Origin: Lentzea tibetensis
GTDB lineage: Bacteria > Actinomycetota > Actinomycetes > Mycobacteriales > Pseudonocardiaceae
Length of the DNA stretch: 64,000 nucleotides
Reading direction: 5' to 3'
NCBI RefSeq assembly: GCF_007845675.1
Contig: NZ_VOBR01000004.1
Location: forward strand, 1 to 64,000
Part shown: piece by piece, positions 1 through 64,000 of the stretch
Position numbering within the stretch: the stretch's first letter is position 1
Layout: each line of letters starts with the position of its first letter
Notes under the pieces: model-generated
Told to the model about the DNA's origin: nothing
The model's database searches: none
What the model saw: only the letters and a program-made list of their open reading frames with translations
Position numbers and translations under genes: made by a program

Positions 1-2
1 AG

Positions 3-125
3 GCCTTCACCAGCAACACCGAGCGCACTGCCGCCCTTGCTCCCTGGCTCGAGTACTACAACACTCGACGCCGCCACAGCGCGCTCGGAGGCTGCCCGCC
101 CATCAGCCGACTGTCACCAACCTGA
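3..125 (+). mobile_element. IS481-type transposase, C-terminal fragment (cut by window start)
   Basis: The frame opens at the window edge and reads the end of an IS481/IS3-like DDE transposase: W-L-E-Y-Y-N-T-R-R-R-H-S-A-L-G-G followed by P-P-I-S-R-L, the hallmark C-terminal block after the catalytic Glu. It stops at TGA 123-125. A shifted frame (113-142) would continue as V-T-N-L-M-T-R-Y-I then TAG, which resembles the usual end of such transposases, so an indel may have shortened this copy. The rest of the element lies outside the window, and the terminal inverted repeat cannot be verified. Confidence 0.8.
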
Positions 126-138
126 TGACCAGATACAT

Positions 139-279
139 CTAGTGCGGTAGCTGGGTCTTGGCCAGCCGCACGGCCAGTTCCTCGACTTCGCGACCGGGGG
201 CGTTCACCACCGGACGCCCCTTCGCGTCGCGGTTGGTGCCCCACGCGCTGACCTCGAGCACGAGGAGGAGCTTCTTCAC
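139..279 (-). CDS. Small 46-aa ORF coupled to the IclR gene, possibly truncated by the IS
   Basis: The GTG start overlaps the TGA stop of the IclR gene in a GTGA junction, so translation is probably coupled. The product begins M-K-K-L-L-L-V-L-E-V and has strong G/C third-position bias up to its last few codons, as expected of a real gene. Its stop TAG (139-141) lies at the apparent border with the IS481 element, so the present end may come from the insertion and the original protein may have been longer. The family is not recognised. Alternatively it is an intact small protein. Confidence 0.45.
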   Translation of the reverse strand: MKKLLLVLEVSAWGTNRDAKGRPVVNAPGREVEELAVRLAKTQLPH

Positions 280-908
280 TTGAGCGCCGCTGCCACTTCC
301 TCGGCGGCGCGCACCACGTGCGGACCGACGACGTCGCCGTCCAGCTTCTCCAGCGCCACCACGCCGACGGACGCCCGCAGTCCGGGCACGCCGCGCACGG
401 GGGCGGCGACGCCGTACGCACCGGGCTGCAGCTCACCGGTGGAGCTGACCCAGCTGTCGGTGTGCAGCGAGATCGCCTTGCCGGCGGCCCCGCGGTGCAC
501 GGGATGCCGCGACCCCACGCGATACCCGACGTGGAACGCGGTCCACGAAGGCTCGACCACGGCAACGGCCTGAGCCTCGGACCCGTCCGCCACGGTCAGG
601 TGCGCGGTGGCCCCGACCTTCTCGGCCAACGCGCGCAGAGCGGGGTTGGCGGCCATCCGCAGCTGCGGCAGGACGTTCGACGCCAGCCGCAGCACCCCGA
701 GTCCGAGCCGCACCTTGGAGCCCTCGCGCCGCACCAGTCCGCGGGACTGCAACGGCACCAGCAGCCGGTAGACCGCCGCCCGCGACGCACCGATCGCCGC
801 CGCGAGCTCGGAGATCGACGGTGCTTCGGACTCGGCCTCGGCGACGGCCTGGAGCAGGGCGAGGCCCCGTTCCAGCGTCAGCGAGCTCTCCTTGGTGGCT
901 CCGACCAT
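276..908 (-). CDS. IclR-family transcriptional regulator
   Basis: A 210-residue protein with an N-terminal winged helix-turn-helix (about residues 10-60, including E-L-A-A-A-I-G-A-S-R-A-A-V-Y-R) and the C-terminal IclR effector-binding domain. It is shorter than the usual 250 residues. The ATG is chosen because it overlaps the fahA stop (TGATG), and longer upstream frames run inside fahA. As the third gene of the operon running away from hmgA it is the natural candidate to control homogentisate degradation, binding the palindrome in the divergent promoter. That pathway role is inferred; the family assignment is secure. Confidence 0.85.
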   Translation of the reverse strand: MVGATKESSLTLERGLALLQAVAEAESEAPSISELAAAIGASRAAVYRLLVPLQSRGLVRREGSKVRLGLGVLRLASNVLPQLRMAANPALRALAEKVGATAHLTVADGSEAQAVAVVEPSWTAFHVGYRVGSRHPVHRGAAGKAISLHTDSWVSSTGELQPGAYGVAAPVRGVPGLRASVGVVALEKLDGDVVGPHVVRAAEEVAAALK

Positions 909-2074
909 CACGCGCTCCGAACCGTCCCGACCACCTCGGCCAGTCCGACGACGGAACCTCCCTCGCCGGGCGCGGTCGCGGTGAGCGTCACCGTGTCGTC
1001 GTCCTCGAGGAACGACCGCGAGGAACCGTTCTTCAGCCAGAACGGGTCCTTGCCGCCCCACGACAGTTCGAGGAACGACCCGCGCTCGTCCTTCTCCGGA
1101 CCGGAGACCGTGCCGGATGCGAAGAGGTCTCCTGGCCGAACCGTAGCCCCGTTGACGGTCATGTGCGCGAGCTGTTGCACGAACGTCCACGACATCGTGC
1201 GGAACGGCGGGCGCGCGACCACGGTGTCGTTGAGGGTGACCTCGATGTTGATGTCGAGGCCCCACGGCTGGTCGCACTTCAGGTAGTCCTGCACCGGGTG
1301 GTCGAACGCGGGCGGCGCCACGCGCGCCACCGAGAACGCCTCCAGCGGCGTGATCCACGCGCTGATCGACGTCGCGAACGACTTCGCCAGGAACGGGCCG
1401 AGCGGCTGGTACTCCCACGCCTGGATGTCGCGCGCGGACCAGTCGTTCACCAGTGCCACGCCGAAGACGTGCTCGGCCGCGCGCGAGGTCGAGACGCGCG
1501 AGGCGACCGGGCCGCCGCACACGAAGCCGACCTCGGCCTCGATGTCGAGCCGCTCGGACGGTCCGTGGACGATGCCTTCGGGCGTGCGCCGCTGGCCGGA
1601 CGGCCGCACGACGTCCGTACCCGAGACGTACACCGTGCCGGCGCGGCCGTGGTAGCCGATCGGCAGGTGCGTCCAGTTCGGGGTGAGCGCGTCGCCGTCG
1701 GGCCGGAACATCCGGCCGACGTTCTCCGCGTGGTGGCGCGACGAGTAGAAGTCGACGTAGTCCGCGACCTGGAACGGCAGCACCGCGGTGTCGATCGGCA
1801 CCAGCGAGGCACCGCGCGGCGCGGACGCCGACGCGACGATCTCACGCAGCCGGGCGCGCAGCTCGCTCCACACCGGGCGGCCCGCGGCCAGCAGCGGGTT
1901 GAGCGAGTCACCGGAGACCAGGTCGCCGATGCGCGGGCCGAGTGCGAGCCCGCGCAGCGGCAGCGCCGAGTCGCCGACGCGGATCGCGACGCCTTCCGCG
2001 ACCACGCCGTACGGCAGGGTCTGCGGGCCGAACGGCTGGTCCTCGCTGAACGCGGCGTCGCCGATCCAGCTCAC
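908..2074 (-). CDS. fahA: Fumarylacetoacetase
   Basis: A 388-residue fumarylacetoacetate hydrolase, which splits fumarylacetoacetate into fumarate and acetoacetate as the last step of tyrosine/homogentisate breakdown in the cytosol. The metal-binding signature is visible: D in Y-V-D-F-Y-S-S (about residue 107), the pair in D-I-E-A-E-V-G-F (about 178) and D in N-D-W-S-A-R-D (about 211), together with the N-W-T-H-L-P-I-G-Y-H-G-R block. The GTG start overlaps the upstream gene's TGA (GTGA), and the stop overlaps the IclR start. Length is close to the family norm of about 400. Confidence 0.95.
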   Translation of the reverse strand: MSWIGDAAFSEDQPFGPQTLPYGVVAEGVAIRVGDSALPLRGLALGPRIGDLVSGDSLNPLLAAGRPVWSELRARLREIVASASAPRGASLVPIDTAVLPFQVADYVDFYSSRHHAENVGRMFRPDGDALTPNWTHLPIGYHGRAGTVYVSGTDVVRPSGQRRTPEGIVHGPSERLDIEAEVGFVCGGPVASRVSTSRAAEHVFGVALVNDWSARDIQAWEYQPLGPFLAKSFATSISAWITPLEAFSVARVAPPAFDHPVQDYLKCDQPWGLDINIEVTLNDTVVARPPFRTMSWTFVQQLAHMTVNGATVRPGDLFASGTVSGPEKDERGSFLELSWGGKDPFWLKNGSSRSFLEDDDTVTLTATAPGEGGSVVGLAEVVGTVRSA

Positions 2075-2943
2075 AGCAGCCCCAGCTCGGACAGGTCCTG
2101 CACCGGCTCGGACAGCGAGCACGAGCCGTACGACGCGAAGACGCCGCGCACCGCGTGCGCCGCCTGGTCGGACAGCGCTGAGGCCTCCTTGGTGAGGGCC
2201 TCGGCGTCCGTGCTGGCCAGCGCCTCGCGGACGTCCTTGCCCGCGAGCGAACGCGCGGTCGCGACGAGGAGGTTCAGGAATCCGTGGTGGGTGAAGCCCT
2301 GCTCGTCGGAGTGCCGCACCGCCCGGTGCAGACCGGCGGTCGCCTTGAACGCCACGCCGCCGCCGCTGACGACGGACAGGAAGTCCGCGACCTCGTCGAC
2401 GCTCGGGAAGTTCTCCTGGCTGAGTCCGCCGCAGCGGAGCTTGGGCCAGCTGCCGTGCTCGATCACGCGCTGCACGCCGTCCAGCCACTCGGCGCCACCG
2501 CGCCGCGGTTCGACGACGCGGATGACGTCCTCGGGCACGAACTCGGACACGCGCTCGAGCCACACCTCGTCCACATCGGACGGCGCGGGCATCTCGACCA
2601 TGCGCAGCGCCAGCAACTCACTGCGCGACTCGACGATCGAGACGGCCTTCGGCACACCGCCGAGGCCCGTGTCGATCACGAGGGAGAGCGCGAGCGGCTT
2701 CACCGGCTTCACCTTGATCAGCTCGGTGATGAGCTCGGCGAGCCGCGAGGCCGGACACAGGAAGAGCCCCATGACACCGGACCACTCACCGACTCGCCCG
2801 TCCAGGTGCTGACGCACCGCGTCGGGCATGGCCGCGTTCCCCGGAGGGAAGAGCGCGGCGTCGTCTACAAGCCTTGCCAGCAGGGGCGGAGTACCGCGCG
2901 GACCGGGCGCACGAAGTTCGACAGCGCTTGACACGGCTGACAC
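2071..2943 (-). CDS. Conserved protein of unknown function in the homogentisate operon
   Basis: About 290 residues, first gene of the operon divergent from hmgA and translationally coupled to fahA. No named domain is recognised. The pattern is enzyme-like: V-D-D-A-A-L-F-P-P-G-N-A near the N-terminus, alternating hydrophobic strands and helices that suggest an alpha/beta barrel, then K-L-R-C-G-G and V-A-F-K-A-T-A-G-L-H, resembling substrate or phosphate-binding loops. There is no signal peptide or membrane segment. Start choice is uncertain: in-frame GTG codons lie at 2943 and 2934, and a TTG at 2970. Its position suggests a role near maleylacetoacetate or fumarylacetoacetate, but this is inference only. 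Confidence 0.75.
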   Translation of the reverse strand: MSAVSSAVELRAPGPRGTPPLLARLVDDAALFPPGNAAMPDAVRQHLDGRVGEWSGVMGLFLCPASRLAELITELIKVKPVKPLALSLVIDTGLGGVPKAVSIVESRSELLALRMVEMPAPSDVDEVWLERVSEFVPEDVIRVVEPRRGGAEWLDGVQRVIEHGSWPKLRCGGLSQENFPSVDEVADFLSVVSGGGVAFKATAGLHRAVRHSDEQGFTHHGFLNLLVATARSLAGKDVREALASTDAEALTKEASALSDQAAHAVRGVFASYGSCSLSEPVQDLSELGLL

Positions 2944-2954
2944 GCTAGCCGTGT
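2931..2954. promoter_or_regulatory. Palindrome in the hmgA divergent promoter (candidate IclR operator)
   Basis: Perfect 8-bp inverted repeat ACACGGCT / AGCCGTGT with an 8-bp spacer, between the two divergent arms of the homogentisate locus. A TTGACA -35-like hexamer (2928-2933) overlaps its left arm in the hmgA direction, so a bound protein would sit between -35 and -10. The IclR protein at 276-908 is the obvious candidate. If the left-hand gene starts at 2943, the palindrome overlaps its start codon. Confidence 0.45.
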
Positions 2955-3003
2955 ACCGGCAACTGAACAAAGATGTCCGTTAATCGAACGCCCGGAGAGA
3001 GCG

Positions 3004-4167
3004 ATGGCTTACTACCGCCAGGTCGGGGAGATCCCCCGAAAGCGCCACACCCAGTTCCGCAAACCGGACGGTGGCCTCTACGCGGAAGAGCTGATGGGAG
3101 TCGAGGGTTTCTCGAACGATTCGGCACTGCTCTACCACCGGTACCTGCCCACCGCGATCGTCGCCGCCGAGGTCGTCAAGGACGAGCGCGGACCCGTCTC
3201 CCCCAACCTTCCCCTGAAGCCCCGCCACTTCAAGACAGGCGACCTGACCTGGGCCTCCGACGAGGTCGACGCCGTCACCGGGCGGCGCAAGCTGTTCGGC
3301 AACCCGGACGTGGCGATCAACTTCGTGCGCGCGTCCGCGCCGTCGCCGCTGTACCGCAACGCGTTCGGCGACGAGCTGCTCTACGTCCAGACGGGCGCGG
3401 GCGTGATCGAGACGATCTACGGCGCGCTGACCGTCGGCGACGGCGACTACGTGGTGATCCCGACGTCCTGCACCTACCGGGTCGTGCCGTCCCAGCCCAT
3501 GAACATCCTGGTGCTGGAGGCGACCGGGCACATCGGGCCGCCCAAGCGCTACCTGTCAGCCAAGGGGCAGTTCCTGGAGCACTCGCCGTTCTGCGAGCGC
3601 GACCTCCGCGGGCCGTCCGCGCCGCTGCTCGTCGAAGGCGAGGACGTCGACGTGCTCGTGCGGCACCGCGCGGGCATCACGAAGTTCACCTACGCCAACC
3701 ACCCGTTCGACGTCGTCGGCTGGGACGGCTGCCTCTACCCGTGGGCGTTCAACGTCCGCGACTTCGAGCCGATCACCGGCCGCGTGCACCAGCCGCCGCC
3801 CGTGCACCAGACGTTCGAGGGCCCGAACTTCGTCGTGTGCTCGTTCTGCCCGCGCAAGGTCGACTACCACCCGCTGGCCGTGCCGGTGCCGTACAACCAC
3901 GCGAACGTCGACTCCGACGAGCTGATGTTCTACGTCGGCGGCAACTACGAGGCGCGCAAGGGTTCGGGCATCGGCATCGGCTCGATGTCGCTGCACCCGT
4001 CCGGCTGCACGCACGGCCCGCAGCCCGGCGCGGTGGAGGCGTCGCTCGGCGTCGACTACTTCGACGAGACCGCGGTCATGGTCGACACCTTCCGCCCGCT
4101 GGAGCTCGGCGAGGCCGCCGAGGCCTGCGAAGACCCCGGCTACGCCTGGACGTGGGCCCGCCGCTGA
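3004..4167 (+). CDS. hmgA: Homogentisate 1,2-dioxygenase
   Basis: 387 residues. A cupin-type Fe(II) dioxygenase that opens homogentisate to maleylacetoacetate. The family start M-A-Y-Y-R-Q-V-G-E-I-P is complete. The iron ligands appear in P-Y-N-H-A-N-V-D-S-D-E (His299 and the nearby acidic residues) and S-L-H-P-S-G-C-T-H-G-P (His337). The ATG is preceded by GGAGAG at a suitable distance. It is shorter than the eukaryotic enzyme (about 445) but normal for the actinobacterial form. It is divergent from the fahA operon with a shared control region. No homologue of glutathione-dependent maleylacetoacetate isomerase is seen nearby. Confidence 0.95.
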   Translation: MAYYRQVGEIPRKRHTQFRKPDGGLYAEELMGVEGFSNDSALLYHRYLPTAIVAAEVVKDERGPVSPNLPLKPRHFKTGDLTWASDEVDAVTGRRKLFGNPDVAINFVRASAPSPLYRNAFGDELLYVQTGAGVIETIYGALTVGDGDYVVIPTSCTYRVVPSQPMNILVLEATGHIGPPKRYLSAKGQFLEHSPFCERDLRGPSAPLLVEGEDVDVLVRHRAGITKFTYANHPFDVVGWDGCLYPWAFNVRDFEPITGRVHQPPPVHQTFEGPNFVVCSFCPRKVDYHPLAVPVPYNHANVDSDELMFYVGGNYEARKGSGIGIGSMSLHPSGCTHGPQPGAVEASLGVDYFDETAVMVDTFRPLELGEAAEACEDPGYAWTWARR

Positions 4168-4200
4168 TTTTTTGTCGGTGCCGGGTAATAGCGTTCAGGT

Positions 4201-5373
4201 GTGAGACCACGGTTGGTTCCCGGACGCTGGCAGGGGCTCGGCTCGTCCCCGCCCGTGCGGTGGGGCCTGTACTCGGGCAGCGGCAAGGTGCCGTACCAGG
4301 TGTGCGTCGACCTGGCCGCGGGCACCGCGAAGTGCAGCTGCCCGTCCCGGCAGTACCCGTGCAAGCACGCGGTGGGGCTGCAGGAGCTGGAACCGCCGGA
4401 GGCGCTGCCGCCGCCGTGGGTGGAGGAGTGGACCACCCGCAGGCGGCGCGAGCCTCTCGACGACTCTCCTGAGGCGGTGGAACGCCGTGCGCGCGCACGG
4501 TCGGCGCGCGTGGAGGCGCGGTCGTCGGCCATGGCGGGCGGCGTGGCCGGCCTGTCGGACTGGCTCGTGGACGTCGCAGGGGCGGGCACGGCGTCGCTGC
4601 CGGGTCGCAACGCGGCGTGGTGGGGGAACATCACGGCCCGCATGATCGACGCGCAGACACCCGGCCTGGCCTCGGCCGTGGCAGACCTGCAGGAGGTCGT
4701 CGCGCGCGGCGGCCCGCACTGGACGGTCGAGGCCGCGGACCGGCTCGGTTCGCTGCACCTGATGACGCGCGTGCAGCCGCCGTGGCGGCTGGGCCTCACG
4801 GTGACCGAGGAGAGCGTGAAGTCCGCCGAGGGGTGGTCGGACCGCTGGATCCCGTTGATGCGCGCGGAGAGCGACGACGGGCGCGTGCGCACGATCCGGC
4901 AGTGGGCGTGGGGCAGGCAGCGCGGCGAGTGGGTCGTCGGCGTGCGGCACTCGGCGATCGGCGTGCCGGTGCCGCTGTTGCCGCACGGGATGGAGAGCGC
5001 AGCAGAGCTGCACCCGTACCCCGGCGCGGCGCCTTTTCGCGTCGCACTGGGCGAGCTGGTGGGCAGCAGGACACCCGAGCCGATCCCGGTCGCGCCGTCG
5101 TGGCGGGGCGGGCTCGCCGGGCTGGAACCGTTGATCGCGGGTGATCCGTTCGCGCGGCTGTTCCCGTTGACGTGCGCGTCGGTGCGGTTCGCCGGCGGGC
5201 ACCTGGTCGACGCCGAACGCCGCGGCGTGGCGGTGCGGGACGACGGCGCGCTCGACACGGCGCTGGCGATCACCGGTGGCGCCGCGTTCGACGCGTGGGG
5301 GCTGTGGGACGGTCGCGCTTTCCGCGTCGGTGCCGTGGCGTCGCCGGGCGGACCGCCGGAGGTGGTCGGATGA
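4201..5373 (+). CDS. SWIM zinc-finger protein, first gene of MoxR/VWA operon
   Basis: 390 residues beginning with GTG. The SWIM finger is complete near the N-terminus: Cys45-x-Cys47 ... Cys54-x-His56 in A-K-C-S-C-P-S-R-Q-Y-P-C-K-H, the CxCxnCxH arrangement used for zinc and nucleic-acid or protein binding. The remainder is a long alpha/beta region of unknown fold with a charged Arg-rich stretch around residues 80-105. Its stop overlaps the next start (ATGA), the first of four tight couplings in the operon. In E. coli the SWIM protein YehQ sits beside the YehL MoxR ATPase, which supports a shared system. Confidence 0.85.
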   Translation: MRPRLVPGRWQGLGSSPPVRWGLYSGSGKVPYQVCVDLAAGTAKCSCPSRQYPCKHAVGLQELEPPEALPPPWVEEWTTRRRREPLDDSPEAVERRARARSARVEARSSAMAGGVAGLSDWLVDVAGAGTASLPGRNAAWWGNITARMIDAQTPGLASAVADLQEVVARGGPHWTVEAADRLGSLHLMTRVQPPWRLGLTVTEESVKSAEGWSDRWIPLMRAESDDGRVRTIRQWAWGRQRGEWVVGVRHSAIGVPVPLLPHGMESAAELHPYPGAAPFRVALGELVGSRTPEPIPVAPSWRGGLAGLEPLIAGDPFARLFPLTCASVRFAGGHLVDAERRGVAVRDDGALDTALAITGGAAFDAWGLWDGRAFRVGAVASPGGPPEVVG

Positions 5374-6782
5374 GGCAGCGGTGGCACGAGACCGTGCAGG
5401 CGCTGCTCGTCGGCACGAACCGGGGCGGCGGCGATCCGGTGCGGCTGCTCGACGACTGCGCCGCGTTCGGCGTGGCCGCGTTCGGTGCGACCGTGCCGCC
5501 GGTCGTCGACGCGCTGCCGATCGCCGAGGCGCCTCCGACGCCGAACCTGCCGAACCAGGCGGCGGTCGCCGTGCTGGACGCGGTGCTCGGCCTGGACGAC
5601 GAGGTGCTGCTGACCGAGTGGTGCGCGCTGGCCAGGGCGCACCGGGTCGTCGCGGAGCACCGCAAGCTGCCGGTGCTGCTCGCGATCGGCACCGCCCGTC
5701 CCGGTCTGCGCGCGGCGATCACCGAGGTGCTCGGGCCACGCGGCCGCTGGCTCGCCGCGACCCGTGAGGGCTGGGCGTGGGCGCTGGGTTCGCCGCAGGC
5801 GGTCGAGGAGATCCCGCTCGACGACGTGCTCGATCTGCCGAGCGCGCAACGGGTTCGCGCGCTGCGCCGCAAGCGGGCGTTCGATCCGGCGGGCACCGGT
5901 GCGTTCATCACCGAGCAGTTCGACGTCCAGCGCCGCGCGTCCGACCGCCAGGTGCTGGTGAGCGCGCTGGAGATCGGGCTCGGGGTCGATGACGAGGAGC
6001 TGCTGGAGCTGGCGCTCGACGACCGGTCGAGCGCCGTGCACGACGAGGCGTTGCGGCTGCTGCGCAAGTTGCCGGGCAGTTCACTGGCGCAGCGCGCCGA
6101 GGACCGGCTGGGGCGCGGGCTCTGGCTCACCGACGACGGCTTCGACGTGCAGACCGACGAGCTGTGGACGCGTCAGCCGGACGCCGGCGAAGAGCGCGAC
6201 CTGATGCGGGACGGCTCGGAGAAGGGCGTCGCCGGCCGGATCAGGGGTGCGGCGGCGAGCGTTCCGCCGAGTCACTGGACCGCTCGGCTGGAGACGGACG
6301 AGGCCGGTGCGGCGCGGGTGCTGCGGCAGGGCACGTGGGCGTCGGCGCTGCTGCGCGGCGTCGCGGACCGGCTGGGCGCGGCGCACGACCCGCGGCCGTG
6401 GGCGGTAGCGGCGGCGCAGACGCTGACCGGCATGGAGCAGCTGGAGATGCTGGGCGCGCTGCCGGACGAGGTCGCCGAGCAGGCTGTGGTCGCGGTGTCG
6501 GCGAGCTGGAACTACGACCTGCTCGACCACGCGTGCGCGCAGCTGCCGTCGCCGTGGTCGGCGGAAACCACGCGGGCGCTGCTGCACCGGTACGCGGCCC
6601 TGCCCGATCCGCGCTGGCGCCGCGGCCGTCCGCCGTCGGTGCTGCTGGCGCGCGGTGACGCGGACGTGCTCGGCGCGCAGTGGGCCGTGCTGACCGAGCG
6701 TTGGCCGGAGAACACGCTGGAGCTGGAAGTGCTGCGCCTGCGGATGAAACTTCGCGAGTCGTTCAACCAGGAGGACATGTGA
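5370..6782 (+). CDS. DUF5691 family protein
   Basis: 470 residues, starting with an ATG inside the stop of the SWIM gene. It is mostly helical with an acidic central region and resembles the DUF5691 family that accompanies SWIM and MoxR genes in actinobacteria. A helical-repeat character (L-L-D, A-L-R-L-L-R-K-L motifs from about residue 190) suggests a scaffold or adaptor rather than an enzyme. No catalytic motif, signal peptide or membrane helix is seen. It overlaps the MoxR start (ATGTGA). Biochemical role unknown. Confidence 0.75.
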   Translation: MRQRWHETVQALLVGTNRGGGDPVRLLDDCAAFGVAAFGATVPPVVDALPIAEAPPTPNLPNQAAVAVLDAVLGLDDEVLLTEWCALARAHRVVAEHRKLPVLLAIGTARPGLRAAITEVLGPRGRWLAATREGWAWALGSPQAVEEIPLDDVLDLPSAQRVRALRRKRAFDPAGTGAFITEQFDVQRRASDRQVLVSALEIGLGVDDEELLELALDDRSSAVHDEALRLLRKLPGSSLAQRAEDRLGRGLWLTDDGFDVQTDELWTRQPDAGEERDLMRDGSEKGVAGRIRGAAASVPPSHWTARLETDEAGAARVLRQGTWASALLRGVADRLGAAHDPRPWAVAAAQTLTGMEQLEMLGALPDEVAEQAVVAVSASWNYDLLDHACAQLPSPWSAETTRALLHRYAALPDPRWRRGRPPSVLLARGDADVLGAQWAVLTERWPENTLELEVLRLRMKLRESFNQEDM

Positions 6783-7861
6783 CCGCCGTGCTCAGGCCGA
6801 CGGCCGAACAGGAGTACGCCGCCGAGCTCACCGCGCTCGCGGCCGCCGACGACAGGCAGCGCCCGTCGAACTGGCGGCTCTCGCCGCAGGCGGTCGTGAC
6901 GTACGTGCTCGGCGGGACGCTCCCGGACGGCACGGTGATCACGCCGAAGTACGTGGGCGAACGGCGGCTCGTCGAGATCGCGGTCGGCACCCTGGTGACC
7001 GACCGCGCATTGCTGCTCGTCGGCGTTCCAGGCACGGCGAAGTCGTGGCTGTCCGAGCACCTGGCGGCGGCGATCAGCGGCGACTCGACGCTCGTCGTGC
7101 AGGGCACGGCCGGGACGTCGGAGGACCAGGTGCGCTACGGCTGGAACTACGCGCGCCTGATCGCGGAGGGCCCGTCGGAGAACGCGCTGGTGCCGTCGCC
7201 GGTGCTGCGCGGCATGCGGACCGGCGCGGTGGTGCGCGTCGAGGAGCTGACCCGCATGCCGTCCGAGGTGCAGGACTCGTTCATCACCGTGCTGTCCGAG
7301 AAATCGCTGCCGGTACCGGAGCTGAACACGCAGGTGCAGGCGGTGGCGGGCTTCACGGTGATCGCGACGGCGAACGACCGCGACCGCGGCGTGAACCAGA
7401 TGTCGTCGGCGCTCGCGCGGCGCTTCAACACCGTGGTGCTGCCGCCGCCCGCGACCGAGGACGCCGAGGTGGACATCGTGGTGGCACGGGCGACCCAGCT
7501 CGGCAAGGCGTTGGAACTGCCAGCCGAGCCGCCGGCTCTGGACGAGGTGCGCCGGGTCGTGCGGATCTTCCGCGAGCTGCGCAACGGGTCCACCGTGGAC
7601 GGCCGGACGCAGCTGAAGTCGCCGAGCGGCAGCCTGTCGACGGCCGAGGCGATCTCGGTGATCGCGTCGGGCATGGCGATGGCCGGTCACTTCGGCGACG
7701 GCAGGCTCGGTGCGGACGAGCTCGCGTCCGGGCTGCTCGGTGCGGTGGTGAAGGACCGGGTGTCGGACGCGGCGGTGTGGCATGAGTACGTGGAGACGGT
7801 GCTGAAGGAGCGTGCCGAGTGGCGTGACCTCTACCGCGCCTGCCAGGACCTGGTTTCGTGA
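6779..7861 (+). CDS. MoxR-family AAA+ ATPase (YehL type)
   Basis: 360 residues from GTG 6779. Walker A is G-V-P-G-T-A-K-S at about residues 82-89. The Walker B region reads A-V-V-R-V-E-E-L-T-R-M, with V-E-E where the family usually has D-E. Sensor 1 is I-A-T-A-N-D, and the arginine-finger region S-A-L-A-R-R-F-N is present. MoxR ATPases act with VWA proteins as chaperones that mature or remodel protein complexes; the VWA partner is three genes downstream. Starts and stops overlap on both sides, so subunit ratios are probably set by coupling. It is cytosolic. Confidence 0.92.
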   Translation: MTAVLRPTAEQEYAAELTALAAADDRQRPSNWRLSPQAVVTYVLGGTLPDGTVITPKYVGERRLVEIAVGTLVTDRALLLVGVPGTAKSWLSEHLAAAISGDSTLVVQGTAGTSEDQVRYGWNYARLIAEGPSENALVPSPVLRGMRTGAVVRVEELTRMPSEVQDSFITVLSEKSLPVPELNTQVQAVAGFTVIATANDRDRGVNQMSSALARRFNTVVLPPPATEDAEVDIVVARATQLGKALELPAEPPALDEVRRVVRIFRELRNGSTVDGRTQLKSPSGSLSTAEAISVIASGMAMAGHFGDGRLGADELASGLLGAVVKDRVSDAAVWHEYVETVLKERAEWRDLYRACQDLVS

Positions 7862-10002
7862 CCGATCGGGTCACGCTGCTGGGAATCCGGCACCACGGGC
7901 CCGGCTCGTCCCGCATGGTCGCGGCGGCGCTGGAGCGCGTGCGCCCTTCCGTGGTCCTCATCGAAGGCCCGCCGGAAGCGGACGCGTTGCTGCCGCACGT
8001 CCCGTCGCTGACGCCGCCGGTCGCCGTGCTGCTGCACGACGAGTCGGACCCGTCGTCGGCCGCGTTCTGGCCGTTCGCCGAGTTCTCGCCGGAGTGGCAG
8101 GCGCTGCGCTGGGCTGCTTCGAACGACGTCCCGGTGCGCTTCTTCGACCTGCCCGCCGCGGCGTCGCTGTCCGCCGACTCGGCTTCGGGCGGCTCGGTCG
8201 ACCCGATCGCGCTGCTGGCCGAGGCCGCCGGATTCGACGACCCCGAGCGGTGGTGGGAGGACGTCGTCGAGCACAGCGCGAGCGACCCCATCTCGCTGGC
8301 TTCCGCGGTGGCCGAAGCGATGTCCGGGGTGCGCTCGTCGCTGGTGGAAGGCGTGTCGGGCGTGGTCGGGGAGCACACGTTGCGCCGCGAGGCGTTCATG
8401 CGTCGGTCGCTGCGTCAGGCGCTGAAGGACTTCCCCGGTGAGGTCGCCGTCGTGTGCGGCGCGTGGCACGTGCCCGCGCTGACGGGACCGCTGCCGACGG
8501 CCACCTCGGACAACGCGCTGCTGAAGGGCCTGCCCCGGCGCAAGGTGTCCGGCACGTGGGTGCCGTGGAGCCACGGCCAGCTGGCCGCCGAGTCCGGCTA
8601 CGGCGCCGGCGTCGACTCGCCCGGCTGGTACGCGCACCTGTGGGAGCACCGCTCGGACGTCGTGCCGCGCTGGTTCGCCCGCGCGTGCAGCGTGCTGCGC
8701 TCCGAAGACCTGCCCGCGTCCACGGCGTCGGCCGTCGAGGCGGTCCGGCTCGCGGACGTGCTGGCCGCACTGCGCGGACGCCCGTCGCCCGGCCTGTCCG
8801 AGGTGACCGACGCGGCGCTCGCGGTGCTGTGCGGCGGCGACGAGGTGCCGTTGCGCCTGGTGCACCGCAAGCTCGTCGTGGGCGAACGGCTCGGCTCGGT
8901 GGGCGACGACGTGCCGCGCTCGCCGCTGGCCGCGGACCTGGCGCGGCTGCAGAAGCGGCTTCGGTTGCCACCGCAGCTGGAGCCGAAGCAACTGCGGCTC
9001 GACCTGCGCAAGGAGAACGACCGGGAGCGCTCGAAGCTGTTGCGGCGCCTGGAGGTGCTCGGCGTGCCGTGGGGCAAGCCGGACCGGACGAACTCGCTGG
9101 GCACGTTCGCCGAGATGTGGCAGCTGGCGTGGAACCCGGCGTTCGCGGTGTCGGTGGCCGTCGCCGCACGCCACGGCACGACCGTCGCGTCCGCATCGGA
9201 GACCGTGCTGCGCCAGCAGGCCGACGAGGCCGACCGCGTCGCCCGCGCGGCCGAGGTGCTCGCGCGGGCGGTGGGATGCGAACTGCCCGAGGCCGTCGAG
9301 GCCGGCCGGGTGGCTCTCGACCGCTGCGCCGCGGCGGCGACGGACGCCCTGGAGTTGCTGGCCGCGCTGCCCGAGCTCGCGCGGACCGTCCGGTACGGCT
9401 CGGTGCGCGGCACGGATCCCGAGCTGCTGCGGGTCGCACTGCACGGCCTGCTCGCCCGCGGTGCGGTCGGCCTGCCGCTTGCATGCCGCGGCGTCGACGA
9501 CGAGACCGCCGAGCAAGCACTGTCCGTTGTGGACGGTGCACACGAGGCGGTGCGCCTGGGCGCCGACGAGCCTCACCAGCAGACCTGGTGGGCGGCACTG
9601 GCGAAGCTCGCCGCGACACCGGACGCGCACGGCCTGCCGACCGGCCGGGCGACCCGCCTGCTGTGGGAGGCGGGCGAGCTGGACGGCGACGCGGTCGCGG
9701 CGAAGCTGCACCGCTCCGTGGCGACCGCGTTCGTGGCGGGCTTCCTGCGCGGCTCGGCGACGCTGCTCGCGGCGGACCAGCGACTGTTCGGGTTGATCGA
9801 CGACTGGCTGACGACGTTGCGCACCGCGGACTTCGACGACGCGCTGCCGCTGCTGCGCAGGGCGATCAGCGACTTCAGCCCGGCCGAGCGGCGGCTGCTC
9901 GGCGAGCGGGTGTCGGCGGGCGCCGTCGAGCCGGTCGACGACGAGTGGGACGAGGCCATCGCCCAACGGCTGGCCACGCACGTGCGGGAGCTGCTGGCAT
10001 GA
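7858..10002 (+). CDS. DUF5682 family protein of MoxR/VWA operon
   Basis: 714 residues. The N-terminal half begins V-T-L-L-G-I-R-H-H-G-P-G-S-S and contains V-L-I-E-G-P-P-E-A-D, then F-P-G-E-V-A-V-V-C-G-A-W-H, a pattern like that of TraB/ChaN-like haem- or metal-binding folds with conserved His and Glu. The C-terminal half is helical. It corresponds in size and position to E. coli YehM beside YehL. The gene is coupled to moxR (GTGA). The stop lies in GCATGA, which would normally couple to the VWA gene, but here 403 bp of foreign sequence intervene. Function unknown. Confidence 0.8.
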   Translation: MTDRVTLLGIRHHGPGSSRMVAAALERVRPSVVLIEGPPEADALLPHVPSLTPPVAVLLHDESDPSSAAFWPFAEFSPEWQALRWAASNDVPVRFFDLPAAASLSADSASGGSVDPIALLAEAAGFDDPERWWEDVVEHSASDPISLASAVAEAMSGVRSSLVEGVSGVVGEHTLRREAFMRRSLRQALKDFPGEVAVVCGAWHVPALTGPLPTATSDNALLKGLPRRKVSGTWVPWSHGQLAAESGYGAGVDSPGWYAHLWEHRSDVVPRWFARACSVLRSEDLPASTASAVEAVRLADVLAALRGRPSPGLSEVTDAALAVLCGGDEVPLRLVHRKLVVGERLGSVGDDVPRSPLAADLARLQKRLRLPPQLEPKQLRLDLRKENDRERSKLLRRLEVLGVPWGKPDRTNSLGTFAEMWQLAWNPAFAVSVAVAARHGTTVASASETVLRQQADEADRVARAAEVLARAVGCELPEAVEAGRVALDRCAAAATDALELLAALPELARTVRYGSVRGTDPELLRVALHGLLARGAVGLPLACRGVDDETAEQALSVVDGAHEAVRLGADEPHQQTWWAALAKLAATPDAHGLPTGRATRLLWEAGELDGDAVAAKLHRSVATAFVAGFLRGSATLLAADQRLFGLIDDWLTTLRTADFDDALPLLRRAISDFSPAERRLLGERVSAGAVEPVDDEWDEAIAQRLATHVRELLA

Positions 10003-10405
10003 ACACGCCCGATGATCGCGAGTTGTCCACAACCGCTCAGTTGTCCACAGATCGCCGAATGACAGTTTCCGCAGGTCAAGGGCCGGTAGACTGGAGCAGG
10101 GGACGCCCCCCAGGGCGGGCGGGGGCTGCTTTGCGGGCGGCGAACAGCACAACCACGCCTGCTGCGACACCGCGCACCGCGCCATCGCCGGGCTGCGCAA
10201 CCCCGCCATCAGCGCACTGCGCCAAGCCTGAGCCACCAACATCACCACCACACTCCGACGCAGAGCCACAAACGCCACGCGGCCACTGCTCGGAATCCCC
10301 GCCCGACCAACACAACGACTTTGCAGGAACCCTGCCGAGACGGGCCGAGACGGTCGTCGGCTCGTGGAAGCAGCGCGGCGGGCGCGCGGCTGGGCGGGTG
10401 GCGGC
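10003..10405 (+). mobile_element. Inserted segment with ISAs1-like transposase relic inside the MoxR/VWA operon
   Basis: Not a normal gene. Around 10133-10302 the plus strand reads L-R-N-P-A-I-S-A-L-R-Q-A, stop, A-T-N-I-T-T-T-L-R-R-R-A-T-N-A-T-R-P-L-L-G-I-P, which matches the C-terminal end of ISAs1-family transposases with an in-frame stop. Before it are two direct copies of AGTTGTCCACA (10021-10031, 10039-10049). From ATG 9999 a 136-codon frame runs through the whole insert without a stop and ends at 10409 overlapping the VWA start, so coupling could still pass through it. Codon use in that frame is unlike the neighbours. Confidence 0.7.
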
Positions 10406-11542
10406 GTGAGCGAACGGTTGCGGCGGTGGCGGTTGCTCCTCGGCCCGAGCGCCGAGGAGATCTCCGCGCTGGGCGAGGACGACCAGCACCGGGACGCGGC
10501 GCTGACCGGCCTGTACGGCGGCGGCGAGCGCGGCGCTGGCCTGGGCGGCAGCCAGCCGCAGCTGCACCGCTGGTTGGGTGACGTGCGCAAGTACTTCCCG
10601 ACCAGCGTCGTGCAGGTGATGCAGCGGGACGCGGTGGAGAAGCTCGGCCTGAAGCAGCTCCTGCTCGAACCCGAGCTGCTGGCGACGGTCGAGCCGGACG
10701 TGAACCTCGTCGGCACGCTGCTGTCGTTGTCGCAGGCGATTCCGGCTCGCACGCGCGAAACGGCGAAAGCGGTGGTGCGCAAGGTCGTCGAGGACGTCGA
10801 GCGGCGCATCGCGGACCGGCTGGTCGAGGCGGTGCGCGGCGCGGTCGACCGGTCGCAGCGCACGCGCAGGCCGCAGCTGGCCGACGTCGACTGGAACGCG
10901 ACGATCAGGGCGAACCTGAAGAACTACCAGCCGCAGCACGCGACGGTCGTCGTCGAGGACCTGGTCGGGTACCGGCGACGCAGTCGGACGGCGGCGCTGC
11001 GGGACGTGGTGCTGCTGGTCGACCAGTCCGGGTCGATGGCCGAGTCGCTGGTGCACGCGGCGGTGCTGGGTTCGGCGATGGCGTCGATCCGGTCGCTCAG
11101 CACGAAGCTCGTCGTGTTCGACACCGAGGTCGTCGACCTGACCGACCAGCTGAGCGACCCGGTCGACGTGCTGTTCTCCGCGCAGCTCGGCGGTGGGACG
11201 GACATCAACCGCGCGGTCGCGTACGGGCAGACGCTGATCAGTCGGCCGACGGACACGACGGTCGTGCTGATCACCGACCTCTACGAGGGCGGCTCCGAGC
11301 ACGAGCTCCAGCGGCGGGTCAGGGAGATGGTGGCGAGCGGCGTGACCGTGGTGGTGCTGCTGGCGTTGAGCGACAGCGGCACCCCGTCGTACGACCACGA
11401 GCTGGCGGCGAAGCTCTCGGCCATCGGCGCGCCCGCGTTCGCGTGCACGCCGGACAGGTTCCCCGAGCTGATGGCCGCGGCGCTGCGCAAGGACGACCTC
11501 ACGGCGTGGGCGGAGGACGAGGGGATCGCGGTGCGCCGCTAG
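10406..11542 (+). CDS. VWA-domain protein (CoxE/YehP-like), partner of MoxR ATPase
   Basis: 378 residues from GTG 10406, where the family-typical start M-S-E-R-L-R-R-W-R-L-L-L-G begins. A helical N-terminal region is followed by a von Willebrand A domain with an intact MIDAS: D-Q-S-G-S-M (about residue 204), Thr in G-G-G-T-D-I-N and Asp in L-I-T-D-L-Y. The MIDAS binds a divalent metal and usually mediates partner binding in MoxR-VWA chaperone pairs. No signal peptide, so cytosolic. The stop overlaps the stop of the convergent membrane gene by a few bases. Confidence 0.9.
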   Translation: MSERLRRWRLLLGPSAEEISALGEDDQHRDAALTGLYGGGERGAGLGGSQPQLHRWLGDVRKYFPTSVVQVMQRDAVEKLGLKQLLLEPELLATVEPDVNLVGTLLSLSQAIPARTRETAKAVVRKVVEDVERRIADRLVEAVRGAVDRSQRTRRPQLADVDWNATIRANLKNYQPQHATVVVEDLVGYRRRSRTAALRDVVLLVDQSGSMAESLVHAAVLGSAMASIRSLSTKLVVFDTEVVDLTDQLSDPVDVLFSAQLGGGTDINRAVAYGQTLISRPTDTTVVLITDLYEGGSEHELQRRVREMVASGVTVVVLLALSDSGTPSYDHELAAKLSAIGAPAFACTPDRFPELMAAALRKDDLTAWAEDEGIAVRR

Positions 11543-11994
11543 CGGACGACGATGCGGCCGAGCGTCAGGAACGGGCGGCCGGACGTGATGACCACGGCGC
11601 GGCCGCGGTCGTCCGGACCAGCCAGCCACACCCGCCGCGAGTGCCGCACGAGCACGCGCACCCGTTCAGGCATCTCGGGCAGCCGCAGGTAGGAGCGGTC
11701 GGAGCCGTCCATCTCCAGGTAGGCGGACCGGCCGATCCGGCGACCGGGCACGAAGTGGACGTCGACGGGACGCCACTCCCGCGCGGACATCAGGCGGCGG
11801 ACCTTGCGGCGGGCGATCAGGTGCCGCAGGCCGGGAGCGGCCAGCTCGATGATCACCGGTACGGACACCACGGCGATCCACGGCACGCCGATGACCATCA
11901 CGACCACGCCGCACGCCAGTGCGAGACCGAGGAACTTGGCCGCGCGCCGGTCTGCCCCCGCCAGGCAGTTCCCGCTCCACGAGTCCAAGTCCAC
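11539..11994 (-). CDS. Membrane protein, paralogue of the upstream gene
   Basis: About 151 residues. Two hydrophobic segments near the N-terminus (L-G-L-A-L-A-C-G-V-V-V-M-V-I-G-V and the following stretch) are followed by a soluble C-terminal domain ending R-V-W-L-A-G-P-D-D-R-G-R-A-V-V-I-T. The neighbour at 12021 has the same plan and the matching R-V-W-L-V-A-P-D-S-R-G-N-T-V-V-T, so the pair arose by duplication. Start uncertain: GTG 11994 or TTG 11988 behind AGGAG, or TTG 12024 overlapping the upstream stop. No known family recognised. Confidence 0.65.
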   Translation of the reverse strand: MDLDSWSGNCLAGADRRAAKFLGLALACGVVVMVIGVPWIAVVSVPVIIELAAPGLRHLIARRKVRRLMSAREWRPVDVHFVPGRRIGRSAYLEMDGSDRSYLRLPEMPERVRVLVRHSRRVWLAGPDDRGRAVVITSGRPFLTLGRIVVR

Positions 11995-12020
11995 ATCTCC
12001 TGAGGTTTCCGGCCAGATGA

Positions 12021-12485
12021 TCAACGAAACACCCTCGCCTCGAAAAGACGGGGTACACCTCGGAACGTGACCACGGTGTTGCCGCGCGAGTCCGGCGCGA
12101 CGAGCCACACGCGACGGTGACGTGTGACACGGCTGCGGGCCAGCGGGCCGACGCGCACGGACAGCATCAGCGGGGGCGAGCCGAGCACCACGAGCCTGCC
12201 GCCCTCCCACCGAGCTTCGGCGAACTGCCAGGGTTCGCCCGCCGGTAATCGCAGCGGGCGGCGACGCAGCACGACGAAGAGCACGACGGCCGCGAAGATC
12301 AAGAGGACGAAGGCCAGCGCCGACGACCAGGAGAGGACGAAGACCAGCACCAACTGCAGCCCGAAGGCGCTGATCGCGGCCAGCGTCCACCAGAGCGCGC
12401 GCCGACTTGCGCGGTCCAGGCAGTGCTGGGTCCACTGGTCTTTCACAGCCGCCCTGTCGGTGGACGGCTTGTTCGGCACGACCAC
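12021..12485 (-). CDS. Two-helix membrane protein of unknown function
   Basis: About 154 residues. Two transmembrane helices (L-W-W-T-L-A-A-I-S-A-F-G-L-Q-L-V and A-L-A-F-V-L-L-I-F-A-A-V-V-L) precede a basic turn and a C-terminal soluble domain shared with the downstream paralogue. GTG 12485 is preferred over GTG 12497 because GGAGG lies five to six bases upstream. It is the first gene of a two-gene operon divergent from the IdeR-controlled DUF2470 gene. No function can be assigned. Confidence 0.65.
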   Translation of the reverse strand: MVVPNKPSTDRAAVKDQWTQHCLDRASRRALWWTLAAISAFGLQLVLVFVLSWSSALAFVLLIFAAVVLFVVLRRRPLRLPAGEPWQFAEARWEGGRLVVLGSPPLMLSVRVGPLARSRVTRHRRVWLVAPDSRGNTVVTFRGVPRLFEARVFR

Positions 12486-12536
12486 GGCAACCTCCACCCG
12501 ACACGGTACAGCGGAGGCTTCCGTCGAGTGGCGAAG

Positions 12537-12555
12537 CTAAGTTAGCCTTGCCTAA
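12537..12555. promoter_or_regulatory. IdeR/DtxR iron box upstream of the DUF2470 gene
   Basis: Nineteen bases containing TTAGCCTTGCCTAA match the DtxR/IdeR consensus TWAGGTTAGSCTAACCTWA at 15 of 19 positions. The box ends two bases before the ATG of the downstream gene, so Fe-IdeR binding would block initiation. No Shine-Dalgarno sequence is visible, which fits a leaderless or very short leader transcript. Confidence 0.75.
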
Positions 12556-12557
12556 CT

Positions 12558-13328
12558 ATGAGCGACACCGAGACACGGCGGCCGCCGGCGCCACACCCGG
12601 CCGAACGCGCGCGCACCATCGCTGCGCGCAGTGGTCCTGCCGCGCTGCTTCCGCAGTCCGGCACGCGGACCAGCCCGTTGCTGCATCACGTGCACCCCTG
12701 CGGCACGACGGTGTTGCTGCTCCCCGACTCCCACCCATTGGTCGCGACGCTGTGGCAGACGCCACGTGCCGAGGCGACCGCGATGCTCGAGATCGCCGAC
12801 CAGGCGCCGGTTCCGCTGCGCGAACCGACCCGCGGGCTGCTGTGGATCACCGGCTGGGTGCAGGCGCTCGACGGCACCGCGGCGCGGGACGAGGTGCTGG
12901 CCGTCGCGGACGCCAAGCCGGACCACCGGCTGCTCGACGCGGGCAACGGCGCGACGGTCCTGCGGCTCACGCCCGCGTCGCTCGTCGTCGCGGACGCCGA
13001 GGGCACGTCGTCGCTGCGGCCGGAGCAGTTCGCGAGTGCGCAGCCGGATCCGTTCTGCGGCAGCGAGGACCACTGGCTGCGGCACCTCGAGATCGCGCAC
13101 CCGGACGTCGTGAGCCAGCTCGCCAGGCACCTGCCGGACCAGCTCAAGGGCGGGAACGTGCGGCCGCTCGGCCTCGACCGGTACGGCCTGCGGCTGCGCG
13201 TCGAGGAGCTGGACTCCGATCACGACGTGCGCATCGCGTTCTCGCGACCGGTGGACACGCCCAAGGAGCTCGGCGCGGAGCTGCGCAGGCTGATGGGCTG
13301 CCCGTTCCTCACCCAGAGATCGGTGTGA
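12558..13328 (+). CDS. DUF2470-containing protein, iron regulated (HugZ-like)
   Basis: 256 residues. The N-terminal part resembles the split-barrel FMN/haem-binding fold of pyridoxamine-oxidase-like proteins, and residues about 170-250 fit DUF2470 (H-L-E-I-A-H-P-D-V-V ... L-D-R-Y-G-L-R-L). Proteins of this architecture include HugZ/HutZ, which handle haem. The iron box directly before the start implies expression under iron starvation, consistent with haem or siderophore iron recovery. The haem role is inferred; family membership is fairly clear. Confidence 0.75.
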   Translation: MSDTETRRPPAPHPAERARTIAARSGPAALLPQSGTRTSPLLHHVHPCGTTVLLLPDSHPLVATLWQTPRAEATAMLEIADQAPVPLREPTRGLLWITGWVQALDGTAARDEVLAVADAKPDHRLLDAGNGATVLRLTPASLVVADAEGTSSLRPEQFASAQPDPFCGSEDHWLRHLEIAHPDVVSQLARHLPDQLKGGNVRPLGLDRYGLRLRVEELDSDHDVRIAFSRPVDTPKELGAELRRLMGCPFLTQRSV

Positions 13329-13349
13329 TCCACAGGTAACGTCGCCGCC

Positions 13350-14135
13350 GTGAACTGGCTGGCATCCGAACGCCCGCGCGAGGTCGAGCTGCTCCCGAAC
13401 GAGGAGAAGCGCGGCTACGTGATCGAGCTGCTGATCGTCTTCAGCATGACGCTGGGGCTGTCCGGGCTGCGCAGCCTCGTGCGCCTGCTGGACAGCCTGC
13501 TCGAACCGGTGCCGCTGAACCAGCAGTCGGTCGCGATCAACGTCCCGCAGGCGCGGTTCGACCTGCTGGACCTGATCGCGCAGTTGCTCAGCGTCGTGCA
13601 GCTGGCCGCGTGGGGCGGGCTCGGCCTGTACCTGCTGTGGCGCGCGGCGATCAAGGTCGGTCTCGACCGGACCCGCATCGGGCCGGACGTGCTCGGCAGC
13701 CTCGGCCTCGCCGCGGTGATCGGCATCCCCGGCCTGGTCCTCTACTTCGTCGCGTGGCAGCTCGGCCTGAACCTGGCCGTCCAGCCATCCACTTTGGACG
13801 AGTCGTGGTGGCGCAGCGTCGTGCTCGTGCTCTACGCCGCGGGCAACGCGTGGGCCGAGGAAGTGCTGGTGGTCGGGTACTTCATCACCAGGATGCGGCA
13901 GCTGGGCCTGCGCGAGAACTCGTCGCTGCTGATCGCCGCGGTGCTGCGCGGCAGCTACCACCTCTACCAGGGGTTCGGCGGGTTCATCGGCAACGTGATC
14001 ATGGGGCTGGTGTTCGGCAGGTACTGGCAGCGGACCAACCGGCTGTGGCCGTTGGTGCTCGCGCACACCATCCTCGACGTGGTGGCTTTCGTGGGCTACA
14101 CGTTGTTGCGCGGCAAAGTGAGCTGGTTGCCGTAA
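13350..14135 (+). CDS. CPBP-family intramembrane metalloprotease
   Basis: 261 residues, GTG start, with about six hydrophobic segments. The CPBP (Abi/Rce1-like) motifs are present: E-E in N-A-W-A-E-E-V-L-V-V-G (motif 1, lacking the usual Arg), H in R-G-S-Y-H-L-Y-Q-G (motif 2) and H in L-A-H-T-I-L-D (motif 3). The enzyme is embedded in the cytoplasmic membrane; bacterial members process or protect against peptides. It closely follows the DUF2470 gene and may share its iron-regulated transcript. Confidence 0.85.
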   Translation: MNWLASERPREVELLPNEEKRGYVIELLIVFSMTLGLSGLRSLVRLLDSLLEPVPLNQQSVAINVPQARFDLLDLIAQLLSVVQLAAWGGLGLYLLWRAAIKVGLDRTRIGPDVLGSLGLAAVIGIPGLVLYFVAWQLGLNLAVQPSTLDESWWRSVVLVLYAAGNAWAEEVLVVGYFITRMRQLGLRENSSLLIAAVLRGSYHLYQGFGGFIGNVIMGLVFGRYWQRTNRLWPLVLAHTILDVVAFVGYTLLRGKVSWLP

Positions 14136-14261
14136 CGTTCCGATGCTACTTATCAGCTTCTGATTAACGAATCGCTGGATCTGATCCAAACGACCACCGA
14201 TATCAGTCAAATTGAGGCCTGACAGGCGACGATTTGTGCTGTTCGGGGCTACCCTCATCAC

Positions 14262-15503
14262 GTGACTGCGCACACGATCGCCGAGACCGAAGCTCGCCCT
14301 TCCGCGGCCCCCAGGGTGGACAGCGAGGTGGGGCCGCTGCGCACGGTGCTGCTGCACCGTCCAGGCGCTGAGCTGAAGCGCCTGACCCCGCGCAACAACG
14401 ACCAGCTCCTCTTCGACGGCGTGCCGTGGGTCGACCGCGCGCAGGAGGAGCACGACGCGTTCGCCGGGGTGCTGACCTCGCGCGGCGTCGAGGTGCTGCT
14501 CCTGGCCGACGTGCTGGTCCAGGCGCTGGAGGACAACCGCGCGCGCATCGCGGGCATCCACAGCGCGGTGAACGAGCGCCGCCTCGGCATCGACCTGGCC
14601 GACGCGCTGCGCAGCCACCTCACCTCACTGGACGCCCCGCAGCTGGCGACCGTGCTGATGACCGGCATGACGTTCGAGGAGCTGCCCGCGGCCGAGGGCG
14701 CGTCGCTGGTGCGCAAGATGCACCACCCGATCGACTTCGCCGTCGACCCGCTGCCGAACCTGCTCTTCACCCGCGACTCGTCGGTGTGGGTCGGCGACCG
14801 CGTCGCCATCACGTCGCTGGCGCTGCCCGCGCGCGACCGCGAGACGACGCTGACCGACCTGATCTACGCCTACCACCCGCGCTTCCGCCAGACGGCCCGC
14901 GCGTACGGCGCGCACTCGGCGCCGCTGGAAGGCGGCGACGTGCTGCTGCTCGCGCCGGGCGTCATCGCGATCGGCGTCGGCGAGCGCACCACCCCGGCCG
15001 GTGCCGAGTCGTTCGCCCGCTCCGCCCTGTCCGACGGCCTCGCGCACACCGTGCTGGCGGTGCCGATCGCCCAGGAGCGCGCCACCATGCACCTGGACAC
15101 GGTGTGCACGATGGTCGACCGCGACGCGGTGGTCATGTACCCGGCGATCCGCAACAACCTGTCGGCGTTCCCGCTCAAGTCCGACGGCAACGGCGGCGTG
15201 ACGGTCGCGGGTCCGGTCCCGTTCCTGGACGCGGCCGCCGAGGCGATGGGCATCGAACGCCTGCGCGTGATCGACACGGGCCTCGACCCGGTGACGGCGG
15301 AACGCGAGCAGTGGGACGACGGCAACAACACGCTCGCGGTCGGCCCCGGTCTGGTCGTCGCGTACGAGCGCAACGTCGAGACGAACGAGCGCCTCGAGGC
15401 GGCGGGCGTCGAGGTGTTGCGGATCAGCGGTTCCGAGCTCGGCTCCGGCCGCGGCGGACCCCGTTGCATGTCGTGCCCGATTGACCGCGCACCGCTTGTG
15501 TGA
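14262..15503 (+). CDS. arcA: Arginine deiminase
   Basis: 413 residues. Hydrolyses arginine to citrulline and ammonia. Family blocks are intact: early [27 protein letters not shown] (catalytic His) and the C-terminal nucleophile region G-P-R-C-M-S-C-P-I (Cys402). The length matches the family. No arcB or arcC is adjacent, so the rest of the ADI pathway lies elsewhere or the enzyme serves nitrogen recovery. GTG start; an AT-richer 126-bp promoter region lies upstream. The downstream ferritin control region begins at its stop codon. Confidence 0.93.
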
Positions 15504-15519
15504 GGAATGCCTAACCTTT
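15501..15519. promoter_or_regulatory. Upstream IdeR box of the ferritin promoter
   Basis: TGAGGAATGCCTAACCTTT fits the IdeR consensus at 14 of 19 positions, with a strong right half (GCCTAACCT). It overlaps the arcA stop codon. It is centred exactly 40 bp (about four helical turns) from a second box, the tandem arrangement known to activate mycobacterial ferritin genes when iron is plentiful. Confidence 0.65.
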
Positions 15520-15540
15520 GTTTGGATTACCTTTCCAAAC

Positions 15541-15559
15541 ACACGTTAGCCTTACCTGA
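15541..15559. promoter_or_regulatory. Downstream IdeR box of the ferritin promoter
   Basis: Contains GTTAGCCTTACCT and fits the IdeR consensus at 14 of 19 positions. It lies 37 bp before the ferritin ATG, in phase with the upstream box at 15501-15519. Together they suggest cooperative Fe-IdeR binding. Confidence 0.65.
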
Positions 15560-15595
15560 AATGCATTGTTTGAGAATTTGGGTTACCGTACACCC

Positions 15596-16156
15596 ATGGC
15601 CTCGAACGTGAAGAAGATTTCGCCCAAGAAGACGAAGTTCCACGAGCTGCTGCAGGCGCAGGTGGGCAACGAGTTCACCGCGTCGCAGCAGTACATCTCG
15701 CTCGCCGTGTGGTTCGACAACCAGGACCTCCCGCGCCTGGCGTCGCACTTCTACAAGCAGGCGCTCGAAGAGCGCAACCACGCGATGATGATCGTGCAGT
15801 ACCTGATGGACAGCGACCTCTCGGTGACCATCCCCGGCATCCCGGCGGTGCGCAACGAGTTCAAGGAGCCGCGTGAGCTCGTCGAACTGGCGCTGACCCA
15901 GGAGAAGGAGGTCACCGACCAGATCATCGCGCTGGCGAAGACCGCCCGCGACGAGGGTGACTACATCGGTGAGCAGTTCCTCCAGTGGTTCCTCAAGGAG
16001 CAGGTGGAGGAGGTGTCGTCGATGAGCACGCTGCTGACCGTCATGGAGCGCGCCGACGGCAACATGTTCTACGTGGAGAACTTCCTCGTTCGCGAGTCCG
16101 TTGGCGACGATGGTGCCGACACAGGCGCTCCGCGCGCCGCCGGTGGCTCTCTCTGA
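15596..16156 (+). CDS. Ferritin (non-haem, BfrB/Ftn-like)
   Basis: 186 residues. A four-helix ferritin whose subunits form a 24-mer iron store in the cytosol. Ferroxidase residues are visible: Glu26 in V-G-N-E-F-T-A-S-Q-Q-Y, the E-E-R-N-H pair in Q-A-L-E-E-R-N-H-A, and Glu/Gln in Q-W-F-L-K-E-Q-V-E-E. It has no haem-ligand Met typical of bacterioferritin. The C-terminal tail is disordered and Gly/Ala rich. ATG 15596 is chosen because family homology starts a few residues later; no clear ribosome site precedes it. Tandem IdeR boxes indicate induction by iron. Confidence 0.92.
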   Translation: MASNVKKISPKKTKFHELLQAQVGNEFTASQQYISLAVWFDNQDLPRLASHFYKQALEERNHAMMIVQYLMDSDLSVTIPGIPAVRNEFKEPRELVELALTQEKEVTDQIIALAKTARDEGDYIGEQFLQWFLKEQVEEVSSMSTLLTVMERADGNMFYVENFLVRESVGDDGADTGAPRAAGGSL

Positions 16157-16189
16157 GTTTCTTCCGCACGTTGAGTGCCTAGAAAACAG

Positions 16190-16226
16190 AAATGCCCGCC
16201 GCACCCCCAGTGTGCGGCGGGCATTT
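16190..16226. terminator. Strong hairpin terminator after ferritin
   Basis: A perfect 15-bp inverted repeat (AAATGCCCGCCGCAC and its complement) with a 7-base loop. It is flanked by A-rich sequence on the left and T-rich on the right, so it could serve the ferritin gene and the opposing lipoprotein genes. Confidence 0.85.
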
Positions 16227-16238
16227 CCATGCGCACGG

Positions 16239-16400
16239 TCAGTTGTGGCAGTTCTGACCGCGGAGGTTCAGACCGATCGTGCCGCTGACGCAGCCGGGCG
16301 CCTGGGCTTGAGTCACCGGCTCGAGCGCGAACAGTCCCGACTTCTTCGCCGCGTCGAGCTGTTTTCGTTGTTCAGCGTCAGCTGACGCAGTCCTGAGTGA
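16239..16400 (-). pseudogene. Remnant of a third paralogue of the G-Y-G-K-L-K exported protein family
   Basis: A frame open for 53 codons without any start codon, overlapping the end of the lipoprotein gene. It reads Q-L-D-A-A-K-K-S-G-L-F ... A-P-G-C-V-S and stops after G-Q-N-C-H-N. This matches the middle of the neighbouring paralogue (K-L-D-E-A-T-K-T-G-L-L ... E-G-A-C-T-L). It is best read as a gene fragment left by recombination among tandem copies. It could alternatively be the end of a frameshifted fusion. Confidence 0.55.
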
Positions 16401-16977
16401 TCAAGCGGAGCTGGGCCCCGGTCACCTTGCCGTTCTGCACCCAGAAGAAGTAGTTCACGTCGGTCTTCTCCGCCTTGAGCCGCATGGGGCCGTAATCCGT
16501 GGTGACGACCTTCGGGTAAGCCGCCTTCAGCTGCTCGAGAGTGGAGCCGATGCCAATTCCCTTGGCGGTCTGCATTCCGCCTGTCAGGTTGACCGTCGCC
16601 AGGCCGAACTGCTTGGAAATGTCGATGTGCGCGCCTTCTCGGACGGTCTTGTGCAGAGTGCACGCGCCTTCCGGTGCCTCGTTCTTCGTCAGCAGCCCGG
16701 TCTTGGTGGCCTCGTCGAGCTTGATCCCGAACTTCAGCTTCCCGTAGCCGAAGTCGTCCACCACCGCTTTGGTCTCGACGACCTTGGTCTGCGTCTCCGT
16801 GACCACCACGGTCTGCGTCGCGGGCTGCACGGGAGCCGCGGGCGAGGTCGCCGACGTCGTGGTGGTCGTGGTCTCGGTGCCGGTGGCCGCGACGTTCTTC
16901 GCCGGCTCGGACGTGCACGCGGTGAGCGCGATACCGGCGATGGCGGTGACGATCAGAGCCTTGACGGTGTTCTTCAT
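16378..16977 (-). CDS. Lipoprotein of the sigma-associated paralogous family
   Basis: 199 residues. The signal peptide M-K-N-T-V-K-A-L-I-V-T-A-I-A-G-I ends in the lipobox L-T-A-C, so the mature protein is lipid-anchored outside the membrane. A Thr-rich linker (about 25-60) precedes a domain beginning G-Y-G-K-L-K-F-G-I, with I-G-I-G-S-T-L-E-Q-L-K-A-A-Y-P and C-terminal T-Q-D-C-V-S; paired Cys may form a disulphide. The same domain is found in the next upstream product. ATG 16977 follows GGGGGAG. Function unknown. Confidence 0.8.
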   Translation of the reverse strand: MKNTVKALIVTAIAGIALTACTSEPAKNVAATGTETTTTTTSATSPAAPVQPATQTVVVTETQTKVVETKAVVDDFGYGKLKFGIKLDEATKTGLLTKNEAPEGACTLHKTVREGAHIDISKQFGLATVNLTGGMQTAKGIGIGSTLEQLKAAYPKVVTTDYGPMRLKAEKTDVNYFFWVQNGKVTGAQLRLITQDCVS

Positions 16978-17093
16978 TTTCTTTCTCCCCCAGTTTGTTT
17001 TGACACTTGGAAGACGCTGGCACAGCTGAGCGGTTGCCAAGAAGTTCGTCACGAAAAAGTCACGGCAAACAAGAACGATTTGGGCAGCACAAA

Positions 17094-17115
17094 ACACCCG
17101 CCCGGAAGCGGGTGT
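17094..17115. terminator. Terminator of the sigma-factor operon at 17129-18345
   Basis: ACACCCGC and GCGGGTGT form an 8-bp stem with a 6-base loop, followed by TTTT in the minus direction. It sits just after the stop of the membrane protein gene. Confidence 0.7.
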
Positions 17116-17128
17116 ATTTGTGATCAGA

Positions 17129-17875
17129 TCAGCTCAACGTGCAGTCTGAATTCTTCAGCTCCATGCGAACGCCTGAGATCTTTTGCGCGCCGTCAACGGA
17201 GAACACATATCGCCAGGCCGGTTCGCCCGGCATGTCGACGGCGAAACCAGAACCCTGGGGCACGGCCGCCGGGTACTTGGCCTTCAGCTCGGCGACGGTC
17301 GAACCCGCCCCGATCGCGGCCGACGTCTTGGCGAAACCGGGCAGCCTGATCCGCGCGACGCCGTGGCTCGGCGAGAGCACCACGGCTGCCTCGTCGGCAG
17401 GAACGCTCTCCGACCGGTACCCGGCGCACGGGCCGAGCGCGGTGTTCGACGGCTGGACCAGCACGCCGGACGCGAGCGCGTCGGCCTGCGACATCCCGAG
17501 CTTGAGCTTCCCGTAGCCGGCCGGGACGTTGTTGCTGTTCGGGGCGTTCCCGGCGGGCGGCTCTTCCACGGTCACCGTGACTGTGTGCGTCTGCGTGATG
17601 ATCACCGGCGGCGGCACCGAGGCGGAGGAGGACGTGGGCGGCGTGGTCGTCAGCGTGCCCGACTCCGCGGGCGGCAGGCTCTGCGAGCCGCCGATGTTCG
17701 CCACCGCGAAACCTCCCGCGGCGAACACGGCGAACACGAAGGCACCGGTGACCGCGTTGCGGCGCCTGCGGATGCGGCGCGCCCCGCCGACGATCTCCTC
17801 GTCGATGCCGGGCTTGACCGCCACGTCCAGCCGGTCGTCGTGGAAGAGCCTGCGCAGCTCGTCGTCGAGATCCAC
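17129..17875 (-). CDS. Membrane protein paired with SigE-type sigma factor (putative anti-sigma)
   Basis: 248 residues, starting GTG two bases after the sigma stop. The N-terminus is cytoplasmic (V-D-L-D-D-E-L-R-R-L-F-H-D-D), followed by one transmembrane helix (about residues 43-65), a Thr/Pro/Ser linker and an extracellular domain starting G-Y-G-K-L-K-L-G-M that is homologous to the lipoprotein at 16378. The N-terminal region plus helix is the usual layout of membrane proteins cotranscribed with SigE-like factors, so it may hold the sigma factor inactive until an outside signal. No zinc-binding anti-sigma motif is seen. Confidence 0.75.
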   Translation of the reverse strand: MDLDDELRRLFHDDRLDVAVKPGIDEEIVGGARRIRRRRNAVTGAFVFAVFAAGGFAVANIGGSQSLPPAESGTLTTTPPTSSSASVPPPVIITQTHTVTVTVEEPPAGNAPNSNNVPAGYGKLKLGMSQADALASGVLVQPSNTALGPCAGYRSESVPADEAAVVLSPSHGVARIRLPGFAKTSAAIGAGSTVAELKAKYPAAVPQGSGFAVDMPGEPAWRYVFSVDGAQKISGVRMELKNSDCTLS

Positions 17876-17877
17876 GG

Positions 17878-18345
17878 TCAGTCCCTCCCCAGTTTCGTCC
17901 GCAGTGTGGCCATGGCCTTGCTGTTCTGACTCTTCACGGTGCCCTTGGACACGCCGAGCGCGGCCGCGATCTCCGCCTCGGACAGCCCTTCGTAGAAACG
18001 GAGCACGACGACGGCGCGCTGGCGCGGCGGGAGGTCCCGCAACGCCTGCCACAGCGGCTCGTGCTCCAGCCGGTTCACGTCGTGGAACGCGGTCTCCGGG
18101 AAGTCGGAGACCAGGTTCTCCTTGCGCCGGCGGCGCCACACGCTCACGTGCGTGTTCGCCATCGCGCGCCGCACGTAGGCGAGGGGCTCGTCGCCCTTGC
18201 CCAGCACGGACTGCCAGCGCGAGCCGACCTTCTCCAGCACCGACTGCACGAGATCCGCCGCGTCGTGCGGATTCCCGGTCAGCGCATGGCCGTAGCGGAG
18301 CAGGCCCGGCAAAGACATCCGGACGAACTCAGCGAAGTCCCCCAC
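17878..18345 (-). CDS. SigE-family ECF RNA polymerase sigma factor
   Basis: 155 residues from GTG 18345, preceded by GGAG. Sigma region 2 (F-V-R-M-S-L-P-G-L-L-R-Y-G-H-A-L-T-G-N with D-A-A-D-L-V-Q) and region 4 (L-P-P-R-Q-R-A-V-V-V-L-R-F-Y and the helix-turn-helix I-A-A-A-L-G-V-S-K-G-T-V-K-S) are complete. The frame extends to GTG 18426, but the added residues are not family-like. It is cotranscribed with the putative membrane antagonist downstream. This family probably responds to envelope stress. Confidence 0.85.
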   Translation of the reverse strand: MGDFAEFVRMSLPGLLRYGHALTGNPHDAADLVQSVLEKVGSRWQSVLGKGDEPLAYVRRAMANTHVSVWRRRRKENLVSDFPETAFHDVNRLEHEPLWQALRDLPPRQRAVVVLRFYEGLSEAEIAAALGVSKGTVKSQNSKAMATLRTKLGRD

Positions 18346-18480
18346 GATCTCCGCTCTTTCCCCGCCGCGTTCGACGGTCCATTCAGCGTGCAGCACCGCC
18401 GTCACGGCTTCGCCCCCTTCCCGCACTCTGTCGTCGGGAAGGTCACGCTCGAGCCGTGCCGGCGGTTGCCGCCAGCTTTG

Positions 18481-18834
18481 TCACAGAATGGTCACGGCCT
18501 CCGGCGCCCGGAACTCCCCGTTCTCGGACGGCGGGAACTCGTGCACGGCGACGACGGCCTCAACCGGAATCGTGCCGTACACGTGCGGGAACCACACGCC
18601 GGAGGGGTGCTCCGGCCGGCCCGGTTCCCATTTCACCGGTGCGTCGACCCGCGCGGGGTCGACGACCAGCAGCAGGAGATCGGTGCGCCCGCGGAAGATC
18701 GCGTTGGCGGGCAGGTGCACGCTCCCGATGTCCGAGCAGTGCACGAAGCCGACCTCGGCGAGCGAGGGCGCGCTGATCTCCCCCGCGTCCTGGGCGTGCG
18801 CCCAGTCGTCGCGGGAGGTGATGTGCAGGATCAC
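18481..18834 (-). CDS. DUF952 domain protein
   Basis: 117 residues. Matches the DUF952 family throughout: starts I-L-H-I-T-S-R-D-D-W, has G-F-V-H-C-S and ends in the V-Y-G-T-I-P-V-E-A-V pattern typical of the fold. These are small cytosolic proteins, some linked to ADP-ribose or glutathione chemistry, with no settled reaction. GTG start. It stands alone between the sigma gene and the SEC-C protein gene. Confidence 0.85.
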   Translation of the reverse strand: MILHITSRDDWAHAQDAGEISAPSLAEVGFVHCSDIGSVHLPANAIFRGRTDLLLLVVDPARVDAPVKWEPGRPEHPSGVWFPHVYGTIPVEAVVAVHEFPPSENGEFRAPEAVTIL

Positions 18835-18871
18835 TTATCCACACCCCCTGTGGACAACCCTGTGGACAAGG

Positions 18872-19807
18872 TCAGCGGATGGTGATCTGCCTGCCGCGCA
18901 GGCCCTCACGCGCGCGCCGCTCGGCGTCGTTGAGCTGCTCGTCGCTGCTCATCGCCTCCAGCAGGCGCTTGCCGAGCGCCTCGGCGGGCGACGCCCACTC
19001 GCGGGCGTGCATCTCGCGGTCGAGGTCCCACACCGGCACGAGCAGGCCGTGCGCGCGGAACGAGCCCGCGTACCGGGAGCCTTCGCCGAGGTCCAGCTCA
19101 CCGCGGGCGGCCAGCCGGGCCATGCCGTTGAGCAGCTGCTCCTCCGGCTCAGGGCGGACCCAGCGCAGGTGCGCCTTGTCGCCTGCGTCGACCCAGTAGG
19201 CGGCCTTCACGCCCGGCGCGTCGAGGCGCTCGGTCGGCAGGATCGCGGCGTTCGCGCGCTCCAGCGACAGCGCGACGTCACCGGTCGGCTCGGTCTCCTC
19301 CGGCAGCCACCAGGTGAAGTCGGCGTGCAGCTCGGGAACGATGTCCGCGTCGGCGTCGAGCAGGTCCTGCAGGCGGCCGGGGTTCTCGTCGGTGTCCGGA
19401 CCGACCACGGGCAGCACGTCGCCGGACTTGGCGTCCTTCGCCCACATCACCGCGCGGGCGAGGTCGCGGCTCACGTCGCCGGACCGGGTCTGCACCTGGA
19501 GGCCGACGAACGGCACGTCGTCACCGCGGACGAGGCCGGCGGCGGCCATCGGCAGCACGGTCGCGAGCGTGACCTCACCGTCCTTGAGCGGCAGCTTCAC
19601 GGTCGCGGACGGCACGAACTCGCGCAGCGCGATCAGCTCGCACTCGCTGGCCAGTCCCTCGAACGGGCGGGAGACGATCACGTCCGCCGGGCCGCCGGAG
19701 GAGCCGTGGCACGCCTTGTACCGCTTGCCGGAGCCGCACGGGCAGGGTTGGCGGGGGTTGATCCCGTCAGCCTTGGGTGCGTTCTTCACGGCAGTCCGCT
19801 TGGCCAC
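18872..19807 (-). CDS. SEC-C motif protein (DUF5926)
   Basis: 311 residues. Starts M-A-K-R-T-A-V-K with a basic tail, then a complete SEC-C zinc motif P-C-P-C-G-S-G-K-R-Y-K-A-C-H-G (about residues 20-34), as at the end of SecA. The rest fits actinobacterial DUF5926. The SEC-C motif binds zinc and often contacts SecB or ribosomal partners; the role of this protein is unknown. GTG start with GGAGG upstream. Tandem TGTGGACA words at 18841-18870 lie just past its stop. Confidence 0.8.
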   Translation of the reverse strand: MAKRTAVKNAPKADGINPRQPCPCGSGKRYKACHGSSGGPADVIVSRPFEGLASECELIALREFVPSATVKLPLKDGEVTLATVLPMAAAGLVRGDDVPFVGLQVQTRSGDVSRDLARAVMWAKDAKSGDVLPVVGPDTDENPGRLQDLLDADADIVPELHADFTWWLPEETEPTGDVALSLERANAAILPTERLDAPGVKAAYWVDAGDKAHLRWVRPEPEEQLLNGMARLAARGELDLGEGSRYAGSFRAHGLLVPVWDLDREMHAREWASPAEALGKRLLEAMSSDEQLNDAERRAREGLRGRQITIR

Positions 19808-19825
19808 CGGGCCCTCCTTCGTCGG

Positions 19826-20584
19826 TTAGGCGCTCAAGTTATCCCCGAGCAGGCGCCGCGTGTTCGCCGGGGCGTTCGTCGCGAGGAAGCGAACGCCGAG
19901 GTCGCGGCACAGTTCCACGTCCTGCTGGTCGTCGACGGTCCACACGTACGTGTCGTGGCCGTGGTGACGGCTGCGGTCGACGTAGCCGGGGTCGTCGCGC
20001 AACAAGTGCACACCGGGACCGGTGTAGTCGGCGTACGGAGGCAGCTTCCCGGTCTTGACGCGCGGGAGCAGCCGGTCGAGCAGCAGCACGGTCCTGATCT
20101 TCGGTGCCTGGTCGCGGAACGCCTTCACCGCGGTCGCCGAGAACGACATCATGATGATCTGGTCGCGGAGGCCGTGACGCTTCAGCGCCTGCGCCAGCTT
20201 CCGCTCGACCTCGTTGCGGTAGCGGACGGGATGCTTGGTCTCGACGAACAGCTCGACCTTCGTGCCCTTCACGAGGTCCAGCAGCGTGTCGAGCACGAGC
20301 AGCTCGGCGGGCTCGCCCTGGTGGCCGTAGTCGTAGGTCTTGAGCTGGTCGAGTGTCAGCGCGGAGACCGTGCCCCTGCCGTTGCTCGTGCGGGTGAGCG
20401 TGCGGTCGTGCACGCAGACGATGTGGCCGTCCTTCGAGAGGCGGATGTCGCACTCGAGCCCGTCCGCGCCCTGTTCGACGGCGAGCTCGTAGGCGGCCAA
20501 GGTGTGTTCCGCTCGGTGAGCGGACGCTCCACGGTGGGCGACGATTGCTGGCTGCACGACTGTGCACAGTAGTTCCTTCGTCAC
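19826..20584 (-). CDS. Glycerophosphodiester phosphodiesterase, cytosolic
   Basis: 252 residues. A GDPD TIM barrel that cleaves glycerophosphodiesters to glycerol-3-phosphate and an alcohol. Catalytic and metal residues appear in V-A-H-R-G-A-S (His-Arg), E-H-T-L-A-A-Y, L-E-C-D-I-R-L-S-K-D-G and V-H-D-R-T-L. No signal peptide. Start GTG 20584 is preferred because AAGG lies upstream; TTG 20599 and GTG 20557 are alternatives. It is divergent from the P450 gene. Confidence 0.88.
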   Translation of the reverse strand: MTKELLCTVVQPAIVAHRGASAHRAEHTLAAYELAVEQGADGLECDIRLSKDGHIVCVHDRTLTRTSNGRGTVSALTLDQLKTYDYGHQGEPAELLVLDTLLDLVKGTKVELFVETKHPVRYRNEVERKLAQALKRHGLRDQIIMMSFSATAVKAFRDQAPKIRTVLLLDRLLPRVKTGKLPPYADYTGPGVHLLRDDPGYVDRSRHHGHDTYVWTVDDQQDVELCRDLGVRFLATNAPANTRRLLGDNLSA

Positions 20585-20646
20585 AGTTTGAGCCTTCAAT
20601 CAACTTTGCATGGACGTGAGCACTCCTCTCACTTAACGTCCGGCTC

Positions 20647-21843
20647 GTGACGTTCGACCAACGCGATGCCGCATTCATCGCCGACCCGTACCCGGCGTTC
20701 GCGGCGATGCGCGCACAGGGCGAGGTGCACGACCACGACGGCCTCGGCGTCGCGGTCGCGGTGTCGCACGCGGCGTGCTCCGCGGTGCTCCGGCACCGCT
20801 CGCTCGGCCGCATCTGGTCGGACGCGGCACCGGTCGAGGCGTTCACATCTTTCAACCTCCTCCACCGCAACTCGCTGCTGGAGAACGAGCCGCCCACGCA
20901 CGGCCGCCTGCGCCGCCTGGTCGCCGCCGCGTTCGGCCGCGGCCACGTCGAACGCCTGCGCCCGTGGGTCTTCGAACTGGCCGACCGGCTGGTCGACGAG
21001 CTGGTCACGGAGATCAAGGAACAGGGCTCGGCAGACCTCCTGGCGCACGTCGCCGGACCGCTGCCGGTCGAGGTGATCGCCGAGCTGCTCGGCGTGCCGC
21101 AGTCGGACCGCTTCCTGCTGCAGCCGTGGTCGAACGCCATCGTGAAGATGTACGAGTTCGGCCTCGCCCCGGAACTGCGTGCCGCCGCCGAACGGGCGGC
21201 GGGCGAGTTCGTGGCCTACCTGCGCGAGCTGATCGCGTTGCGCCGCGTGTCCCCCGGCGACGACCTGGTGTCCGACCTCGTGGCGGTGACCGACACCGAC
21301 GGCGCCCGGCTGACCGAGGACGAGCTGGTCGCGACCGCGGTGCTGCTGCTGATGGCCGGACACGAGGCGACCGTCAACGTGATCGGCAACGGTGTGCTCG
21401 CGCTGATGCGGCACCGCTCGCAGTGGGAGCTGCTGGTGAACGACGCCGACCTGCCGCTCGCCGTCGAGGAGCTGATCCGGTACGACTCGCCGCTGCAGCT
21501 GTTCGAGCGCACGGCGACGGCCGAGGTCGAGATCGCCGGGCACGTCGTGCGTCCCGGCGAGAAGATCGCCGCGCTGCTCGGTGCCGCGGCGCGCGACCCG
21601 CTGGTGTTCGCGTCGCCGGACGAGCTGGACATCACCCGGTCGCCGAACCCGCACCTGGGTTTCGGCGCGGGGATCCACTACTGCCTCGGCGCACCGCTGG
21701 CGCGCATCGAGGTCGAGGCGGCGCTGTCGGCGCTGCGGACCAAGCTGCCCGGCGCGGTGCTGGCCGCGGAACCGCGCAGGCGCGCGGAGTTCGTCATCCG
21801 CGGTCTGCACGAGCTGCCGCTCAGTACCGACGCGGGAGCTTGA
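20647..21843 (+). CDS. Cytochrome P450
   Basis: 398 residues, full length for a soluble bacterial P450. Markers: D-P-Y-P-A-F-A-A-M-R at the N-terminus, I-helix oxygen-binding L-L-L-M-A-G-H-E-A-T (Ala where many have Thr/Asp), E-E-L-I-R-Y (ExxR) and the haem loop F-G-A-G-I-H-Y-C-L-G with Cys346. It stands alone with no ferredoxin or biosynthetic partner, so the substrate cannot be guessed. Its 3' end overlaps the convergent GDPD gene by 23 bp. Confidence 0.93.
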   Translation: MTFDQRDAAFIADPYPAFAAMRAQGEVHDHDGLGVAVAVSHAACSAVLRHRSLGRIWSDAAPVEAFTSFNLLHRNSLLENEPPTHGRLRRLVAAAFGRGHVERLRPWVFELADRLVDELVTEIKEQGSADLLAHVAGPLPVEVIAELLGVPQSDRFLLQPWSNAIVKMYEFGLAPELRAAAERAAGEFVAYLRELIALRRVSPGDDLVSDLVAVTDTDGARLTEDELVATAVLLLMAGHEATVNVIGNGVLALMRHRSQWELLVNDADLPLAVEELIRYDSPLQLFERTATAEVEIAGHVVRPGEKIAALLGAAARDPLVFASPDELDITRSPNPHLGFGAGIHYCLGAPLARIEVEAALSALRTKLPGAVLAAEPRRRAEFVIRGLHELPLSTDAGA

Positions 21844-22822
21844 AACCCCGCTCCTTCATGACCTTCCGCAGCCGGTCCGGGTAGTCGGTGATGATGCCGT
21901 CCACCCCGTCGTCGATCAGCTTGTGCAGGGTGGCCGGGTCGTTCTGCGTCCACGGGACGACCTTGACGCCTTCCCGGTGCGCCTGGTCGACCAGCGCCTT
22001 CGTGGTGAACGGCACGTAGTCCGGGTCACCGATCTTGCCGCCCTGCGGGTTGCCGTGGACGGGGCTCAACACCTTGGCGCCGAAGCTCTTCACGGCTTTC
22101 GCGACGTTGCCGCCGAAGTCGTCGAGGTTCAGCCCGCCGGTCCACGGTGAGCCGGGCCGCAGGAACTCGGGCTGGGTCAACGCGACCAGCGGGATGCGCG
22201 GCTCGACCTCGCGGACGCGCATCAGCGTGCCCCAGTCGAAAGACTGGATCGTCACGTTGCGCAGGAAGCCGGACCGCCGGATCTCGCGCACGGCGACCTG
22301 CACGAACTGCTCGCGCGGCGCGGTCTCGTGCGGTGCGGCGGCCTCGACCTTGGTCTCGATGTTGAACCGGACGGTCCACGCCCTGCGCTTGCGCACGAGG
22401 TCGAAGACCTCCCGCAGCGTCGGCATCTTGGCGCCGGGCGACAGCTCCTGGTCCGGGTACTGCGACCACCGCGTGCTGCCGCAGTCGAGCGTGCGGACCT
22501 GGGCGAACGTCAGGTCCTTCACGTACTTGCCCGCGTACGGGAAGTCCGGGTCGCCGGGGAACGCCGGCTTGGTGTCGAGGCACTTGGCCGGGTTGGTCTT
22601 CCGGTCGTGCGTCACGACCTCGCGGCCGTCCCTGGTGATCTGGATGTCCAGCTCCAGCGTGGTGACGCCGACTTCCAGTGCTTTGCCGAACGCTTTGAGC
22701 GTGCTCTCCACGGTCAGGCCGATGCCGCCGCGGTGCGCTTGGAGGTCGAAGTCGTGGCGGTGCGCCGAAGCGCCGCCCGGTGTCAGAAGTGCGATCACGA
22801 GTGCCCCAGTCACTGCCCGCAT
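21821..22822 (-). CDS. Secreted glycerophosphodiester phosphodiesterase
   Basis: 333 residues from ATG 22822. An N-terminal signal peptide (M-R-A-V-T-G-A-L-V-I-A-L-L ... A-S-A-H) directs export. GDPD motifs follow: D-L-Q-A-H-R-G-G, E-S-T-L-K-A-F, L-E-L-D-I-Q-I-T-R-D-G and V-T-H-D-R-K. The P-A-K-C-L-D-T insert resembles the larger periplasmic GlpQ form. It probably recovers glycerol phosphate from phospholipid or wall debris. It is only distantly similar to the cytosolic GDPD at 19826. Confidence 0.9.
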   Translation of the reverse strand: MRAVTGALVIALLTPGGASAHRHDFDLQAHRGGIGLTVESTLKAFGKALEVGVTTLELDIQITRDGREVVTHDRKTNPAKCLDTKPAFPGDPDFPYAGKYVKDLTFAQVRTLDCGSTRWSQYPDQELSPGAKMPTLREVFDLVRKRRAWTVRFNIETKVEAAAPHETAPREQFVQVAVREIRRSGFLRNVTIQSFDWGTLMRVREVEPRIPLVALTQPEFLRPGSPWTGGLNLDDFGGNVAKAVKSFGAKVLSPVHGNPQGGKIGDPDYVPFTTKALVDQAHREGVKVVPWTQNDPATLHKLIDDGVDGIITDYPDRLRKVMKERGFKLPRRY

Positions 22823-22892
22823 GAACTCGACCGTGGCACGGATGGGCCGGATGTCCAAGCCCTGCCAGGGGAACTGCCGCTGAACAGCGGAA

Positions 22893-23795
22893 CTAGCGCG
22901 GCGAACCGGACGCCCGGACGGAGCGCAGCGGCGGCTCGGGGGCGTCGCGCACCTCGAGCACCCGCATCAGCCGCACGGACGCGGAGTCGACGGGCAGCAG
23001 CAACGTCGTGATGCGGCGAACCACCAGAGCGGTGATCACCGCGACCGCGGCAATCGCGAGATCGGCGAGCGCGTGCAGCAGCACTCCGTCCGCCTTGGCC
23101 TGCACGCTGTCGCGGAACGACCAGCCGAAGGTGATCACGAACAGCAGTGCGGACGCGACCCAGGTGCCCCACCACACCAGCAGGATCCGGGACGGCCGCG
23201 GCCGCTCGGTGACGTCGCGGTGCAGCACCGCGTGTTCCAGCTCGGCCAGGGTCGAGCCGGGTACGAGGAGGTTCATGCCGGGCACCAGCAGCCCGATCAT
23301 CACCTGCTGGTCGGTGCGCGACGGCGCGTACCCGGCGGCGAGCGCGGCCACGTTCCTGGCGCGCCGCAACCACAGCAGGCTCAGCACGAGTGCGACGAGC
23401 GAGCCGACGAACATCACGACCGACGACGACACGACCATCGCGTCCGAGGTGCCGACCACGCCGGACGACAGCGCGCCGTACTGCGAGAGCAGCACCAGCG
23501 CGTACCGCCACACCTCGCTGCCGAACGCCCAGAGCGCGACGGCGCCGAGCAGCCACAGCGCGTTCGACGCGGTTCTGGCGAGCTTGCGCACGCCGTCGAC
23601 CGAGTCGGCGGGCGAGTCGAACGTGCCGGGCACGGCCGTCGGCCAGCGCCACGCCAGCAGCGGGAAGCCCCAGCGCGGCGGCACCGGGTACTTGGGCGGT
23701 CCGACGTACGCGGGCGGCTTCGCCGACGGCGAACGATGCTCGTACGCACCGGGTGGCGGGGACGCCACCCAGTCGACGCGCATCGGTCGCAGCAT
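22893..23795 (-). CDS. DUF4328 polytopic membrane protein
   Basis: 300 residues. A Pro-rich cytoplasmic N-terminus (about 1-50, R-W-G-F-P-L-L-A-W-R-W-P) is followed by about five transmembrane segments including A-L-W-L-L-G-A-V-A-L-W-A-F, V-M-F-V-G-S-L-V-A-L-V-L-S-L-L-W and I-L-L-V-W-W-G-T-W. The loop V-P-G-M-N-L-L-V-P-G-S and the fold fit DUF4328. Its ATG overlaps the rhodanese stop (TGATG), so the two are coupled. Function unknown. Confidence 0.8.
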   Translation of the reverse strand: MLRPMRVDWVASPPPGAYEHRSPSAKPPAYVGPPKYPVPPRWGFPLLAWRWPTAVPGTFDSPADSVDGVRKLARTASNALWLLGAVALWAFGSEVWRYALVLLSQYGALSSGVVGTSDAMVVSSSVVMFVGSLVALVLSLLWLRRARNVAALAAGYAPSRTDQQVMIGLLVPGMNLLVPGSTLAELEHAVLHRDVTERPRPSRILLVWWGTWVASALLFVITFGWSFRDSVQAKADGVLLHALADLAIAAVAVITALVVRRITTLLLPVDSASVRLMRVLEVRDAPEPPLRSVRASGSPR

Positions 23796-24133
23796 CAGAT
23801 GACCTCGGGCTCCGCGCCGTCGGTGCCGCCGTCGAGCGGGCGGCCCTGCGCGGCCCAGTGGGACATGCCGCCGTCGACGTTCACCGCGTCCCAGCCGTTC
23901 TGGTTCAGGTACTCGGTGACGCGGGCCGACCGGCCGCCTGCGCGGCAGATGACGTAGAACGAGCTGTCCTCGGGGAGGTCACCGAGACGGCTCGCGATCT
24001 CGCTCATGGGGATGTGCAGCGCGCCGGGCGCGTGGCCGGCGTCCCATTCGTCCTGCTCACGCACGTCCAGGAGCACGGTGCCCTCCGGCAGCTGCGCGGG
24101 GACGTCGGTGATTTCAACACTCGGCACACTCAC
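23795..24133 (-). CDS. Rhodanese-like sulfurtransferase
   Basis: 112 residues, a single rhodanese domain. The active-site loop I-C-R-A-G-G-R-S holds Cys63, and V-L-L-D-V-R-E-Q-D-E-W and H-I-P-M-S-E-I are the standard flanking motifs. It is complete and cytosolic, and would carry persulfide sulphur. It is coupled to the DUF4328 membrane gene downstream. The physiological acceptor is not evident. Confidence 0.92.
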   Translation of the reverse strand: MSVPSVEITDVPAQLPEGTVLLDVREQDEWDAGHAPGALHIPMSEIASRLGDLPEDSSFYVICRAGGRSARVTEYLNQNGWDAVNVDGGMSHWAAQGRPLDGGTDGAEPEVI

Positions 24134-24179
24134 GCGTCAGATGGTCCCACGTCCCCCGGTTGCCTCGGTGTGAGCCCGC

Positions 24180-25070
24180 TCAGCGGGACTCCGCGACGGC
24201 CAGTCCGATGCCGGCGAGCTGCTCCTCGGTCAGCGGCAGTTCGGGACGTCCACCACTGGGCCCGTTGGTCTCGTTGATCTCGGGCCCCAGCAGGTACTCC
24301 GCACTGTGGTTGGACACCGAGATCTCGTAGCTCATGCCGTTCGGCGCGTAGATCACCAGCCGCTGGGACAGCGAGGGCACCGGCATCGCTTCCTTCAGCG
24401 CGTGCAGCTGCAGGACCGTTCCATCCGCGAGCACGTGCCGTCTGGGTGGGACGCAGTCTCCCTGCGCCCACTTCTGGTCGTCGGCCTGCGCGAGCGGATC
24501 ACCGGTGAAGCTGCCCGCCCGCAGCCAGATGCTGCCGAAGCCGGTGACGTCGGCCCAGTAGCTGTAGGCCTCGCGTTCACCGGGCGACCGCGGCTGCGTC
24601 ACGTGGAACTGCGCCTTGCCCGCGAGCCCGGTCAGCGCCCGTTCCCACGACGCGCGCACGGCGTCCGGCGCCTTGCTGCTGCCCGGCCAGCCGGTCAGCA
24701 GCGGAGATCCGGTCTGCTGGCACGGGATCGGAGGCACGTCGGGGTGGTTCAGCGTGATGGTGGGCGTTCGGATCGGTTCGCTGATCCTCGGCCAGCTCGC
24801 CTCCGCCCGGACCGCGGTGGCCGGCGTGGTGGTCGGCGTGGTGCTGACGGTGTCCGCAGGTGGCAACGTGCGGCGTGCGGCGCTCAACGCGACACCACCG
24901 AAACCGATCCCCGCCACCGCGATGAGCACACCCATGACGGCCACGGCGCGCTGGGCGAACACCCGGCGCCTTCCGCGCCGCAGCAGGTCGTCGAGCGAGG
25001 TGCGAGCAGCCGGTGCGGGCACCTCCAGCTCGGCGCGCAGAGCCCTGCGGAGTTCGTCGTCGTTCATCAT
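24180..25070 (-). CDS. Membrane protein paired with ECF sigma factor
   Basis: 296 residues. Cytoplasmic N-terminus M-M-N-D-D-E-L-R-R-A-L-R-A-E-L-E, one transmembrane helix (A-V-A-V-M-G-V-L-I-A-V-A-G-I-G-F-G, about 41-58), Thr-rich linker, then an extracellular domain with few Cys. Same architecture as the product at 17129 but an unrelated outer domain. The ATG overlaps the sigma stop (ATGA), so it is made with the sigma factor and may regulate it. The outer domain is not recognised. Confidence 0.75.
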   Translation of the reverse strand: MMNDDELRRALRAELEVPAPAARTSLDDLLRRGRRRVFAQRAVAVMGVLIAVAGIGFGGVALSAARRTLPPADTVSTTPTTTPATAVRAEASWPRISEPIRTPTITLNHPDVPPIPCQQTGSPLLTGWPGSSKAPDAVRASWERALTGLAGKAQFHVTQPRSPGEREAYSYWADVTGFGSIWLRAGSFTGDPLAQADDQKWAQGDCVPPRRHVLADGTVLQLHALKEAMPVPSLSQRLVIYAPNGMSYEISVSNHSAEYLLGPEINETNGPSGGRPELPLTEEQLAGIGLAVAESR

Positions 25071-25561
25071 GCACTCTCCGTCAGAGCAGGGCCGTACGCC
25101 TCGCGCAGCGTCTGCAGGCCACGTGCTGTTTGGCTCTTGACCGTCCCCGCCGTGCAGTTCAGCGTGGCCGCCGTCTGCTCGACCGACAGGTCGTGCACGA
25201 AACGCAGCACCAGCACGGCGCGCTGCCGCGGCGGCACCTGCTGCAGTGCGCGCACCAGCGACGGCCGGTCCTCGGCCGCCGAGTGGTCGGCGGGCACCGG
25301 GCGTTCCGGCGGGTCGGCGACCGACAGGTCACGCCGCCTCCCTCGCCGCCGCGTGTCGAGGAACAACCTGGTCACGACCGTGCGCAGATAGGCGTCCGCG
25401 CTCTCCACGCGCACCTTCGGCCATCGCGCGTACACCCGCACGAACGCGTTCTGGGCGATCTCCTCGGCGTCTCCCCAGTTCCCGCACAGCGCGTACGCCG
25501 CGCGACGAGCCGCGTCGAAGCGACTCGTGAAGAACTCGGAGAACTCCTCGTCCCGTCGCAC
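25067..25561 (-). CDS. SigE-family ECF RNA polymerase sigma factor
   Basis: 164 residues, GTG start preceded by GGGGAGG. Region 2 begins E-F-S-E-F-F-T-S-R-F and contains D-A-E-E-I-A-Q-N-A-F; region 4 contains V-P-P-R-Q-R-A-V-L-V-L-R-F-V-H-D-L-S and the helix-turn-helix ending T-A-G-T-V-K-S-Q. It is coupled to a membrane protein gene. This is the second sigma/membrane pair of this design in the window. Confidence 0.9.
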   Translation of the reverse strand: MRRDEEFSEFFTSRFDAARRAAYALCGNWGDAEEIAQNAFVRVYARWPKVRVESADAYLRTVVTRLFLDTRRRGRRRDLSVADPPERPVPADHSAAEDRPSLVRALQQVPPRQRAVLVLRFVHDLSVEQTAATLNCTAGTVKSQTARGLQTLREAYGPALTESA

Positions 25562-25641
25562 TGCGTGCCCTCCCCAGATCTGCGTTCCCCCTGTTTACGC
25601 AGTCGTGTCCGGTGAGGTTGCACGTGTTGCCGGAACGCGAG

Positions 25642-25674
25642 AAGGCCGCCTCGGTGGGAGCCCGAGGCGGCCTT
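25642..25674. terminator. Terminator of the acetate-symporter operon
   Basis: AAGGCCGCCTCG and CGAGGCGGCCTT form a perfect 12-bp stem with a 9-base loop, just beyond the stop of the transporter gene at 25692 and clear of the sigma gene start at 25561. Confidence 0.8.
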
Positions 25675-25691
25675 CGTCGAACGCAGAACTA

Positions 25692-27281
25692 CTAGTGGAC
25701 GGTCGCCTTCTCCGCACCGGCACCGGTGAGAGAGCGGACCTCCATTTCGGCCTGCTTGATCGGGTCGGCCGGCTCCTTGGAGAGGATGGTGCCGAGGTAA
25801 CCGAGCAGGAACGCGACCGGAATCGAGACGATTCCCGGGTTGGACAACGGGAACAGGTCGAAGTCCAACTTCGGGAACATCGACTTCGGCGTACCCGAAA
25901 CGGCCGGGGAAAGGACGATCAGGCCGATCGTCACGACCAGACCGCCGTAGATGCTCCACAGCGCGCCGGAAGTGTTGAAGCGCTTCCAGAACAGCGAGTA
26001 GAGGATCGTCGGGAGGTTGGCCGACGCGGCGACCGCGAATGCCAGGGCCACCAGGAATGCGATGTTCTGGCCGTTGGCCGCGATTCCGCCGAGGATGGCC
26101 ACGGCGCCGATGACGATCGCCGTGCGACGGGCGACCTTGACCTCGGCCTCCTTGTCGTCGGCCTCGCCCTTCTTGATGATGTTGGCGTAGATGTCGTGTG
26201 CGAACGACGCCGACGCCGTGATCGTCAGTCCGGCGACCACCGCGAGGATCGTCGCGAAGGCGACCGCCGCGATCAGGCCGAGCAGCAGCGGACCACCGAG
26301 CGCCTCGGCGAGCAGCGGAGCCGCCGAGTTCACGCCACCGGGCGCCTTGCTGATCTTGTCCGAGCCCACGAGCGCACCGGCGCCGTAGCCGAGGACGAGG
26401 GTGAAGAGGTAGAAGATGCCGATCAGCCAGATGGCCCACACGACCGAACGACGGGCTTCCTTCGCGGTGGGCACCGTGTAGAAGCGCATCAGGATGTGCG
26501 GCAGACCGGCCGTGCCGAGCACCAGCGCGAGACCCAGCGAGAGGAAGTCGAGCTTCGACGTCGCGGTCGCGCCGTACTGGAGGCCGGGGCCGAGGATCTT
26601 CTCACCGAACTTCGGCGCGTTGTCGACCGCGGCACCGAGCAGGGTGGAGAGGTTGAAGCCGTACTTGCCGAGCACCCAGAGCGTCATGACGCCCGCACCC
26701 ACGATGAGCAGCACGGCCTTGATGATCTGGACCCAGGTCGTGCCCTTCATGCCACCGATGAGGACGTAGGCGATCATCAGTGCGCCGACGACGGCGATGA
26801 CGATGGCCTGGCCACCCTTGCCGGTGATGCCGAGCAGCAGTGCGACGAGACCACCCGCACCGGCCATCTGCGCGAGCAGGTAGAAGAACGACACAGCCAT
26901 CGTCGACGTCGCGGCGGCCGCGCGGACCGGGCGCTGGCGCATCCGGAAGCTCAGCACGTCGCCCATCGTGAACTTGCCGGTGTTGCGCAGCAGCTCGGCG
27001 ACGAGCAGCAGTGCGACCAGCCACGCGACGAGGAAGCCGATGGAGTACACGAAGCCGTCGTAGCCGTTGACGGCGATGGCACCCGCGATGCCGAGGAAGG
27101 ACGCCGCGGACAGGTAGTCACCCGCGATCGCGATGCCGTTCTGAGGGCCCGTGAAAGCACGACCGGCCGCCAAGTAGTCGGCGGCCGTCTTGGTGTTGCG
27201 GCTCGCTCTGATGACGACGAACAGCGTCACGAGGACGAAGACGCCGAAGATGCTGATGTTCAGCAGCGCGTTGTTGCTCAC
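25692..27281 (-). CDS. actP: Cation/acetate-type symporter, SSS family
   Basis: 529 residues with about 13 transmembrane helices. Family blocks: D-Y-L-A-A-G-R-A-F-T-G-P-Q-N-G, G-D-Y-L-S-A-A-S-F-L-G-I-A-G, Q-M-A-G-A-G-G-L-V-A-L-L-L-G and G-L-P-H-I-L-M-R-F-Y-T-V-P. Transports acetate or a similar short monocarboxylate (pyruvate is possible) with a cation. The GTG start overlaps the stop of the DUF485 gene, the usual yjcH-actP arrangement. Which acid is carried cannot be read from the sequence. Confidence 0.9.
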   Translation of the reverse strand: MSNNALLNISIFGVFVLVTLFVVIRASRNTKTAADYLAAGRAFTGPQNGIAIAGDYLSAASFLGIAGAIAVNGYDGFVYSIGFLVAWLVALLLVAELLRNTGKFTMGDVLSFRMRQRPVRAAAATSTMAVSFFYLLAQMAGAGGLVALLLGITGKGGQAIVIAVVGALMIAYVLIGGMKGTTWVQIIKAVLLIVGAGVMTLWVLGKYGFNLSTLLGAAVDNAPKFGEKILGPGLQYGATATSKLDFLSLGLALVLGTAGLPHILMRFYTVPTAKEARRSVVWAIWLIGIFYLFTLVLGYGAGALVGSDKISKAPGGVNSAAPLLAEALGGPLLLGLIAAVAFATILAVVAGLTITASASFAHDIYANIIKKGEADDKEAEVKVARRTAIVIGAVAILGGIAANGQNIAFLVALAFAVAASANLPTILYSLFWKRFNTSGALWSIYGGLVVTIGLIVLSPAVSGTPKSMFPKLDFDLFPLSNPGIVSIPVAFLLGYLGTILSKEPADPIKQAEMEVRSLTGAGAEKATVH

Positions 27282-27628
27282 GAGGCGTCTCCCTCGAGCT
27301 CGTGCCGAAGCTTCTCAGCGAGGGGGTCGAGGTTCTTGTTGGCGTGCCTGACGTACAGCGTCGTGATGACGAACGTCGACACGAATTGGAGAAGTCCGAG
27401 AATCAGGCCCACATTGATGTTGCCAACAACTTTCGTGGACATGAAGCCGTGCGCGTAGTCCGCAAGGAGCACGTAGATCAGGTACCAGGCCAGAAAGAGG
27501 CCGGAAACCGGAAATACGAAGCTCCGCAGCCGGTGCTTCAGCTGTGCGAAGTCAGGACTGTTCTGGACGTCGACCCACTTCTGCGCATCTGGGGCCGAGT
27601 CGGTTGGGGTGTGCTCAGCGGTGCTCAC
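27278..27628 (-). CDS. DUF485 (YjcH-like) membrane protein
   Basis: 116 residues. Two transmembrane helices (F-P-V-S-G-L-F-L-A-W-Y-L-I-Y-V-L-L and N-V-G-L-I-L-G-L-L-Q-F-V-S-T-F) separated by the conserved loop D-Y-A-H-G-F-M-S-T-K-V. This small protein regularly precedes acetate/pyruvate symporters and is coupled to the transporter here; it is presumed to help its assembly or activity. Confidence 0.9.
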   Translation of the reverse strand: MSTAEHTPTDSAPDAQKWVDVQNSPDFAQLKHRLRSFVFPVSGLFLAWYLIYVLLADYAHGFMSTKVVGNINVGLILGLLQFVSTFVITTLYVRHANKNLDPLAEKLRHELEGDAS

Positions 27629-27822
27629 AGTCCCCTCCTCGCGATACTCGTCGTTGGTGTCAGCAACGTGACGGGCACGTAATGCCTCCTGCTCCCGGTC
27701 GTTCTATGGCGTGAACCGTAAGGAGACTCAGGTCACCGTCGTAAGACCCCGTTCGTGCCCATGCGCCAAGCAGTCGGGTGATGCGACGAACGGTCAGTAT
27801 GCAGAGACGAGCTGCACTGCCC

Positions 27823-27836
27823 GTGATCAAGATCAC
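27823..27836. promoter_or_regulatory. CRP/GlxR-like palindrome upstream of the symporter operon
   Basis: GTGATC-AA-GATCAC is a perfect 6-bp inverted repeat and fits the GTGA-N6-TCAC core of actinobacterial cAMP-receptor protein sites. It lies 195 bp upstream of the DUF485 start and downstream of the second transporter gene. The rest of this 257-bp intergenic region is AT-richer and carries no ORF. Confidence 0.5.
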
Positions 27837-27886
27837 CGTTCACCGTATCGGGTTCCCTCTTTTCACCCGATTGAACACTCTGCTAC

Positions 27887-29683
27887 TTAGAGCGATCGAG
27901 TGGATCCGCGCGGTTTCGATTCCGCGAGCCGCGCCTTCTCCTCGGCGGTTCCGAACCGGGCGATGTCCCGGTCCTTGATGAAGCCGAGCGGATCGGGTGC
28001 GTGCAGCCGGAGCAAGATCTGGTTGACGTCCTGCGGACGCCGCCTCCGGGTCGCCTTGCTGACGACGATCATGGTGAGGAACGCGATCGGCACCGTGATC
28101 AACGCCGGTTGAGTGAACACGCCGGGAGCCCAATGCCCAGTGTAACTACTGACTACGCTGAGTGCATATGCGGTGATGACGGCACCGCCGCCGATGATCA
28201 TTCCGCACACGGCGCCCACCCAGGTGAGCCCGCGCCACCAGATGCCGAGCACCAGCAGCGGGCAGAACGTGGACGCGGCGAGCGCGAACGACATCGCCAC
28301 GGTCAGCGACGCGTCGCTGCGCGGCAGCAGCAGCGCCAGGCCGATGGCGACCATGCCGGTGAACACCGTCGCCCACCGGAAGTCGCGCACCTTGCCCGGC
28401 ATGATGTCCGTCGACACCACGCCCGCGACGCTCACCACCAGCCCGGACGACGTGGAGAGGAACGCGGCGAACGCGCCGGCCGCGATGATCGCGCCGAGGA
28501 TCTGGCCGCCGAGGTTCGGCACCATCGCTTCGGGCAGCATCAGCACCGCGGCGTCGGTCTTGCCGTTGACCAGCAGTCTCGGCAGGTAGAGCCGGGACAG
28601 CACGCCCAGCACCGTCGGGAAGAGGTAGAAGAGCCCGAGCAGGTAGAGCACGTGCAGCGCGGTGCGACGCGCCGCCTTGCCGTCCGGGTTCGTGTAGAAG
28701 CGGACCAGCACGTGCGGCAGGCCCATCGTGCCGAGGAACGTCGCGAAGATCAGCGAGTACGTCTCGAACAGGTTCCAGATGCCGCCGACCTGGGGGCGCA
28801 TCCAGCTGTCGTTGTTCGGCGGTGCGCCGTCGACGACGGGGACCGGGCTGCCCGCGGTGAACGAGAGCTTCGTGTTCGGGCCGATCTCGTAGCGGCCCTC
28901 GCGCCAGTAGACGCTGCCGTTCGCGGGCGCTCCGTCAACGGTGCCCTCGGCGCGCAGCGTCATCGGCTCGGTGACGCGGAGCCGGACCGACTCCTTGATC
29001 TCGACGACCTCGGACTTGGGAAACCGCATCACGCCGTTGTCGTCGATCGGCTGCGTGCCCTGGCTGGGGCTGGCGAGGAAGACGACGAACAGCACGAACG
29101 TCGGTGCCGCGATCGCGAAGAGCTTGCCCCAGTACTGGAACGCCTGCACGAGCGTGATCGCGCGCATGCCTCCGCCCAGCACGTTGACCACGACGATCAC
29201 GGTCACCGCGAGCGCACCGATCCACGAGGGCAGGCCGGTGATCGTGGTGAGGGTGAGTCCGGCGCTCTGCAGCTGCGGCACCAGGTACAGCACGCCGATG
29301 CAGACGACGAAGAACGTGCAGAAGTGGCGCAGGTTCGTGCTGCCGAGCCGGGCCTCCGCGAAGTCCGGCAGCGTGTAGGCACCGGAACGGCGCAGCGGGG
29401 CGGCCACGAAGAGCAACAGGGCGAGGTAGCCGGCAGTGAAGCCGATCGGGTACCAGAGCGCGTCGATGCCGTCCTTCAGCACGAGCCCGGCCACGCCGAG
29501 GAACGACGCGGCGGACAGGTACTCGCCGGAGATCGCGGCCGCGTTGCGCGTGGCAGGGACGGAGCGGCGCGCGACGAGGAAGTCCGGTGTGGTGTTGGCC
29601 TTGCGGGACCCGACATAGCCCAGCAGGAAGGTCACCAGCGCCACGGCGCCGATACCGGCCAGGCTCCAGATTGTGGTGTTCAC
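27887..29683 (-). CDS. Second SSS-family solute symporter with extracytoplasmic insert
   Basis: 598 residues, related to the acetate symporter. It has S-G-E-Y-L-S-A-A-S-F-L-G-V-A-G, V-P-Q-L-Q-S-A-G-L-T-L and G-L-P-H-V-L-V-R-F-Y-T-N-P. A hydrophilic insert of roughly 100 residues (about 215-310, with V-D-G-A-P-A-N-G-S-V-Y-W) lies between helices and would face outside; it is absent from the 25692 protein. GTG start one base after the upstream small gene. The substrate is probably a short organic acid; the adjacent LytTR regulator likely controls it. Confidence 0.85.
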   Translation of the reverse strand: MNTTIWSLAGIGAVALVTFLLGYVGSRKANTTPDFLVARRSVPATRNAAAISGEYLSAASFLGVAGLVLKDGIDALWYPIGFTAGYLALLLFVAAPLRRSGAYTLPDFAEARLGSTNLRHFCTFFVVCIGVLYLVPQLQSAGLTLTTITGLPSWIGALAVTVIVVVNVLGGGMRAITLVQAFQYWGKLFAIAAPTFVLFVVFLASPSQGTQPIDDNGVMRFPKSEVVEIKESVRLRVTEPMTLRAEGTVDGAPANGSVYWREGRYEIGPNTKLSFTAGSPVPVVDGAPPNNDSWMRPQVGGIWNLFETYSLIFATFLGTMGLPHVLVRFYTNPDGKAARRTALHVLYLLGLFYLFPTVLGVLSRLYLPRLLVNGKTDAAVLMLPEAMVPNLGGQILGAIIAAGAFAAFLSTSSGLVVSVAGVVSTDIMPGKVRDFRWATVFTGMVAIGLALLLPRSDASLTVAMSFALAASTFCPLLVLGIWWRGLTWVGAVCGMIIGGGAVITAYALSVVSSYTGHWAPGVFTQPALITVPIAFLTMIVVSKATRRRRPQDVNQILLRLHAPDPLGFIKDRDIARFGTAEEKARLAESKPRGSTRSL

Positions 29684-29684
29684 G

Positions 29685-30113
29685 TCAACGGTCGACCATG
29701 TTCACGAAGTCGCGCTCGTGCCGCTCCGCCTGTCTGCGGAAGACCCAGCCCACCGCGTAGAGGATCGGGAACGGAGCGAGCCCGAGCACCAGCCAGGGCA
29801 AGTGGATGCCGAGCAACTTGATGTCGGCGATCTGGGGGAAGGCGAAGAACAGGAACGGCAGGAAGCACAGTCCCAGCAGGACCATGCCCGCCAGTCCGAA
29901 CGCGGACCGCAGCTGCTGCTTGATCAGGTCGCGGACCAGCTTCTCGCCGACGCTCGTCTGCTCTTCCAGCTCGATGAGCGTCCGCATGGCCTTGCCGCGG
30001 GACTTGGTGGTGTCGGCGAGCACGACGCGGCGGCGACGCGGCTTGCGGGCGGACTCGCCCAGCCACTCGTCCCGCGCGGCCGGCTCGGGTGCGCCGGCGT
30101 CGTGCCTGCTCAC
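29685..30113 (-). CDS. Small membrane partner of the second symporter
   Basis: 142 residues. A basic N-terminal half (R-K-P-R-R-R-R-V-V-L and a coiled stretch T-L-I-E-L-E-E-Q-T) is followed by two transmembrane helices (A-F-G-L-A-G-M-V-L-L-G-L-C-F-L-P and L-P-W-L-V-L-G-L-A-P-F-P-I-L-Y). It plays the positional part of DUF485 for the second transporter. GTG overlaps the LytTR regulator stop, so regulator, small protein and symporter form one operon. Confidence 0.8.
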   Translation of the reverse strand: MSRHDAGAPEPAARDEWLGESARKPRRRRVVLADTTKSRGKAMRTLIELEEQTSVGEKLVRDLIKQQLRSAFGLAGMVLLGLCFLPFLFFAFPQIADIKLLGIHLPWLVLGLAPFPILYAVGWVFRRQAERHERDFVNMVDR

Positions 30114-30970
30114 CAGCCGCTCTTGGGCGGGCGGACGATCCGTTCCTTGAGCTCCTTGGTGTGCCTGCGGCTCACCGGCAGCTCCTTGGCGTCCGGCCCG
30201 GTGCCGATCACGACCGCGTAGCCGTTCGACGTCATGCGCAGCTCGCTGACCAGCGGCAGCGCCACGAGGTACGACCGGTGGATGCGCACGAACCCGGCGT
30301 TGGCCCAGCGCTCCTCGAGCTGCGCGAGCGGGATGCGCACGAGGTGGCTGCCGTCGGAGGTGTGCAGGCGCGCGTAGTCGCCCTGCGCCTCGACGTACCG
30401 GACGGACGCGCGCGGCACGAGCTTGATCGTGCCGCCGAGCTCGACGGGGATGACCTCTTCGTCCTGCGGCTCGGCCGCGACCGACGCGGACAGCGACGAC
30501 TGCTGGGACATCGGCGCACCGGTGCGCGCCACGCGTTCGAAGACGCGCTTGACGGCCTTGTGCACGCGCTCGTCGTTGATCGGCTTGTTGATGAAGTCCA
30601 GCGCGCCGACGTCGAACGCGGCGACCAGCGCGTCCCGCTCCTCGACACCCGTGACGAACACGAGCGCGGGCGGGTGCCGGAACGCGCTCAGCACGCGCGC
30701 CAGGTCCATGCCGGTGAGTCCGGGCATGTTGATGTCGGCGAAGACCGCGTCGACGGGTGGCAGACCGGCGTTGGTCCGGTCGATGACCTCGTCGTCGTCC
30801 CCGCCGCGCAGGATGCGCAGCGCCTCCGCCGCGTCGAACGCGGTAAGGACGCGCTTGACGTGCGGACTGCTCTCCAGCGTGAACTTGATCAGGTTCAGGC
30901 CCGGCGCCTCGTCGTCCACAGCGAGGACGAGGAGACCGGCGTTGTCTTGGGTACTCACTGTGTCGGGCAT
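30110..30970 (-). CDS. LytTR-type response regulator
   Basis: 286 residues from ATG 30970. A receiver domain (about 14-135: V-D-D-E-A-P-G at the acidic pocket, phosphoacceptor Asp79 in F-A-D-I-N-M-P-G, Lys in F-I-N-K-P-I) and a C-terminal LytTR DNA-binding domain (about 180-280, V-E-A-Q-G-D-Y-A-R-L and F-V-R-I-H-R-S-Y-L-V). It is the probable partner of the LytS-type kinase at 32817. By analogy with BtsSR, YpdAB and LytST systems, it may activate carboxylate transporter genes, which directly follow it. Confidence 0.92.
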   Translation of the reverse strand: MPDTVSTQDNAGLLVLAVDDEAPGLNLIKFTLESSPHVKRVLTAFDAAEALRILRGGDDDEVIDRTNAGLPPVDAVFADINMPGLTGMDLARVLSAFRHPPALVFVTGVEERDALVAAFDVGALDFINKPINDERVHKAVKRVFERVARTGAPMSQQSSLSASVAAEPQDEEVIPVELGGTIKLVPRASVRYVEAQGDYARLHTSDGSHLVRIPLAQLEERWANAGFVRIHRSYLVALPLVSELRMTSNGYAVVIGTGPDAKELPVSRRHTKELKERIVRPPKSGW

Positions 30971-31032
30971 CTTGCCTACCAACAGGGGGTTGTGTCTACG
31001 TTCCCCCACCTGTCGTTCGGAGCCCGTGATCC

Positions 31033-31899
31033 TCACAAACCGAATCGGGACCAGCGAGCACGTTCTTCCAAGGCCACCAACACATCCGTGACGAGGTCGC
31101 CCGATCGGGTGGCGGCCGCGTTGAGTCCGAGCCGCTGAATGAGCGACTTGCGCGGCTCGGCGATGGACACCTCGGCGTCCGGGAACCGCTTCGCGAGGAC
31201 GCTGCGCATGCTGCCGAGCCCGTCGACCAGCCCGAGCTCCAACGCCCTGGCCCCGGTCCACACCTCGCCCTCGAACAGCTCGCTGTCCTCGCCCTTGAGC
31301 TTGGCGCCGCGCCGCTCCTTGACCCAGTCGACGAACTGGTCGTGCAGCTGCGAGTGCAGCCCCTTGAGCCACTCGACGTCATCAGCCTTCTCCGGCTGGA
31401 ACGGGTCGAGCCGCACCTTGTTCTGCCCGGCCGTGTACACCCGCCGCTCGACGCCGTACTTCTCGAGCAGCCCGTTGAGCCCGAACCCGGCGCTCACGAC
31501 CCCGATCGACCCGACCATGCTCGTGCCGTGCGCGTAGATCTCGTCGCCAGCGCACGCCAGCCAGTACCCACCGGACGCGGCGAGGTCCTCGCAGAACGCG
31601 AGCACGGGCACGTGCTTCTTGGTCGCGAGCTCACGAATGCGCTCGGCGATCAGCGCAGACTGGGTGGGCGCACCACCGGGCGAGTTGATGAGGAGCGCGA
31701 CGGCGATGAGCCGCTCGTTGTCGAACGCCCGGTTCAACGCGGACTCGATCGACTGCATGCTGATCGTGTTGCGCGCCACCGGTGTGGGCGTCGGGGTGAT
31801 GACCCCGTGGAGCCGCACAGCCGCAACCACCGGGGGCCGCTCGCCTCGGTCGGTGACCATCCGCGGCAGCCGCGCCGCGATCTTGTCCGTCACGCTCAT
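31033..31899 (-). CDS. sppA: S49 signal peptide peptidase (SppA-like)
   Basis: 288 residues, the short single-domain form. Catalytic dyad: Ser109 in D-L-A-A-S-G-G-Y-W and Lys in G-Q-N-K-V-R-L-D-P-F (about residue 160). Other family motifs are I-N-S-P-G-G, M-V-G-S-I-G-V-V and the D-G-L-G-S region. No strong N-terminal membrane helix is seen, so it may be cytosolic or peripheral. It degrades cleaved signal peptides or membrane-derived peptides. It lies between the two-component regulator and kinase genes, with a palindrome immediately upstream. Confidence 0.92.
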   Translation of the reverse strand: MSVTDKIAARLPRMVTDRGERPPVVAAVRLHGVITPTPTPVARNTISMQSIESALNRAFDNERLIAVALLINSPGGAPTQSALIAERIRELATKKHVPVLAFCEDLAASGGYWLACAGDEIYAHGTSMVGSIGVVSAGFGLNGLLEKYGVERRVYTAGQNKVRLDPFQPEKADDVEWLKGLHSQLHDQFVDWVKERRGAKLKGEDSELFEGEVWTGARALELGLVDGLGSMRSVLAKRFPDAEVSIAEPRKSLIQRLGLNAAATRSGDLVTDVLVALEERARWSRFGL

Positions 31900-31926
31900 G
31901 GCTTTGACAGTACGTGCGTTCTGGGG

Positions 31927-31958
31927 TCACGTGGGAGACGACGTTGTCTCCCACGTGA
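31927..31958. promoter_or_regulatory. Perfect 13-bp inverted repeat between sppA and a small membrane gene
   Basis: TCACGTGGGAGAC and its exact complement are separated by six bases (GACGTT). It lies in the 94-bp divergent intergenic region, 27 bp from the sppA ATG and 35 bp from the GTG of the opposite gene. It may be an operator for both genes or a hairpin. The word CGTGGGAGAC recurs in a hairpin upstream of the gene at 37741-38178. Confidence 0.65.
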
Positions 31959-31993
31959 CTTGGAACACGTCTCATGCGGTTAGCATCGGCACC

Positions 31994-32161
31994 GTGACGT
32001 TCAACCCGATCCGGTGGCTCGAGCGGTACGTCGAGTGGTGGGACGACCGCGGCAGGCAGAACGCCGCCGGCCCGACTCCGATGCACATCTACTGGATGTG
32101 GGTCACCTGGAGCGTGTGCGCCGTCGTGTTGATCACCACGCTGGCGGTCGCAGCTCGCTGA
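31994..32161 (+). CDS. Small membrane protein, 55 aa
   Basis: GTG start. Begins M-T-F-N-P-I-R-W-L-E-R-Y-V-E-W-W-D-D-R-G, an amphipathic and charged segment, then one transmembrane helix (M-W-V-T-W-S-V-C-A-V-V-L-I-T-T-L) and a short tail. Divergent from sppA and sharing the 13-bp palindrome region. No family recognised. Codon bias supports expression. Confidence 0.6.
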   Translation: MTFNPIRWLERYVEWWDDRGRQNAAGPTPMHIYWMWVTWSVCAVVLITTLAVAAR

Positions 32162-32174
32162 CCTGCTGATTTTG

Positions 32175-32255
32175 TCAGCAGCGGCAGCCGGAGTAGCCCT
32201 TCGCGGTGCACTTGATGCAGACGCGGACGCGTTCAGGTGCTTGTTGTTCGTGCAC
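32175..32255 (-). CDS. Candidate Cys-rich micropeptide, 26 aa
   Basis: GTG start nine bases after AGGGG, with an in-frame stop just upstream fixing the length. The peptide starts M-H-E-Q-Q-A-P-E-R-V-R-V and ends with C-I-K-C ... G-C-R-C, so two CxxC/CxC pairs in the last 14 residues could bind a metal or form disulphides. There is no hydrophobic segment. It is convergent with the small membrane gene at 31994. Not a recognised family; the ORF could also be chance, since it is very short. Confidence 0.4.
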   Translation of the reverse strand: MHEQQAPERVRVCIKCTAKGYSGCRC

Positions 32256-32816
32256 TGTTTCGAACCCCTAGTTCAACGCCGGCGGGGCATCAGGCCCTTG
32301 AGCACCGGCTGTTCATCGGTCAACGGGGGTCATCGGCACGCGGGCGCCTCGGGTTGAGCGTGAGTTCCACAACGTGGATCACGTCACTTCGGCGGCGCGT
32401 GTGGGGCGTGTTGTGGCCATGTCCCAGGGACAAGCGCTATCGCGTTCGCCCGAGGCCGCGCTCACGCAGGCGTCCCCGCGCGTGAGACCCCCCGATTCCA
32501 TGCTCGCAGCCAGGACCGACAATCCCCGGCCGCGCAGGCACGCCAGCCACGAAACCGGGGTGCGGAAGCCTGCAATTTCTGCGGCGCGGCGGACACCCCG
32601 CGTGCGAAGCGAAGCCAGCACGCCCAAGAACCGGCAGGTACCAAGGGAGCCCAGCGGAACCGGCAGTTGCCAAAAGAAAAGAGCGCCCGCCGCACTGCCA
32701 ACCCCCGCACTGCCAACCGGGCGCGGCCCCCGAGCACAAACCGGCAGCCAAATGATCAGAACAAACTTTCCCGGAGGGCAGGGGGTGGGGAGGTCCTCGC
32801 CCCACCACCAAAAGAA
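32256..32816. other. Gene-poor region between micropeptide and LytS kinase
   Basis: No frame here has convincing actinobacterial codon bias. Visible structure: a direct repeat of CCGCACTGCCAA near 32692-32720, and flanking GCGCCCG/CGGGCGC arms (about 32687-32725) that could form a terminator for the minus-strand kinase gene. A-rich tracts such as CAAAAGAAAAGAG occur around 32670-32685. It may hold an untranslated RNA or a degraded gene, but nothing can be assigned. Confidence 0.5.
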
Positions 32817-34079
32817 TCAAGCCCGAATAACAGGCTGCTCACTGGTAACAGGCTCATCGGCATGCACAGGCACCAGGTTCAGATTGGGCCGAACATTCCG
32901 ACAGTACTTGGGCACCTTCAAGATAACCTTGGTCCCAGCGTTCTGCGCAGTCTCGACCACCAACGCGTACTCGGCCCCGAACACAGTCCGCATCCGGTCG
33001 TTGATGTTCCCGATCCCCACGTGGGCCCCGGTCTGATGAGCATCCTTGATGTCATCCAACCGATCGGGGTCCATCCCAACGCCATCGTCCTCGACGCTGA
33101 TCAACGCCTCACTACCGTTGTCCTCGGCGGTGATGGTCAACATCCCACCACCGGGCTTCTTGGCCAACCCGTGCCGAACAGCGTTCTCGACCAACGGCTG
33201 CAACACCAGGAACGGCAGAACGACCTGCAGCACCTCAGGCGCAATCCGCAGCCGAACGTTCAACCGAGACCCGTACCGGGCCTGCTCAATGGCCAGGTAC
33301 CGGTGAATGTTGGTCAACTCGTCGGCCAAAGTCGTGAACAACCCGTCCGTCCGGAACGAGTACCGGGTGAACTCGGCGAACTCCTGCAACAACTCACGAG
33401 CATGAGCGGGGTCGGTCCGGATCAACGACGAAATGGTGTTCAACGCGTTGTAGACGAAGTGCGGCGAAATCTGCGCGCGCAACGCACGCACCTCGGCCTG
33501 GGCCAACGCCTGCCGCGACTTCTGCAGCAGCTCGAGCTGCAACTGGGTCGACACGAACCGCGCGGTCTCCTCGGCCATGCGGATCTGCCGCTTGGACGCG
33601 ACCCCGCTGACCACGATCAGCGTGCCGGCCACGTCGTCCTCGACGACCAGCGGTACGACGACGGCGCTGTGCAGGGAGCACGGGCCCTGCAGCTCGCAGC
33701 CGAGCTTGCGGTGCTCGACGTGCTCTTTGCGGTTCTGGCTGATGGCGTGCGTGATCGTGTCGCGGAGGTATTCGTAGTGGTCGGCGGCGCCGCCGTCCCA
33801 CGACAGCACGGTGCCCTCGGCGTCGGTGATGCCGACCGCGACGCAGCGCAGCATCTCGCGCAGGTGGGGGGTGGCCTTGTCCGCGGCTTCCTGGGTGAGG
33901 CCTTCTCTCAGGTCGGCTGATGCCTTCGACATGCGGTGCAACATGTCCATCACGGCGTCCTCGACCGAGGTGCTGACTCGGCGAGCTCGACACAGCATCA
34001 CGAAGAGGCCGAGAACGGCCAAGGTCGCGATGACGCCGAGCACAGCGCGCTCGGTCAACAGGTCACCCACGCGCACCAT
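32817..34079 (-). CDS. LytS-type sensor histidine kinase with GAF-like domain
   Basis: 420 residues. One N-terminal transmembrane helix (V-L-G-V-I-A-T-L-A-V-L-G-L-F-V), a helical linker, a GAF-like sensor region (about 90-180, with C-V-A-V-G-I-T-D-A-E-G and G-C-E-L-Q-G-P-C-S), then the His_kinase block Q-I-S-P-H-F-V-Y-N-A-L-N (His207) and an ATPase domain (V-E-N-A-V-R-H-G-L, D-D-G-V-G-M-D, G-I-G-N-I-N-D-R). It lacks the multi-helix 5TM-LYT input of classic LytS. The sensor Cys residues might bind a cofactor. Likely partner of the LytTR regulator at 30110. Confidence 0.9.
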   Translation of the reverse strand: MVRVGDLLTERAVLGVIATLAVLGLFVMLCRARRVSTSVEDAVMDMLHRMSKASADLREGLTQEAADKATPHLREMLRCVAVGITDAEGTVLSWDGGAADHYEYLRDTITHAISQNRKEHVEHRKLGCELQGPCSLHSAVVVPLVVEDDVAGTLIVVSGVASKRQIRMAEETARFVSTQLQLELLQKSRQALAQAEVRALRAQISPHFVYNALNTISSLIRTDPAHARELLQEFAEFTRYSFRTDGLFTTLADELTNIHRYLAIEQARYGSRLNVRLRIAPEVLQVVLPFLVLQPLVENAVRHGLAKKPGGGMLTITAEDNGSEALISVEDDGVGMDPDRLDDIKDAHQTGAHVGIGNINDRMRTVFGAEYALVVETAQNAGTKVILKVPKYCRNVRPNLNLVPVHADEPVTSEQPVIRA

Positions 34080-34184
34080 GCTGTGCTGCCGACACCCCTG
34101 TAGGCAAGAGGCGCGCCCGGTGTCCGCCCAGTCGGTCCACCGATCCGGGTAGACATCGGATGAATTTACGTGGAGTGTGTGCCC

Positions 34185-34898
34185 GTGAAAGTGGCTCTCT
34201 TCGCGACGTGCCTGACCGACACGTTCTACCCGTCGACCGCGAAAGCCGTGGTTCGCCTGCTGGAACGGCTCGGGTGCGAGGTCTCGTTCCCCCTCGAGCA
34301 GACGTGCTGCGGCCAGATGCACTTCAACACCGGCTACCGGTCTCATTCGGTGCCGCTGGCACGGCAGTACACCGAGGTCTTCGAATCCTTCGACCACGTC
34401 GTTGCGCCGTCCGGGTCGTGCGCCGGCATGGTGCGCGAGGTGTACCCCACCCTCGGGGTGTCACCCGTACCGACGCACGAGCTGTCCGAGTTCCTCGTGG
34501 ACGTACTGGGCGTGACGGACGTCGGCGCGTGGTTCCCCCACCGGGTCACCTATCACCCCACTTGTCACTCACTGCGCATGTTGGGCGTCGGGGACAAGCC
34601 GCTGAAGTTGCTGAGCGCAGTTCGCGCACTCGATCTGGTGGAACTTCCGGCCGCGGAGACGTGCTGCGGGTTCGGCGGCACGTTCGCCATCAAGAACGCC
34701 GAGACGTCGACCGCGATGCTCGCGGACAAGATGCGCTGCGTGCTGGACACCGGCGCCGAGGTGCTGAGCGCGGGCGACAACTCGTGCCTCATGCACATCG
34801 GTGGCGGCCTGTCCCGGCTCAAGGCGGGCGTGCGCACGGTGCACCTCGCCGAGATCCTGGCTTCGACGGAGGAGGACCCGTGGCGCGCAACCCCGTGA
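34185..34898 (+). CDS. lutA: Lactate utilization Fe-S protein LutA
   Basis: 237 residues. Two CCG domains: the first has E-Q-T-C-C-G-Q-M-H and the second E-T-C-C-G-F-G-G-T-F, with Y-H-P-T-C-H-S between. These Cys-rich motifs bind an Fe-S cluster in the LutABC L-lactate oxidation complex. GTG 34185 is chosen because GGAG lies nine bases upstream; GTG 34170 and 34179 are also in frame. It overlaps lutB by 19 bp. It is divergent from the LytS kinase. Confidence 0.92.
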   Translation: MKVALFATCLTDTFYPSTAKAVVRLLERLGCEVSFPLEQTCCGQMHFNTGYRSHSVPLARQYTEVFESFDHVVAPSGSCAGMVREVYPTLGVSPVPTHELSEFLVDVLGVTDVGAWFPHRVTYHPTCHSLRMLGVGDKPLKLLSAVRALDLVELPAAETCCGFGGTFAIKNAETSTAMLADKMRCVLDTGAEVLSAGDNSCLMHIGGGLSRLKAGVRTVHLAEILASTEEDPWRATP

Positions 34899-36298
34899 CC
34901 TGGCTCGGCAGCCCCACGTTCCCCAACGCGGCACGTACGGCCCTCGCCGACACCCAGCTCCGCCAGAACCTGCGCAAGGCCACCGGCACGATCCGCGCAC
35001 GTCGCGCGTCCGCGGTCGCCGAGATGCCGGACTGGGAGGCGCTGCGCCTGTCCGGCGAGGCGATCAAGAACGACGTGTTGTCGCGCCTGGAGGTGCTCCT
35101 TCCCCAACTGGAGGAGGCCGTCACCGCGCGGGGCGGCACGGTGCACTGGGCGCGGGACGCCGAGGAGGCCAACGCGATCGTCCTCCGGCTGTGCCGCGAG
35201 AACGACGCCACCGAGGTCGTCAAGGTCAAGTCGATGGCCACCGCCGAGATCGGGCTGAACGAGGCGCTCGAAGAGGGCGGCGTGCACGCGATCGAGACGG
35301 ACCTCGCCGAGCTGATCGTGCAGCTCGGCGACGACCGGCCGTCGCACATCCTGGTCCCCGCGATCCACCGCAACCGCTCGGAGATCAGGGAGATCTTCCA
35401 GCGGCGGATGGGCATCAGCGTCAGCGACGAGCCCGCCGACCTGGCCGAGGCCGCACGTCTCTACCTGCGGCAGAAGTTCCTCACCACCAAGGTCGCGGTG
35501 TCCGGCGCCAACTTCGCGGTCGCGGACACGGGCTCGATCGTGGTGCTGGAGTCCGAGGGCAACGGCCGCATGTGCCTGACCCTGCCGGACACCCTGATCA
35601 CCGTGATGGGCATCGAGAAGCTGGTGCCGACGTGGCAGGACCTCGAGGTGTTCCTGCAGCTCCTGCCCCGGTCGTCGACCGCGGAGCGGATGAACCCGTA
35701 CACCTCGGTGTGGACCGGCGTGACGCCCGGCGACGGCCCGCAGCAGTTCCACCTGATCCTGCTCGACAACGGCCGGACCGCCAGTTTGAAGGACACCGTC
35801 GGACGGCAGGCGCTGCGCTGCATCCGCTGCTCGGCCTGCCTGAACGTGTGCCCGGTGTACGAGCGGACTGGCGGCCAGTCGTACGGCTCCGTCTACCCCG
35901 GCCCGATCGGCGCGATCCTCACGCCGCAGCTGGTCGGCGACATGCACGACAAGCAGGCCGCGTCGCTGCCGTACGCGTCGTCGCTGTGCGGCGCGTGCTT
36001 CGAGGTCTGCCCGGTGCGCATCGACATCCCCAGCGTGCTGACCCACCTGCGCGCCGAGGCGGTCACCGCGAAGGGACGCTCACCTGAGTCCGTCGCCATG
36101 GCCGCTGCCGCGTGGATGTTCCGCGACGCGAAGCGCTACGAACGGGCGCAGAAGCTGGGTGCGCTGGCCCGCCTCCTGGCCAGGAACGGAAAGATCACGT
36201 CCCTGCCGTGGCCGGGCTCTAAGTGGACGTCGTCGCGCGACGTCCCAGCGCCACCCGCCGAGTCGTTCAGGGAGTGGTGGAGGAAAAACCGTGGCTGA
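34880..36298 (+). CDS. lutB: Lactate utilization iron-sulfur protein LutB
   Basis: 472 residues. N-terminal LUD domain (about 60-290, with S-M-A-T-A-E-I-G-L and S-G-A-N-F-A-V-A-D-T-G) followed by two [4Fe-4S] motifs: Cys314-x2-Cys317-x2-Cys320-x3-Cys324 and the C-G-A-C-F-E-V-C-P set (Cys370, 373, 377). Passes electrons from lactate oxidation in the cytosolic LutABC complex. GTG start after GGAGGAGG. Its end overlaps lutC. Confidence 0.95.
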   Translation: MARNPVTWLGSPTFPNAARTALADTQLRQNLRKATGTIRARRASAVAEMPDWEALRLSGEAIKNDVLSRLEVLLPQLEEAVTARGGTVHWARDAEEANAIVLRLCRENDATEVVKVKSMATAEIGLNEALEEGGVHAIETDLAELIVQLGDDRPSHILVPAIHRNRSEIREIFQRRMGISVSDEPADLAEAARLYLRQKFLTTKVAVSGANFAVADTGSIVVLESEGNGRMCLTLPDTLITVMGIEKLVPTWQDLEVFLQLLPRSSTAERMNPYTSVWTGVTPGDGPQQFHLILLDNGRTASLKDTVGRQALRCIRCSACLNVCPVYERTGGQSYGSVYPGPIGAILTPQLVGDMHDKQAASLPYASSLCGACFEVCPVRIDIPSVLTHLRAEAVTAKGRSPESVAMAAAAWMFRDAKRYERAQKLGALARLLARNGKITSLPWPGSKWTSSRDVPAPPAESFREWWRKNRG

Positions 36299-36869
36299 TG
36301 CTCGCACCGAGATCCTCAACCGCATCCGCGCCGCCAAGGTCGCACCGGCAGGCCCCACTCCACGGGACTACCGCCGCACCGGCGAGGGCGGCGTAGAGCT
36401 GTTCGCCGAGCGCGTCGCCGACTACCGCGCGATCGTCCACGCGGTGTCGGACGTGCCAGCGAAGCTGCGGGAGTTGTTGGTGGGCAAGCGAATCGTGGCA
36501 CCGGCGGGCCTGCCTGCCGACTGGCTGGTCGACGGCGTCGAGTGGCTGACCGAGCCGTTGTCCACGGAGGACCTCGACCAGGCGGACGGCGTGCTCACGA
36601 ACTGCGCGGCGGCCATAGCGGACACCGGCACGATCGTGCTGGACGCGGGCGCGGGCCAGGGCAGGCGCGCGCTCACGCTGCTGCCGGACTACCACGTGTG
36701 CGTGGTGCGGACGGACCAGGTGGCGGCGTCCGTCCCGGAAGCGCTGGAACGGCTGGACCCGTTGCGCCCCTTGACGTTCATCAGCGGCCCGTCGGCGACG
36801 AGCGACATCGAGCTCAACCGCGTCGAGGGCGTGCACGGCCCCCGCACGCTGGAGGTCCTGATCACTTGA
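36291..36869 (+). CDS. lutC: Lactate utilization protein LutC
   Basis: 192 residues, a single LUD domain: the core V-L-T-N-C-A-A-A-I-A-D-T-G-T-I-V and the T-F-I-S-G-P-S-A-T-S-D-I-E end are typical. Third member of the LutABC complex converting L-lactate to pyruvate. GTG start overlapping the lutB stop. Its last eight bases overlap the convergent DNA glycosylase gene. Confidence 0.93.
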   Translation: MADARTEILNRIRAAKVAPAGPTPRDYRRTGEGGVELFAERVADYRAIVHAVSDVPAKLRELLVGKRIVAPAGLPADWLVDGVEWLTEPLSTEDLDQADGVLTNCAAAIADTGTIVLDAGAGQGRRALTLLPDYHVCVVRTDQVAASVPEALERLDPLRPLTFISGPSATSDIELNRVEGVHGPRTLEVLIT

Positions 36870-37725
36870 GCAGGCGCGACAGCCTGCGGTCGGCGAGCGG
36901 TTTGCCGTTCGTCTGACAGGTCGGGCAGTACTGGAAAGCCTTGTCCGCGAAGGAAACCTCGCGCACCGTGTCGCCGCACACCGGACAGGGCAGACCGGTG
37001 CGCGCGTGCACCCGCAGCCCGGACCGCTTCTCACCCTTGAGTCGCGCGGCGTCCTGTCCGACGGACCGCGCGACCGCGTCGGTCAGCACCGAGTGCATCG
37101 CCGAGTGCAGGCGGTCCAGCGCGTCCGCGTCGAGCTTCCCGGCCGTCGCGTACGGCGAGAGGCGCGCGGTGTGCATGATCTCGTCGGAGTAGGCGTTGCC
37201 GACGCCCGCCATCAGCGACTGGTCGGTCAGCGCCGTCTTCAGCCGCTCGGTCCGACCGGCCAGCAGCTCCTCCAGCGAGGAACGGCTCAGCGACAGCACG
37301 TCCGGCCCCAGCCGCGCCACGCCGGGCACCTCGGACGGCGACTCGACGATCCACGCCGCGAGGCCCTTCTTGGTGCCGGCCTCGGTGAGGTCGAATCCCG
37401 GCCCCTGTCCGGGTGGGCCGAGGTGCACGCGCAGCGCCAGCGGGCCCCTGCCCTGCTTGGGCGGCGGCGCGGACATCGTGTCCGCCCAGCGCAGCCAGCC
37501 CGCGCGGGCGAGGTGGATGACCAGGTGCAACCCGGAACAGTCCAGGTCGAGGTGCTTGCCGTGCCGGGACGCACCGGTGACCTCGCGCCCGTGCAGCGCG
37601 GTCCACGGCGGGTTGAAGGTCTTCAGCACCTGCAGCGACGCGACGTCGACGCGGTGCACGGTCCGGCCGACCGCGTGCTCGCGCAGGTGGTGGGCGAGTG
37701 CTTCTACCTCGGGTAGCTCGGGCAC
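36862..37725 (-). CDS. Fpg/Nei-family DNA glycosylase
   Basis: 287 residues. Starts M-P-E-L-P-E-V-E with the catalytic Pro2 and Glu3. It contains the helix-two-turn-helix V-G-N-A-Y-S-D-E-I and the C-terminal zinc finger C-P-V-C ... Y-C-P-T-C-Q. Removes oxidised bases and nicks the DNA backbone (base-excision repair). Between Fpg and Nei types the sequence looks closer to actinobacterial Fpg/Nei-like paralogues, so substrate preference is unsettled. Monocistronic and convergent with lutC. Confidence 0.92.
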   Translation of the reverse strand: MPELPEVEALAHHLREHAVGRTVHRVDVASLQVLKTFNPPWTALHGREVTGASRHGKHLDLDCSGLHLVIHLARAGWLRWADTMSAPPPKQGRGPLALRVHLGPPGQGPGFDLTEAGTKKGLAAWIVESPSEVPGVARLGPDVLSLSRSSLEELLAGRTERLKTALTDQSLMAGVGNAYSDEIMHTARLSPYATAGKLDADALDRLHSAMHSVLTDAVARSVGQDAARLKGEKRSGLRVHARTGLPCPVCGDTVREVSFADKAFQYCPTCQTNGKPLADRRLSRLLK

Positions 37726-37740
37726 CCCACCAGTGTCACA

Positions 37741-38178
37741 TCAGTCGACCGGTTGCAGCACGCCGTCGACGTCCGGCAGCGAGTGCATCTCGATGGTCCT
37801 GGCGACGCGCGACGCCTCCTGGCGCACCGCGAGCGGGCCGCGGACCGTGCCGGTCCAGCGCTCCGGCGGCAGGTCGTCCGCGGTCGCCTTGCTCTCCGCG
37901 ACCAGCGTGTGCGGACGGCGGACCGCCCAGCGCACCGGGAAGAACAGGAACAGGAAGATCAACGCCATGATCAGCCAGCCGGGGATGACGACCTGCGACG
38001 GCGTCCACGCGATCAGCACCACGGCCATGATCAGCAGGAGGCCCGCCATCATGACGCCGGGCAGCACACCACCGCTGACGTCGTGCTCGAAGTCGTCCGA
38101 AGTCTCCGGGTTGCGCCACTCGACCCGGCTGTGAACCGTCCACATCCGCCCGTCGGCACCGCGCACCAGCCGCGTCAT
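37741..38178 (-). CDS. Two-helix membrane protein of unknown function
   Basis: 145 residues from ATG 38178. A short N-terminal domain (T-R-L-V-R-G-A-D-G-R-M-W-T-V) is followed by two adjoining transmembrane helices (V-M-M-A-G-L-L-L-I-M-A-V-V-L-I and W-L-I-M-A-L-I-F-L-F-L-F-F) and a cytoplasmic C-terminal region with R-W-T-G-T-V-R-G. No family recognised. A hairpin lies ten bases upstream. It may be cotranscribed with the glycosylase gene 15 bp downstream. Confidence 0.65.
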   Translation of the reverse strand: MTRLVRGADGRMWTVHSRVEWRNPETSDDFEHDVSGGVLPGVMMAGLLLIMAVVLIAWTPSQVVIPGWLIMALIFLFLFFPVRWAVRRPHTLVAESKATADDLPPERWTGTVRGPLAVRQEASRVARTIEMHSLPDVDGVLQPVD

Positions 38179-38187
38179 AGAAAACCC

Positions 38188-38217
38188 GTCTCCCACGCTC
38201 GTGACCCTGCGTGGGAC
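38188..38217. repeat. Hairpin sharing the CGTGGGAGAC word with the sppA palindrome
   Basis: CCCACGC (38192-38198) pairs with GCGTGGG (38209-38215) across a 10-base loop; the left arm continues as GTCTCCCACGC. The ten-base word GTCTCCCACG is identical to part of the 31927-31958 palindrome 6 kb away. It lies directly upstream of the membrane gene ending at 37741. Confidence 0.45.
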
Positions 38218-38253
38218 AACGGTACCGCCTGGGCAATGAGCCCGGTGGGTGAA

Positions 38254-39558
38254 CTACGTCGGCGTGAGTCGTCGCGTGGGGTAAAGGGTGAACGTCGTCG
38301 TCGTGGTCGGGCCGGGGTCGTCGGTGGTCGTCACCGGAGGCGCCGACGACGGCGTGTCCAGCGCGCGGATGGTGCTCGGCGTCGTGGTCGTCGGCAACGC
38401 GCGTTCCACGGGCGGATCGGACGACACGGGGTCGTCCTTCTTCGCGGGCGGCGGAGGCTTCACGGACGGTGACGACGTCTTGACCGGCTTCACGCCGCCG
38501 GGCGGTACGACCGCCTGCTGCACGGGCGGTGCGACGTCGACCTGCTCGTCGGCCACCTGCTGGGTGTGGTCACCGCTGGTGGTGCCCTTCCCAGACTCGG
38601 AGGGGACGGTCGAGATCGCGAGCACGGTGTTCTGGTCCGGGTGCACGACGTCGGGCCCCTGGCCGTGGCCGAACACGCCCGCCATCACGCCGAACAGGCC
38701 GATCGTGGCCACACCGGCCGCGGCGAACGCGAGCTTGACCCGGCCCAGTGCCAGTGAGCCCGTGCCGACGACCAGCGTGCCTTTCGCGGCGAGGGCGGTG
38801 GCCGCACCGAGTGCGGCGGGCATCGCGAGCAGCCCCGCGTGCGCACGCAGCGCGGAGCAGACCTCGTTGAGCTCCGCGTGCAGCGACGTGCAGCCCGCGC
38901 ACCCCTGGAGGTGCGCCTCGATGCGCCGCGACTCGACGCCCTGCACACCGCCCGCGGTGAACGTGCCGAGTTTGGCCCGCACCGACGCGCAGGACGACCG
39001 TCCGCCGTCGTCGGCGAGGTGCGCCTGGAGGTACGCCGCGCGCAGGCCTTCACGCGCCCGGCGGGCGAGCGCGGACATCGCGTTCGGGGAGAGACCGAAG
39101 TACGGCGCGACCGTGGCCGGGCGCTCGCCCTCGACCTCGACGCGCCACAGGACCGCGCGCCAGCGCTCGGGGAGGCTGGTGAACGCGCGGGTGATCAGGC
39201 TGTGCTCGGCGCGGCGGGCGGCGTTGTCCGCGACCGGCTCGACGCGGCGCGACAGCTCCTCGTCCTCGACGGGCACGTCGCGGCGTCTGCCGCTCCACTC
39301 CCACGCGACGCGGCGCGCGACCGTCAGCAGGTACGTGCGCACGTGGTCGGTGGGGCCGCTACCTCGGCGAATCGCCTGCAGCATCCGGAAGAACGCCTCG
39401 GCGGTGAGGTCGTCGGCCTCCGCGGCTTCGCGAACGTGGCGAAGCGAGAAACGGCGGACAGCGTCCGCGTGCCGGGAGAACAGCTCGCCGTACGCCGAGT
39501 CGTCGCCGTCGCGCACTCGGGCGAGCAGATCCCGGTCGACCTCGTTCTCGTCGACCAT
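38254..39558 (-). CDS. ECF sigma factor fused to a zinc-finger anti-sigma and membrane-anchored tail
   Basis: 434 residues from ATG 39558. Sigma region 2 (Y-G-E-L-F-S-R-H-A-D-A-V) and region 4 (L-P-E-R-W-R-A-V-L-W and L-S-P-N-A-M-S-A-L) fill residues 1-185. Next comes a zinc anti-sigma-like motif with H-L-Q-G-C-A-G-C (about 225), one transmembrane helix (about 270-295), and an extracellular Pro/Thr tail rich in T-T-T-T runs. Sigma and anti-sigma in one chain implies release by proteolysis or a conformational signal. Such fusions are known among actinobacterial ECF groups. Monocistronic. Confidence 0.88.
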   Translation of the reverse strand: MVDENEVDRDLLARVRDGDDSAYGELFSRHADAVRRFSLRHVREAAEADDLTAEAFFRMLQAIRRGSGPTDHVRTYLLTVARRVAWEWSGRRRDVPVEDEELSRRVEPVADNAARRAEHSLITRAFTSLPERWRAVLWRVEVEGERPATVAPYFGLSPNAMSALARRAREGLRAAYLQAHLADDGGRSSCASVRAKLGTFTAGGVQGVESRRIEAHLQGCAGCTSLHAELNEVCSALRAHAGLLAMPAALGAATALAAKGTLVVGTGSLALGRVKLAFAAAGVATIGLFGVMAGVFGHGQGPDVVHPDQNTVLAISTVPSESGKGTTSGDHTQQVADEQVDVAPPVQQAVVPPGGVKPVKTSSPSVKPPPPAKKDDPVSSDPPVERALPTTTTPSTIRALDTPSSAPPVTTTDDPGPTTTTTFTLYPTRRLTPT

Positions 39559-39733
39559 CACGCATGTCAACTTGCCACAACGCGGCTGGCCTGCCCACTG
39601 CGTGCACCCCAGTCGACAGCGAAGACCATCCGATCGTCGTGGGCTGATCGATGGAACGCATCCGGTGACGAGACGATTACAGGTGGGCGTCAGGAGGGAG
39701 GTATCTGCCTGCTCACGGACTATCTTCAGCCTC

Positions 39734-40132
39734 GTGGTCGACTGGCGGGAACGGGCTCAGGCACTGGTGCCGGAGCTTCGTGATGTCCTGGAACAGGAGT
39801 CGTGGTCGTGCCACGTGTTCCTCGCCGAACTGTCTCAGCTGGCGATGGAAGCGCACCGCGAGGGCAACGACGACGTGCTGCGCCGGGCGTACGAGTTCGC
39901 GCACTGGTGCTTCCACCAGCCGGAGCAGTTCCTGGAGCACGCCGCGCTCGTCAGCTTCTACGAGCACGTCTTCGACGACTGGGCGCTCCGCGACGAGGTC
40001 GCGCCGTGGCTGCCGGTCGACGTTCTCCCCAAGGTGCGCGCTCTCTGGGAGTGGCGCTGGGACGCCGAGCGGTTGACCGAGGTAGATCGACTTCTCGCCG
40101 GGATCCAGCCCCCCGGTCGGGACGCTGTCTGA
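39734..40132 (+). CDS. Conserved hypothetical protein, 132 aa
   Basis: GTG start. Begins M-V-D-W-R-E-R-A-Q-A-L-V-P-E-L and is helical and acidic throughout, with F-A-H-W-C-F-H-Q-P-E-Q-F-L-E-H-A-A and Y-E-H-V-F-D-D-W. No signal peptide or membrane segment, so cytosolic. It resembles a small immunity-like or DUF-type family, but I cannot name it. It lies just before tRNA-Gly. Confidence 0.65.
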   Translation: MVDWRERAQALVPELRDVLEQESWSCHVFLAELSQLAMEAHREGNDDVLRRAYEFAHWCFHQPEQFLEHAALVSFYEHVFDDWALRDEVAPWLPVDVLPKVRALWEWRWDAERLTEVDRLLAGIQPPGRDAV

Positions 40133-40170
40133 ACCCTTGGTATAGTTCTTCCCGTACCGATGAGGTGCAC

Positions 40171-40246
40171 GCGGATGTAGCGCAGTTGGTAGCGCATCAC
40201 CTTGCCAAGGTGAGGGTCGCGAGTTCGAGTCTCGTCATCCGCTCCA
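40171..40246 (+). tRNA. tRNA-Gly (anticodon GCC)
   Basis: Full cloverleaf: acceptor stem GCGGATG/CATCCGC (40171-40177 with 40236-40242), D-loop AGTTGGTAG, anticodon stem TCACC/GGTGA with loop TTGCCAA (anticodon GCC at 40204-40206), T-loop GTTCGAGT, and encoded CCA at 40244-40246. A TATAGT element lies 25 bp upstream. Confidence 0.97.
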
Positions 40247-40250
40247 CATG

Positions 40251-40284
40251 AAGGCCCCACGCTCCTGGTGAGCGCGGGGCTTTC
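40251..40284 (+). terminator. Terminator of tRNA-Gly
   Basis: AAGGCCCCACGCTC and GAGCGCGGGGCTTT form a stem of about 13 bp with one mismatch and a short loop, ending in TTT, four bases after the tRNA CCA. Confidence 0.85.
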
Positions 40285-40387
40285 ATCGTTTTCCGGGTGT
40301 TCACGGTCCTCTGGGGATGATCGATCGCCGGTTGCGTGCAAAGGTGTTCTGGTCCGTCTTCGAGCTGAGCCGATAGGACTGGAGACC

Positions 40388-40813
40388 ATGGCAGCCACGC
40401 GCAAGGCAACCGCACACTGGGAAGGCAGCCTCTTCGAGGGCCAGGGACAGGTCGCGCTGGAGTCGTCCGGCATCGGCACCTACCCGGTCAGCTGGCCCGC
40501 CCGCACGGAGGAGCCGAACGGGAAGACCAGCCCTGAGGAGCTCATCGCCGCGGCGCACTCGTCCTGCTACAACATGGCGTTCTCCAACGGCCTGACGAAG
40601 GCCGGCACGCCTCCGCAGTCACTGGACACCACCGCCGAGGTGACGTTCGTGCCGGGCACCGGCATCACAGGCAGCCACCTGACGGTCCGCGGCGTCGTGC
40701 CCGGCCTGAGCGCCGAGGCGTTCGCCGAAGCCGCGGAGGTCGCCAAGGAGAACTGCCCGGTCAGCCAGGCGCTGGCCGGCGTGAAGATCACCCTGGACGC
40801 TTCGCTGGCCTGA
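40388..40813 (+). CDS. OsmC-family peroxiredoxin
   Basis: 141 residues, ATG after GGAG. The two redox cysteines are present: Cys60 in A-A-H-S-S-C-Y-N-M and Cys123 in E-N-C-P-V-S-Q-A-L. T-S-P-E-E-L-I-A-A-A is the usual preceding motif. Reduces organic hydroperoxides in the cytosol as a dimer. Monocistronic, with its 3' end overlapping the convergent P450 gene by 26 bp. Confidence 0.93.
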   Translation: MAATRKATAHWEGSLFEGQGQVALESSGIGTYPVSWPARTEEPNGKTSPEELIAAAHSSCYNMAFSNGLTKAGTPPQSLDTTAEVTFVPGTGITGSHLTVRGVVPGLSAEAFAEAAEVAKENCPVSQALAGVKITLDASLA

Positions 40814-41888
40814 CCATCAGCTCCGCGGGCCCGTGACTGATCAGGTGCCTGCGGTAGCGCACAGCGGCCGCGGCGTCGACCAGCTCGACGCCGTGGCCGA
40901 GCACCTCCTCGACCACGACCCGCGCCTCGGTGCGGGCCAGCTGCGCGCCGAGGCAGTAGTGCGTGCCGTACCCGAACCCGAGGTGTGGCGGCACCGGCGG
41001 CCGTTGGGGGTCGAGCACCTCGTCGAACACCGACGTGTCGCGGTTGCCCGCGGCGAAGTCCAGGAACAGGTGCTCCCCCTCCGCCACCCGCACGCCGCCG
41101 ACCGCCGTGTCGGTCGTCGCGGTGCGGAAGAAGCCGCGGAACGGCGACTCCAGCCGGATCACCTCCTCCACGAACCCCTCGACCGGTGCGGCCCCCTCGC
41201 CCAGCCGCAGCACGAGGCTCGACAGCAGGTTCGTGGTCGAGTCGGTGCCCGCGACGACGAGCGCCAGGCACAGCGCGAGCCGGTCCCGCTCGGGCAGCTC
41301 CGTGAACAGCTGGGTGCGGCCGAAGTACGCGGCGAACTCGGTCATGCCCGCGAAGTAGGCGCCCAGCACCTCGGGGGTGACCTCCTCGCCGTTGGTCAGG
41401 TCGAGCACGGGCTGGACGAACGAGCGGAACAGCTCGCGGTCGGCGTCCGGAACCTCGAGGACGTCCGCGATGACGCTCAGCGCGAGCGGTGCCGCGAAGC
41501 CGCTGACGAAGTCGATCTCGTGATCCAACTCAGCAAGCGCTTTCCGCACCTTCGCGCGAATTCCTTCAGCCATCCGGCGCACAACCATTGGAGTGAATTT
41601 CTGATTCGCCACACGACGAATTCTCGTGTGGTCGAAGCCGTCCGCACTGTTTAGTGAAGACATCAATGCAAGTAATCGTTGCTGCTCCAGCGGCAATGAT
41701 GCCGCCAGAGCGGCGAGCTGCGGGCCCGCCATGTGTCGAGATGAGAAGGTCTCCGGCGCCCCGAGCACCGAACGCAGGTGGTCGTACCTGCTCACGACGT
41801 ACGCACCGATCGTGGGTTCGAACTCCATCGGGCTATCTTGTCCCGTGACCCATCCTTTTCGTCGGGGGCCTGACGAACAGGACAACAA
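40788..41888 (-). CDS. Cytochrome P450 with short N-terminus
   Basis: Up to 366 residues. I-helix V-V-A-G-T-D-S-T-T, ExxR in E-E-V-I-R-L and haem loop F-G-Y-G-T-H-Y-C-L-G with Cys312. Homology begins almost at residue 1 (G-A-Y-V-V-S-R-Y-D-H-L), so about 20-30 residues usual before this point are missing. The only upstream start is TTG 41888, touching the opposing regulator's TTG; ATG 41828 would shorten it further. It may be controlled by the adjacent SARP regulator. Substrate unknown. Confidence 0.85.
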   Translation of the reverse strand: MLSCSSGPRRKGWVTGQDSPMEFEPTIGAYVVSRYDHLRSVLGAPETFSSRHMAGPQLAALAASLPLEQQRLLALMSSLNSADGFDHTRIRRVANQKFTPMVVRRMAEGIRAKVRKALAELDHEIDFVSGFAAPLALSVIADVLEVPDADRELFRSFVQPVLDLTNGEEVTPEVLGAYFAGMTEFAAYFGRTQLFTELPERDRLALCLALVVAGTDSTTNLLSSLVLRLGEGAAPVEGFVEEVIRLESPFRGFFRTATTDTAVGGVRVAEGEHLFLDFAAGNRDTSVFDEVLDPQRPPVPPHLGFGYGTHYCLGAQLARTEARVVVEEVLGHGVELVDAAAAVRYRRHLISHGPAELMVRPAKRPG

Positions 41889-44672
41889 TTGATCATTCGA
41901 CTACTCGGACCACTCGAACTGACCGGTCCGAACGGAGTCGTACCACTCAAAGGGGCAGGACAACGAACGCTTGTCGCCCGCCTGGCGATCCGACCAGGAG
42001 AAACTGTTCAGCGTTCCGCGCTCATCGATGCACTCTGGTCGGACAACGCGCCCGTGACGGCGACGAAAACCCTGCACAGCCTCCTCGCGCATCTGCGCAG
42101 GGAGATGCGTGACGCGGGACTCGAGGAACTGATCACGACGCGCGATCCGGGCTACGTGCTGCACGCGCAGGCGGACGCCGTCGACGCGGTGCGGTTCGCG
42201 AAGCTGGCCACCGAAGGGCGTGCCGCGACAGACCCGGACCAGGCAGCGGAGACGTTGCGCGAAGCGCTCGGACTGTGGACCGGGGATCCACTGGCCGACT
42301 GCCGTCCGAGCGACTGGGTGCGGCACGAGTCCGCACGGCTGGCCGAGCTGCGGCTGGACGTCGTCGAGGACCTGATGTTCGCGGATCTCCGGCTCGGCAG
42401 GCACGCGGCGGCGGTCGGCGAGCTCGGCTCGCTGGTGGAGCGCCACCCGTTCCGCGAACGGCTGTGGGAGCTGTTCATGCTCGCGCTCTACCGGTGCGGC
42501 AGGCAGGCGGACGCGCTCGCCGCGTTCCAGCGGGCCCGTTCGACGCTGGTCGGCCAGCTCGGCATCGAGCCGGGCACCGCGCTGCGGTCGCTGGAAGCCG
42601 CGATGCTGCGCAACGATCCCACGCTCGAGGCGGCCGGGGCGTCGGTGCGGATCACCGGCAACCTGCCGGCCGACGTCACCAGCTTCGTCGACCGGCCGGA
42701 GGCCGAGGACGTGATGAAGCTGATGGCCGAGCACCGGATGGTGACGCTGACCGGGGTCGGCGGAGTCGGCAAGACCAGGCTCGCGCTGCACGTGGCGCAG
42801 CGACAGGAGTTCACCGACGGCGTGTGGGTCGTCGAGCTGGCCGCGTTGCGGGACCGGGCGCTGGTACCGCACACGGTCGCCGAGGCGCTGCAGGTCGTCG
42901 ACCAGACCGGGCGCGGCCAGCTCGCGGTGCTCACCGAGTACCTGAAGCACCGGGAGACGTTGCTGGTGCTGGACAACTGCGAGCACGTCGTCGACCACTG
43001 CGCGATCCTCGCGGACACCCTGCTGCGCTCGGCGCCCGGCTTGAAGATCGTCGCGACGAGCCGAAGACCGTTGCGCGTGTACGGCGAGCAGGTGCTGGCG
43101 GTGGCGCCGATGTCCGTGCCGCACCCGGCGTCGACGCTGTTCGCGCACCGCGCGGACGCCGCTGTTCCCGGCACGTTCTCGATCACCCCGGAGAACGAGG
43201 GCGCGGTCGCGGACCTGTGCCGCAGGCTGGACGGCATCCCGCTGGCGATCGAGCTGGCCGCGTTGCGCGTGCGGACGCTGACGCCCGCCCAGCTCCTGTC
43301 CAGGTTGGACGATCGGTTCCGGATGCTCGGGGACGGCGGGCGGTCGGCGTTGCCGCAGCACCAGACGCTGCTGGCGACCATGGACTGGAGCTACGACCTG
43401 TGCTCGCCGCGCGAACAGCTGCTGTGGCACCGGGCTTCGGTGTTCGCCGGCAGCTTCGACCTCGAAGCGGCCGAGGCGGTGTGCGCGGACGGGCAGCTCG
43501 ACATGGACGTCGTGTTCGACGCCGTCGACGGGCTGGTCGACAAGTCCGTGCTGGTGCGCGAGGAACGCGAAGGCATCGCGCGGTACCGGCTGTTGGAGAC
43601 CGTCCGCCAGTACGGGCAGTCCAAGCTCCGCGAGGAGGGCGACGAGCGGCAGCTGCGCAGGCGCCACCGCGACTGGTACCTCGACATCGCCGAGGAGGGC
43701 GAGCGGGACTGGTTCAGCGAGCGGCAGGCCGCGACGGTCGGCCGGATGGCCGTGGAGCAGGGCAACATCCGCGCGGCGCTGGAGTTCTCGCTCACCACGC
43801 CCGGTGAGACCGAGCTGGGGATCCGGCTCGCCGGGACGCTGTGGTTCTACTGGGTCGGCTGCGGCAGGCTCGCCGAGGGCAGGCACTGGTTGAACTGGGC
43901 ACTGTCGCTCGAGACCGCGCCGAGCGAGGCCCGCTGCAAAGCCTTGTGGGTCAACGGGTACGTGGCGACGTTGCAGGGCAACACCGCCGCCGTGGCGAGC
44001 CTGGTCCGCGAGTGCAACGACGAGGCGACGCTGCTCGGTGACGACAGCGCGCTCGCCTACGGCCTGTACGTGCTCGGCGCCGCCGCCGTGTTCGACGACG
44101 ACCTGGACACCGGCGCGAAGCTGCTGGAACAGGCCTACACGAGGCACATGGAGCTGGGGCACTTGAACAGCAACGTGATCATGTCGCGAGTCGCTCTCGC
44201 GATCACCGTCGCCTTCAGCGGCGAGCTCGACCGCGCGGAGCAGCTGTGCGTCGACGCACGCGCCGAGTGCGAGGAGAACGGCGAGCAGTGGGCGCTGGCG
44301 TACGCGCTCTACGTGCTGGCGTTCGTCGCGACGGCGCGCGGTGACGTGGTGAACGCGCGGGAGCTCGCGCTGGAGTCGTTGCGCATCAAGGCGCGGTACG
44401 ACGACCTGCTGGGCATCGCGGTGTCCGTCGAGCTGCTGGCGCTGCTCGCGGTGCTGACCGGTGCCGCCGAGCAGGCCGCGGTGCTGCTGGGCGGGGCGGA
44501 CCGGGTGTGGCAGTCGGTCGGTCTTCCGCTGTTCGGCTCCGCCAACTTCGCGGCGCCGCACGAGCAGTGCGTGATGCTCGCGAAGCAGGCGCTCGGCGAG
44601 GCCTACGACGCGGCGTTCGCGCGGGGCAACGCGATGACGACCGCGCAGGTGGTGGCACGTGCGCAGTCGTGA
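41889..44672 (+). CDS. AfsR/SARP-type regulator with STAND ATPase and TPR region
   Basis: 927 residues. N-terminal winged-helix DNA-binding domain (M-I-I-R-L-L-G-P-L-E-L) and BTAD domain (about 95-240), then a STAND/NB-ARC NTPase with Walker A G-V-G-G-V-G-K-T (about 289-296), Walker B-like L-L-V-L-D-N-C-E-H and G-I-P-L-A-I-E-L-A-A, and helical TPR-like repeats to the end. Such proteins activate secondary-metabolite or stress genes on binding a ligand. TTG start with AGGA upstream. Divergent, with no spacer, from the P450 gene, its most likely target. Confidence 0.9.
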   Translation: MIIRLLGPLELTGPNGVVPLKGAGQRTLVARLAIRPGETVQRSALIDALWSDNAPVTATKTLHSLLAHLRREMRDAGLEELITTRDPGYVLHAQADAVDAVRFAKLATEGRAATDPDQAAETLREALGLWTGDPLADCRPSDWVRHESARLAELRLDVVEDLMFADLRLGRHAAAVGELGSLVERHPFRERLWELFMLALYRCGRQADALAAFQRARSTLVGQLGIEPGTALRSLEAAMLRNDPTLEAAGASVRITGNLPADVTSFVDRPEAEDVMKLMAEHRMVTLTGVGGVGKTRLALHVAQRQEFTDGVWVVELAALRDRALVPHTVAEALQVVDQTGRGQLAVLTEYLKHRETLLVLDNCEHVVDHCAILADTLLRSAPGLKIVATSRRPLRVYGEQVLAVAPMSVPHPASTLFAHRADAAVPGTFSITPENEGAVADLCRRLDGIPLAIELAALRVRTLTPAQLLSRLDDRFRMLGDGGRSALPQHQTLLATMDWSYDLCSPREQLLWHRASVFAGSFDLEAAEAVCADGQLDMDVVFDAVDGLVDKSVLVREEREGIARYRLLETVRQYGQSKLREEGDERQLRRRHRDWYLDIAEEGERDWFSERQAATVGRMAVEQGNIRAALEFSLTTPGETELGIRLAGTLWFYWVGCGRLAEGRHWLNWALSLETAPSEARCKALWVNGYVATLQGNTAAVASLVRECNDEATLLGDDSALAYGLYVLGAAAVFDDDLDTGAKLLEQAYTRHMELGHLNSNVIMSRVALAITVAFSGELDRAEQLCVDARAECEENGEQWALAYALYVLAFVATARGDVVNARELALESLRIKARYDDLLGIAVSVELLALLAVLTGAAEQAAVLLGGADRVWQSVGLPLFGSANFAAPHEQCVMLAKQALGEAYDAAFARGNAMTTAQVVARAQS

Positions 44673-44703
44673 CGCAACCCGCGCGCAGCCGCGCTGGGCG
44701 ACC

Positions 44704-45354
44704 ATGCGCGACATGGACGCGACCACCGTGCGGATGCCGGACGCCGAGACCGTCGAGGAAGTACTCAAGCTCGCGTCCCGCGCGCCGACGTTCGACGCGG
44801 TGCCGCCCGCCCGCTGGCGCATCGGCGCCGACCGGCTGGAGCTGCTGACCACGCGGATGGACCCGGTCGCGCTGATCGCGTGCGGCGCGGCGCTGCACCA
44901 CGTCCGCATCGGGCTGTCCGCGCTCGGCTGGTCGTGCCGCGTGCACCGCAAGCCGAAGGGCGATCACCTGGCGACGGTGTTCCCGCGCTGGGAGCTGGAC
45001 CCGTTCTCCAACGAGGTGGCCTCGGCCGCCGCGGTCTCGCTGCGCCGGTCCGACGCGCGCACGTTCTCCGACCAGGAGGTGCCGATCTCGGCGCTGACGT
45101 GGCTGCTGCAGGCCGCGCAGGCCGAGGGCGCGTCGCTGGTGCCGGTGTCCAAGGGCAACGGCGTGGTGCTGTCGCTGGTGGCGGAGTCGGACGACTTGGC
45201 TCTGCTGCGCGGGGGTGAGGCGTTGTCGTCGGTGTTGCTGGCCGCGACCGTGTGGGGGCTGGCGAGCCACGTCCGCATCGACGGTGACGCCGTGCTGATC
45301 CGGGTGGGCTGGCAGTGGCCGAACGCCGAACCGTTGCCGCATTCCGCGCGCTGA
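44704..45354 (+). CDS. Acg-like nitroreductase-fold flavoprotein, short form
   Basis: 216 residues. Resembles mycobacterial Acg/Rv3131 proteins: V-L-K-L-A-S-R-A-P-T, C-G-A-A-L-H-H-V-R-I-G-L, S-L-R-R-S-D-A-R-T-F-S-D and G-E-A-L-S-S-V-L-L-A-A-T. Acg proteins are about 330 residues, so the C-terminal half here is compressed. FMN binding without a normal nitroreductase activity is the family expectation. It follows the SARP gene by 31 bp and could share its transcript. ATG 44704 is chosen over GTG 44659. Confidence 0.7.
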   Translation: MRDMDATTVRMPDAETVEEVLKLASRAPTFDAVPPARWRIGADRLELLTTRMDPVALIACGAALHHVRIGLSALGWSCRVHRKPKGDHLATVFPRWELDPFSNEVASAAAVSLRRSDARTFSDQEVPISALTWLLQAAQAEGASLVPVSKGNGVVLSLVAESDDLALLRGGEALSSVLLAATVWGLASHVRIDGDAVLIRVGWQWPNAEPLPHSAR

Positions 45355-45382
45355 GGCCCGCCGCGTCGGGGACGATGGCCGG

Positions 45383-45781
45383 GTGGACTTCGACCGGCAG
45401 CTCACGCTCGCGCAGCTCGTGGGCGACCGCTGGCGCAGGCCCGGCCAGGAGGCGACCGCTCTCTACGCGGAGCTGTGCCAGTTGCGGCACATCCCCGTGC
45501 GGGAGCTGAACAGGGAGGACCTGAGGCTGCTGGTCATCCAGCACGTCGGGCTGGAGTTCACCGTGCCGCTGGCGCTGGAGCACGTCGAGGAGGACCCGCT
45601 GGTCCAGGCGAACCTGTTCTGCGGTGACCTGCTCACGAGCCTGCTCCGGGTGGACGTGTCGTTCTGGGAGGACCACGTCCAGCTGCGGGACCGGGTGTCC
45701 GCGGTGCTGGACTCGTTGCGCGACCTGCCGTGGGGCACCGAGGAGACGGTGATCATCACGGCCGAGCAGTTCCCCGGATAA
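45383..45781 (+). CDS. CdiI-type contact-dependent inhibition immunity protein (orphan)
   Basis: 132 residues. The body follows the CdiI immunity family closely: L-R-H-I-P-V-R-E-L, N-R-E-D-L-R-L-L-V-I-Q-H-V-G-L, V-P-L-A-L-E-H-V-E-E-D-P-L and G-D-L-L-T-S-L-L-R-V-D-V-S-F-W. In complete systems it neutralises the toxin tip of CdiA; no CdiA/CdiB or polymorphic toxin gene is present here. GTG start. It could guard against toxins from neighbours or belong to a distant toxin locus. Confidence 0.7.
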   Translation: MDFDRQLTLAQLVGDRWRRPGQEATALYAELCQLRHIPVRELNREDLRLLVIQHVGLEFTVPLALEHVEEDPLVQANLFCGDLLTSLLRVDVSFWEDHVQLRDRVSAVLDSLRDLPWGTEETVIITAEQFPG

Positions 45782-45826
45782 CCGCACGTTAGGCGCCCCT
45801 TTACCGCCTGCTGTCCTGATGAGGGC

Positions 45827-46189
45827 ATGTCCTCCAAGATGTTCGCGGCTGCCGGCCTCGTGCTGGCCTCCATCGCCGCCACCCAGATCGTGTCCGCGCC
45901 CACGGCCTCGGCCGAGACGTGCAAGGCGTCGTACTACAGCGGCGGCGGCACCACGGCGTCCGGCGAGCGGTTCAACCCCAACGCGCTCACCGCGGCGCAC
46001 AAGACGCTGCGCTTCAACACGAAGGTCAAGGTCACCAACCGGTCGAACGGCAAGTCCGTGACCGTGCGGATCAACGACCGCGGCCCGTACGTGGCCGGCC
46101 GCTGCATCGACCTCACGCCGCGCGGTTTCAAGGCGCTGGCACCGCTGTCCCAGGGCGTCGTAAACGTCACGGTCACTGTCGTTAGTTAA
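45827..46189 (+). CDS. Secreted RlpA-like double-psi beta-barrel protein
   Basis: 120 residues. Signal peptide about 1-30 ending A-S-A-E, then a complete RlpA-like domain: A-S-Y-Y-S-G-G-G-T-T-A-S-G-E-R-F, L-T-A-A-H-K-T-L, V-R-I-N-D-R-G-P-Y and C-I-D-L-T. The Asp in N-D-R-G-P is the catalytic candidate in lytic transglycosylases of this fold. Likely acts on cell-wall peptidoglycan. Small and monocistronic. Confidence 0.9.
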   Translation: MSSKMFAAAGLVLASIAATQIVSAPTASAETCKASYYSGGGTTASGERFNPNALTAAHKTLRFNTKVKVTNRSNGKSVTVRINDRGPYVAGRCIDLTPRGFKALAPLSQGVVNVTVTVVS

Positions 46190-46254
46190 CCAATTCATGC
46201 GTTCCGCTTGACCCGATCGAGTGAACGAGATAGGCAATCCGGGTGCTCGTGGGT

Positions 46255-46614
46255 ATGAGCGGACCAGGGCGGCTGGCGATGGGTGCTCTCATCGGCGCCG
46301 CCCTGGCCGCGCTCCTCAACGTCGCCGGGCCCCAGTTCCTGTCCTCGGCCGAAGGCGACGGATCAGTCGACGTGACGATCTCCCGGCAGAAGCCGACGAT
46401 GACCGTCTCGCTGATCAACACGCCCTCGACCCTGCCGCCGGTGTCGCTCTCCAGCTCGACCTCGGCCTCGTCGTCCTCCAGCACCACGACCACCACCACG
46501 ACGACGACAACGGTCGTGACGACGATGACTCAGCCCAAGCCGACGACCACGACCAACCCGCCCACACCCACCACGACGACCACGACGAAGCGGTGCGGGC
46601 TGATCTTCTGCTAG
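46255..46614 (+). CDS. Exported Ser/Thr-rich low-complexity protein
   Basis: 119 residues. An N-terminal hydrophobic segment (M-G-A-L-I-G-A-A-L-A-A-L-L) acts as a signal or anchor, then a short domain and a long Ser/Thr/Pro stretch (runs of up to ten Thr, about residues 65-110) ending K-R-C-G-L-I-F-C. The Thr run would be heavily glycosylated if exported. ATG 46255; GTG 46243 is also in frame. Convergent and directly abutting the next gene. Confidence 0.6.
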   Translation: MSGPGRLAMGALIGAALAALLNVAGPQFLSSAEGDGSVDVTISRQKPTMTVSLINTPSTLPPVSLSSSTSASSSSSTTTTTTTTTTVVTTMTQPKPTTTTNPPTPTTTTTTKRCGLIFC

Positions 46615-46908
46615 CTAGACGGCGTCGATCTTGAACGGGTCGTGCTCGGTGAGGATCTTGTCGAGGCGCGCTCTGTCGACGCGGCTGGATATGTAGCCCT
46701 CCTCCTGCCGGTCGCGGATCACCTTGGCGAGCGTGAACGCCGACGTGACCGTGTAGAGCAGGCCGAGGCCGAGGAACGCGCGCACCCAGCCGTTCACGGG
46801 CAGGAACGTGACCCCGATGGCGACGGAGCTCAGGGACAGCGCGAACGAGATGACCGCCTGCGCGAAGAACGCGGGCGTGGTGGGCGTGTGAGTCGTCGAA
46901 TTAGTCAT
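46615..46908 (-). CDS. YiaA/YiaB-family inner membrane protein
   Basis: 97 residues from ATG 46908. Two transmembrane helices in the YiaAB arrangement: A-V-I-S-F-A-L-S-L-S-S-V-A-I-G-V and V-R-A-F-L-G-L-G-L-L-Y-T-V-T-S-A-F, then R-D-R-Q-E. Function unknown across the family. The stop codon directly abuts the opposing gene's stop. Confidence 0.85.
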   Translation of the reverse strand: MTNSTTHTPTTPAFFAQAVISFALSLSSVAIGVTFLPVNGWVRAFLGLGLLYTVTSAFTLAKVIRDRQEEGYISSRVDRARLDKILTEHDPFKIDAV

Positions 46909-46955
46909 GATCCGAGAGTCCTGCGTCACACCCGGTCTGTCATGAGTACAGCTAC

Positions 46956-48722
46956 TCACTCAGCGGCAATCGTGAACACCACGACGTCGTTGAGCTCCTG
47001 CTTCGTGATCGGGAGCCCGTTCAGCGGGTGGATTAGCGCCGCCGCGTAAGGGGACTTCAGCGCGTCGACCTTCATCAGGACGACCGTGCGGATGCCGTAC
47101 TTGCGGAGCACCGCGACGCTGCTCTCGTCAGGGAAGAACTGGGTCTCGGCGAGGATGTCGTTGTACGCCTGCGGGTAGTTGCCCGAGGTGCCGTTGGCGA
47201 TCTTCGGGAAACCGTCCGTCGACCACAGCAGGTACTTGTACTCCGTGAACTCGTCGATCGGCAGGATCAGCATGGGGTCACGGCCCTGCGCGAACACCTG
47301 CTGGAGATCCGGCGGGATGCCGAGCGGCGACACGTAGGTGCGCGCCGGGATGCCTTCCAGCAGGACCGCGAGCACCGGCACGAACAGGAACATCGGGATC
47401 AGCCGCAGCGACACCTGCGTGCGGTCGACCATCAGCTCACCGAACCGCGTGACCGCGCCCGCGGCCAGCACCACCAGCAGCAGGATCACCCACAGGACGA
47501 GCCGGCCGGGCGTGCGGATCGCGTCGAATCCGGGCAGGTGTTCCCACAGCGGGCGGTACGTGTAGGCGCCGTCGAGCACCGATGCGCCGAGGCAGAGGAT
47601 CGTCATCACGAGCGTCGCGACGCCCAGCCAGATCCGGGTGCGGACCGGCCAGCTGCTCACGAACAGGCCGGTGATCGCGAGGATCGTGACGGCGAGTCCG
47701 GGGAACAACATCATCTCGGCGACGCCGTCCTGCGGCAGGAGGTCCAGCCGGTTGAACCCGGTCTCCAGCCACAACCACGTGTCGTAGTGGGCCGTCCAGA
47801 GCCCGCGCAACGGCGGCGAGAAGACCTGGACCTCTTTCCACTCACGCGTGAAGCCGTACTGCTCGACGACCCGGAAGTACGGGATCAGCATCGCGAGCGT
47901 GACGAGCAGGAAAATCGCGACGCCGACACCGTTGAACACGATGAGCTTGGCGGTGACCTGACGCCACCTCTTGATGATGGTCACGACGATCGCGATACCG
48001 ACCACGCCCATCAGGTAGGCGAACGGAATGCCCGTCGCGAACCCGATGGTGATCTGCCAGGCCGCGATCAACCAGCCGGCGAGGATCCACCACGGCTTCG
48101 GCTCGTCTTTGAGCCCGTGCCTGAGCGAATAGCCGTGGCCTTTCGCCAGCGCGTAGAGCGCGAGCGCGATACCGCCCGTGGAAAGAATGTTGAGGTGGCT
48201 GCCGTGCGTCAGCCGCCACGGCGCCCACGCGAAGACGACACCGGCGACGGTGGCCGCCTGCCAGTTGCCGCCCAGCTGCTTGACCAGCAGGTACGCGCCG
48301 ACGAACGCCAACGCGAACGCCGTCACGTACGCGATGTTGTAGCGGAACACCGCGTCGTACTGGCCGTCGCCGCCGATCAGCGCCAGCGGCAGGTAGCCGA
48401 GCAGCGAGTCGGTGAACGCGAAGTTGTCCGTCGACGGGAAGAAGATGTTGGCGGTCCAGAAGTCGCCCGTGGCGAACAGGTTCCGGTGCCACGCCATTTC
48501 CCACGTCTGCAACAACGGGTCGCCGAGGTCGTTCGCGATCATCGACTTGGGGTGGAGGACCAGCGGGAGGTTGAACAGACCGGAAAGCGCGAAGCCGACG
48601 AAGACGACCCACGTCGCCTCGCGGGAGAACAATCGCCCGAATGCTTTGGCGACTCTTGCCGGTCGACCTCGGGACGGCTGCTCACTGGAAACAGTCGTCT
48701 CCGGGATCGTGAATCCCCCCAC
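46956..48722 (-). CDS. Polytopic membrane protein, possible GT-C glycosyltransferase
   Basis: 588 residues with about 11-12 transmembrane helices. The first outer loop carries N-D-L-G-D-P-L-L-Q-T-W-E, an acidic motif like that of lipid-phosphosugar GT-C enzymes, and a soluble C-terminal domain follows the last helix. It heads the cluster of glycan genes on the other strand, so a role in transferring sugars outside the membrane is plausible, but the enzyme family is not certain. GTG start. Confidence 0.6.
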   Translation of the reverse strand: MGGFTIPETTVSSEQPSRGRPARVAKAFGRLFSREATWVVFVGFALSGLFNLPLVLHPKSMIANDLGDPLLQTWEMAWHRNLFATGDFWTANIFFPSTDNFAFTDSLLGYLPLALIGGDGQYDAVFRYNIAYVTAFALAFVGAYLLVKQLGGNWQAATVAGVVFAWAPWRLTHGSHLNILSTGGIALALYALAKGHGYSLRHGLKDEPKPWWILAGWLIAAWQITIGFATGIPFAYLMGVVGIAIVVTIIKRWRQVTAKLIVFNGVGVAIFLLVTLAMLIPYFRVVEQYGFTREWKEVQVFSPPLRGLWTAHYDTWLWLETGFNRLDLLPQDGVAEMMLFPGLAVTILAITGLFVSSWPVRTRIWLGVATLVMTILCLGASVLDGAYTYRPLWEHLPGFDAIRTPGRLVLWVILLLVVLAAGAVTRFGELMVDRTQVSLRLIPMFLFVPVLAVLLEGIPARTYVSPLGIPPDLQQVFAQGRDPMLILPIDEFTEYKYLLWSTDGFPKIANGTSGNYPQAYNDILAETQFFPDESSVAVLRKYGIRTVVLMKVDALKSPYAAALIHPLNGLPITKQELNDVVVFTIAAE

Positions 48723-48786
48723 GTCCTGGGCCCTTCCGCTCGACTCAGGCGCACCCTACCCCGGTAGAACGGGCTTACCTCGGCAA

Positions 48787-49455
48787 TCAGGACCGGGCTG
48801 TGTTCAGGCCCACGGGGCAGGAAACGCCGGTGCCACCGAGCCCGCAGTACCCGTACGGGTTCTTGGCATCGGACAGGTACTGCTGGTGATCTTCCTCGGC
48901 GTAGTAGAACTCATCCAGAGCGGCGATCTCCGTGGTGATCTTCCCGTGCCCGGACGCGTCCAGGGCGTGCTGATAGACCTCGGCGGAGGCGAGCGCGGTC
49001 ACCCGCTGCCCCTCATCACCCCAGTAGATCGCGGACCGGTACTGGCTCCCGATGTCCGCACCCTGACGCATCCCCTGCGTCGGGTCGTGCCCCTGCCAGA
49101 ACACCCGCAGGAGCTCCTGGAACGGCAGCTCGGTGGGGTTGAACACCACGAGAACGGCCTCGGTGTGCCCGGTCAGCCCGGAGCAGACTTCCTCGTAGGA
49201 GGGGTTGGGCGTGTACCCGCCCGCATAACCGACAGCGGTGCTGAACACCCCTGGCGTCTGCCAGAACAGCCGCTCAGCGCCCCAGAAGCAGCCCATCGCG
49301 ACCACGGCCGTGCGCAGCCCGTGCGGGAACGGAGGCTGTAGGGGACGATCGGGGAAGACCGCGTGGAACTGGGGTACCGGGACAGCCGAGGCGCGCCCTG
49401 GCAGGGCATCGGCTGATTTGATCATCGAGGTTTTGTCACGACCGAACCACGCCAT
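48787..49455 (-). CDS. msrA: Peptide-methionine (S)-S-oxide reductase
   Basis: 222 residues. The catalytic motif A-M-G-C-F-W-G-A-E contains Cys56; G-H-T-E-A-V, Y-R-S-A-I-Y and H-Q-Q-Y-L are the standard family blocks, with a C-terminal Cys pair (Y-C-G-L-G and V-S-C-P-V) for recycling. Repairs oxidised methionine in the cytosol. ATG 49455 is chosen since the family start (about 40 residues before the Cys) fits. Monocistronic. Confidence 0.95.
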
Positions 49456-49581
49456 GTCACCAATGTACGGGGGTGCTTCGCGCCACAACCAGGTCACGAC
49501 TTGAGAGGCCCGCGCGATGGCAAACGTGGACTTGGGCACAATGTCGGCGTCTTTACTGACACCTGGAAGGGGGTGCCAGGG

Positions 49582-50694
49582 GTGACCTGGCAAGACGAGC
49601 TGCAGAAGCTGGACCTGGAGCTGGCCTCGGGCCGGATCTCGGCTGACGACTACCGTCGGCGCCGTGATGAGGTGCTGGCCGCTTCGTCCGCAGCGGCCCC
49701 CCAGCCTCAGCAGCAGGGCCCGTTCGCTCCGCCCTTCAAGTGGGACGCGACGCCGCCTCAGCAGCAGAGCCCGAATCCGGACGCGACTCAGGTCGTGAGC
49801 TCCGGTCAACCACAGCAGTCCAACCCCGACGCCACGCAGGTGGTGAGCGGGCAGCGTCCCGCCGACGCGGACCGGACGCAGTACGTCCGGCCGGTGAGCG
49901 GGCCTATTCCGGCGCAGCAGATGCCGCCTCAGCAGGGTGGCTGGCAGAGCACCCCGCCGCAGACCGCCCCTCCGTGGGGTGGTGGCGACGGCTTCACGCC
50001 CATCTCGGACCCGAGCCCCGCGTGGATCGCGCAGGGGCCCGAGGTGTTCGACGAGAAGGGCGGTGGCAAGGGCAAGATCTTCGCGATCATCGGCGTCGTG
50101 CTGGTGCTGGCGTTGATCGGTGGCGGCATCTGGTGGTTCGCGTCCGGTAGCAAGAAGGACAACCCGCCGGTCGGGCAGAGCACCAGCCAGTCCGCGCCGA
50201 CGACGACCACGACGAAGCCGAAGGACGATCTCGAGATCGCCGAGATCCCCGGCGGCAAGAAGGACCCGTCGTCGATCAAGGCGTGGACCGATCTGGTGGA
50301 GGGCAAGCTCCTCGCCAACGAGGAGAACGCCGCGTACGAGGCGGGCACCCCGACCAAGGCGCGGCTGGCGTCGGCGAAGCTGCCGAACGACATCAGCGTC
50401 CAGATCATCACGGTCGAGATGGCCAGTCCCGAGGCCGCCAAGAAGGCGGTTGAGGACCTGGTCGCCGCGCAGACGAAGTTCGGTCTGCAGAACTACAGCG
50501 GCACCTGCCCGACGAGCGTGCTGTGCCAGACGCTGGCGCCCGCCGCGGACAAGAAGGGCAACATCCGCGCACATTACGTGCACAAGAACACCGTTGCCCG
50601 TGTGCAGGTCGTCGGCAAGGACGCGACCGAGATGAACAAGGTCTTCGAGGAGCTCATCGCGGCTCAGATCGAGGCATTGTCCGTCGATGCCTGA
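49582..50694 (+). CDS. SHOCT-domain membrane protein with TQ-V repeats
   Basis: 370 residues. An N-terminal SHOCT motif ([17 protein letters not shown]), a Gln/Pro-rich cytoplasmic region with three copies of D-A-T-Q-V-V or D-R-T-Q-Y-V, one transmembrane helix (about 173-196) and an extracellular domain of about 170 residues with one Cys pair. The repeated Thr-Gln sites could be targets of Ser/Thr kinases. GTG 49582 follows AAGGGGG. The stop overlaps the glycosyltransferase start, tying it to the glycan operon. Confidence 0.75.
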
Positions 50695-52810
50695 CGTGGC
50701 CGCCTGCACGGTGGCGACACGCGGCCAGCTACCCGCAGCGCGGGTGCTGGCCGCGTCGTACGTCAGGCACCACCCAGGTCACACGTTCACGACCCTCGTG
50801 CTGGACGGCGACGACGACCTCGGCATCGAGGACTTCCGTCACCTCGCGCTGTCACTCACGCCCGGTGAGCTCGCCGACGCGGTGGCGCCGCACGTAATCC
50901 GCCGACTGCTCGACGAGCACGACGTCGTCATCCGGCTCGCGCCGGAAAGCCTTGTGCTGGCACCGTTTCCGACCTTCGGGACGGGGCTGACGCTCATCGC
51001 GAAGGTCCTCACCCCGCGGCCGGGCGACACGGAGTTCGTCGACGACGTCGTGGTCGCGGTCGGCCGTGATGCCAAGGCGTGCCTGGACTTCTGGCCGCAG
51101 AAGGGCGCGTTCGAGCACACCGTGCTGCGCGATCCCGGCTTCGCACTCGCCCACTGGAACCTGCACGAGCGCGACCTCGCGAACGCCAGCCTGATCCAGT
51201 TCCCCGGCTACGACCCGGCCACGCCGTGGATGCTCACCGCAGACCACGCAGACGTGCTGCTCTCCGAACGCGCGGAGCTCCGCGAAATCGCGGACGAGTA
51301 CCGGGAACTGTTGCTCGCCAACGGTTACGAGGAGATCACTTACGGCTTCGCGTCCCTTGTGGACGGAACGCCGATCACGGAACCGATGCGCACGCTGTTC
51401 GGGGCGGAGCAGAACCTCCCGCAGGACCTCAACGCCTGGCTGTCCGAGCCGGACACGCCGACCCAGCGCAACGCGGGCCTCAACCGCCTGCTCATGGCCA
51501 TCTGGGACGCGCGCCCAGACCTGCAGAGGGCCTTCCCGCGCCCGCTGCAGGAACCCGGCTTCCGCGACTGGTGCCGCGAGTGGGGCGTCCGCGAAGGCGT
51601 ACCCGAGTGGGCGCTGCCGACCGAACCCACGGCCCCGCAACCACCCCAGAACGAGTTCGGCGTCAACGTCGCCGGCTTCCACACGGCCGAGCTGGGCATC
51701 GGCGAGATGGGCCGGGTGGCGCTGCGCGCGATCGAGGCCGCGGGCGTCCCGCACGTCTCGGTGGTCGAGGAGCACTCGATCGCGAACACCGTCCGCACCG
51801 CGCTGGACGAGCCGGACTCCGTTGGCGCACCGCGCTTCCCGATCAGCCTGATCACGGTCAACGGCGACTCGACCCGCGCGCTGCTCGAAGCGCATCCCGA
51901 GGTCGGCCACGAGCGGTACCGGATCGGCCTGTGGGCGTGGGAGCTCGAAGACTTCCCGGCGAGCATGCACAGCGGTTTCGGGCTGGTCGACGAGGTGTGG
52001 GCGGTCAGCGACTTCACCCGCGACGCCATCGCGAAGCACTCGCCGATCCCGGTCAAGACGTTCCCGGTGCCCGTCCCGGATCCCGGCGAGCCAGAACTCA
52101 GGGCCGGCAGAACCAGGTTCCTCTTCGCCTTCGACCACAACAGCACCGCGGGCCGCAAGAACCCGTACGGCCTGGTCGAGGCGTTCCACAAGGCGTTCCC
52201 TGATCGCGACGACGTCGAGCTGGTCATCAAGTCGACCAACTCGCACCTGCACACGTCCGCGGCCGAACGACTGCGCCTCCAGGCGCTGAACGACAAGCGG
52301 ATCACCCTGATCGAGCGCTACCTCACCGTCCAGGAGCTGCACGACCTCTACGCGACCAGCACCGCGTACGTGTCGCTGCACCGCAGCGAGGGCTTCGGCC
52401 TGACCGTCGCCGAGGCGATGATCCGCGGCATGGCCGTGATCTCGACGGACTACTCCAGCACGCCGGAGTTCGTCGACGACAAGACCGGCTGGCCCATCCC
52501 GTTCACGATGGTCGACGTCGGCGAAGGCTGGCCGCCCTACCAGCCGGAAGCGCGCTGGGCGGACCCCGACCTCGACGCCGCCGCGCGGGCGATGCGCGAG
52601 ATCGCGGACGACCCGGACGAGGCGCGCAAACGCGGCCGCGCGGCGCGTGAACACCTGCTCGAGACGCGATCCGTCGAGGCGGCCGGGCAGTGGATCGCCG
52701 AGCAGCTCCACCAGGCGCACGAGGTGTGGCGCACTCGTCAGCCGGTTCCCGCGTCGATCGCACGCCGGGCTGCCCACCGGGTGCGTAGGGTCGTGCGGGG
52801 GGATCGATGA
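50687..52810 (+). CDS. Large two-part glycosyltransferase
   Basis: 707 residues. The first 300 resemble a nucleotide-sugar transferase-like region ([17 protein letters not shown]) with L-D-G-D-D-D-L. The rest is a GT-B, GT4-like enzyme: [30 protein letters not shown] and [12 protein letters not shown], the nucleotide-sugar loop with the conserved Glu pair. No membrane segment. The same W-A-W-E motif recurs in the gene at 55243. Likely builds a surface polysaccharide; the donor sugar is unknown. Confidence 0.85.
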
Positions 52811-54084
52811 CCGCGATGAAGCAGAAGCTGCCACCCGCGCAGGAGTCCTGGCTCCCGCGGGAGCACCCGCTCTACCGGCCGAGGCACGGCACGACGCAAC
52901 GGCTCGCGCTGATCGCTGCCGTGGTGTTCTTCCTGCTGCCGTCGGTCGCGTTCGTCTTCGGCGTCCGGCCAGGCGCGTTCGAGAACCGCGCGCTCACCCC
53001 GTTCCCCGGCATCCTGCAGGGCTGGGGGTTCCTCACCCAGCTCAACCCGTGGGCCACCGACCACCTCGCGCTGCGCGAGCAGGCCGTGCACCTCAACGAC
53101 CTGACGAGCCGCGGCATCTTCGGCGAGCAGCCTGCCGTGCAGCGCAACAACGCGGGCCCGATCGACAAGACCGAGACCCCACCGCCCCGGCCGGTGATCA
53201 ACTTCCCGCCTGTCGTCGAAGGCAAGAACGGCTGGCTGTACCTCGGCGACGAGCTGGCCAGCCACTGCTCGCCGTCGCGGCCGATCAAGGAGACCGTCGG
53301 GCAGCTGCGCAAGCTGCGCGACGAGGTCGAGGCGTCCGGACGCCGGTTCGCCGTGGTCGTCGCACCCGACAAGGCGACGCTCTACCCGGAGAACCTGCCG
53401 GACAACATGGACGGCAAGGACTGCCAGCGCAAGGGCGCCGAGGAGTTCTGGCAGGCGGTGTCCGCCGAGGACTACGTCGTCGACGTCCGCGACGAACTGC
53501 ACAGCTGGGGCCGCATGCTGGGCGAGCCGGTGTACGGGCCGCTCGACGCGCACTGGGGCGAGGAGGCGGGCGTGATCGTGTCGCGCCAGCTCGCCGAGCG
53601 GTTCCGCAAGGGCATCAGCAAGCCGTGGGTCGTGAACCCCGGCGAGACGTGGGAGCAGAACGCCGACCTGCCGGTGCTGATCGGCCGCTCCGGTGTCACC
53701 ACGGGCCGCCGCTACGCGATCCTCCCGGACGGCAAGCGCGACACGACGAACCGCGACGTGCCGATCGACTTCAAGACCAAGCCGCTGCACTTCGACTCGG
53801 CGTCCGGGCCCGGCACGTACGGGTTCAGCGTCGGCCTGCTGGGTGACTCGTTCACCATCCGCACGCTGCGCTACCTGTCGGGGACGTTCGGCGACATCAC
53901 CATCGGCCACCACGGCGAGGCCTTCAAGGATGGCGGCAAAGTCGCAGGTCAGGTGATGGCGGAGAACACGACCGTGGTGGTCGAGGTCGCCGAGCGCACG
54001 CTCATGTCCGGCAAGTTCACGCTCACCCAGCCGGACATCCAGCGGACCGTCGTCGATCAGTTGAAGGCTCGCCCGATCCGCTGA
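52807..54084 (+). CDS. AlgX/AlgJ-like O-acetyltransferase (SGNH fold)
   Basis: 425 residues. One N-terminal transmembrane anchor (A-L-I-A-A-V-V-F-F-L-L-P-S-V-A) places the enzyme outside. The N-G-W-L-Y-L-G-D-E start of the domain, V-V-A-P-D-K-A-T-L-Y-P, the catalytic D-A-H-W (Asp247, His249) and G-D-S-F with Ser348 match AlgX/AlgJ enzymes that O-acetylate extracellular polysaccharide. ATG overlaps the upstream stop. A membrane-bound O-acyltransferase partner is not in the window. Confidence 0.85.
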   Translation: MTAMKQKLPPAQESWLPREHPLYRPRHGTTQRLALIAAVVFFLLPSVAFVFGVRPGAFENRALTPFPGILQGWGFLTQLNPWATDHLALREQAVHLNDLTSRGIFGEQPAVQRNNAGPIDKTETPPPRPVINFPPVVEGKNGWLYLGDELASHCSPSRPIKETVGQLRKLRDEVEASGRRFAVVVAPDKATLYPENLPDNMDGKDCQRKGAEEFWQAVSAEDYVVDVRDELHSWGRMLGEPVYGPLDAHWGEEAGVIVSRQLAERFRKGISKPWVVNPGETWEQNADLPVLIGRSGVTTGRRYAILPDGKRDTTNRDVPIDFKTKPLHFDSASGPGTYGFSVGLLGDSFTIRTLRYLSGTFGDITIGHHGEAFKDGGKVAGQVMAENTTVVVEVAERTLMSGKFTLTQPDIQRTVVDQLKARPIR

Positions 54085-54160
54085 TCCGCCGCGCGCGCCT
54101 GCCATAGACTCCTGGCAGCCTGTGGGGGCACCCCAACTTCTCTTCTCACCTGGACGGTCC

Positions 54161-55246
54161 ATGTCGGAAGCACGCCTGACTGACGCACTCGTGCGGCTGG
54201 ATCAGAACAAGGAGCTGCGGCTTCCGCTGCGGTCGCGCGACCTGCTCGGCAGGCTCGCGCTCAAGTTCCTGTGGCGCCGCCAGGTCAAGTGGCAGGTCGA
54301 GACGAACAACGCCACGCGCGACGGGCTCGACGCGCTGCGCCAGCTGGTGCACGAGCTGCCGCGCGAGGAGCTCGCGAACGAGGTCGAACGGCTCAAGCAG
54401 GCCGACCAGAACATCATGGCCGGCCTCAACCAGCGGCTGTACGCGGCGGTCGGCAGCCTGCGCACGGACATCGGCGACCTGCGGCTGCAGCTCGTCGACA
54501 AGGGTGAGCACACCGCGGACGTCGAGCGCAGGCTCGCCGTGATCGAGGAGCAGCTGGCCGAGCTGACGGGCGCCGCGCGCGACACGCGGCTGCGGCACGC
54601 GCAGGTCGACCTGTTCCTGGACCAGGTGCGCGGGCGCGGCGCGGACGGCAAGAAGGAGCTGAACGCGCCGGACCGCTCGGACTCGCTGGAGTTGCCCATC
54701 GCGGAGCTGCTGGACGGGCCCGCCGAGCGCGTGCGAACCGCGCGCGCCGCGTACCTGCCGGTCGTCGAGGGCCGCGGCCCGGTGTTCGACGTGGCGCCGT
54801 CGCGCGGCGAGTGGCTGGAGGTGCTGCGCGAGGCCGGTGTGCCCGCGGCGGCCGCGTCCGCCAACCCGTTCGTGGTCAAGCACAACGCCGAGCTGGGCTT
54901 CCAGCTCGTCGAGGCGGACCCGCTGGACGCGCTCGCTCGCGTCGACCGGCGTTCGCTCGGCGCGGTGACCGCGTTCCGGTTCGTCGAACGGCGTGACCCG
55001 GCGACGCTGTCGCGGTTCGTCGACCTGGCCGCGCAGGCGTTGCGGCCCGGTGGCGTGCTGCTGATCGAGAGCGCGGCCGGCGGCGACGACTTCCACCTGG
55101 ACCCGTTCGCGCAGCGCCCGGTGCACCCGACGTTCCTGCGCTTCCTCGCCGAGGCCGCCGGCTTCGGCGAGGTGCGGATCGCTCGTCAGGACGGCAGCGC
55201 GCTCGCGGCCAGCGCACCGCGGTTCTCGCTGACCGCCTGGATGTGA
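54161..55246 (+). CDS. Coiled-coil protein with degenerate class I methyltransferase domain
   Basis: 361 residues. Residues 1-165 are charged coiled coil (E-E-L-A-N-E-V-E-R-L-K-Q-A-D). From about 185 a methyltransferase-like fold appears: V-F-D-V-A-P-S-R-G-E-W-L-E-V-L-R in place of the usual D-L-G-C-G-R-G-E-W loop, and A-L-R-P-G-G-V-L-L-I-E-S. The missing Gly residues suggest weak SAM binding. WbdD-type coiled-coil methyltransferases cap and measure O-antigen chains; a similar length-control role is possible. It is coupled to the next gene (ATGTGA). Confidence 0.75.
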   Translation: MSEARLTDALVRLDQNKELRLPLRSRDLLGRLALKFLWRRQVKWQVETNNATRDGLDALRQLVHELPREELANEVERLKQADQNIMAGLNQRLYAAVGSLRTDIGDLRLQLVDKGEHTADVERRLAVIEEQLAELTGAARDTRLRHAQVDLFLDQVRGRGADGKKELNAPDRSDSLELPIAELLDGPAERVRTARAAYLPVVEGRGPVFDVAPSRGEWLEVLREAGVPAAAASANPFVVKHNAELGFQLVEADPLDALARVDRRSLGAVTAFRFVERRDPATLSRFVDLAAQALRPGGVLLIESAAGGDDFHLDPFAQRPVHPTFLRFLAEAAGFGEVRIARQDGSALAASAPRFSLTAWM

Positions 55247-57564
55247 CCGTGCGCTACAGCATGTGGAGCCCATTGCCGCCCGAGCGCAGCGGGATCGCCG
55301 ACTACACGACCGAGCTGCTCGCCGAGCTGGACGACGTCGAGGCCGTGTCGCGGAAGCGGCCGAAGACCACGGCGAAGGGGCTCGCCTGCTACCAGATGGG
55401 CAACCACGCGGGCGCGCACTCGTGGATCTACGAGCAAGCGCTTGCGGAGCCCGGTGTGGTCGTGCTGCACGAGGCGTCGCTGCTCGACTTCAACCTGGGC
55501 CACTGCAACGGCCTGACGCCCGAGTTCTACAAGGAGCTCAAGGACGCGCACGGCCCGATCTGGGGCGACCCGAACGACCCCGCGCTGCTGCACGGCCTGC
55601 CCGCGATCGAGACCGACGGCGTGAAGTCGCTCGACGGCGGCACCATGACGCTGGAACACCGGCTGGTCACCGCGAGCCGGGGCGTGATCGTGCACGACCC
55701 GCACTCCGCGCGCTGGCTCCAGGAGCGCTACCCGGCCAAGCCGATCTTCGTGGTGCCGCACGGCGCGCCGGTGCGCGACGACGCGGACCGCGCGGAGATC
55801 AGGGCGCGGCTCGGCTGGACCGACGAGCACGTGGTGTTCGGCGTGTTCGGCGGCTTCAACCGGATCAAGCGGATCCTCGTCGCGGTGCTGGCGTTCGCCG
55901 AGGTGCGCAGGCGCTGGCCGAACGCGCGGCTGCTGATCGCCGGGCACGTCGACTACCCGGACGTGCACGCGGACGTCGTGCGCGCGATCGACCAGTACGG
56001 CCTGCGCGACAGCGTCCACCTGGAGCTGGCTCCGGCGAAGGACGAGTTCGTCGACCTGATCTCGGCGACCGACGCGGTGATCAACCTGCGCTGGCCGACC
56101 ATGGGCGAGACGAGCGGCGTGATGATGCGCGCGTTCGGCGCGGGCCGGGTCGTGATCACCAGCGACCTGCCGCAGCACCGGCACTTCGACCCGGCGTTCT
56201 GCTGGCGCATCTCGATCTCACCGGCCGCCGAGGCCGAGCAGTTGGCAGCACTGCTGGAGCGGATCGTGGTCGACCCGTCTGCGGTGCGCTCGGCGGGCAA
56301 GCTGGCCCGCGACTGGGTGTCCGCCGAAGCGTCGTGGCCAGTCGCCGCCGCCGGCTACCGGGCTGCCCTGGACGCGGTGTCCGACGGTGTGACCATCGCG
56401 GCTGATGTCGTCCAGCCCGGCGTGAACCTGTTCGCGGACGTGCGCGCGACGACCGGGTTGTCGGAGTCGTTCCGCCGCGCCGGGCGCGCGATGGTGCGGT
56501 CCGGGCAGCTGATGACGTACACCGAGTTCAACTCGCGTGCGCCGGTCCGGACGGTGGAGGTGCCCCGCGAGCTCGCCGAGCTGCGCGGCGGCAAGGACTA
56601 CCCGATCGACCTGTGGATGGTGAACCTCAACGAGTTCCAGCTGATCCCGGAGACCGCGCTCGACCGGTACACGATCGCGCTGTGGGCGTGGGAGATGCCG
56701 GAGATCCTGGACTACACGCTGGAGCAGCTGCCGCGCGTCGACGAGCTGTGGGTCGTGTCGTCGTACGTGGCCGAGGCGTTCCGCACGGCGACGTCCGTGC
56801 CGATCACCGTGGTGCCGAACGTGGTCACCGAGATCTCGTCGACGCCGGACCGCGCGCGCTTCGGGCTGTCCGAGGACGCGTTCGTCGTGCTGTTCACGTT
56901 CAGCGCTTCTTCTTCTGACGCGCGGAAGAACCCGTGGGGTGTGATCGAGGCGTTCAAGCGCGCGTTCGCACCTCATGAGCGCGGGACGACGGCCCAGCTC
57001 GTGATCAAGGTCGTCGACCTGGACATCTTCCCGCTGATGGCAGCCGCCCTGCAGGACGCGGTGGCGTCCGTGAACGGCATCCTGATCACCGGTGACCTGA
57101 CGCGTGCCGAGATGGACTCGCTGCTGGCCTCGTGCGACGTCTACGCGTCGCTGCACCGGTCGGAGGGCTTCGGGATGGGCATGGCCGAAGCGATGTCGAT
57201 CGGCAAGCCGGTCGTGGCCACCGGGTACAGCGGCAACACCGACTTCATGCCGCCCGGTTCGGCCGCGATGGTCGGGTACACCATCAGGCCGATCACCATG
57301 GCCGACCACCGCTACGACGAGAGGTTCGCCGACTGGTACCGGCCGGGTCTGCTGTGGGCGGAGCCGAACGTCGCGCAGGCCGCGGGCTGGCTGCGCCGCC
57401 TGGCCGACAGCCCCGCGCTGCGCGCCCGGATGGGCGAGGCCGCCCGGCAGGCGATCTGGGAGCGCTGCAGCTACGAGGCCGTCGGCAAGCTGATCAAGTC
57501 ACGCGTCGCGGAGATCTACGACTCCAGCTCGGTGAGGCGGGCTTCCAGCGCGGCGATGCGCTGA
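55243..57564 (+). CDS. Tandem glycosyltransferase (two GT4-like modules)
   Basis: 773 residues. Module 1 (about 1-380): P-P-E-R-S-G-I-A-D-Y, V-L-H-E-A-S, F-V-V-P-H-G-A-P, G-V-F-G-G-F-N-R-I-K-R. Module 2 (about 400-760): Y-T-I-A-L-W-A-W-E-M-P, S-S-S-D-A-R-K-N-P-W-G and S-E-G-F-G-M-G-M-A-E-A-M with G-N-T-D-F. Both lack membrane helices. The second module shares motifs with the 50687 protein. Likely adds two sugars of the repeat. The 3' end overlaps the opposing gene by 49 bp. Confidence 0.88.
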   Translation: MTVRYSMWSPLPPERSGIADYTTELLAELDDVEAVSRKRPKTTAKGLACYQMGNHAGAHSWIYEQALAEPGVVVLHEASLLDFNLGHCNGLTPEFYKELKDAHGPIWGDPNDPALLHGLPAIETDGVKSLDGGTMTLEHRLVTASRGVIVHDPHSARWLQERYPAKPIFVVPHGAPVRDDADRAEIRARLGWTDEHVVFGVFGGFNRIKRILVAVLAFAEVRRRWPNARLLIAGHVDYPDVHADVVRAIDQYGLRDSVHLELAPAKDEFVDLISATDAVINLRWPTMGETSGVMMRAFGAGRVVITSDLPQHRHFDPAFCWRISISPAAEAEQLAALLERIVVDPSAVRSAGKLARDWVSAEASWPVAAAGYRAALDAVSDGVTIAADVVQPGVNLFADVRATTGLSESFRRAGRAMVRSGQLMTYTEFNSRAPVRTVEVPRELAELRGGKDYPIDLWMVNLNEFQLIPETALDRYTIALWAWEMPEILDYTLEQLPRVDELWVVSSYVAEAFRTATSVPITVVPNVVTEISSTPDRARFGLSEDAFVVLFTFSASSSDARKNPWGVIEAFKRAFAPHERGTTAQLVIKVVDLDIFPLMAAALQDAVASVNGILITGDLTRAEMDSLLASCDVYASLHRSEGFGMGMAEAMSIGKPVVATGYSGNTDFMPPGSAAMVGYTIRPITMADHRYDERFADWYRPGLLWAEPNVAQAAGWLRRLADSPALRARMGEAARQAIWERCSYEAVGKLIKSRVAEIYDSSSVRRASSAAMR

Positions 57565-58403
57565 TTCGCCTTTGCGAGCTGGAGCTCGGCGTCGCGCGTC
57601 GTGCCGCGCAGCTCCTCGATGCACGCGGCGTCCTTGGCCTGCGCCTCCTGGGCCTCGTGCACGGCGTCCTCTAACCGCCGGATGTAGGCGATCTCGGCGA
57701 ACCGGGCCGCGCGCTGCTCGGCGACCTCGGCGCGGGTGAACTTGTCGAACACGTTCGCGGGCACGCTGAGGACGTCGAGCGCCTCGGCGTCGTCCTCCTG
57801 CGCGTAGAACCGGTTGAGCCCGTCGAACAGCGCGCACCGGTAGCCGGCGCTCACCATCAGCGGGTCCCAGCTCTCGTGCGCGGGCGTCGGCGAACCGGGC
57901 TCGGTCGCCTCGACCACGACGACGCGCGGCCGGTGCTTCGTCCAGTCCGCGCCCTCGATGACGCTGCGCTCCTCGCCCTCGACGTCGATCTTGAGGAAGT
58001 CGACGGGGCCGGGGTGCGCGTCCAGCACGTCCGCGAGCGTGCGGACCTCGACCTGGAGCTCGACGATGTCGAGCGCGGACTCGTGGTGGTAGCTGCGGGC
58101 GAGATCACCGTCGAGCGTGGACCAGCCGTCGCGGTTGAGGACGTGGTGCAGGGTCGCGGTGCCCTTCTCGGCGCCGAGCGCGACGGCCAGGGTGACGTCA
58201 CCCGGTCGGGCGTTTTTGAGTGCCTCGACCTGGGCCGGAATCGGTTCGATGTTGATCCCGCGCCAGCCGAGGTCGTAGAAGTGCTTCGTGACCGAGTCCG
58301 CGACCGGGTCGGACGCCCCGACGTCCACGTAGCGACCGGTCGTCCGGCCGTGGAACAACCGATCGAGGACGACGTCCTCGGCGTTCTGCGCGTACGAGAT
58401 CAC
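57516..58403 (-). CDS. FkbM-family methyltransferase with C-terminal coiled coil
   Basis: 295 residues from GTG 58403. The FkbM domain begins I-S-Y-A-Q-N-A-E-D-V-V-L-D-R and holds the SAM loop Y-V-D-V-G-A-S-D-P; D-F-L-K-I-D-V-E-G-E-E is the signature. Residues about 225-295 form a coiled coil (L-E-A-D-A-V-H type). Methylates a sugar hydroxyl, probably of the surface glycan. Its C-terminus overlaps the convergent glycosyltransferase gene by 49 bp, so the two ends are read in opposite strands. Confidence 0.88.
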   Translation of the reverse strand: MISYAQNAEDVVLDRLFHGRTTGRYVDVGASDPVADSVTKHFYDLGWRGINIEPIPAQVEALKNARPGDVTLAVALGAEKGTATLHHVLNRDGWSTLDGDLARSYHHESALDIVELQVEVRTLADVLDAHPGPVDFLKIDVEGEERSVIEGADWTKHRPRVVVVEATEPGSPTPAHESWDPLMVSAGYRCALFDGLNRFYAQEDDAEALDVLSVPANVFDKFTRAEVAEQRAARFAEIAYIRRLEDAVHEAQEAQAKDAACIEELRGTTRDAELQLAKANQRIAALEARLTELES

Positions 58404-58742
58404 GAGGCGCAGGATAGTGGGCGCTTCGGAGCGGCAACCTGCCATCGGTACGATGCGTCTCTACCATCGACAGCACCCCGAAGCTGGTGGAGGACTCGAT
58501 GGTCCTGACAGTGATGTTAGTCACATTGGCGAGTTTGGCCTTTCTGACGCGAACCGTAGTGGTTGTTCGAGCCGTTTCCTCAGGAAAGCGGTCTGGTGAC
58601 TACGGTAAGCCACGGACGTCCACCAATTGAGATCGCTCGAACGGACTACGGCTTACGTTGGAACGTCGACTTACCGTAGGATCCTTTTGGGTCGTATGAC
58701 TGAACGGTCTTCTGACGGGGACCTCACAGGGGTAGGTGCGCC
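58404..58742. promoter_or_regulatory. Intergenic control region with repeated CTACGGTAAG words
   Basis: 339 bp without a gene. CTACGGTAAG (58600-58609) and its exact complement CTTACCGTAG (58670-58679) flank a related CTACGGCTTACG (58647-58658). These spaced inverted copies resemble binding sites for a regulator of the 58743 gene. AT-richer stretches around 58621-58700 and GGGGTAGG before the ATG complete the promoter region. Confidence 0.45.
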
Positions 58743-59117
58743 ATGGACCACGCACTGAGCAAGGTCATCGAGCTGCGCGAGAGCGGTTTTCAGTTCCTGC
58801 ACCTGCGGGACGACGACGGGCAGCTCGATCGCATCATGGCGTTCAAGCAGCGCAGAGGCTTCATCGACTCGATCCTGTTCTGGTCGGAGACCGAGGCCCG
58901 CGCGGGTCGCCTGCCCGCGGTGCGCGACAGCGCCCGTCCGGCACAGGCCGTGTGGATCTACGAAGGCCCTCTGGTCGAGGCCGTGGATCGCCTGCTCGAC
59001 CTTCCTGAGCCCGGCTCGCGCAATGCGCCGACGCTGATGCAGCGGACCGCTTCCGATTTGGCCGTCGTCACGACGCTGCCATTTAAGTTGAAGCTTCCAC
59101 CAGGAGCCATCGCCTAG
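58743..59117 (+). CDS. Conserved actinobacterial hypothetical protein
   Basis: 124 residues, ATG. Compact and charged: V-I-E-L-R-E-S-G-F-Q-F-L-H-L-R-D-D-D-G, I-M-A-F-K-Q-R-R-G-F-I-D-S and L-F-W-S-E-T-E-A. No signal peptide or helix bundle. The pattern is seen widely in actinomycetes but has no assigned role. The repeats upstream suggest it is specifically regulated. Confidence 0.7.
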   Translation: MDHALSKVIELRESGFQFLHLRDDDGQLDRIMAFKQRRGFIDSILFWSETEARAGRLPAVRDSARPAQAVWIYEGPLVEAVDRLLDLPEPGSRNAPTLMQRTASDLAVVTTLPFKLKLPPGAIA

Positions 59118-59148
59118 CTCGCTGATGACAAACCCTGTCTTGTTTTGA

Positions 59149-59170
59149 GCATTCAGAGATATCTGAATGC
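59149..59170. terminator. Hairpin between convergent genes
   Basis: GCATTCAGA and its exact complement flank GATA, forming a 9-bp hairpin between the stop at 59117 and the convergent DUF397 gene. It may act as a bidirectional terminator; no clear T-run follows. Confidence 0.5.
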
Positions 59171-59228
59171 GAGCAACTCAGACGCTCTTTCACATCCGTA
59201 CCCGTTTGCCGGGTATGCGGGTTAACGG

Positions 59229-59369
59229 CTAGTGCACTCGGCTGAACTGGCCGCGTTTGATCGCCGCCAGGAACGTGTCCCAGCCGGGGAGGGTCACGAC
59301 CTCGCCGGACTTGTTCTTCGAGTCGCGCACGCGGAACATCGAGCCCTTGATGGAGATCTCGACAGACAC
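59229..59369 (-). CDS. Short DUF397-like protein
   Basis: 46 residues. V-R-D-S-K-N-K-S-G-E-V-V and W-D-T-F-L-A-A-I-K-R-G-Q-F match the C-terminal core of DUF397, but the usual W-R-K-S-S start and Cys are absent. DUF397 proteins often pair with helix-turn-helix regulators in development loci; no HTH partner is nearby. GTG after AGGTAGGGA. Confidence 0.75.
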   Translation of the reverse strand: MSVEISIKGSMFRVRDSKNKSGEVVTLPGWDTFLAAIKRGQFSRVH

Positions 59370-59537
59370 GTTGATCCCTACCTCTCGGTGGACCCCCACG
59401 GGGAGACTACTTGTCTGCCCCGTCGCAGCGTCTCGATCAACACGCCTCGCACAGCACCCCTCCGACGAGTGAAGAAGTTCGCTCTCGCGAGTTACGGAGC
59501 TTGCTGCAGGGGTCCCCGATGCGAAACTTTCGCGCCC

Positions 59538-59879
59538 ATGAACCTCAGGAAGACCATCACGGGGGCCGCTGTCGCCCTCGGCGGCGCTACCGTCATGCTC
59601 GGCCTGGGCAGCACCGCCGCTCTGGCCGGCCCCATCGGTGCCGGCGCCGAGAGCAACCCGAACCTCCCGCTGCACCTCGGCGAGGCGGCGGAGGCCGGCG
59701 GCCTCGCTTCGGTCGACACGAACAACGCGGATGGCAAGGTCCAGGCGCTCAACGACCGCAACATGAACGTCGTCGACGCCGCCGCCGAGAACCTCGACGC
59801 GGACGTCATCGCGAACGCACTGGGCTACGACTCCACCCCCGGCAAGCCGGGCCACGTGCACGTCAACACCACGCCCTGA
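59538..59879 (+). CDS. Small secreted protein
   Basis: 113 residues. Signal peptide M-N-L-R-K-T-I-T-G-A-A-V-A-L-G ... A-A-L-A-G, mature part about 83 residues with no Cys, acidic and Asn-rich (N-N-A-D-G-K, N-D-R-N-M-N-V-V-D). It ends G-H-V-H-V-N-T-T-P. No family recognised. It precedes a second small secreted protein from which it is separated by a terminator. Confidence 0.7.
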   Translation: MNLRKTITGAAVALGGATVMLGLGSTAALAGPIGAGAESNPNLPLHLGEAAEAGGLASVDTNNADGKVQALNDRNMNVVDAAAENLDADVIANALGYDSTPGKPGHVHVNTTP

Positions 59880-59898
59880 CCTGAACTTCCTGGCCGGG

Positions 59899-59936
59899 AC
59901 GGTCCCCGATCCCCTCCCCCTCGGATCGGGGGCCGT
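59899..59936 (+). terminator. Terminator between the two small secreted genes
   Basis: ACGGTCCCCGATCC pairs with GGATCGGGGGCCGT (one wobble) across a C-rich loop, starting 20 bp after the upstream stop. Confidence 0.8.
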
Positions 59937-59961
59937 TCCACTTTCGCAGCAGGAGCTTTCC

Positions 59962-60168
59962 TTGAGCATCAAGAAGATCGTGGCCAGTGCCGGCCTCGCC
60001 GCCGGCGCGCTCGCGGCGATGAGCAGCACCGCGCAGGCCGTCGAGATCGACCCGATCGACAAGGTCAGCGAGGTCGCGGGCAGCGCGGGCATCAGCACCC
60101 TGCACAACACGGGCGGCGGCATCGACGCCACCTACGTCCCGCGTGAAGGCAGCGACCTGCTTCCCTAG
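59962..60168 (+). CDS. Very small secreted protein
   Basis: 68 residues from TTG, preceded by CAGGAGC. Signal peptide M-S-I-K-K-I-V-A-S-A-G-L-A-A-G ... A-Q-A leaves about 43 mature residues containing V-S-E-V-A-G-S-A-G-I and no Cys. Not recognised. It shares the style of the neighbouring secreted protein. Its stop overlaps that of the convergent gene. Confidence 0.6.
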   Translation: MSIKKIVASAGLAAGALAAMSSTAQAVEIDPIDKVSEVAGSAGISTLHNTGGGIDATYVPREGSDLLP

Positions 60169-61955
60169 CGCCCCACCGCATACCCCTGCGCGCCGCGTGG
60201 ATTCGCACCGGCGCGCAGGAGTCCGTCTCGGGAGTCCTGCGCCACGGCGGACATCCGGCCCAGCGTCCACGGGCCGGCGTCGACGACCGAGTGACCGCGC
60301 GAGCGCAGGTCGTCCATGACCGCCGCGCCGACGCGCGACTCGACCACCAGCTCACCAGGCGTCCACGCCCGCGGGAAGAACGAGCTGGGGAACGCGTTCG
60401 AGTGCCACATCGGCGAGTCGATCGCCTCCTGCAGGTTCATCTCGCCGACCACGTGCGCGAGCCAGAACCCCAGCTGCCACTGGTCCTGCTGGTCACCGCC
60501 CGGCGTGCCGAACGCCAGCGCGGGCAGGCCGTCCCGCAACGCGAGCGACGGCGACAGCGTGATCCGCGGGCGCTTGCCGGGAGCGAGCGAGTTCGGCAGG
60601 CCTTCGTCCAGCCAGAACATCTGCGCGCGGCTGCCGAGGCAGAAGCCGAGCGACGGGATCGTCGGCGACGACTGGAGCCAGCCTCCGGACGGTGTCGCGG
60701 ACACGATGTTCCCGAAGCGGTCCACGACGTCGACGTGCACGGTGTCGCCGCGCGTCACGCCGGAGCGCGCCACCGTCGGCTCACCGATCGCGCCGGTCGG
60801 GTCCGTGACGAGCACGCCAGGTCCCCGCGTGATGTGCGAGGCCAGCTGCGGCGCGACACCAGCGGGCGTGCCGGGACGCAGTTCGAGCGACGCCTCCGCG
60901 GTGATCAGCTTGCGGCGTTCGTCGGCGTACGCACGGGAGACCAGCGTCTCCAGCGGCACGTCGTCGACGTCGCCGTACCAGGCCTCGCGGTCGGCGAACG
61001 CGAGCTTCGCGGCCTCGGTGGCGAGGTGGATCGTCTCCGCTGTCGGCACACCATCCACATAGGACAGATCAAGGCCTTCCAGCAGCCGGAGCTGTTGCGC
61101 CAGAGCGGGTCCCTGCGTCCACGCGCCCGCCTTCACGAGCGTCCACGAGGAGTCGACGTCGACGCACAGCGCGTCCTCGTAGGAGGCCTCCCAGGTGGCC
61201 ATGTCCTCGCCGGTCAGCACGCCCGCGTGGTCGGCGCCGGAGTCGTCGCGGAACGACCGGCGGGAGAACTCGTCGACCTGGGCCGCGATGAAGCCCTGCG
61301 ACCAGGCGCGGCGCGCGGCCTCGATCTGCGCTTCACGGTCCGAGCCCGCGGCCTCGGCGGCGGCGAGCAGCCACTCCCAGGTCTCGGCGAGCTTGGTGTT
61401 GCGGAACCGAGCGCCCGCAACAGGTGCGGCACCGCCGGGCATCCACTGGGCGGCCGAGGTCTGCCAGTGCTCGCGGAACAGGTCCGCGACCGTCGAGATC
61501 GTGAACGCGGCGCGCTCCACCAGCGGGAAACCGTCGCGGGCATAGCCGATCGCCTTGTCCAGCACCTCGCGCAACGTCTTGGTGCCGTAGTCGCGCAGCA
61601 GCGTCAGCCAGCCGTCCCACGCGCCGGGCACGGTCGCGGCCAGCAGACCGCTGCCGGGCACCAGGTCCAGCCCGAGGCCGCGGTAGTGCTCGATCGTCGC
61701 GGCGGCCGGGGCGACGCCCTGGCCGCACAGCACGCGCGGCGCGGCCTCACCGGCCGCGGCGAAGACGATCGGCACCTCGCCGCCGGGTCCGTTGAGGTGC
61801 GGTTCGACGACCTGCAGCACGAAACCGGCGGTCACCGCCGCGTCGAAGGCGTTCCCACCGTCCTCGAGCACGGCCATGGCCGCCGACGAGGCCAGCCAGT
61901 GGGTGGAGGCAACCATGCCGAAGATGCCGACGAGCTCAGGACGGGTGGTGAACAC
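60165..61955 (-). CDS. Gamma-glutamyltransferase family protein
   Basis: 596 residues. N-terminal nucleophile hydrolase: the autoprocessing Thr lies in R-G-D-T-V-H-V-D-V-V-D-R-F-G-N (about residue 403), which splits the chain into large and small subunits. S-S-A-A-M-A-V-L-E-D-G-G-N-A-F-D-A-A and T-P-G-G-D-Q-Q are family blocks. No signal peptide, so it is the cytosolic Ggt-like form acting on gamma-glutamyl or related amides. Monocistronic; its promoter faces the UGD stop. Confidence 0.9.
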   Translation of the reverse strand: MFTTRPELVGIFGMVASTHWLASSAAMAVLEDGGNAFDAAVTAGFVLQVVEPHLNGPGGEVPIVFAAAGEAAPRVLCGQGVAPAAATIEHYRGLGLDLVPGSGLLAATVPGAWDGWLTLLRDYGTKTLREVLDKAIGYARDGFPLVERAAFTISTVADLFREHWQTSAAQWMPGGAAPVAGARFRNTKLAETWEWLLAAAEAAGSDREAQIEAARRAWSQGFIAAQVDEFSRRSFRDDSGADHAGVLTGEDMATWEASYEDALCVDVDSSWTLVKAGAWTQGPALAQQLRLLEGLDLSYVDGVPTAETIHLATEAAKLAFADREAWYGDVDDVPLETLVSRAYADERRKLITAEASLELRPGTPAGVAPQLASHITRGPGVLVTDPTGAIGEPTVARSGVTRGDTVHVDVVDRFGNIVSATPSGGWLQSSPTIPSLGFCLGSRAQMFWLDEGLPNSLAPGKRPRITLSPSLALRDGLPALAFGTPGGDQQDQWQLGFWLAHVVGEMNLQEAIDSPMWHSNAFPSSFFPRAWTPGELVVESRVGAAVMDDLRSRGHSVVDAGPWTLGRMSAVAQDSRDGLLRAGANPRGAQGYAVGR

Positions 61956-61974
61956 CCCAACAAACTATGCGAGG

Positions 61975-63276
61975 CTAACTAAATTGTGGACGAGCAAGTG
62001 GCGCACGTCCTACACCTGAATGGACTAGTCCAGCGCGGACCAACGCGTCCTCGTCGAGGTGGTTGCGCGAGTCGATGATCGCGTGGCCGTCCGTCAGGTC
62101 GGCGATGCGCACCCAGTCGAGCGTGCGGAACACCGGCCAGTCGGTGAGCACCACGACGGCTTCCGCACCCTTGACCGCCTGGTACGGGTCGTCGACCACC
62201 AGCATCCCGGCGAGCGGGCCGGTGACCTCGGGGTCGTACGCGGACAGGTCCGCGCCTTCGAGCACCAGCTGCTCGGCCACGGCCAGCGCGGGCGAGTCGC
62301 GCAGGTCGTTCGTCCCGGCCTTGAACGCGAGGCCGAGCACCCCGACGCGCACACCGGCCAGCTCGCCGCCGACGGCGTCGCGCACCTTGCCGACGATCCG
62401 CTGCTGCTGCCGGACGTTGGCCTCGATGGTGGACTTGATCAACGTGAAGTCGACGCCGACGGACTCGGCGATCTGCACCAGCGCGTGCGTGTCCTTCGGC
62501 AGGCAGGACCCGCCCCAGCCCGGTCCCGGCTTGAGGAACGACTGACCGATGCGCTTGTCGTAGCCCATGCCCTCGCACACCGACGTGACGTCCGCGCCGA
62601 GCAGCTCGCACAGCTCCGCGACGGCGTTGACGTAGGAGAGCTTCATGGCGAGGAAGCAGTTGGCGGCGTACTTGACCATCTCGGAGCTCGCGGCGTCCAT
62701 GAGCACGGTCGGCGCGCCGAGCTTCGCGAACAGCGCGGCCACGCGTTCGGCGGCCTGCGGTGAGTCGCTGCCGACGACGATCCGGTCCGGGTGCAGGAAG
62801 TCGCGCACGGCCGTGCCCTCGCGGAGGAATTCCGGGTTGGACACCGCGGCGACGTCCTCGCGCTGCAGCAGCGCCTTGACCCGCTCGGACGTGCCGACCG
62901 GGACGGTCGACTTGCAGACGACGACGCAGCCGTACGGCAGGACCTCGCGGATCTCCTCGGCGACCGACTCGACGGCGCTCAGGTCCGCGGCACCGCCCGC
63001 GCCCATCGGCGTCGGCAGGCAGAGGAACACGACCTCCGCGTCCGCCACGGCGTTTCTCGCCCCGACGACGAACTCCAGCCGTCCGGCCGCCTGGCCTTCG
63101 ACGACGAGCTCGTTGAGTCCCGGTTCGAGGATGTCGACCTGACCCGCCTTGAGCCTGGCGACCTTGAGTGCATCGAGATCCGCGCACACGACGCGGTGCC
63201 CCAGAGACGCCAGACAGGCTCCCGTGGTCAGTCCCACGTAGCCGGTTCCCACCACAGCGACACGCCGCGCGAACAT
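61975..63276 (-). CDS. ugd: UDP-glucose 6-dehydrogenase
   Basis: 433 residues. NAD-binding V-V-G-T-G-Y-V-G-L at the N-terminus, catalytic Cys258 in G-W-G-G-S-C-L-P-K-D, and K-P-G-P-G-W preceding it. Oxidises UDP-glucose to UDP-glucuronate for surface polysaccharides. It lies 4 kb from the glycosyltransferase cluster and may feed it. ATG 63276. The last 20 residues (G-V-G-R-A-P-L-A) extend past the typical fold. Confidence 0.95.
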   Translation of the reverse strand: MFARRVAVVGTGYVGLTTGACLASLGHRVVCADLDALKVARLKAGQVDILEPGLNELVVEGQAAGRLEFVVGARNAVADAEVVFLCLPTPMGAGGAADLSAVESVAEEIREVLPYGCVVVCKSTVPVGTSERVKALLQREDVAAVSNPEFLREGTAVRDFLHPDRIVVGSDSPQAAERVAALFAKLGAPTVLMDAASSEMVKYAANCFLAMKLSYVNAVAELCELLGADVTSVCEGMGYDKRIGQSFLKPGPGWGGSCLPKDTHALVQIAESVGVDFTLIKSTIEANVRQQQRIVGKVRDAVGGELAGVRVGVLGLAFKAGTNDLRDSPALAVAEQLVLEGADLSAYDPEVTGPLAGMLVVDDPYQAVKGAEAVVVLTDWPVFRTLDWVRIADLTDGHAIIDSRNHLDEDALVRAGLVHSGVGRAPLARPQFS

Positions 63277-63416
63277 GGGTGGACCGTGACAGCCCCAGTT
63301 GGCCGCCTGGAGAACGGCATCCGACTTTCGTTGTAGCTGTCCGTGACAAACGTGGTCCCAGAGGACTACCTCGGCGGCCGATGCGTCTCGGGTGTGTTGC
63401 GAGGCACAGTTCTCAC

Positions 63417-63509
63417 ATGGGAGTCCTGGTCGTCGCGATGCTCTTCGTCGGGTTGGCGCTGCTCGCCGCGGTGCCGCTGGTGGCGCTGCTGCACTGGTCC
63501 GATAGATGA
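63417..63509 (+). CDS. Membrane micropeptide, 30 aa
   Basis: ATG. Almost wholly one transmembrane helix (M-G-V-L-V-V-A-M-L-F-V-G-L-A-L-L ... L-V-A-L-L) ending H-W-S-D-R. Divergent from ugd. Codon bias is actinobacterial. No ribosome site is obvious, so expression is unproven. Confidence 0.5.
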   Translation: MGVLVVAMLFVGLALLAAVPLVALLHWSDR

Positions 63510-63568
63510 GTTTCGGGTAACGCCCGTTAACCTCCTCGCGAGCACTTCGCTTCGAGGAGGATGTCGTC

Positions 63569-64000
63569 ATGGAGATCTCGGGTACCGCAGCCGTCGTCAC
63601 CGGCGGTGCGTCCGGTCTCGGCGGTGCGACCGCGGCCGCACTGGCCGCGCGTGGAGCGCAGGTGTTCGCGCTCGACCTGCCGAACGCCATCGCCAACGCC
63701 CCCGCCGTGGAGGGCGTCACCTACCTGGCCGCCGACGTCACGTCCGGTGAAGAGGTCCAGGCCGCGATCGACACGGCCGCCGGCTCCGGCGCCCCGCTGC
63801 GGATCGCGGTGAGCTGCGCGGGCATCGCCCCCGCCGTCCGCACCCTCGGCAAGACCGGCCCGCACGACCTCGACCTGTACGCGAAGGTCGTCCAGGTCAA
63901 CCTGGTCGGCACGTTCAACGTGCTGCGCCTCGCGGCCGCCGCGATGGCCAAGACCGAGGAGCTCGAGCACGGCGCGCGCGGCGTGGTCATCAACACCGCG
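63569..64000 (+). CDS. Short-chain dehydrogenase (type II 3-hydroxyacyl-CoA dehydrogenase-like), truncated by window end
   Basis: First 144 residues. Rossmann motif T-G-G-A-S-G-L-G-G near the start, A-D-V-T at the second strand, S-C-A-G-I-A and V-N-L-V-G-T-F-N-V-L-R. The pattern resembles HSD17B10-type enzymes that oxidise 3-hydroxyacyl-CoA with NAD. GAGGAGG lies eight bases before ATG 63569. The catalytic Ser-Tyr-Lys part is beyond the window. Confidence 0.85.
   Translation, partial: MEISGTAAVVTGGASGLGGATAAALAARGAQVFALDLPNAIANAPAVEGVTYLAADVTSGEEVQAAIDTAAGSGAPLRIAVSCAGIAPAVRTLGKTGPHDLDLYAKVVQVNLVGTFNVLRLAAAAMAKTEELEHGARGVVINTA

Follow-up and report, generated by a model that had tools for sequence, protein, structure and literature searches.

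A conserved five-gene set in Lentzea tibetensis ties a YehL-type MoxR-VWA pair to a probable TIKI-type hydrolase

Background

Pairs of an AAA+ MoxR ATPase and a VWA protein with MIDAS residues are known from NorQD, CbbQO, CoxDE, and RavA-ViaA. For NorQD, two papers (PMC13036017, PMC9976466) describe a VWA finger that is inserted into the pore of the AAA+ ring, with force being transmitted to the target. PMC3893208 and PMC11834572 both name YehL as a subfamily of MoxR proteins, and the former lists it apart from RavA and from the CbbQ/GvpN/NorQ group. In E. coli K-12, the genes for the MoxR protein YehL, the DUF5682 relative YehM, the VWA protein YehP, and the SWIM protein YehQ are found in one run. 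A literature search found no client for the YehL subfamily and no paper naming or giving a function for YehM, DUF5682, or DUF5691.

Two other groups of described proteins are relevant. In the MoxR-vWA ternary conflict systems of Kaur et al. (2020, PMC7159879), MoxR and vWA are grouped with additional components; the main text of that paper does not use the words SWIM, YehL, or TraB. Members of the TIKI superfamily (TraB/PrgY/GumN, ChaN, and the erythromycin-esterase type) share the signature GxxH...E...R...GxxH.

The DNA analysed here, called the window, is a stretch of 64,000 nucleotides from L. tibetensis (assembly GCF_007845675.1, contig NZ_VOBR01000004.1, positions 1 to 64,000). Positions 4201-11542 of its + strand encode a SWIM protein, a DUF5691 protein, a YehL-type MoxR, a DUF5682 protein, and a CoxE-type VWA protein, all five families being recognised by Pfam. 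This five-gene set is a real, old, and conserved system. The MoxR-VWA remodelling pair is of a known kind; what is new is its tie to a probable TIKI-type hydrolase and to a SWIM-DUF5691 arm.

While the window's pair has the AAA+ MoxR and the MIDAS residues in common with NorQD, CbbQO, CoxDE, and RavA-ViaA, those pairs belong to other MoxR subfamilies, and the window's pair is tied to DUF5682, SWIM, and DUF5691 proteins. The E. coli run is closer. The window MoxR is 41% identical to YehL, DUF5682 is 26% identical to YehM, and the VWA protein is 36% identical to YehP. However, E. coli has the DUF4132 protein YehI instead, and no DUF5691 match was found in the E. coli control. The SWIM gene is last in E. 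coli but first in the window's set, and at E 1e-6 the window SWIM protein does not hit YehQ.

Organization of the gene set

The five genes are all on the + strand: SWIM at 4201..5373, DUF5691 at 5370..6782 (Pfam 8.7e-62), MoxR at 6779..7861 (Pfam AAA_5, 6.2e-36), DUF5682 at 7858..10002 (Pfam 5.9e-229), and VWA at 10406..11542 (Pfam VWA_CoxE, 2.2e-52). At each of the first three junctions the neighbouring genes share 4 bases, ATGA at 5370 and GTGA at 6779 and 7858. The DUF5682 gene also ends on ATGA (9999), and a 403-bp insertion (10003..10405) precedes the VWA gene, whose start is most likely GTG 10406 and not 10364. A sequence-only reading of this DNA had described start/stop overlaps interrupted by one inserted scar, and the junctions are as it described them.

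The insertion is partly a dispersed repeat. At least 13 further matches exist in the same genome (a lower bound, from 40 scored candidates out of 152); 12 of them overlap insertion bases 10-142 and one overlaps bases 284-341. A transposase origin (two pieces, no Pfam match) is only a reading of it. The frame from ATG 9999 has 136 open codons, and its stop (10407-10409) falls on the GTGA that starts the VWA gene, so coupling between DUF5682 and VWA is not necessarily lost. The DUF5682-VWA junction is loose in the window's clade: it is directly coupled in Kutzneria (L075), it has gaps in Umezawaea and Saccharothrix, and in five Lentzea loci the VWA gene is on the opposite strand, some kilobases upstream of SWIM.

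Conservation of gene order

GTDB species genomes were scanned for relatives of DUF5682. At least 584 were confirmed and the best 80 were kept, which makes a biased sample. The same five-gene order and strand are found in 63 of these 80 loci. The conserved neighbourhood that the sequence-only reading had proposed as a check is thus present. Among the best 80 of the at least 584 loci, the set occurs in Actinomycetota, Bacteroidota, Cyanobacteriota, Planctomycetota, Pseudomonadota, Chloroflexota, and Verrucomicrobiota, and 4-base overlaps are found at 33/70, 44/72, 28/76, and 40/70 of the respective junctions. The 17 deviating loci include the five from Lentzea, four with SWIM turned round (in three of these DUF5691 also), one with VWA upstream (L116), four on cut contigs (L104, L108, L109, and L140), and three with DUF5682 apart from MoxR (L090, L098, and L141). 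Of the last three, two are cyanobacterial assemblies carrying MoxR and VWA on other contigs; the third, a metagenome bin, has VWA and no MoxR match.

No sixth gene belongs to the set. In a neighbour survey based on mechanical ORFs of at least 120 aa (some of them spurious frames) and blastp at 1e-8, the largest neighbour cluster is found in 8 of the best 80 of at least 584 loci, all from the window's own family. The two DUF families also occur together in Actinobacteria. DUF5682 is found in 19 of 246 actinobacterial genomes, and all 17 genomes with DUF5691 over the cut-off are among those 19 (Fisher p 2.4e-24, counting these 17). In three more genomes DUF5691 is matched only under its cut-off (E 1e-4 to 8e-4), and DUF5682 is not found.

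The core of the set is MoxR-DUF5682-VWA. In 20-kb stretches from these 19 actinobacterial genomes, the window included, a YehL-like MoxR and a YehP-like VWA are found around 30 of 30 DUF5682 genes, the pattern expected of parts working together. Seventeen of these loci are of the window type, three (L057, L058, and L065) follow the E. coli yehI-L-M-P pattern, and four are more remote; in the remaining six (L056 and L060-L064) a single ORF encodes both DUF5682 and VWA. L058, on contig 22 of the genome from which the window comes, is an additional set, of the yehI type.

The other two genes seem to form a unit of their own. SWIM-DUF5691 exists as a single ORF in 6 of the best 80 of at least 584 loci (three Nocardia, Actinoplanes, Phytohabitans, and an Isosphaeraceae planctomycete) and in L048 and L055 too. 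In Streptomycetes the set is split divergently between SWIM and MoxR. Because the fusions and the divergent arrangement agree on one border, SWIM-DUF5691 | MoxR-DUF5682-VWA, we infer two arms, which may be physical subcomplexes.

MoxR and VWA proteins

A MoxR profile whose input included the window protein and YehL scores the window MoxR at 582 bits and its contig-22 copy at 533, and none of six other AAA_5 proteins exceeds 46 (the comparison covered 8 of the genome's 34 AAA_5 matches); this agrees with the earlier placement of the window MoxR in the YehL subfamily. Walker A, GVPGTAKS, is at 7022..7045 (+). Walker B, at 7235..7246 (+), is the variant R-V-E-E. The sequence-only reading had pointed out this V-E-E as an oddity, and it proves to be a trait of the subfamily: Walker B is R-x-E-E in 18/18 aligned YehL-type MoxRs, the EE being invariant. 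By comparison, two further AAA_5 proteins that this genome encodes have DE (L008) and DD (L004) at this place. Walker A, the Walker B Glu pair, and the RRF arginine region are invariant columns of the YehL-type alignment. The second, catalytic Glu is retained, and the usual Asp is replaced by Glu.

A VWA partner lies beside the YehL-type MoxR in all 30 DUF5682-linked loci, as does yehP in E. coli. Its MIDAS motif starts with DxSxS (D220, S222, and S224) at 11021..11035 (+), invariant in 17/17 VWA rows. Against the PDB, the best match of the MoxR profile is midasin (4e-27); the VWA profile matches no chain at E 0.01. The MoxR (A2) and VWA (A3) alignments hold 18 and 17 of 31 references, respectively, near-copies and cut or weak rows being omitted.

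DUF5682 and the TIKI signature

The DUF5682 protein consists of an N-terminal domain (about residues 1-240) and a long helical C-terminal part. Four motifs of the N-terminal domain are conserved in 68/68 rows (67 of the best 80 of at least 584 loci, plus the window). Motif I is G9-I-R-H12-H13 at 7882..7896 (G9, R11, H12, and H13 conserved), motif II is Glu36 at 7963..7965, motif III is R177-E178-x-x-M181-R182 at 8386..8403 (177, 178, 181, and 182 conserved), and motif IV is G201-A-W-H204 at 8458..8469 (G201, A202, and H204 conserved), all on the + strand. Together they give the signature GxxH...E...R...GxxH. In an AF2 model of DUF5682 (pLDDT 90.9, pTM 0.87), both GxxH motifs and the Glu lie where three strands end or immediately behind, and the Arg is on the helix before the last of these strands. 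With TraB as the yardstick, the order is that of the TIKI signature: GxxH, Glu after the second strand, Arg before the last core strand, and GxxH after it.

Comparison of DUF5682 with TIKI profiles gives weak matches in the register of the motifs. Using hhalign over about 30 columns, the broader DUF5682 alignment (A12, 30 rows) gives low probabilities, 24% with ChaN, 4% with TraB, and 1% with Ere, while the accepted pair ChaN-TraB gives 3%. A12 is better than the narrower alignment A8, although some of its rows are cut short at the N-terminus (L059 and L066-L068) or before motif IV (L059 and L060). With A8 the matches are weaker: p is 0.044 for TraB, 0.011 for ChaN, and 0.075, out of register, for Ere, versus 0.085-0.17 for controls. 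(Among the other alignments, A1 comprises 23 of 27 references; besides the window, A5 comprises 67 of 80 loci and A6 57 of 74, near-copies and cut or weak rows being omitted.)

A structure search with the whole model gave mainly helical-repeat proteins. The best Foldseek match has E 0.037 and none reaches E 0.001. Chain DQ from Tetrahymena, presumably a TraB-family subunit, is at rank 21 with E 0.13, and known TIKI structures such as ChaN are absent from the list, which helical repeats filled. By sequence, the DUF5682 profile finds no relative in the PDB, the TraB profile does not recover the Tetrahymena chain, and 2g5g is the only clear match of the ChaN profile. The hint at TIKI came from a second look, the motif, and the profiles. 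Note that the TraB and ChaN families are absent from 40/40 genomes of the window's class, so proteins encoded in other phyla served as yardsticks. The first Glu of the ExH motif in the 2His/2Glu form known from ChaN is missing in DUF5682, where I10 or R11 is found. TraB rows have T at this place, so this Glu does not define the whole TIKI superfamily.

From these data the N-terminal domain of DUF5682 is probably a TIKI/TraB/ChaN-type hydrolase. This assignment is new here; a peptide or an ester as the class of substrate is speculative. DUF5682 shares signature and register with the TIKI proteins but differs from them in its helical C-terminal part, about 470 residues long, and in being accompanied by a MoxR-VWA motor.

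SWIM and DUF5691 proteins

The SWIM zinc finger matches Pfam with E 1.9e-5 (24.5 bits, cut-off 19.6). Its motif, C45xC47...C54xH56 at 4333..4368 (+), is found in 16/16 rows of alignment A4 (16 of 17 references) and in at least 90% of the 52 rows of A7 (51 of 73 loci plus the window); near-copies and cut or weak rows were omitted from both. A helical middle part follows, and the C-terminal part may consist of tandem OB folds, to judge from matches below the trusted level. DUF5691 has weak matches to alpha-repeat/HEAT proteins (best E 0.078) and is perhaps a helical-repeat scaffold.

Possible function

The sequence-only reading suggested that the SWIM finger and the two DUF proteins may be client recognition or effector parts. 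This division is sharpened, not proven, by the present results: DUF5682 looks like an enzyme and SWIM-DUF5691 like a recognition or scaffold arm. The explanation preferred here, with a probability of roughly 0.45, is a self-contained module in which the MoxR/VWA motor gates or matures the DUF5682 hydrolase and the SWIM arm steers it. MoxR would form an AAA+ ring, and the CoxE-type VWA protein would serve it as adaptor in the manner of NorQD and CbbQO. The pair would remodel DUF5682, whose N-terminal domain would be the enzyme, either switching it on or maturing its site, and hydrolysis would become gated by ATP. The SWIM-DUF5691 arm would bring this unit to a target or trigger, quite possibly a nucleic acid or a nucleic-acid-bound protein. 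Both the gating and the nucleic-acid recognition are speculative, and the motor may act on a third protein.

A more specific form of this module is doubtful. Here the SWIM/OB protein and the DUF5691 scaffold would detect a nucleic acid, MoxR would pull through VWA, and the DUF5682 site would open and cut a bound protein or ester. We know of no AAA+-driven TIKI enzyme so far, and such a module would be the first. If it is true, E. coli YehM is a member, and MoxR-VWA motors that can gate a hydrolase are more than chaperones for cofactor insertion. With a TIKI active site, DUF5682/YehM would be a candidate hydrolase, also in E. coli K-12.

It is also conceivable, though unlikely, that the set is a chaperone for metal insertion or maturation, with MoxR-VWA acting as CoxD-CoxE or NorQD do, DUF5682 as an accessory, and the client encoded elsewhere. 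The CoxE type of the VWA protein and the NorQD and CoxDE precedent fit this explanation, and yehM is among the mutated genes of a copper-evolution study. However, no enzyme gene recurs next to the module at more than 8 of the best 80 of at least 584 loci, and strictly conserved residues of catalytic type are within DUF5682 itself.

Evolution and distribution

DUF5682 is absent from 227 of the 246 actinobacterial genomes. Such patchy presence (19/246) is what a conflict or anti-phage system could show, in which the SWIM arm would sense invader nucleic acid and the motor would release the hydrolase. A sensor arm, a MoxR-vWA switch, and an enzyme fit the logic set out in PMC7159879. This explanation is nevertheless improbable. 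In a PADLOC-DB 2023 scan the five proteins gave a single match, PDC-S62 with E 0.064, and no neighbour cluster recurs widely (at most 8 of the best 80 of at least 584 loci). The bpMoxR match of the window is under the cut-off (25 versus 27 bits). As far as the models that Pfam holds go, the Pfam matches of the five proteins name none of the third components (VMAP, iSTAND, beta-propeller, or FtsH-type) described for those ternary systems. A DUF5682 tree was made by a quick method from the window and 67 of the best 80 of at least 584 loci. In it, Actinomycetota (39) and Bacteroidota (14) are each on one side of a branch, and the eight groups need 8 changes where the minimum is 7. Pseudomonadota (3 rows) and Planctomycetota (2) are ungrouped, and Cyanobacteriota have support 53. 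Within this biased sample descent looks mostly vertical, which counts against a mobile defence cassette.

A stress or protein quality-control module, in which a remodelling chaperone and a protease would act on damaged or nucleic-acid-bound proteins, is just as improbable, even if an AAA+ motor, a hydrolase-type domain, and fingers of the DNA/protein-binding type occur together and a WGR-DUF4132 protein is an additional member of the sister yehI-type set.

In the same tree the window's clade is on a long branch (1.02). The nearest DUF5682 to that of the window, among the best 80 of at least 584, is from Lentzea flava (79% identical). In three Bacteroidota loci a DUF4132 gene is found downstream of the set.

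Variation of the module in other genomes and loci

The genome of L. tibetensis has a second set of this kind, which is of the E. coli yehI type (locus L058, contig 22, 2-8193, minus strand). It consists of genes encoding WGR-DUF4132, MoxR, DUF5682, and VWA proteins and runs into the end of the contig. A further architecture of the MoxR-DUF5682-VWA triad is found in loci L059 and L066-L068, where a VWA-MoxR pair exists near remote DUF5682-like genes. Among these remote genes, motif IV of DUF5682 (GAWH) is replaced by GAFH in the three sequences that are long enough to cover this motif. In some loci of actinobacteria and one planctomycete (L048, L055, L083, L087, L094, L099, L138, and L139), SWIM and DUF5691 exist as a single ORF. 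In five Lentzea genomes (L069-L073), the VWA gene has moved to the opposite strand, upstream of the SWIM gene.

Flanking genes and the insertion repeat

The SWIM gene follows a homogentisate dioxygenase-like gene of the same strand (3004-4167; Pfam HgmA) at a distance of ~33 bp, and therefore the module transcript may start farther upstream than the SWIM gene. Downstream, minus-strand ORFs, including one at 11539-12504 for which the Pfam search gave no match, lie between the VWA gene and a DUF2470 protein gene (12558-13328; Pfam, 4.6e-12).

The insertion between the DUF5682 and VWA genes includes a dispersed repeat of ~115 bp (10013-10129), which is overlapped by 12 of the 13 further insertion matches in the same genome, among the matches listed. 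This repeat contains two copies of TTGTCCACA, which resembles an actinobacterial DnaA box.
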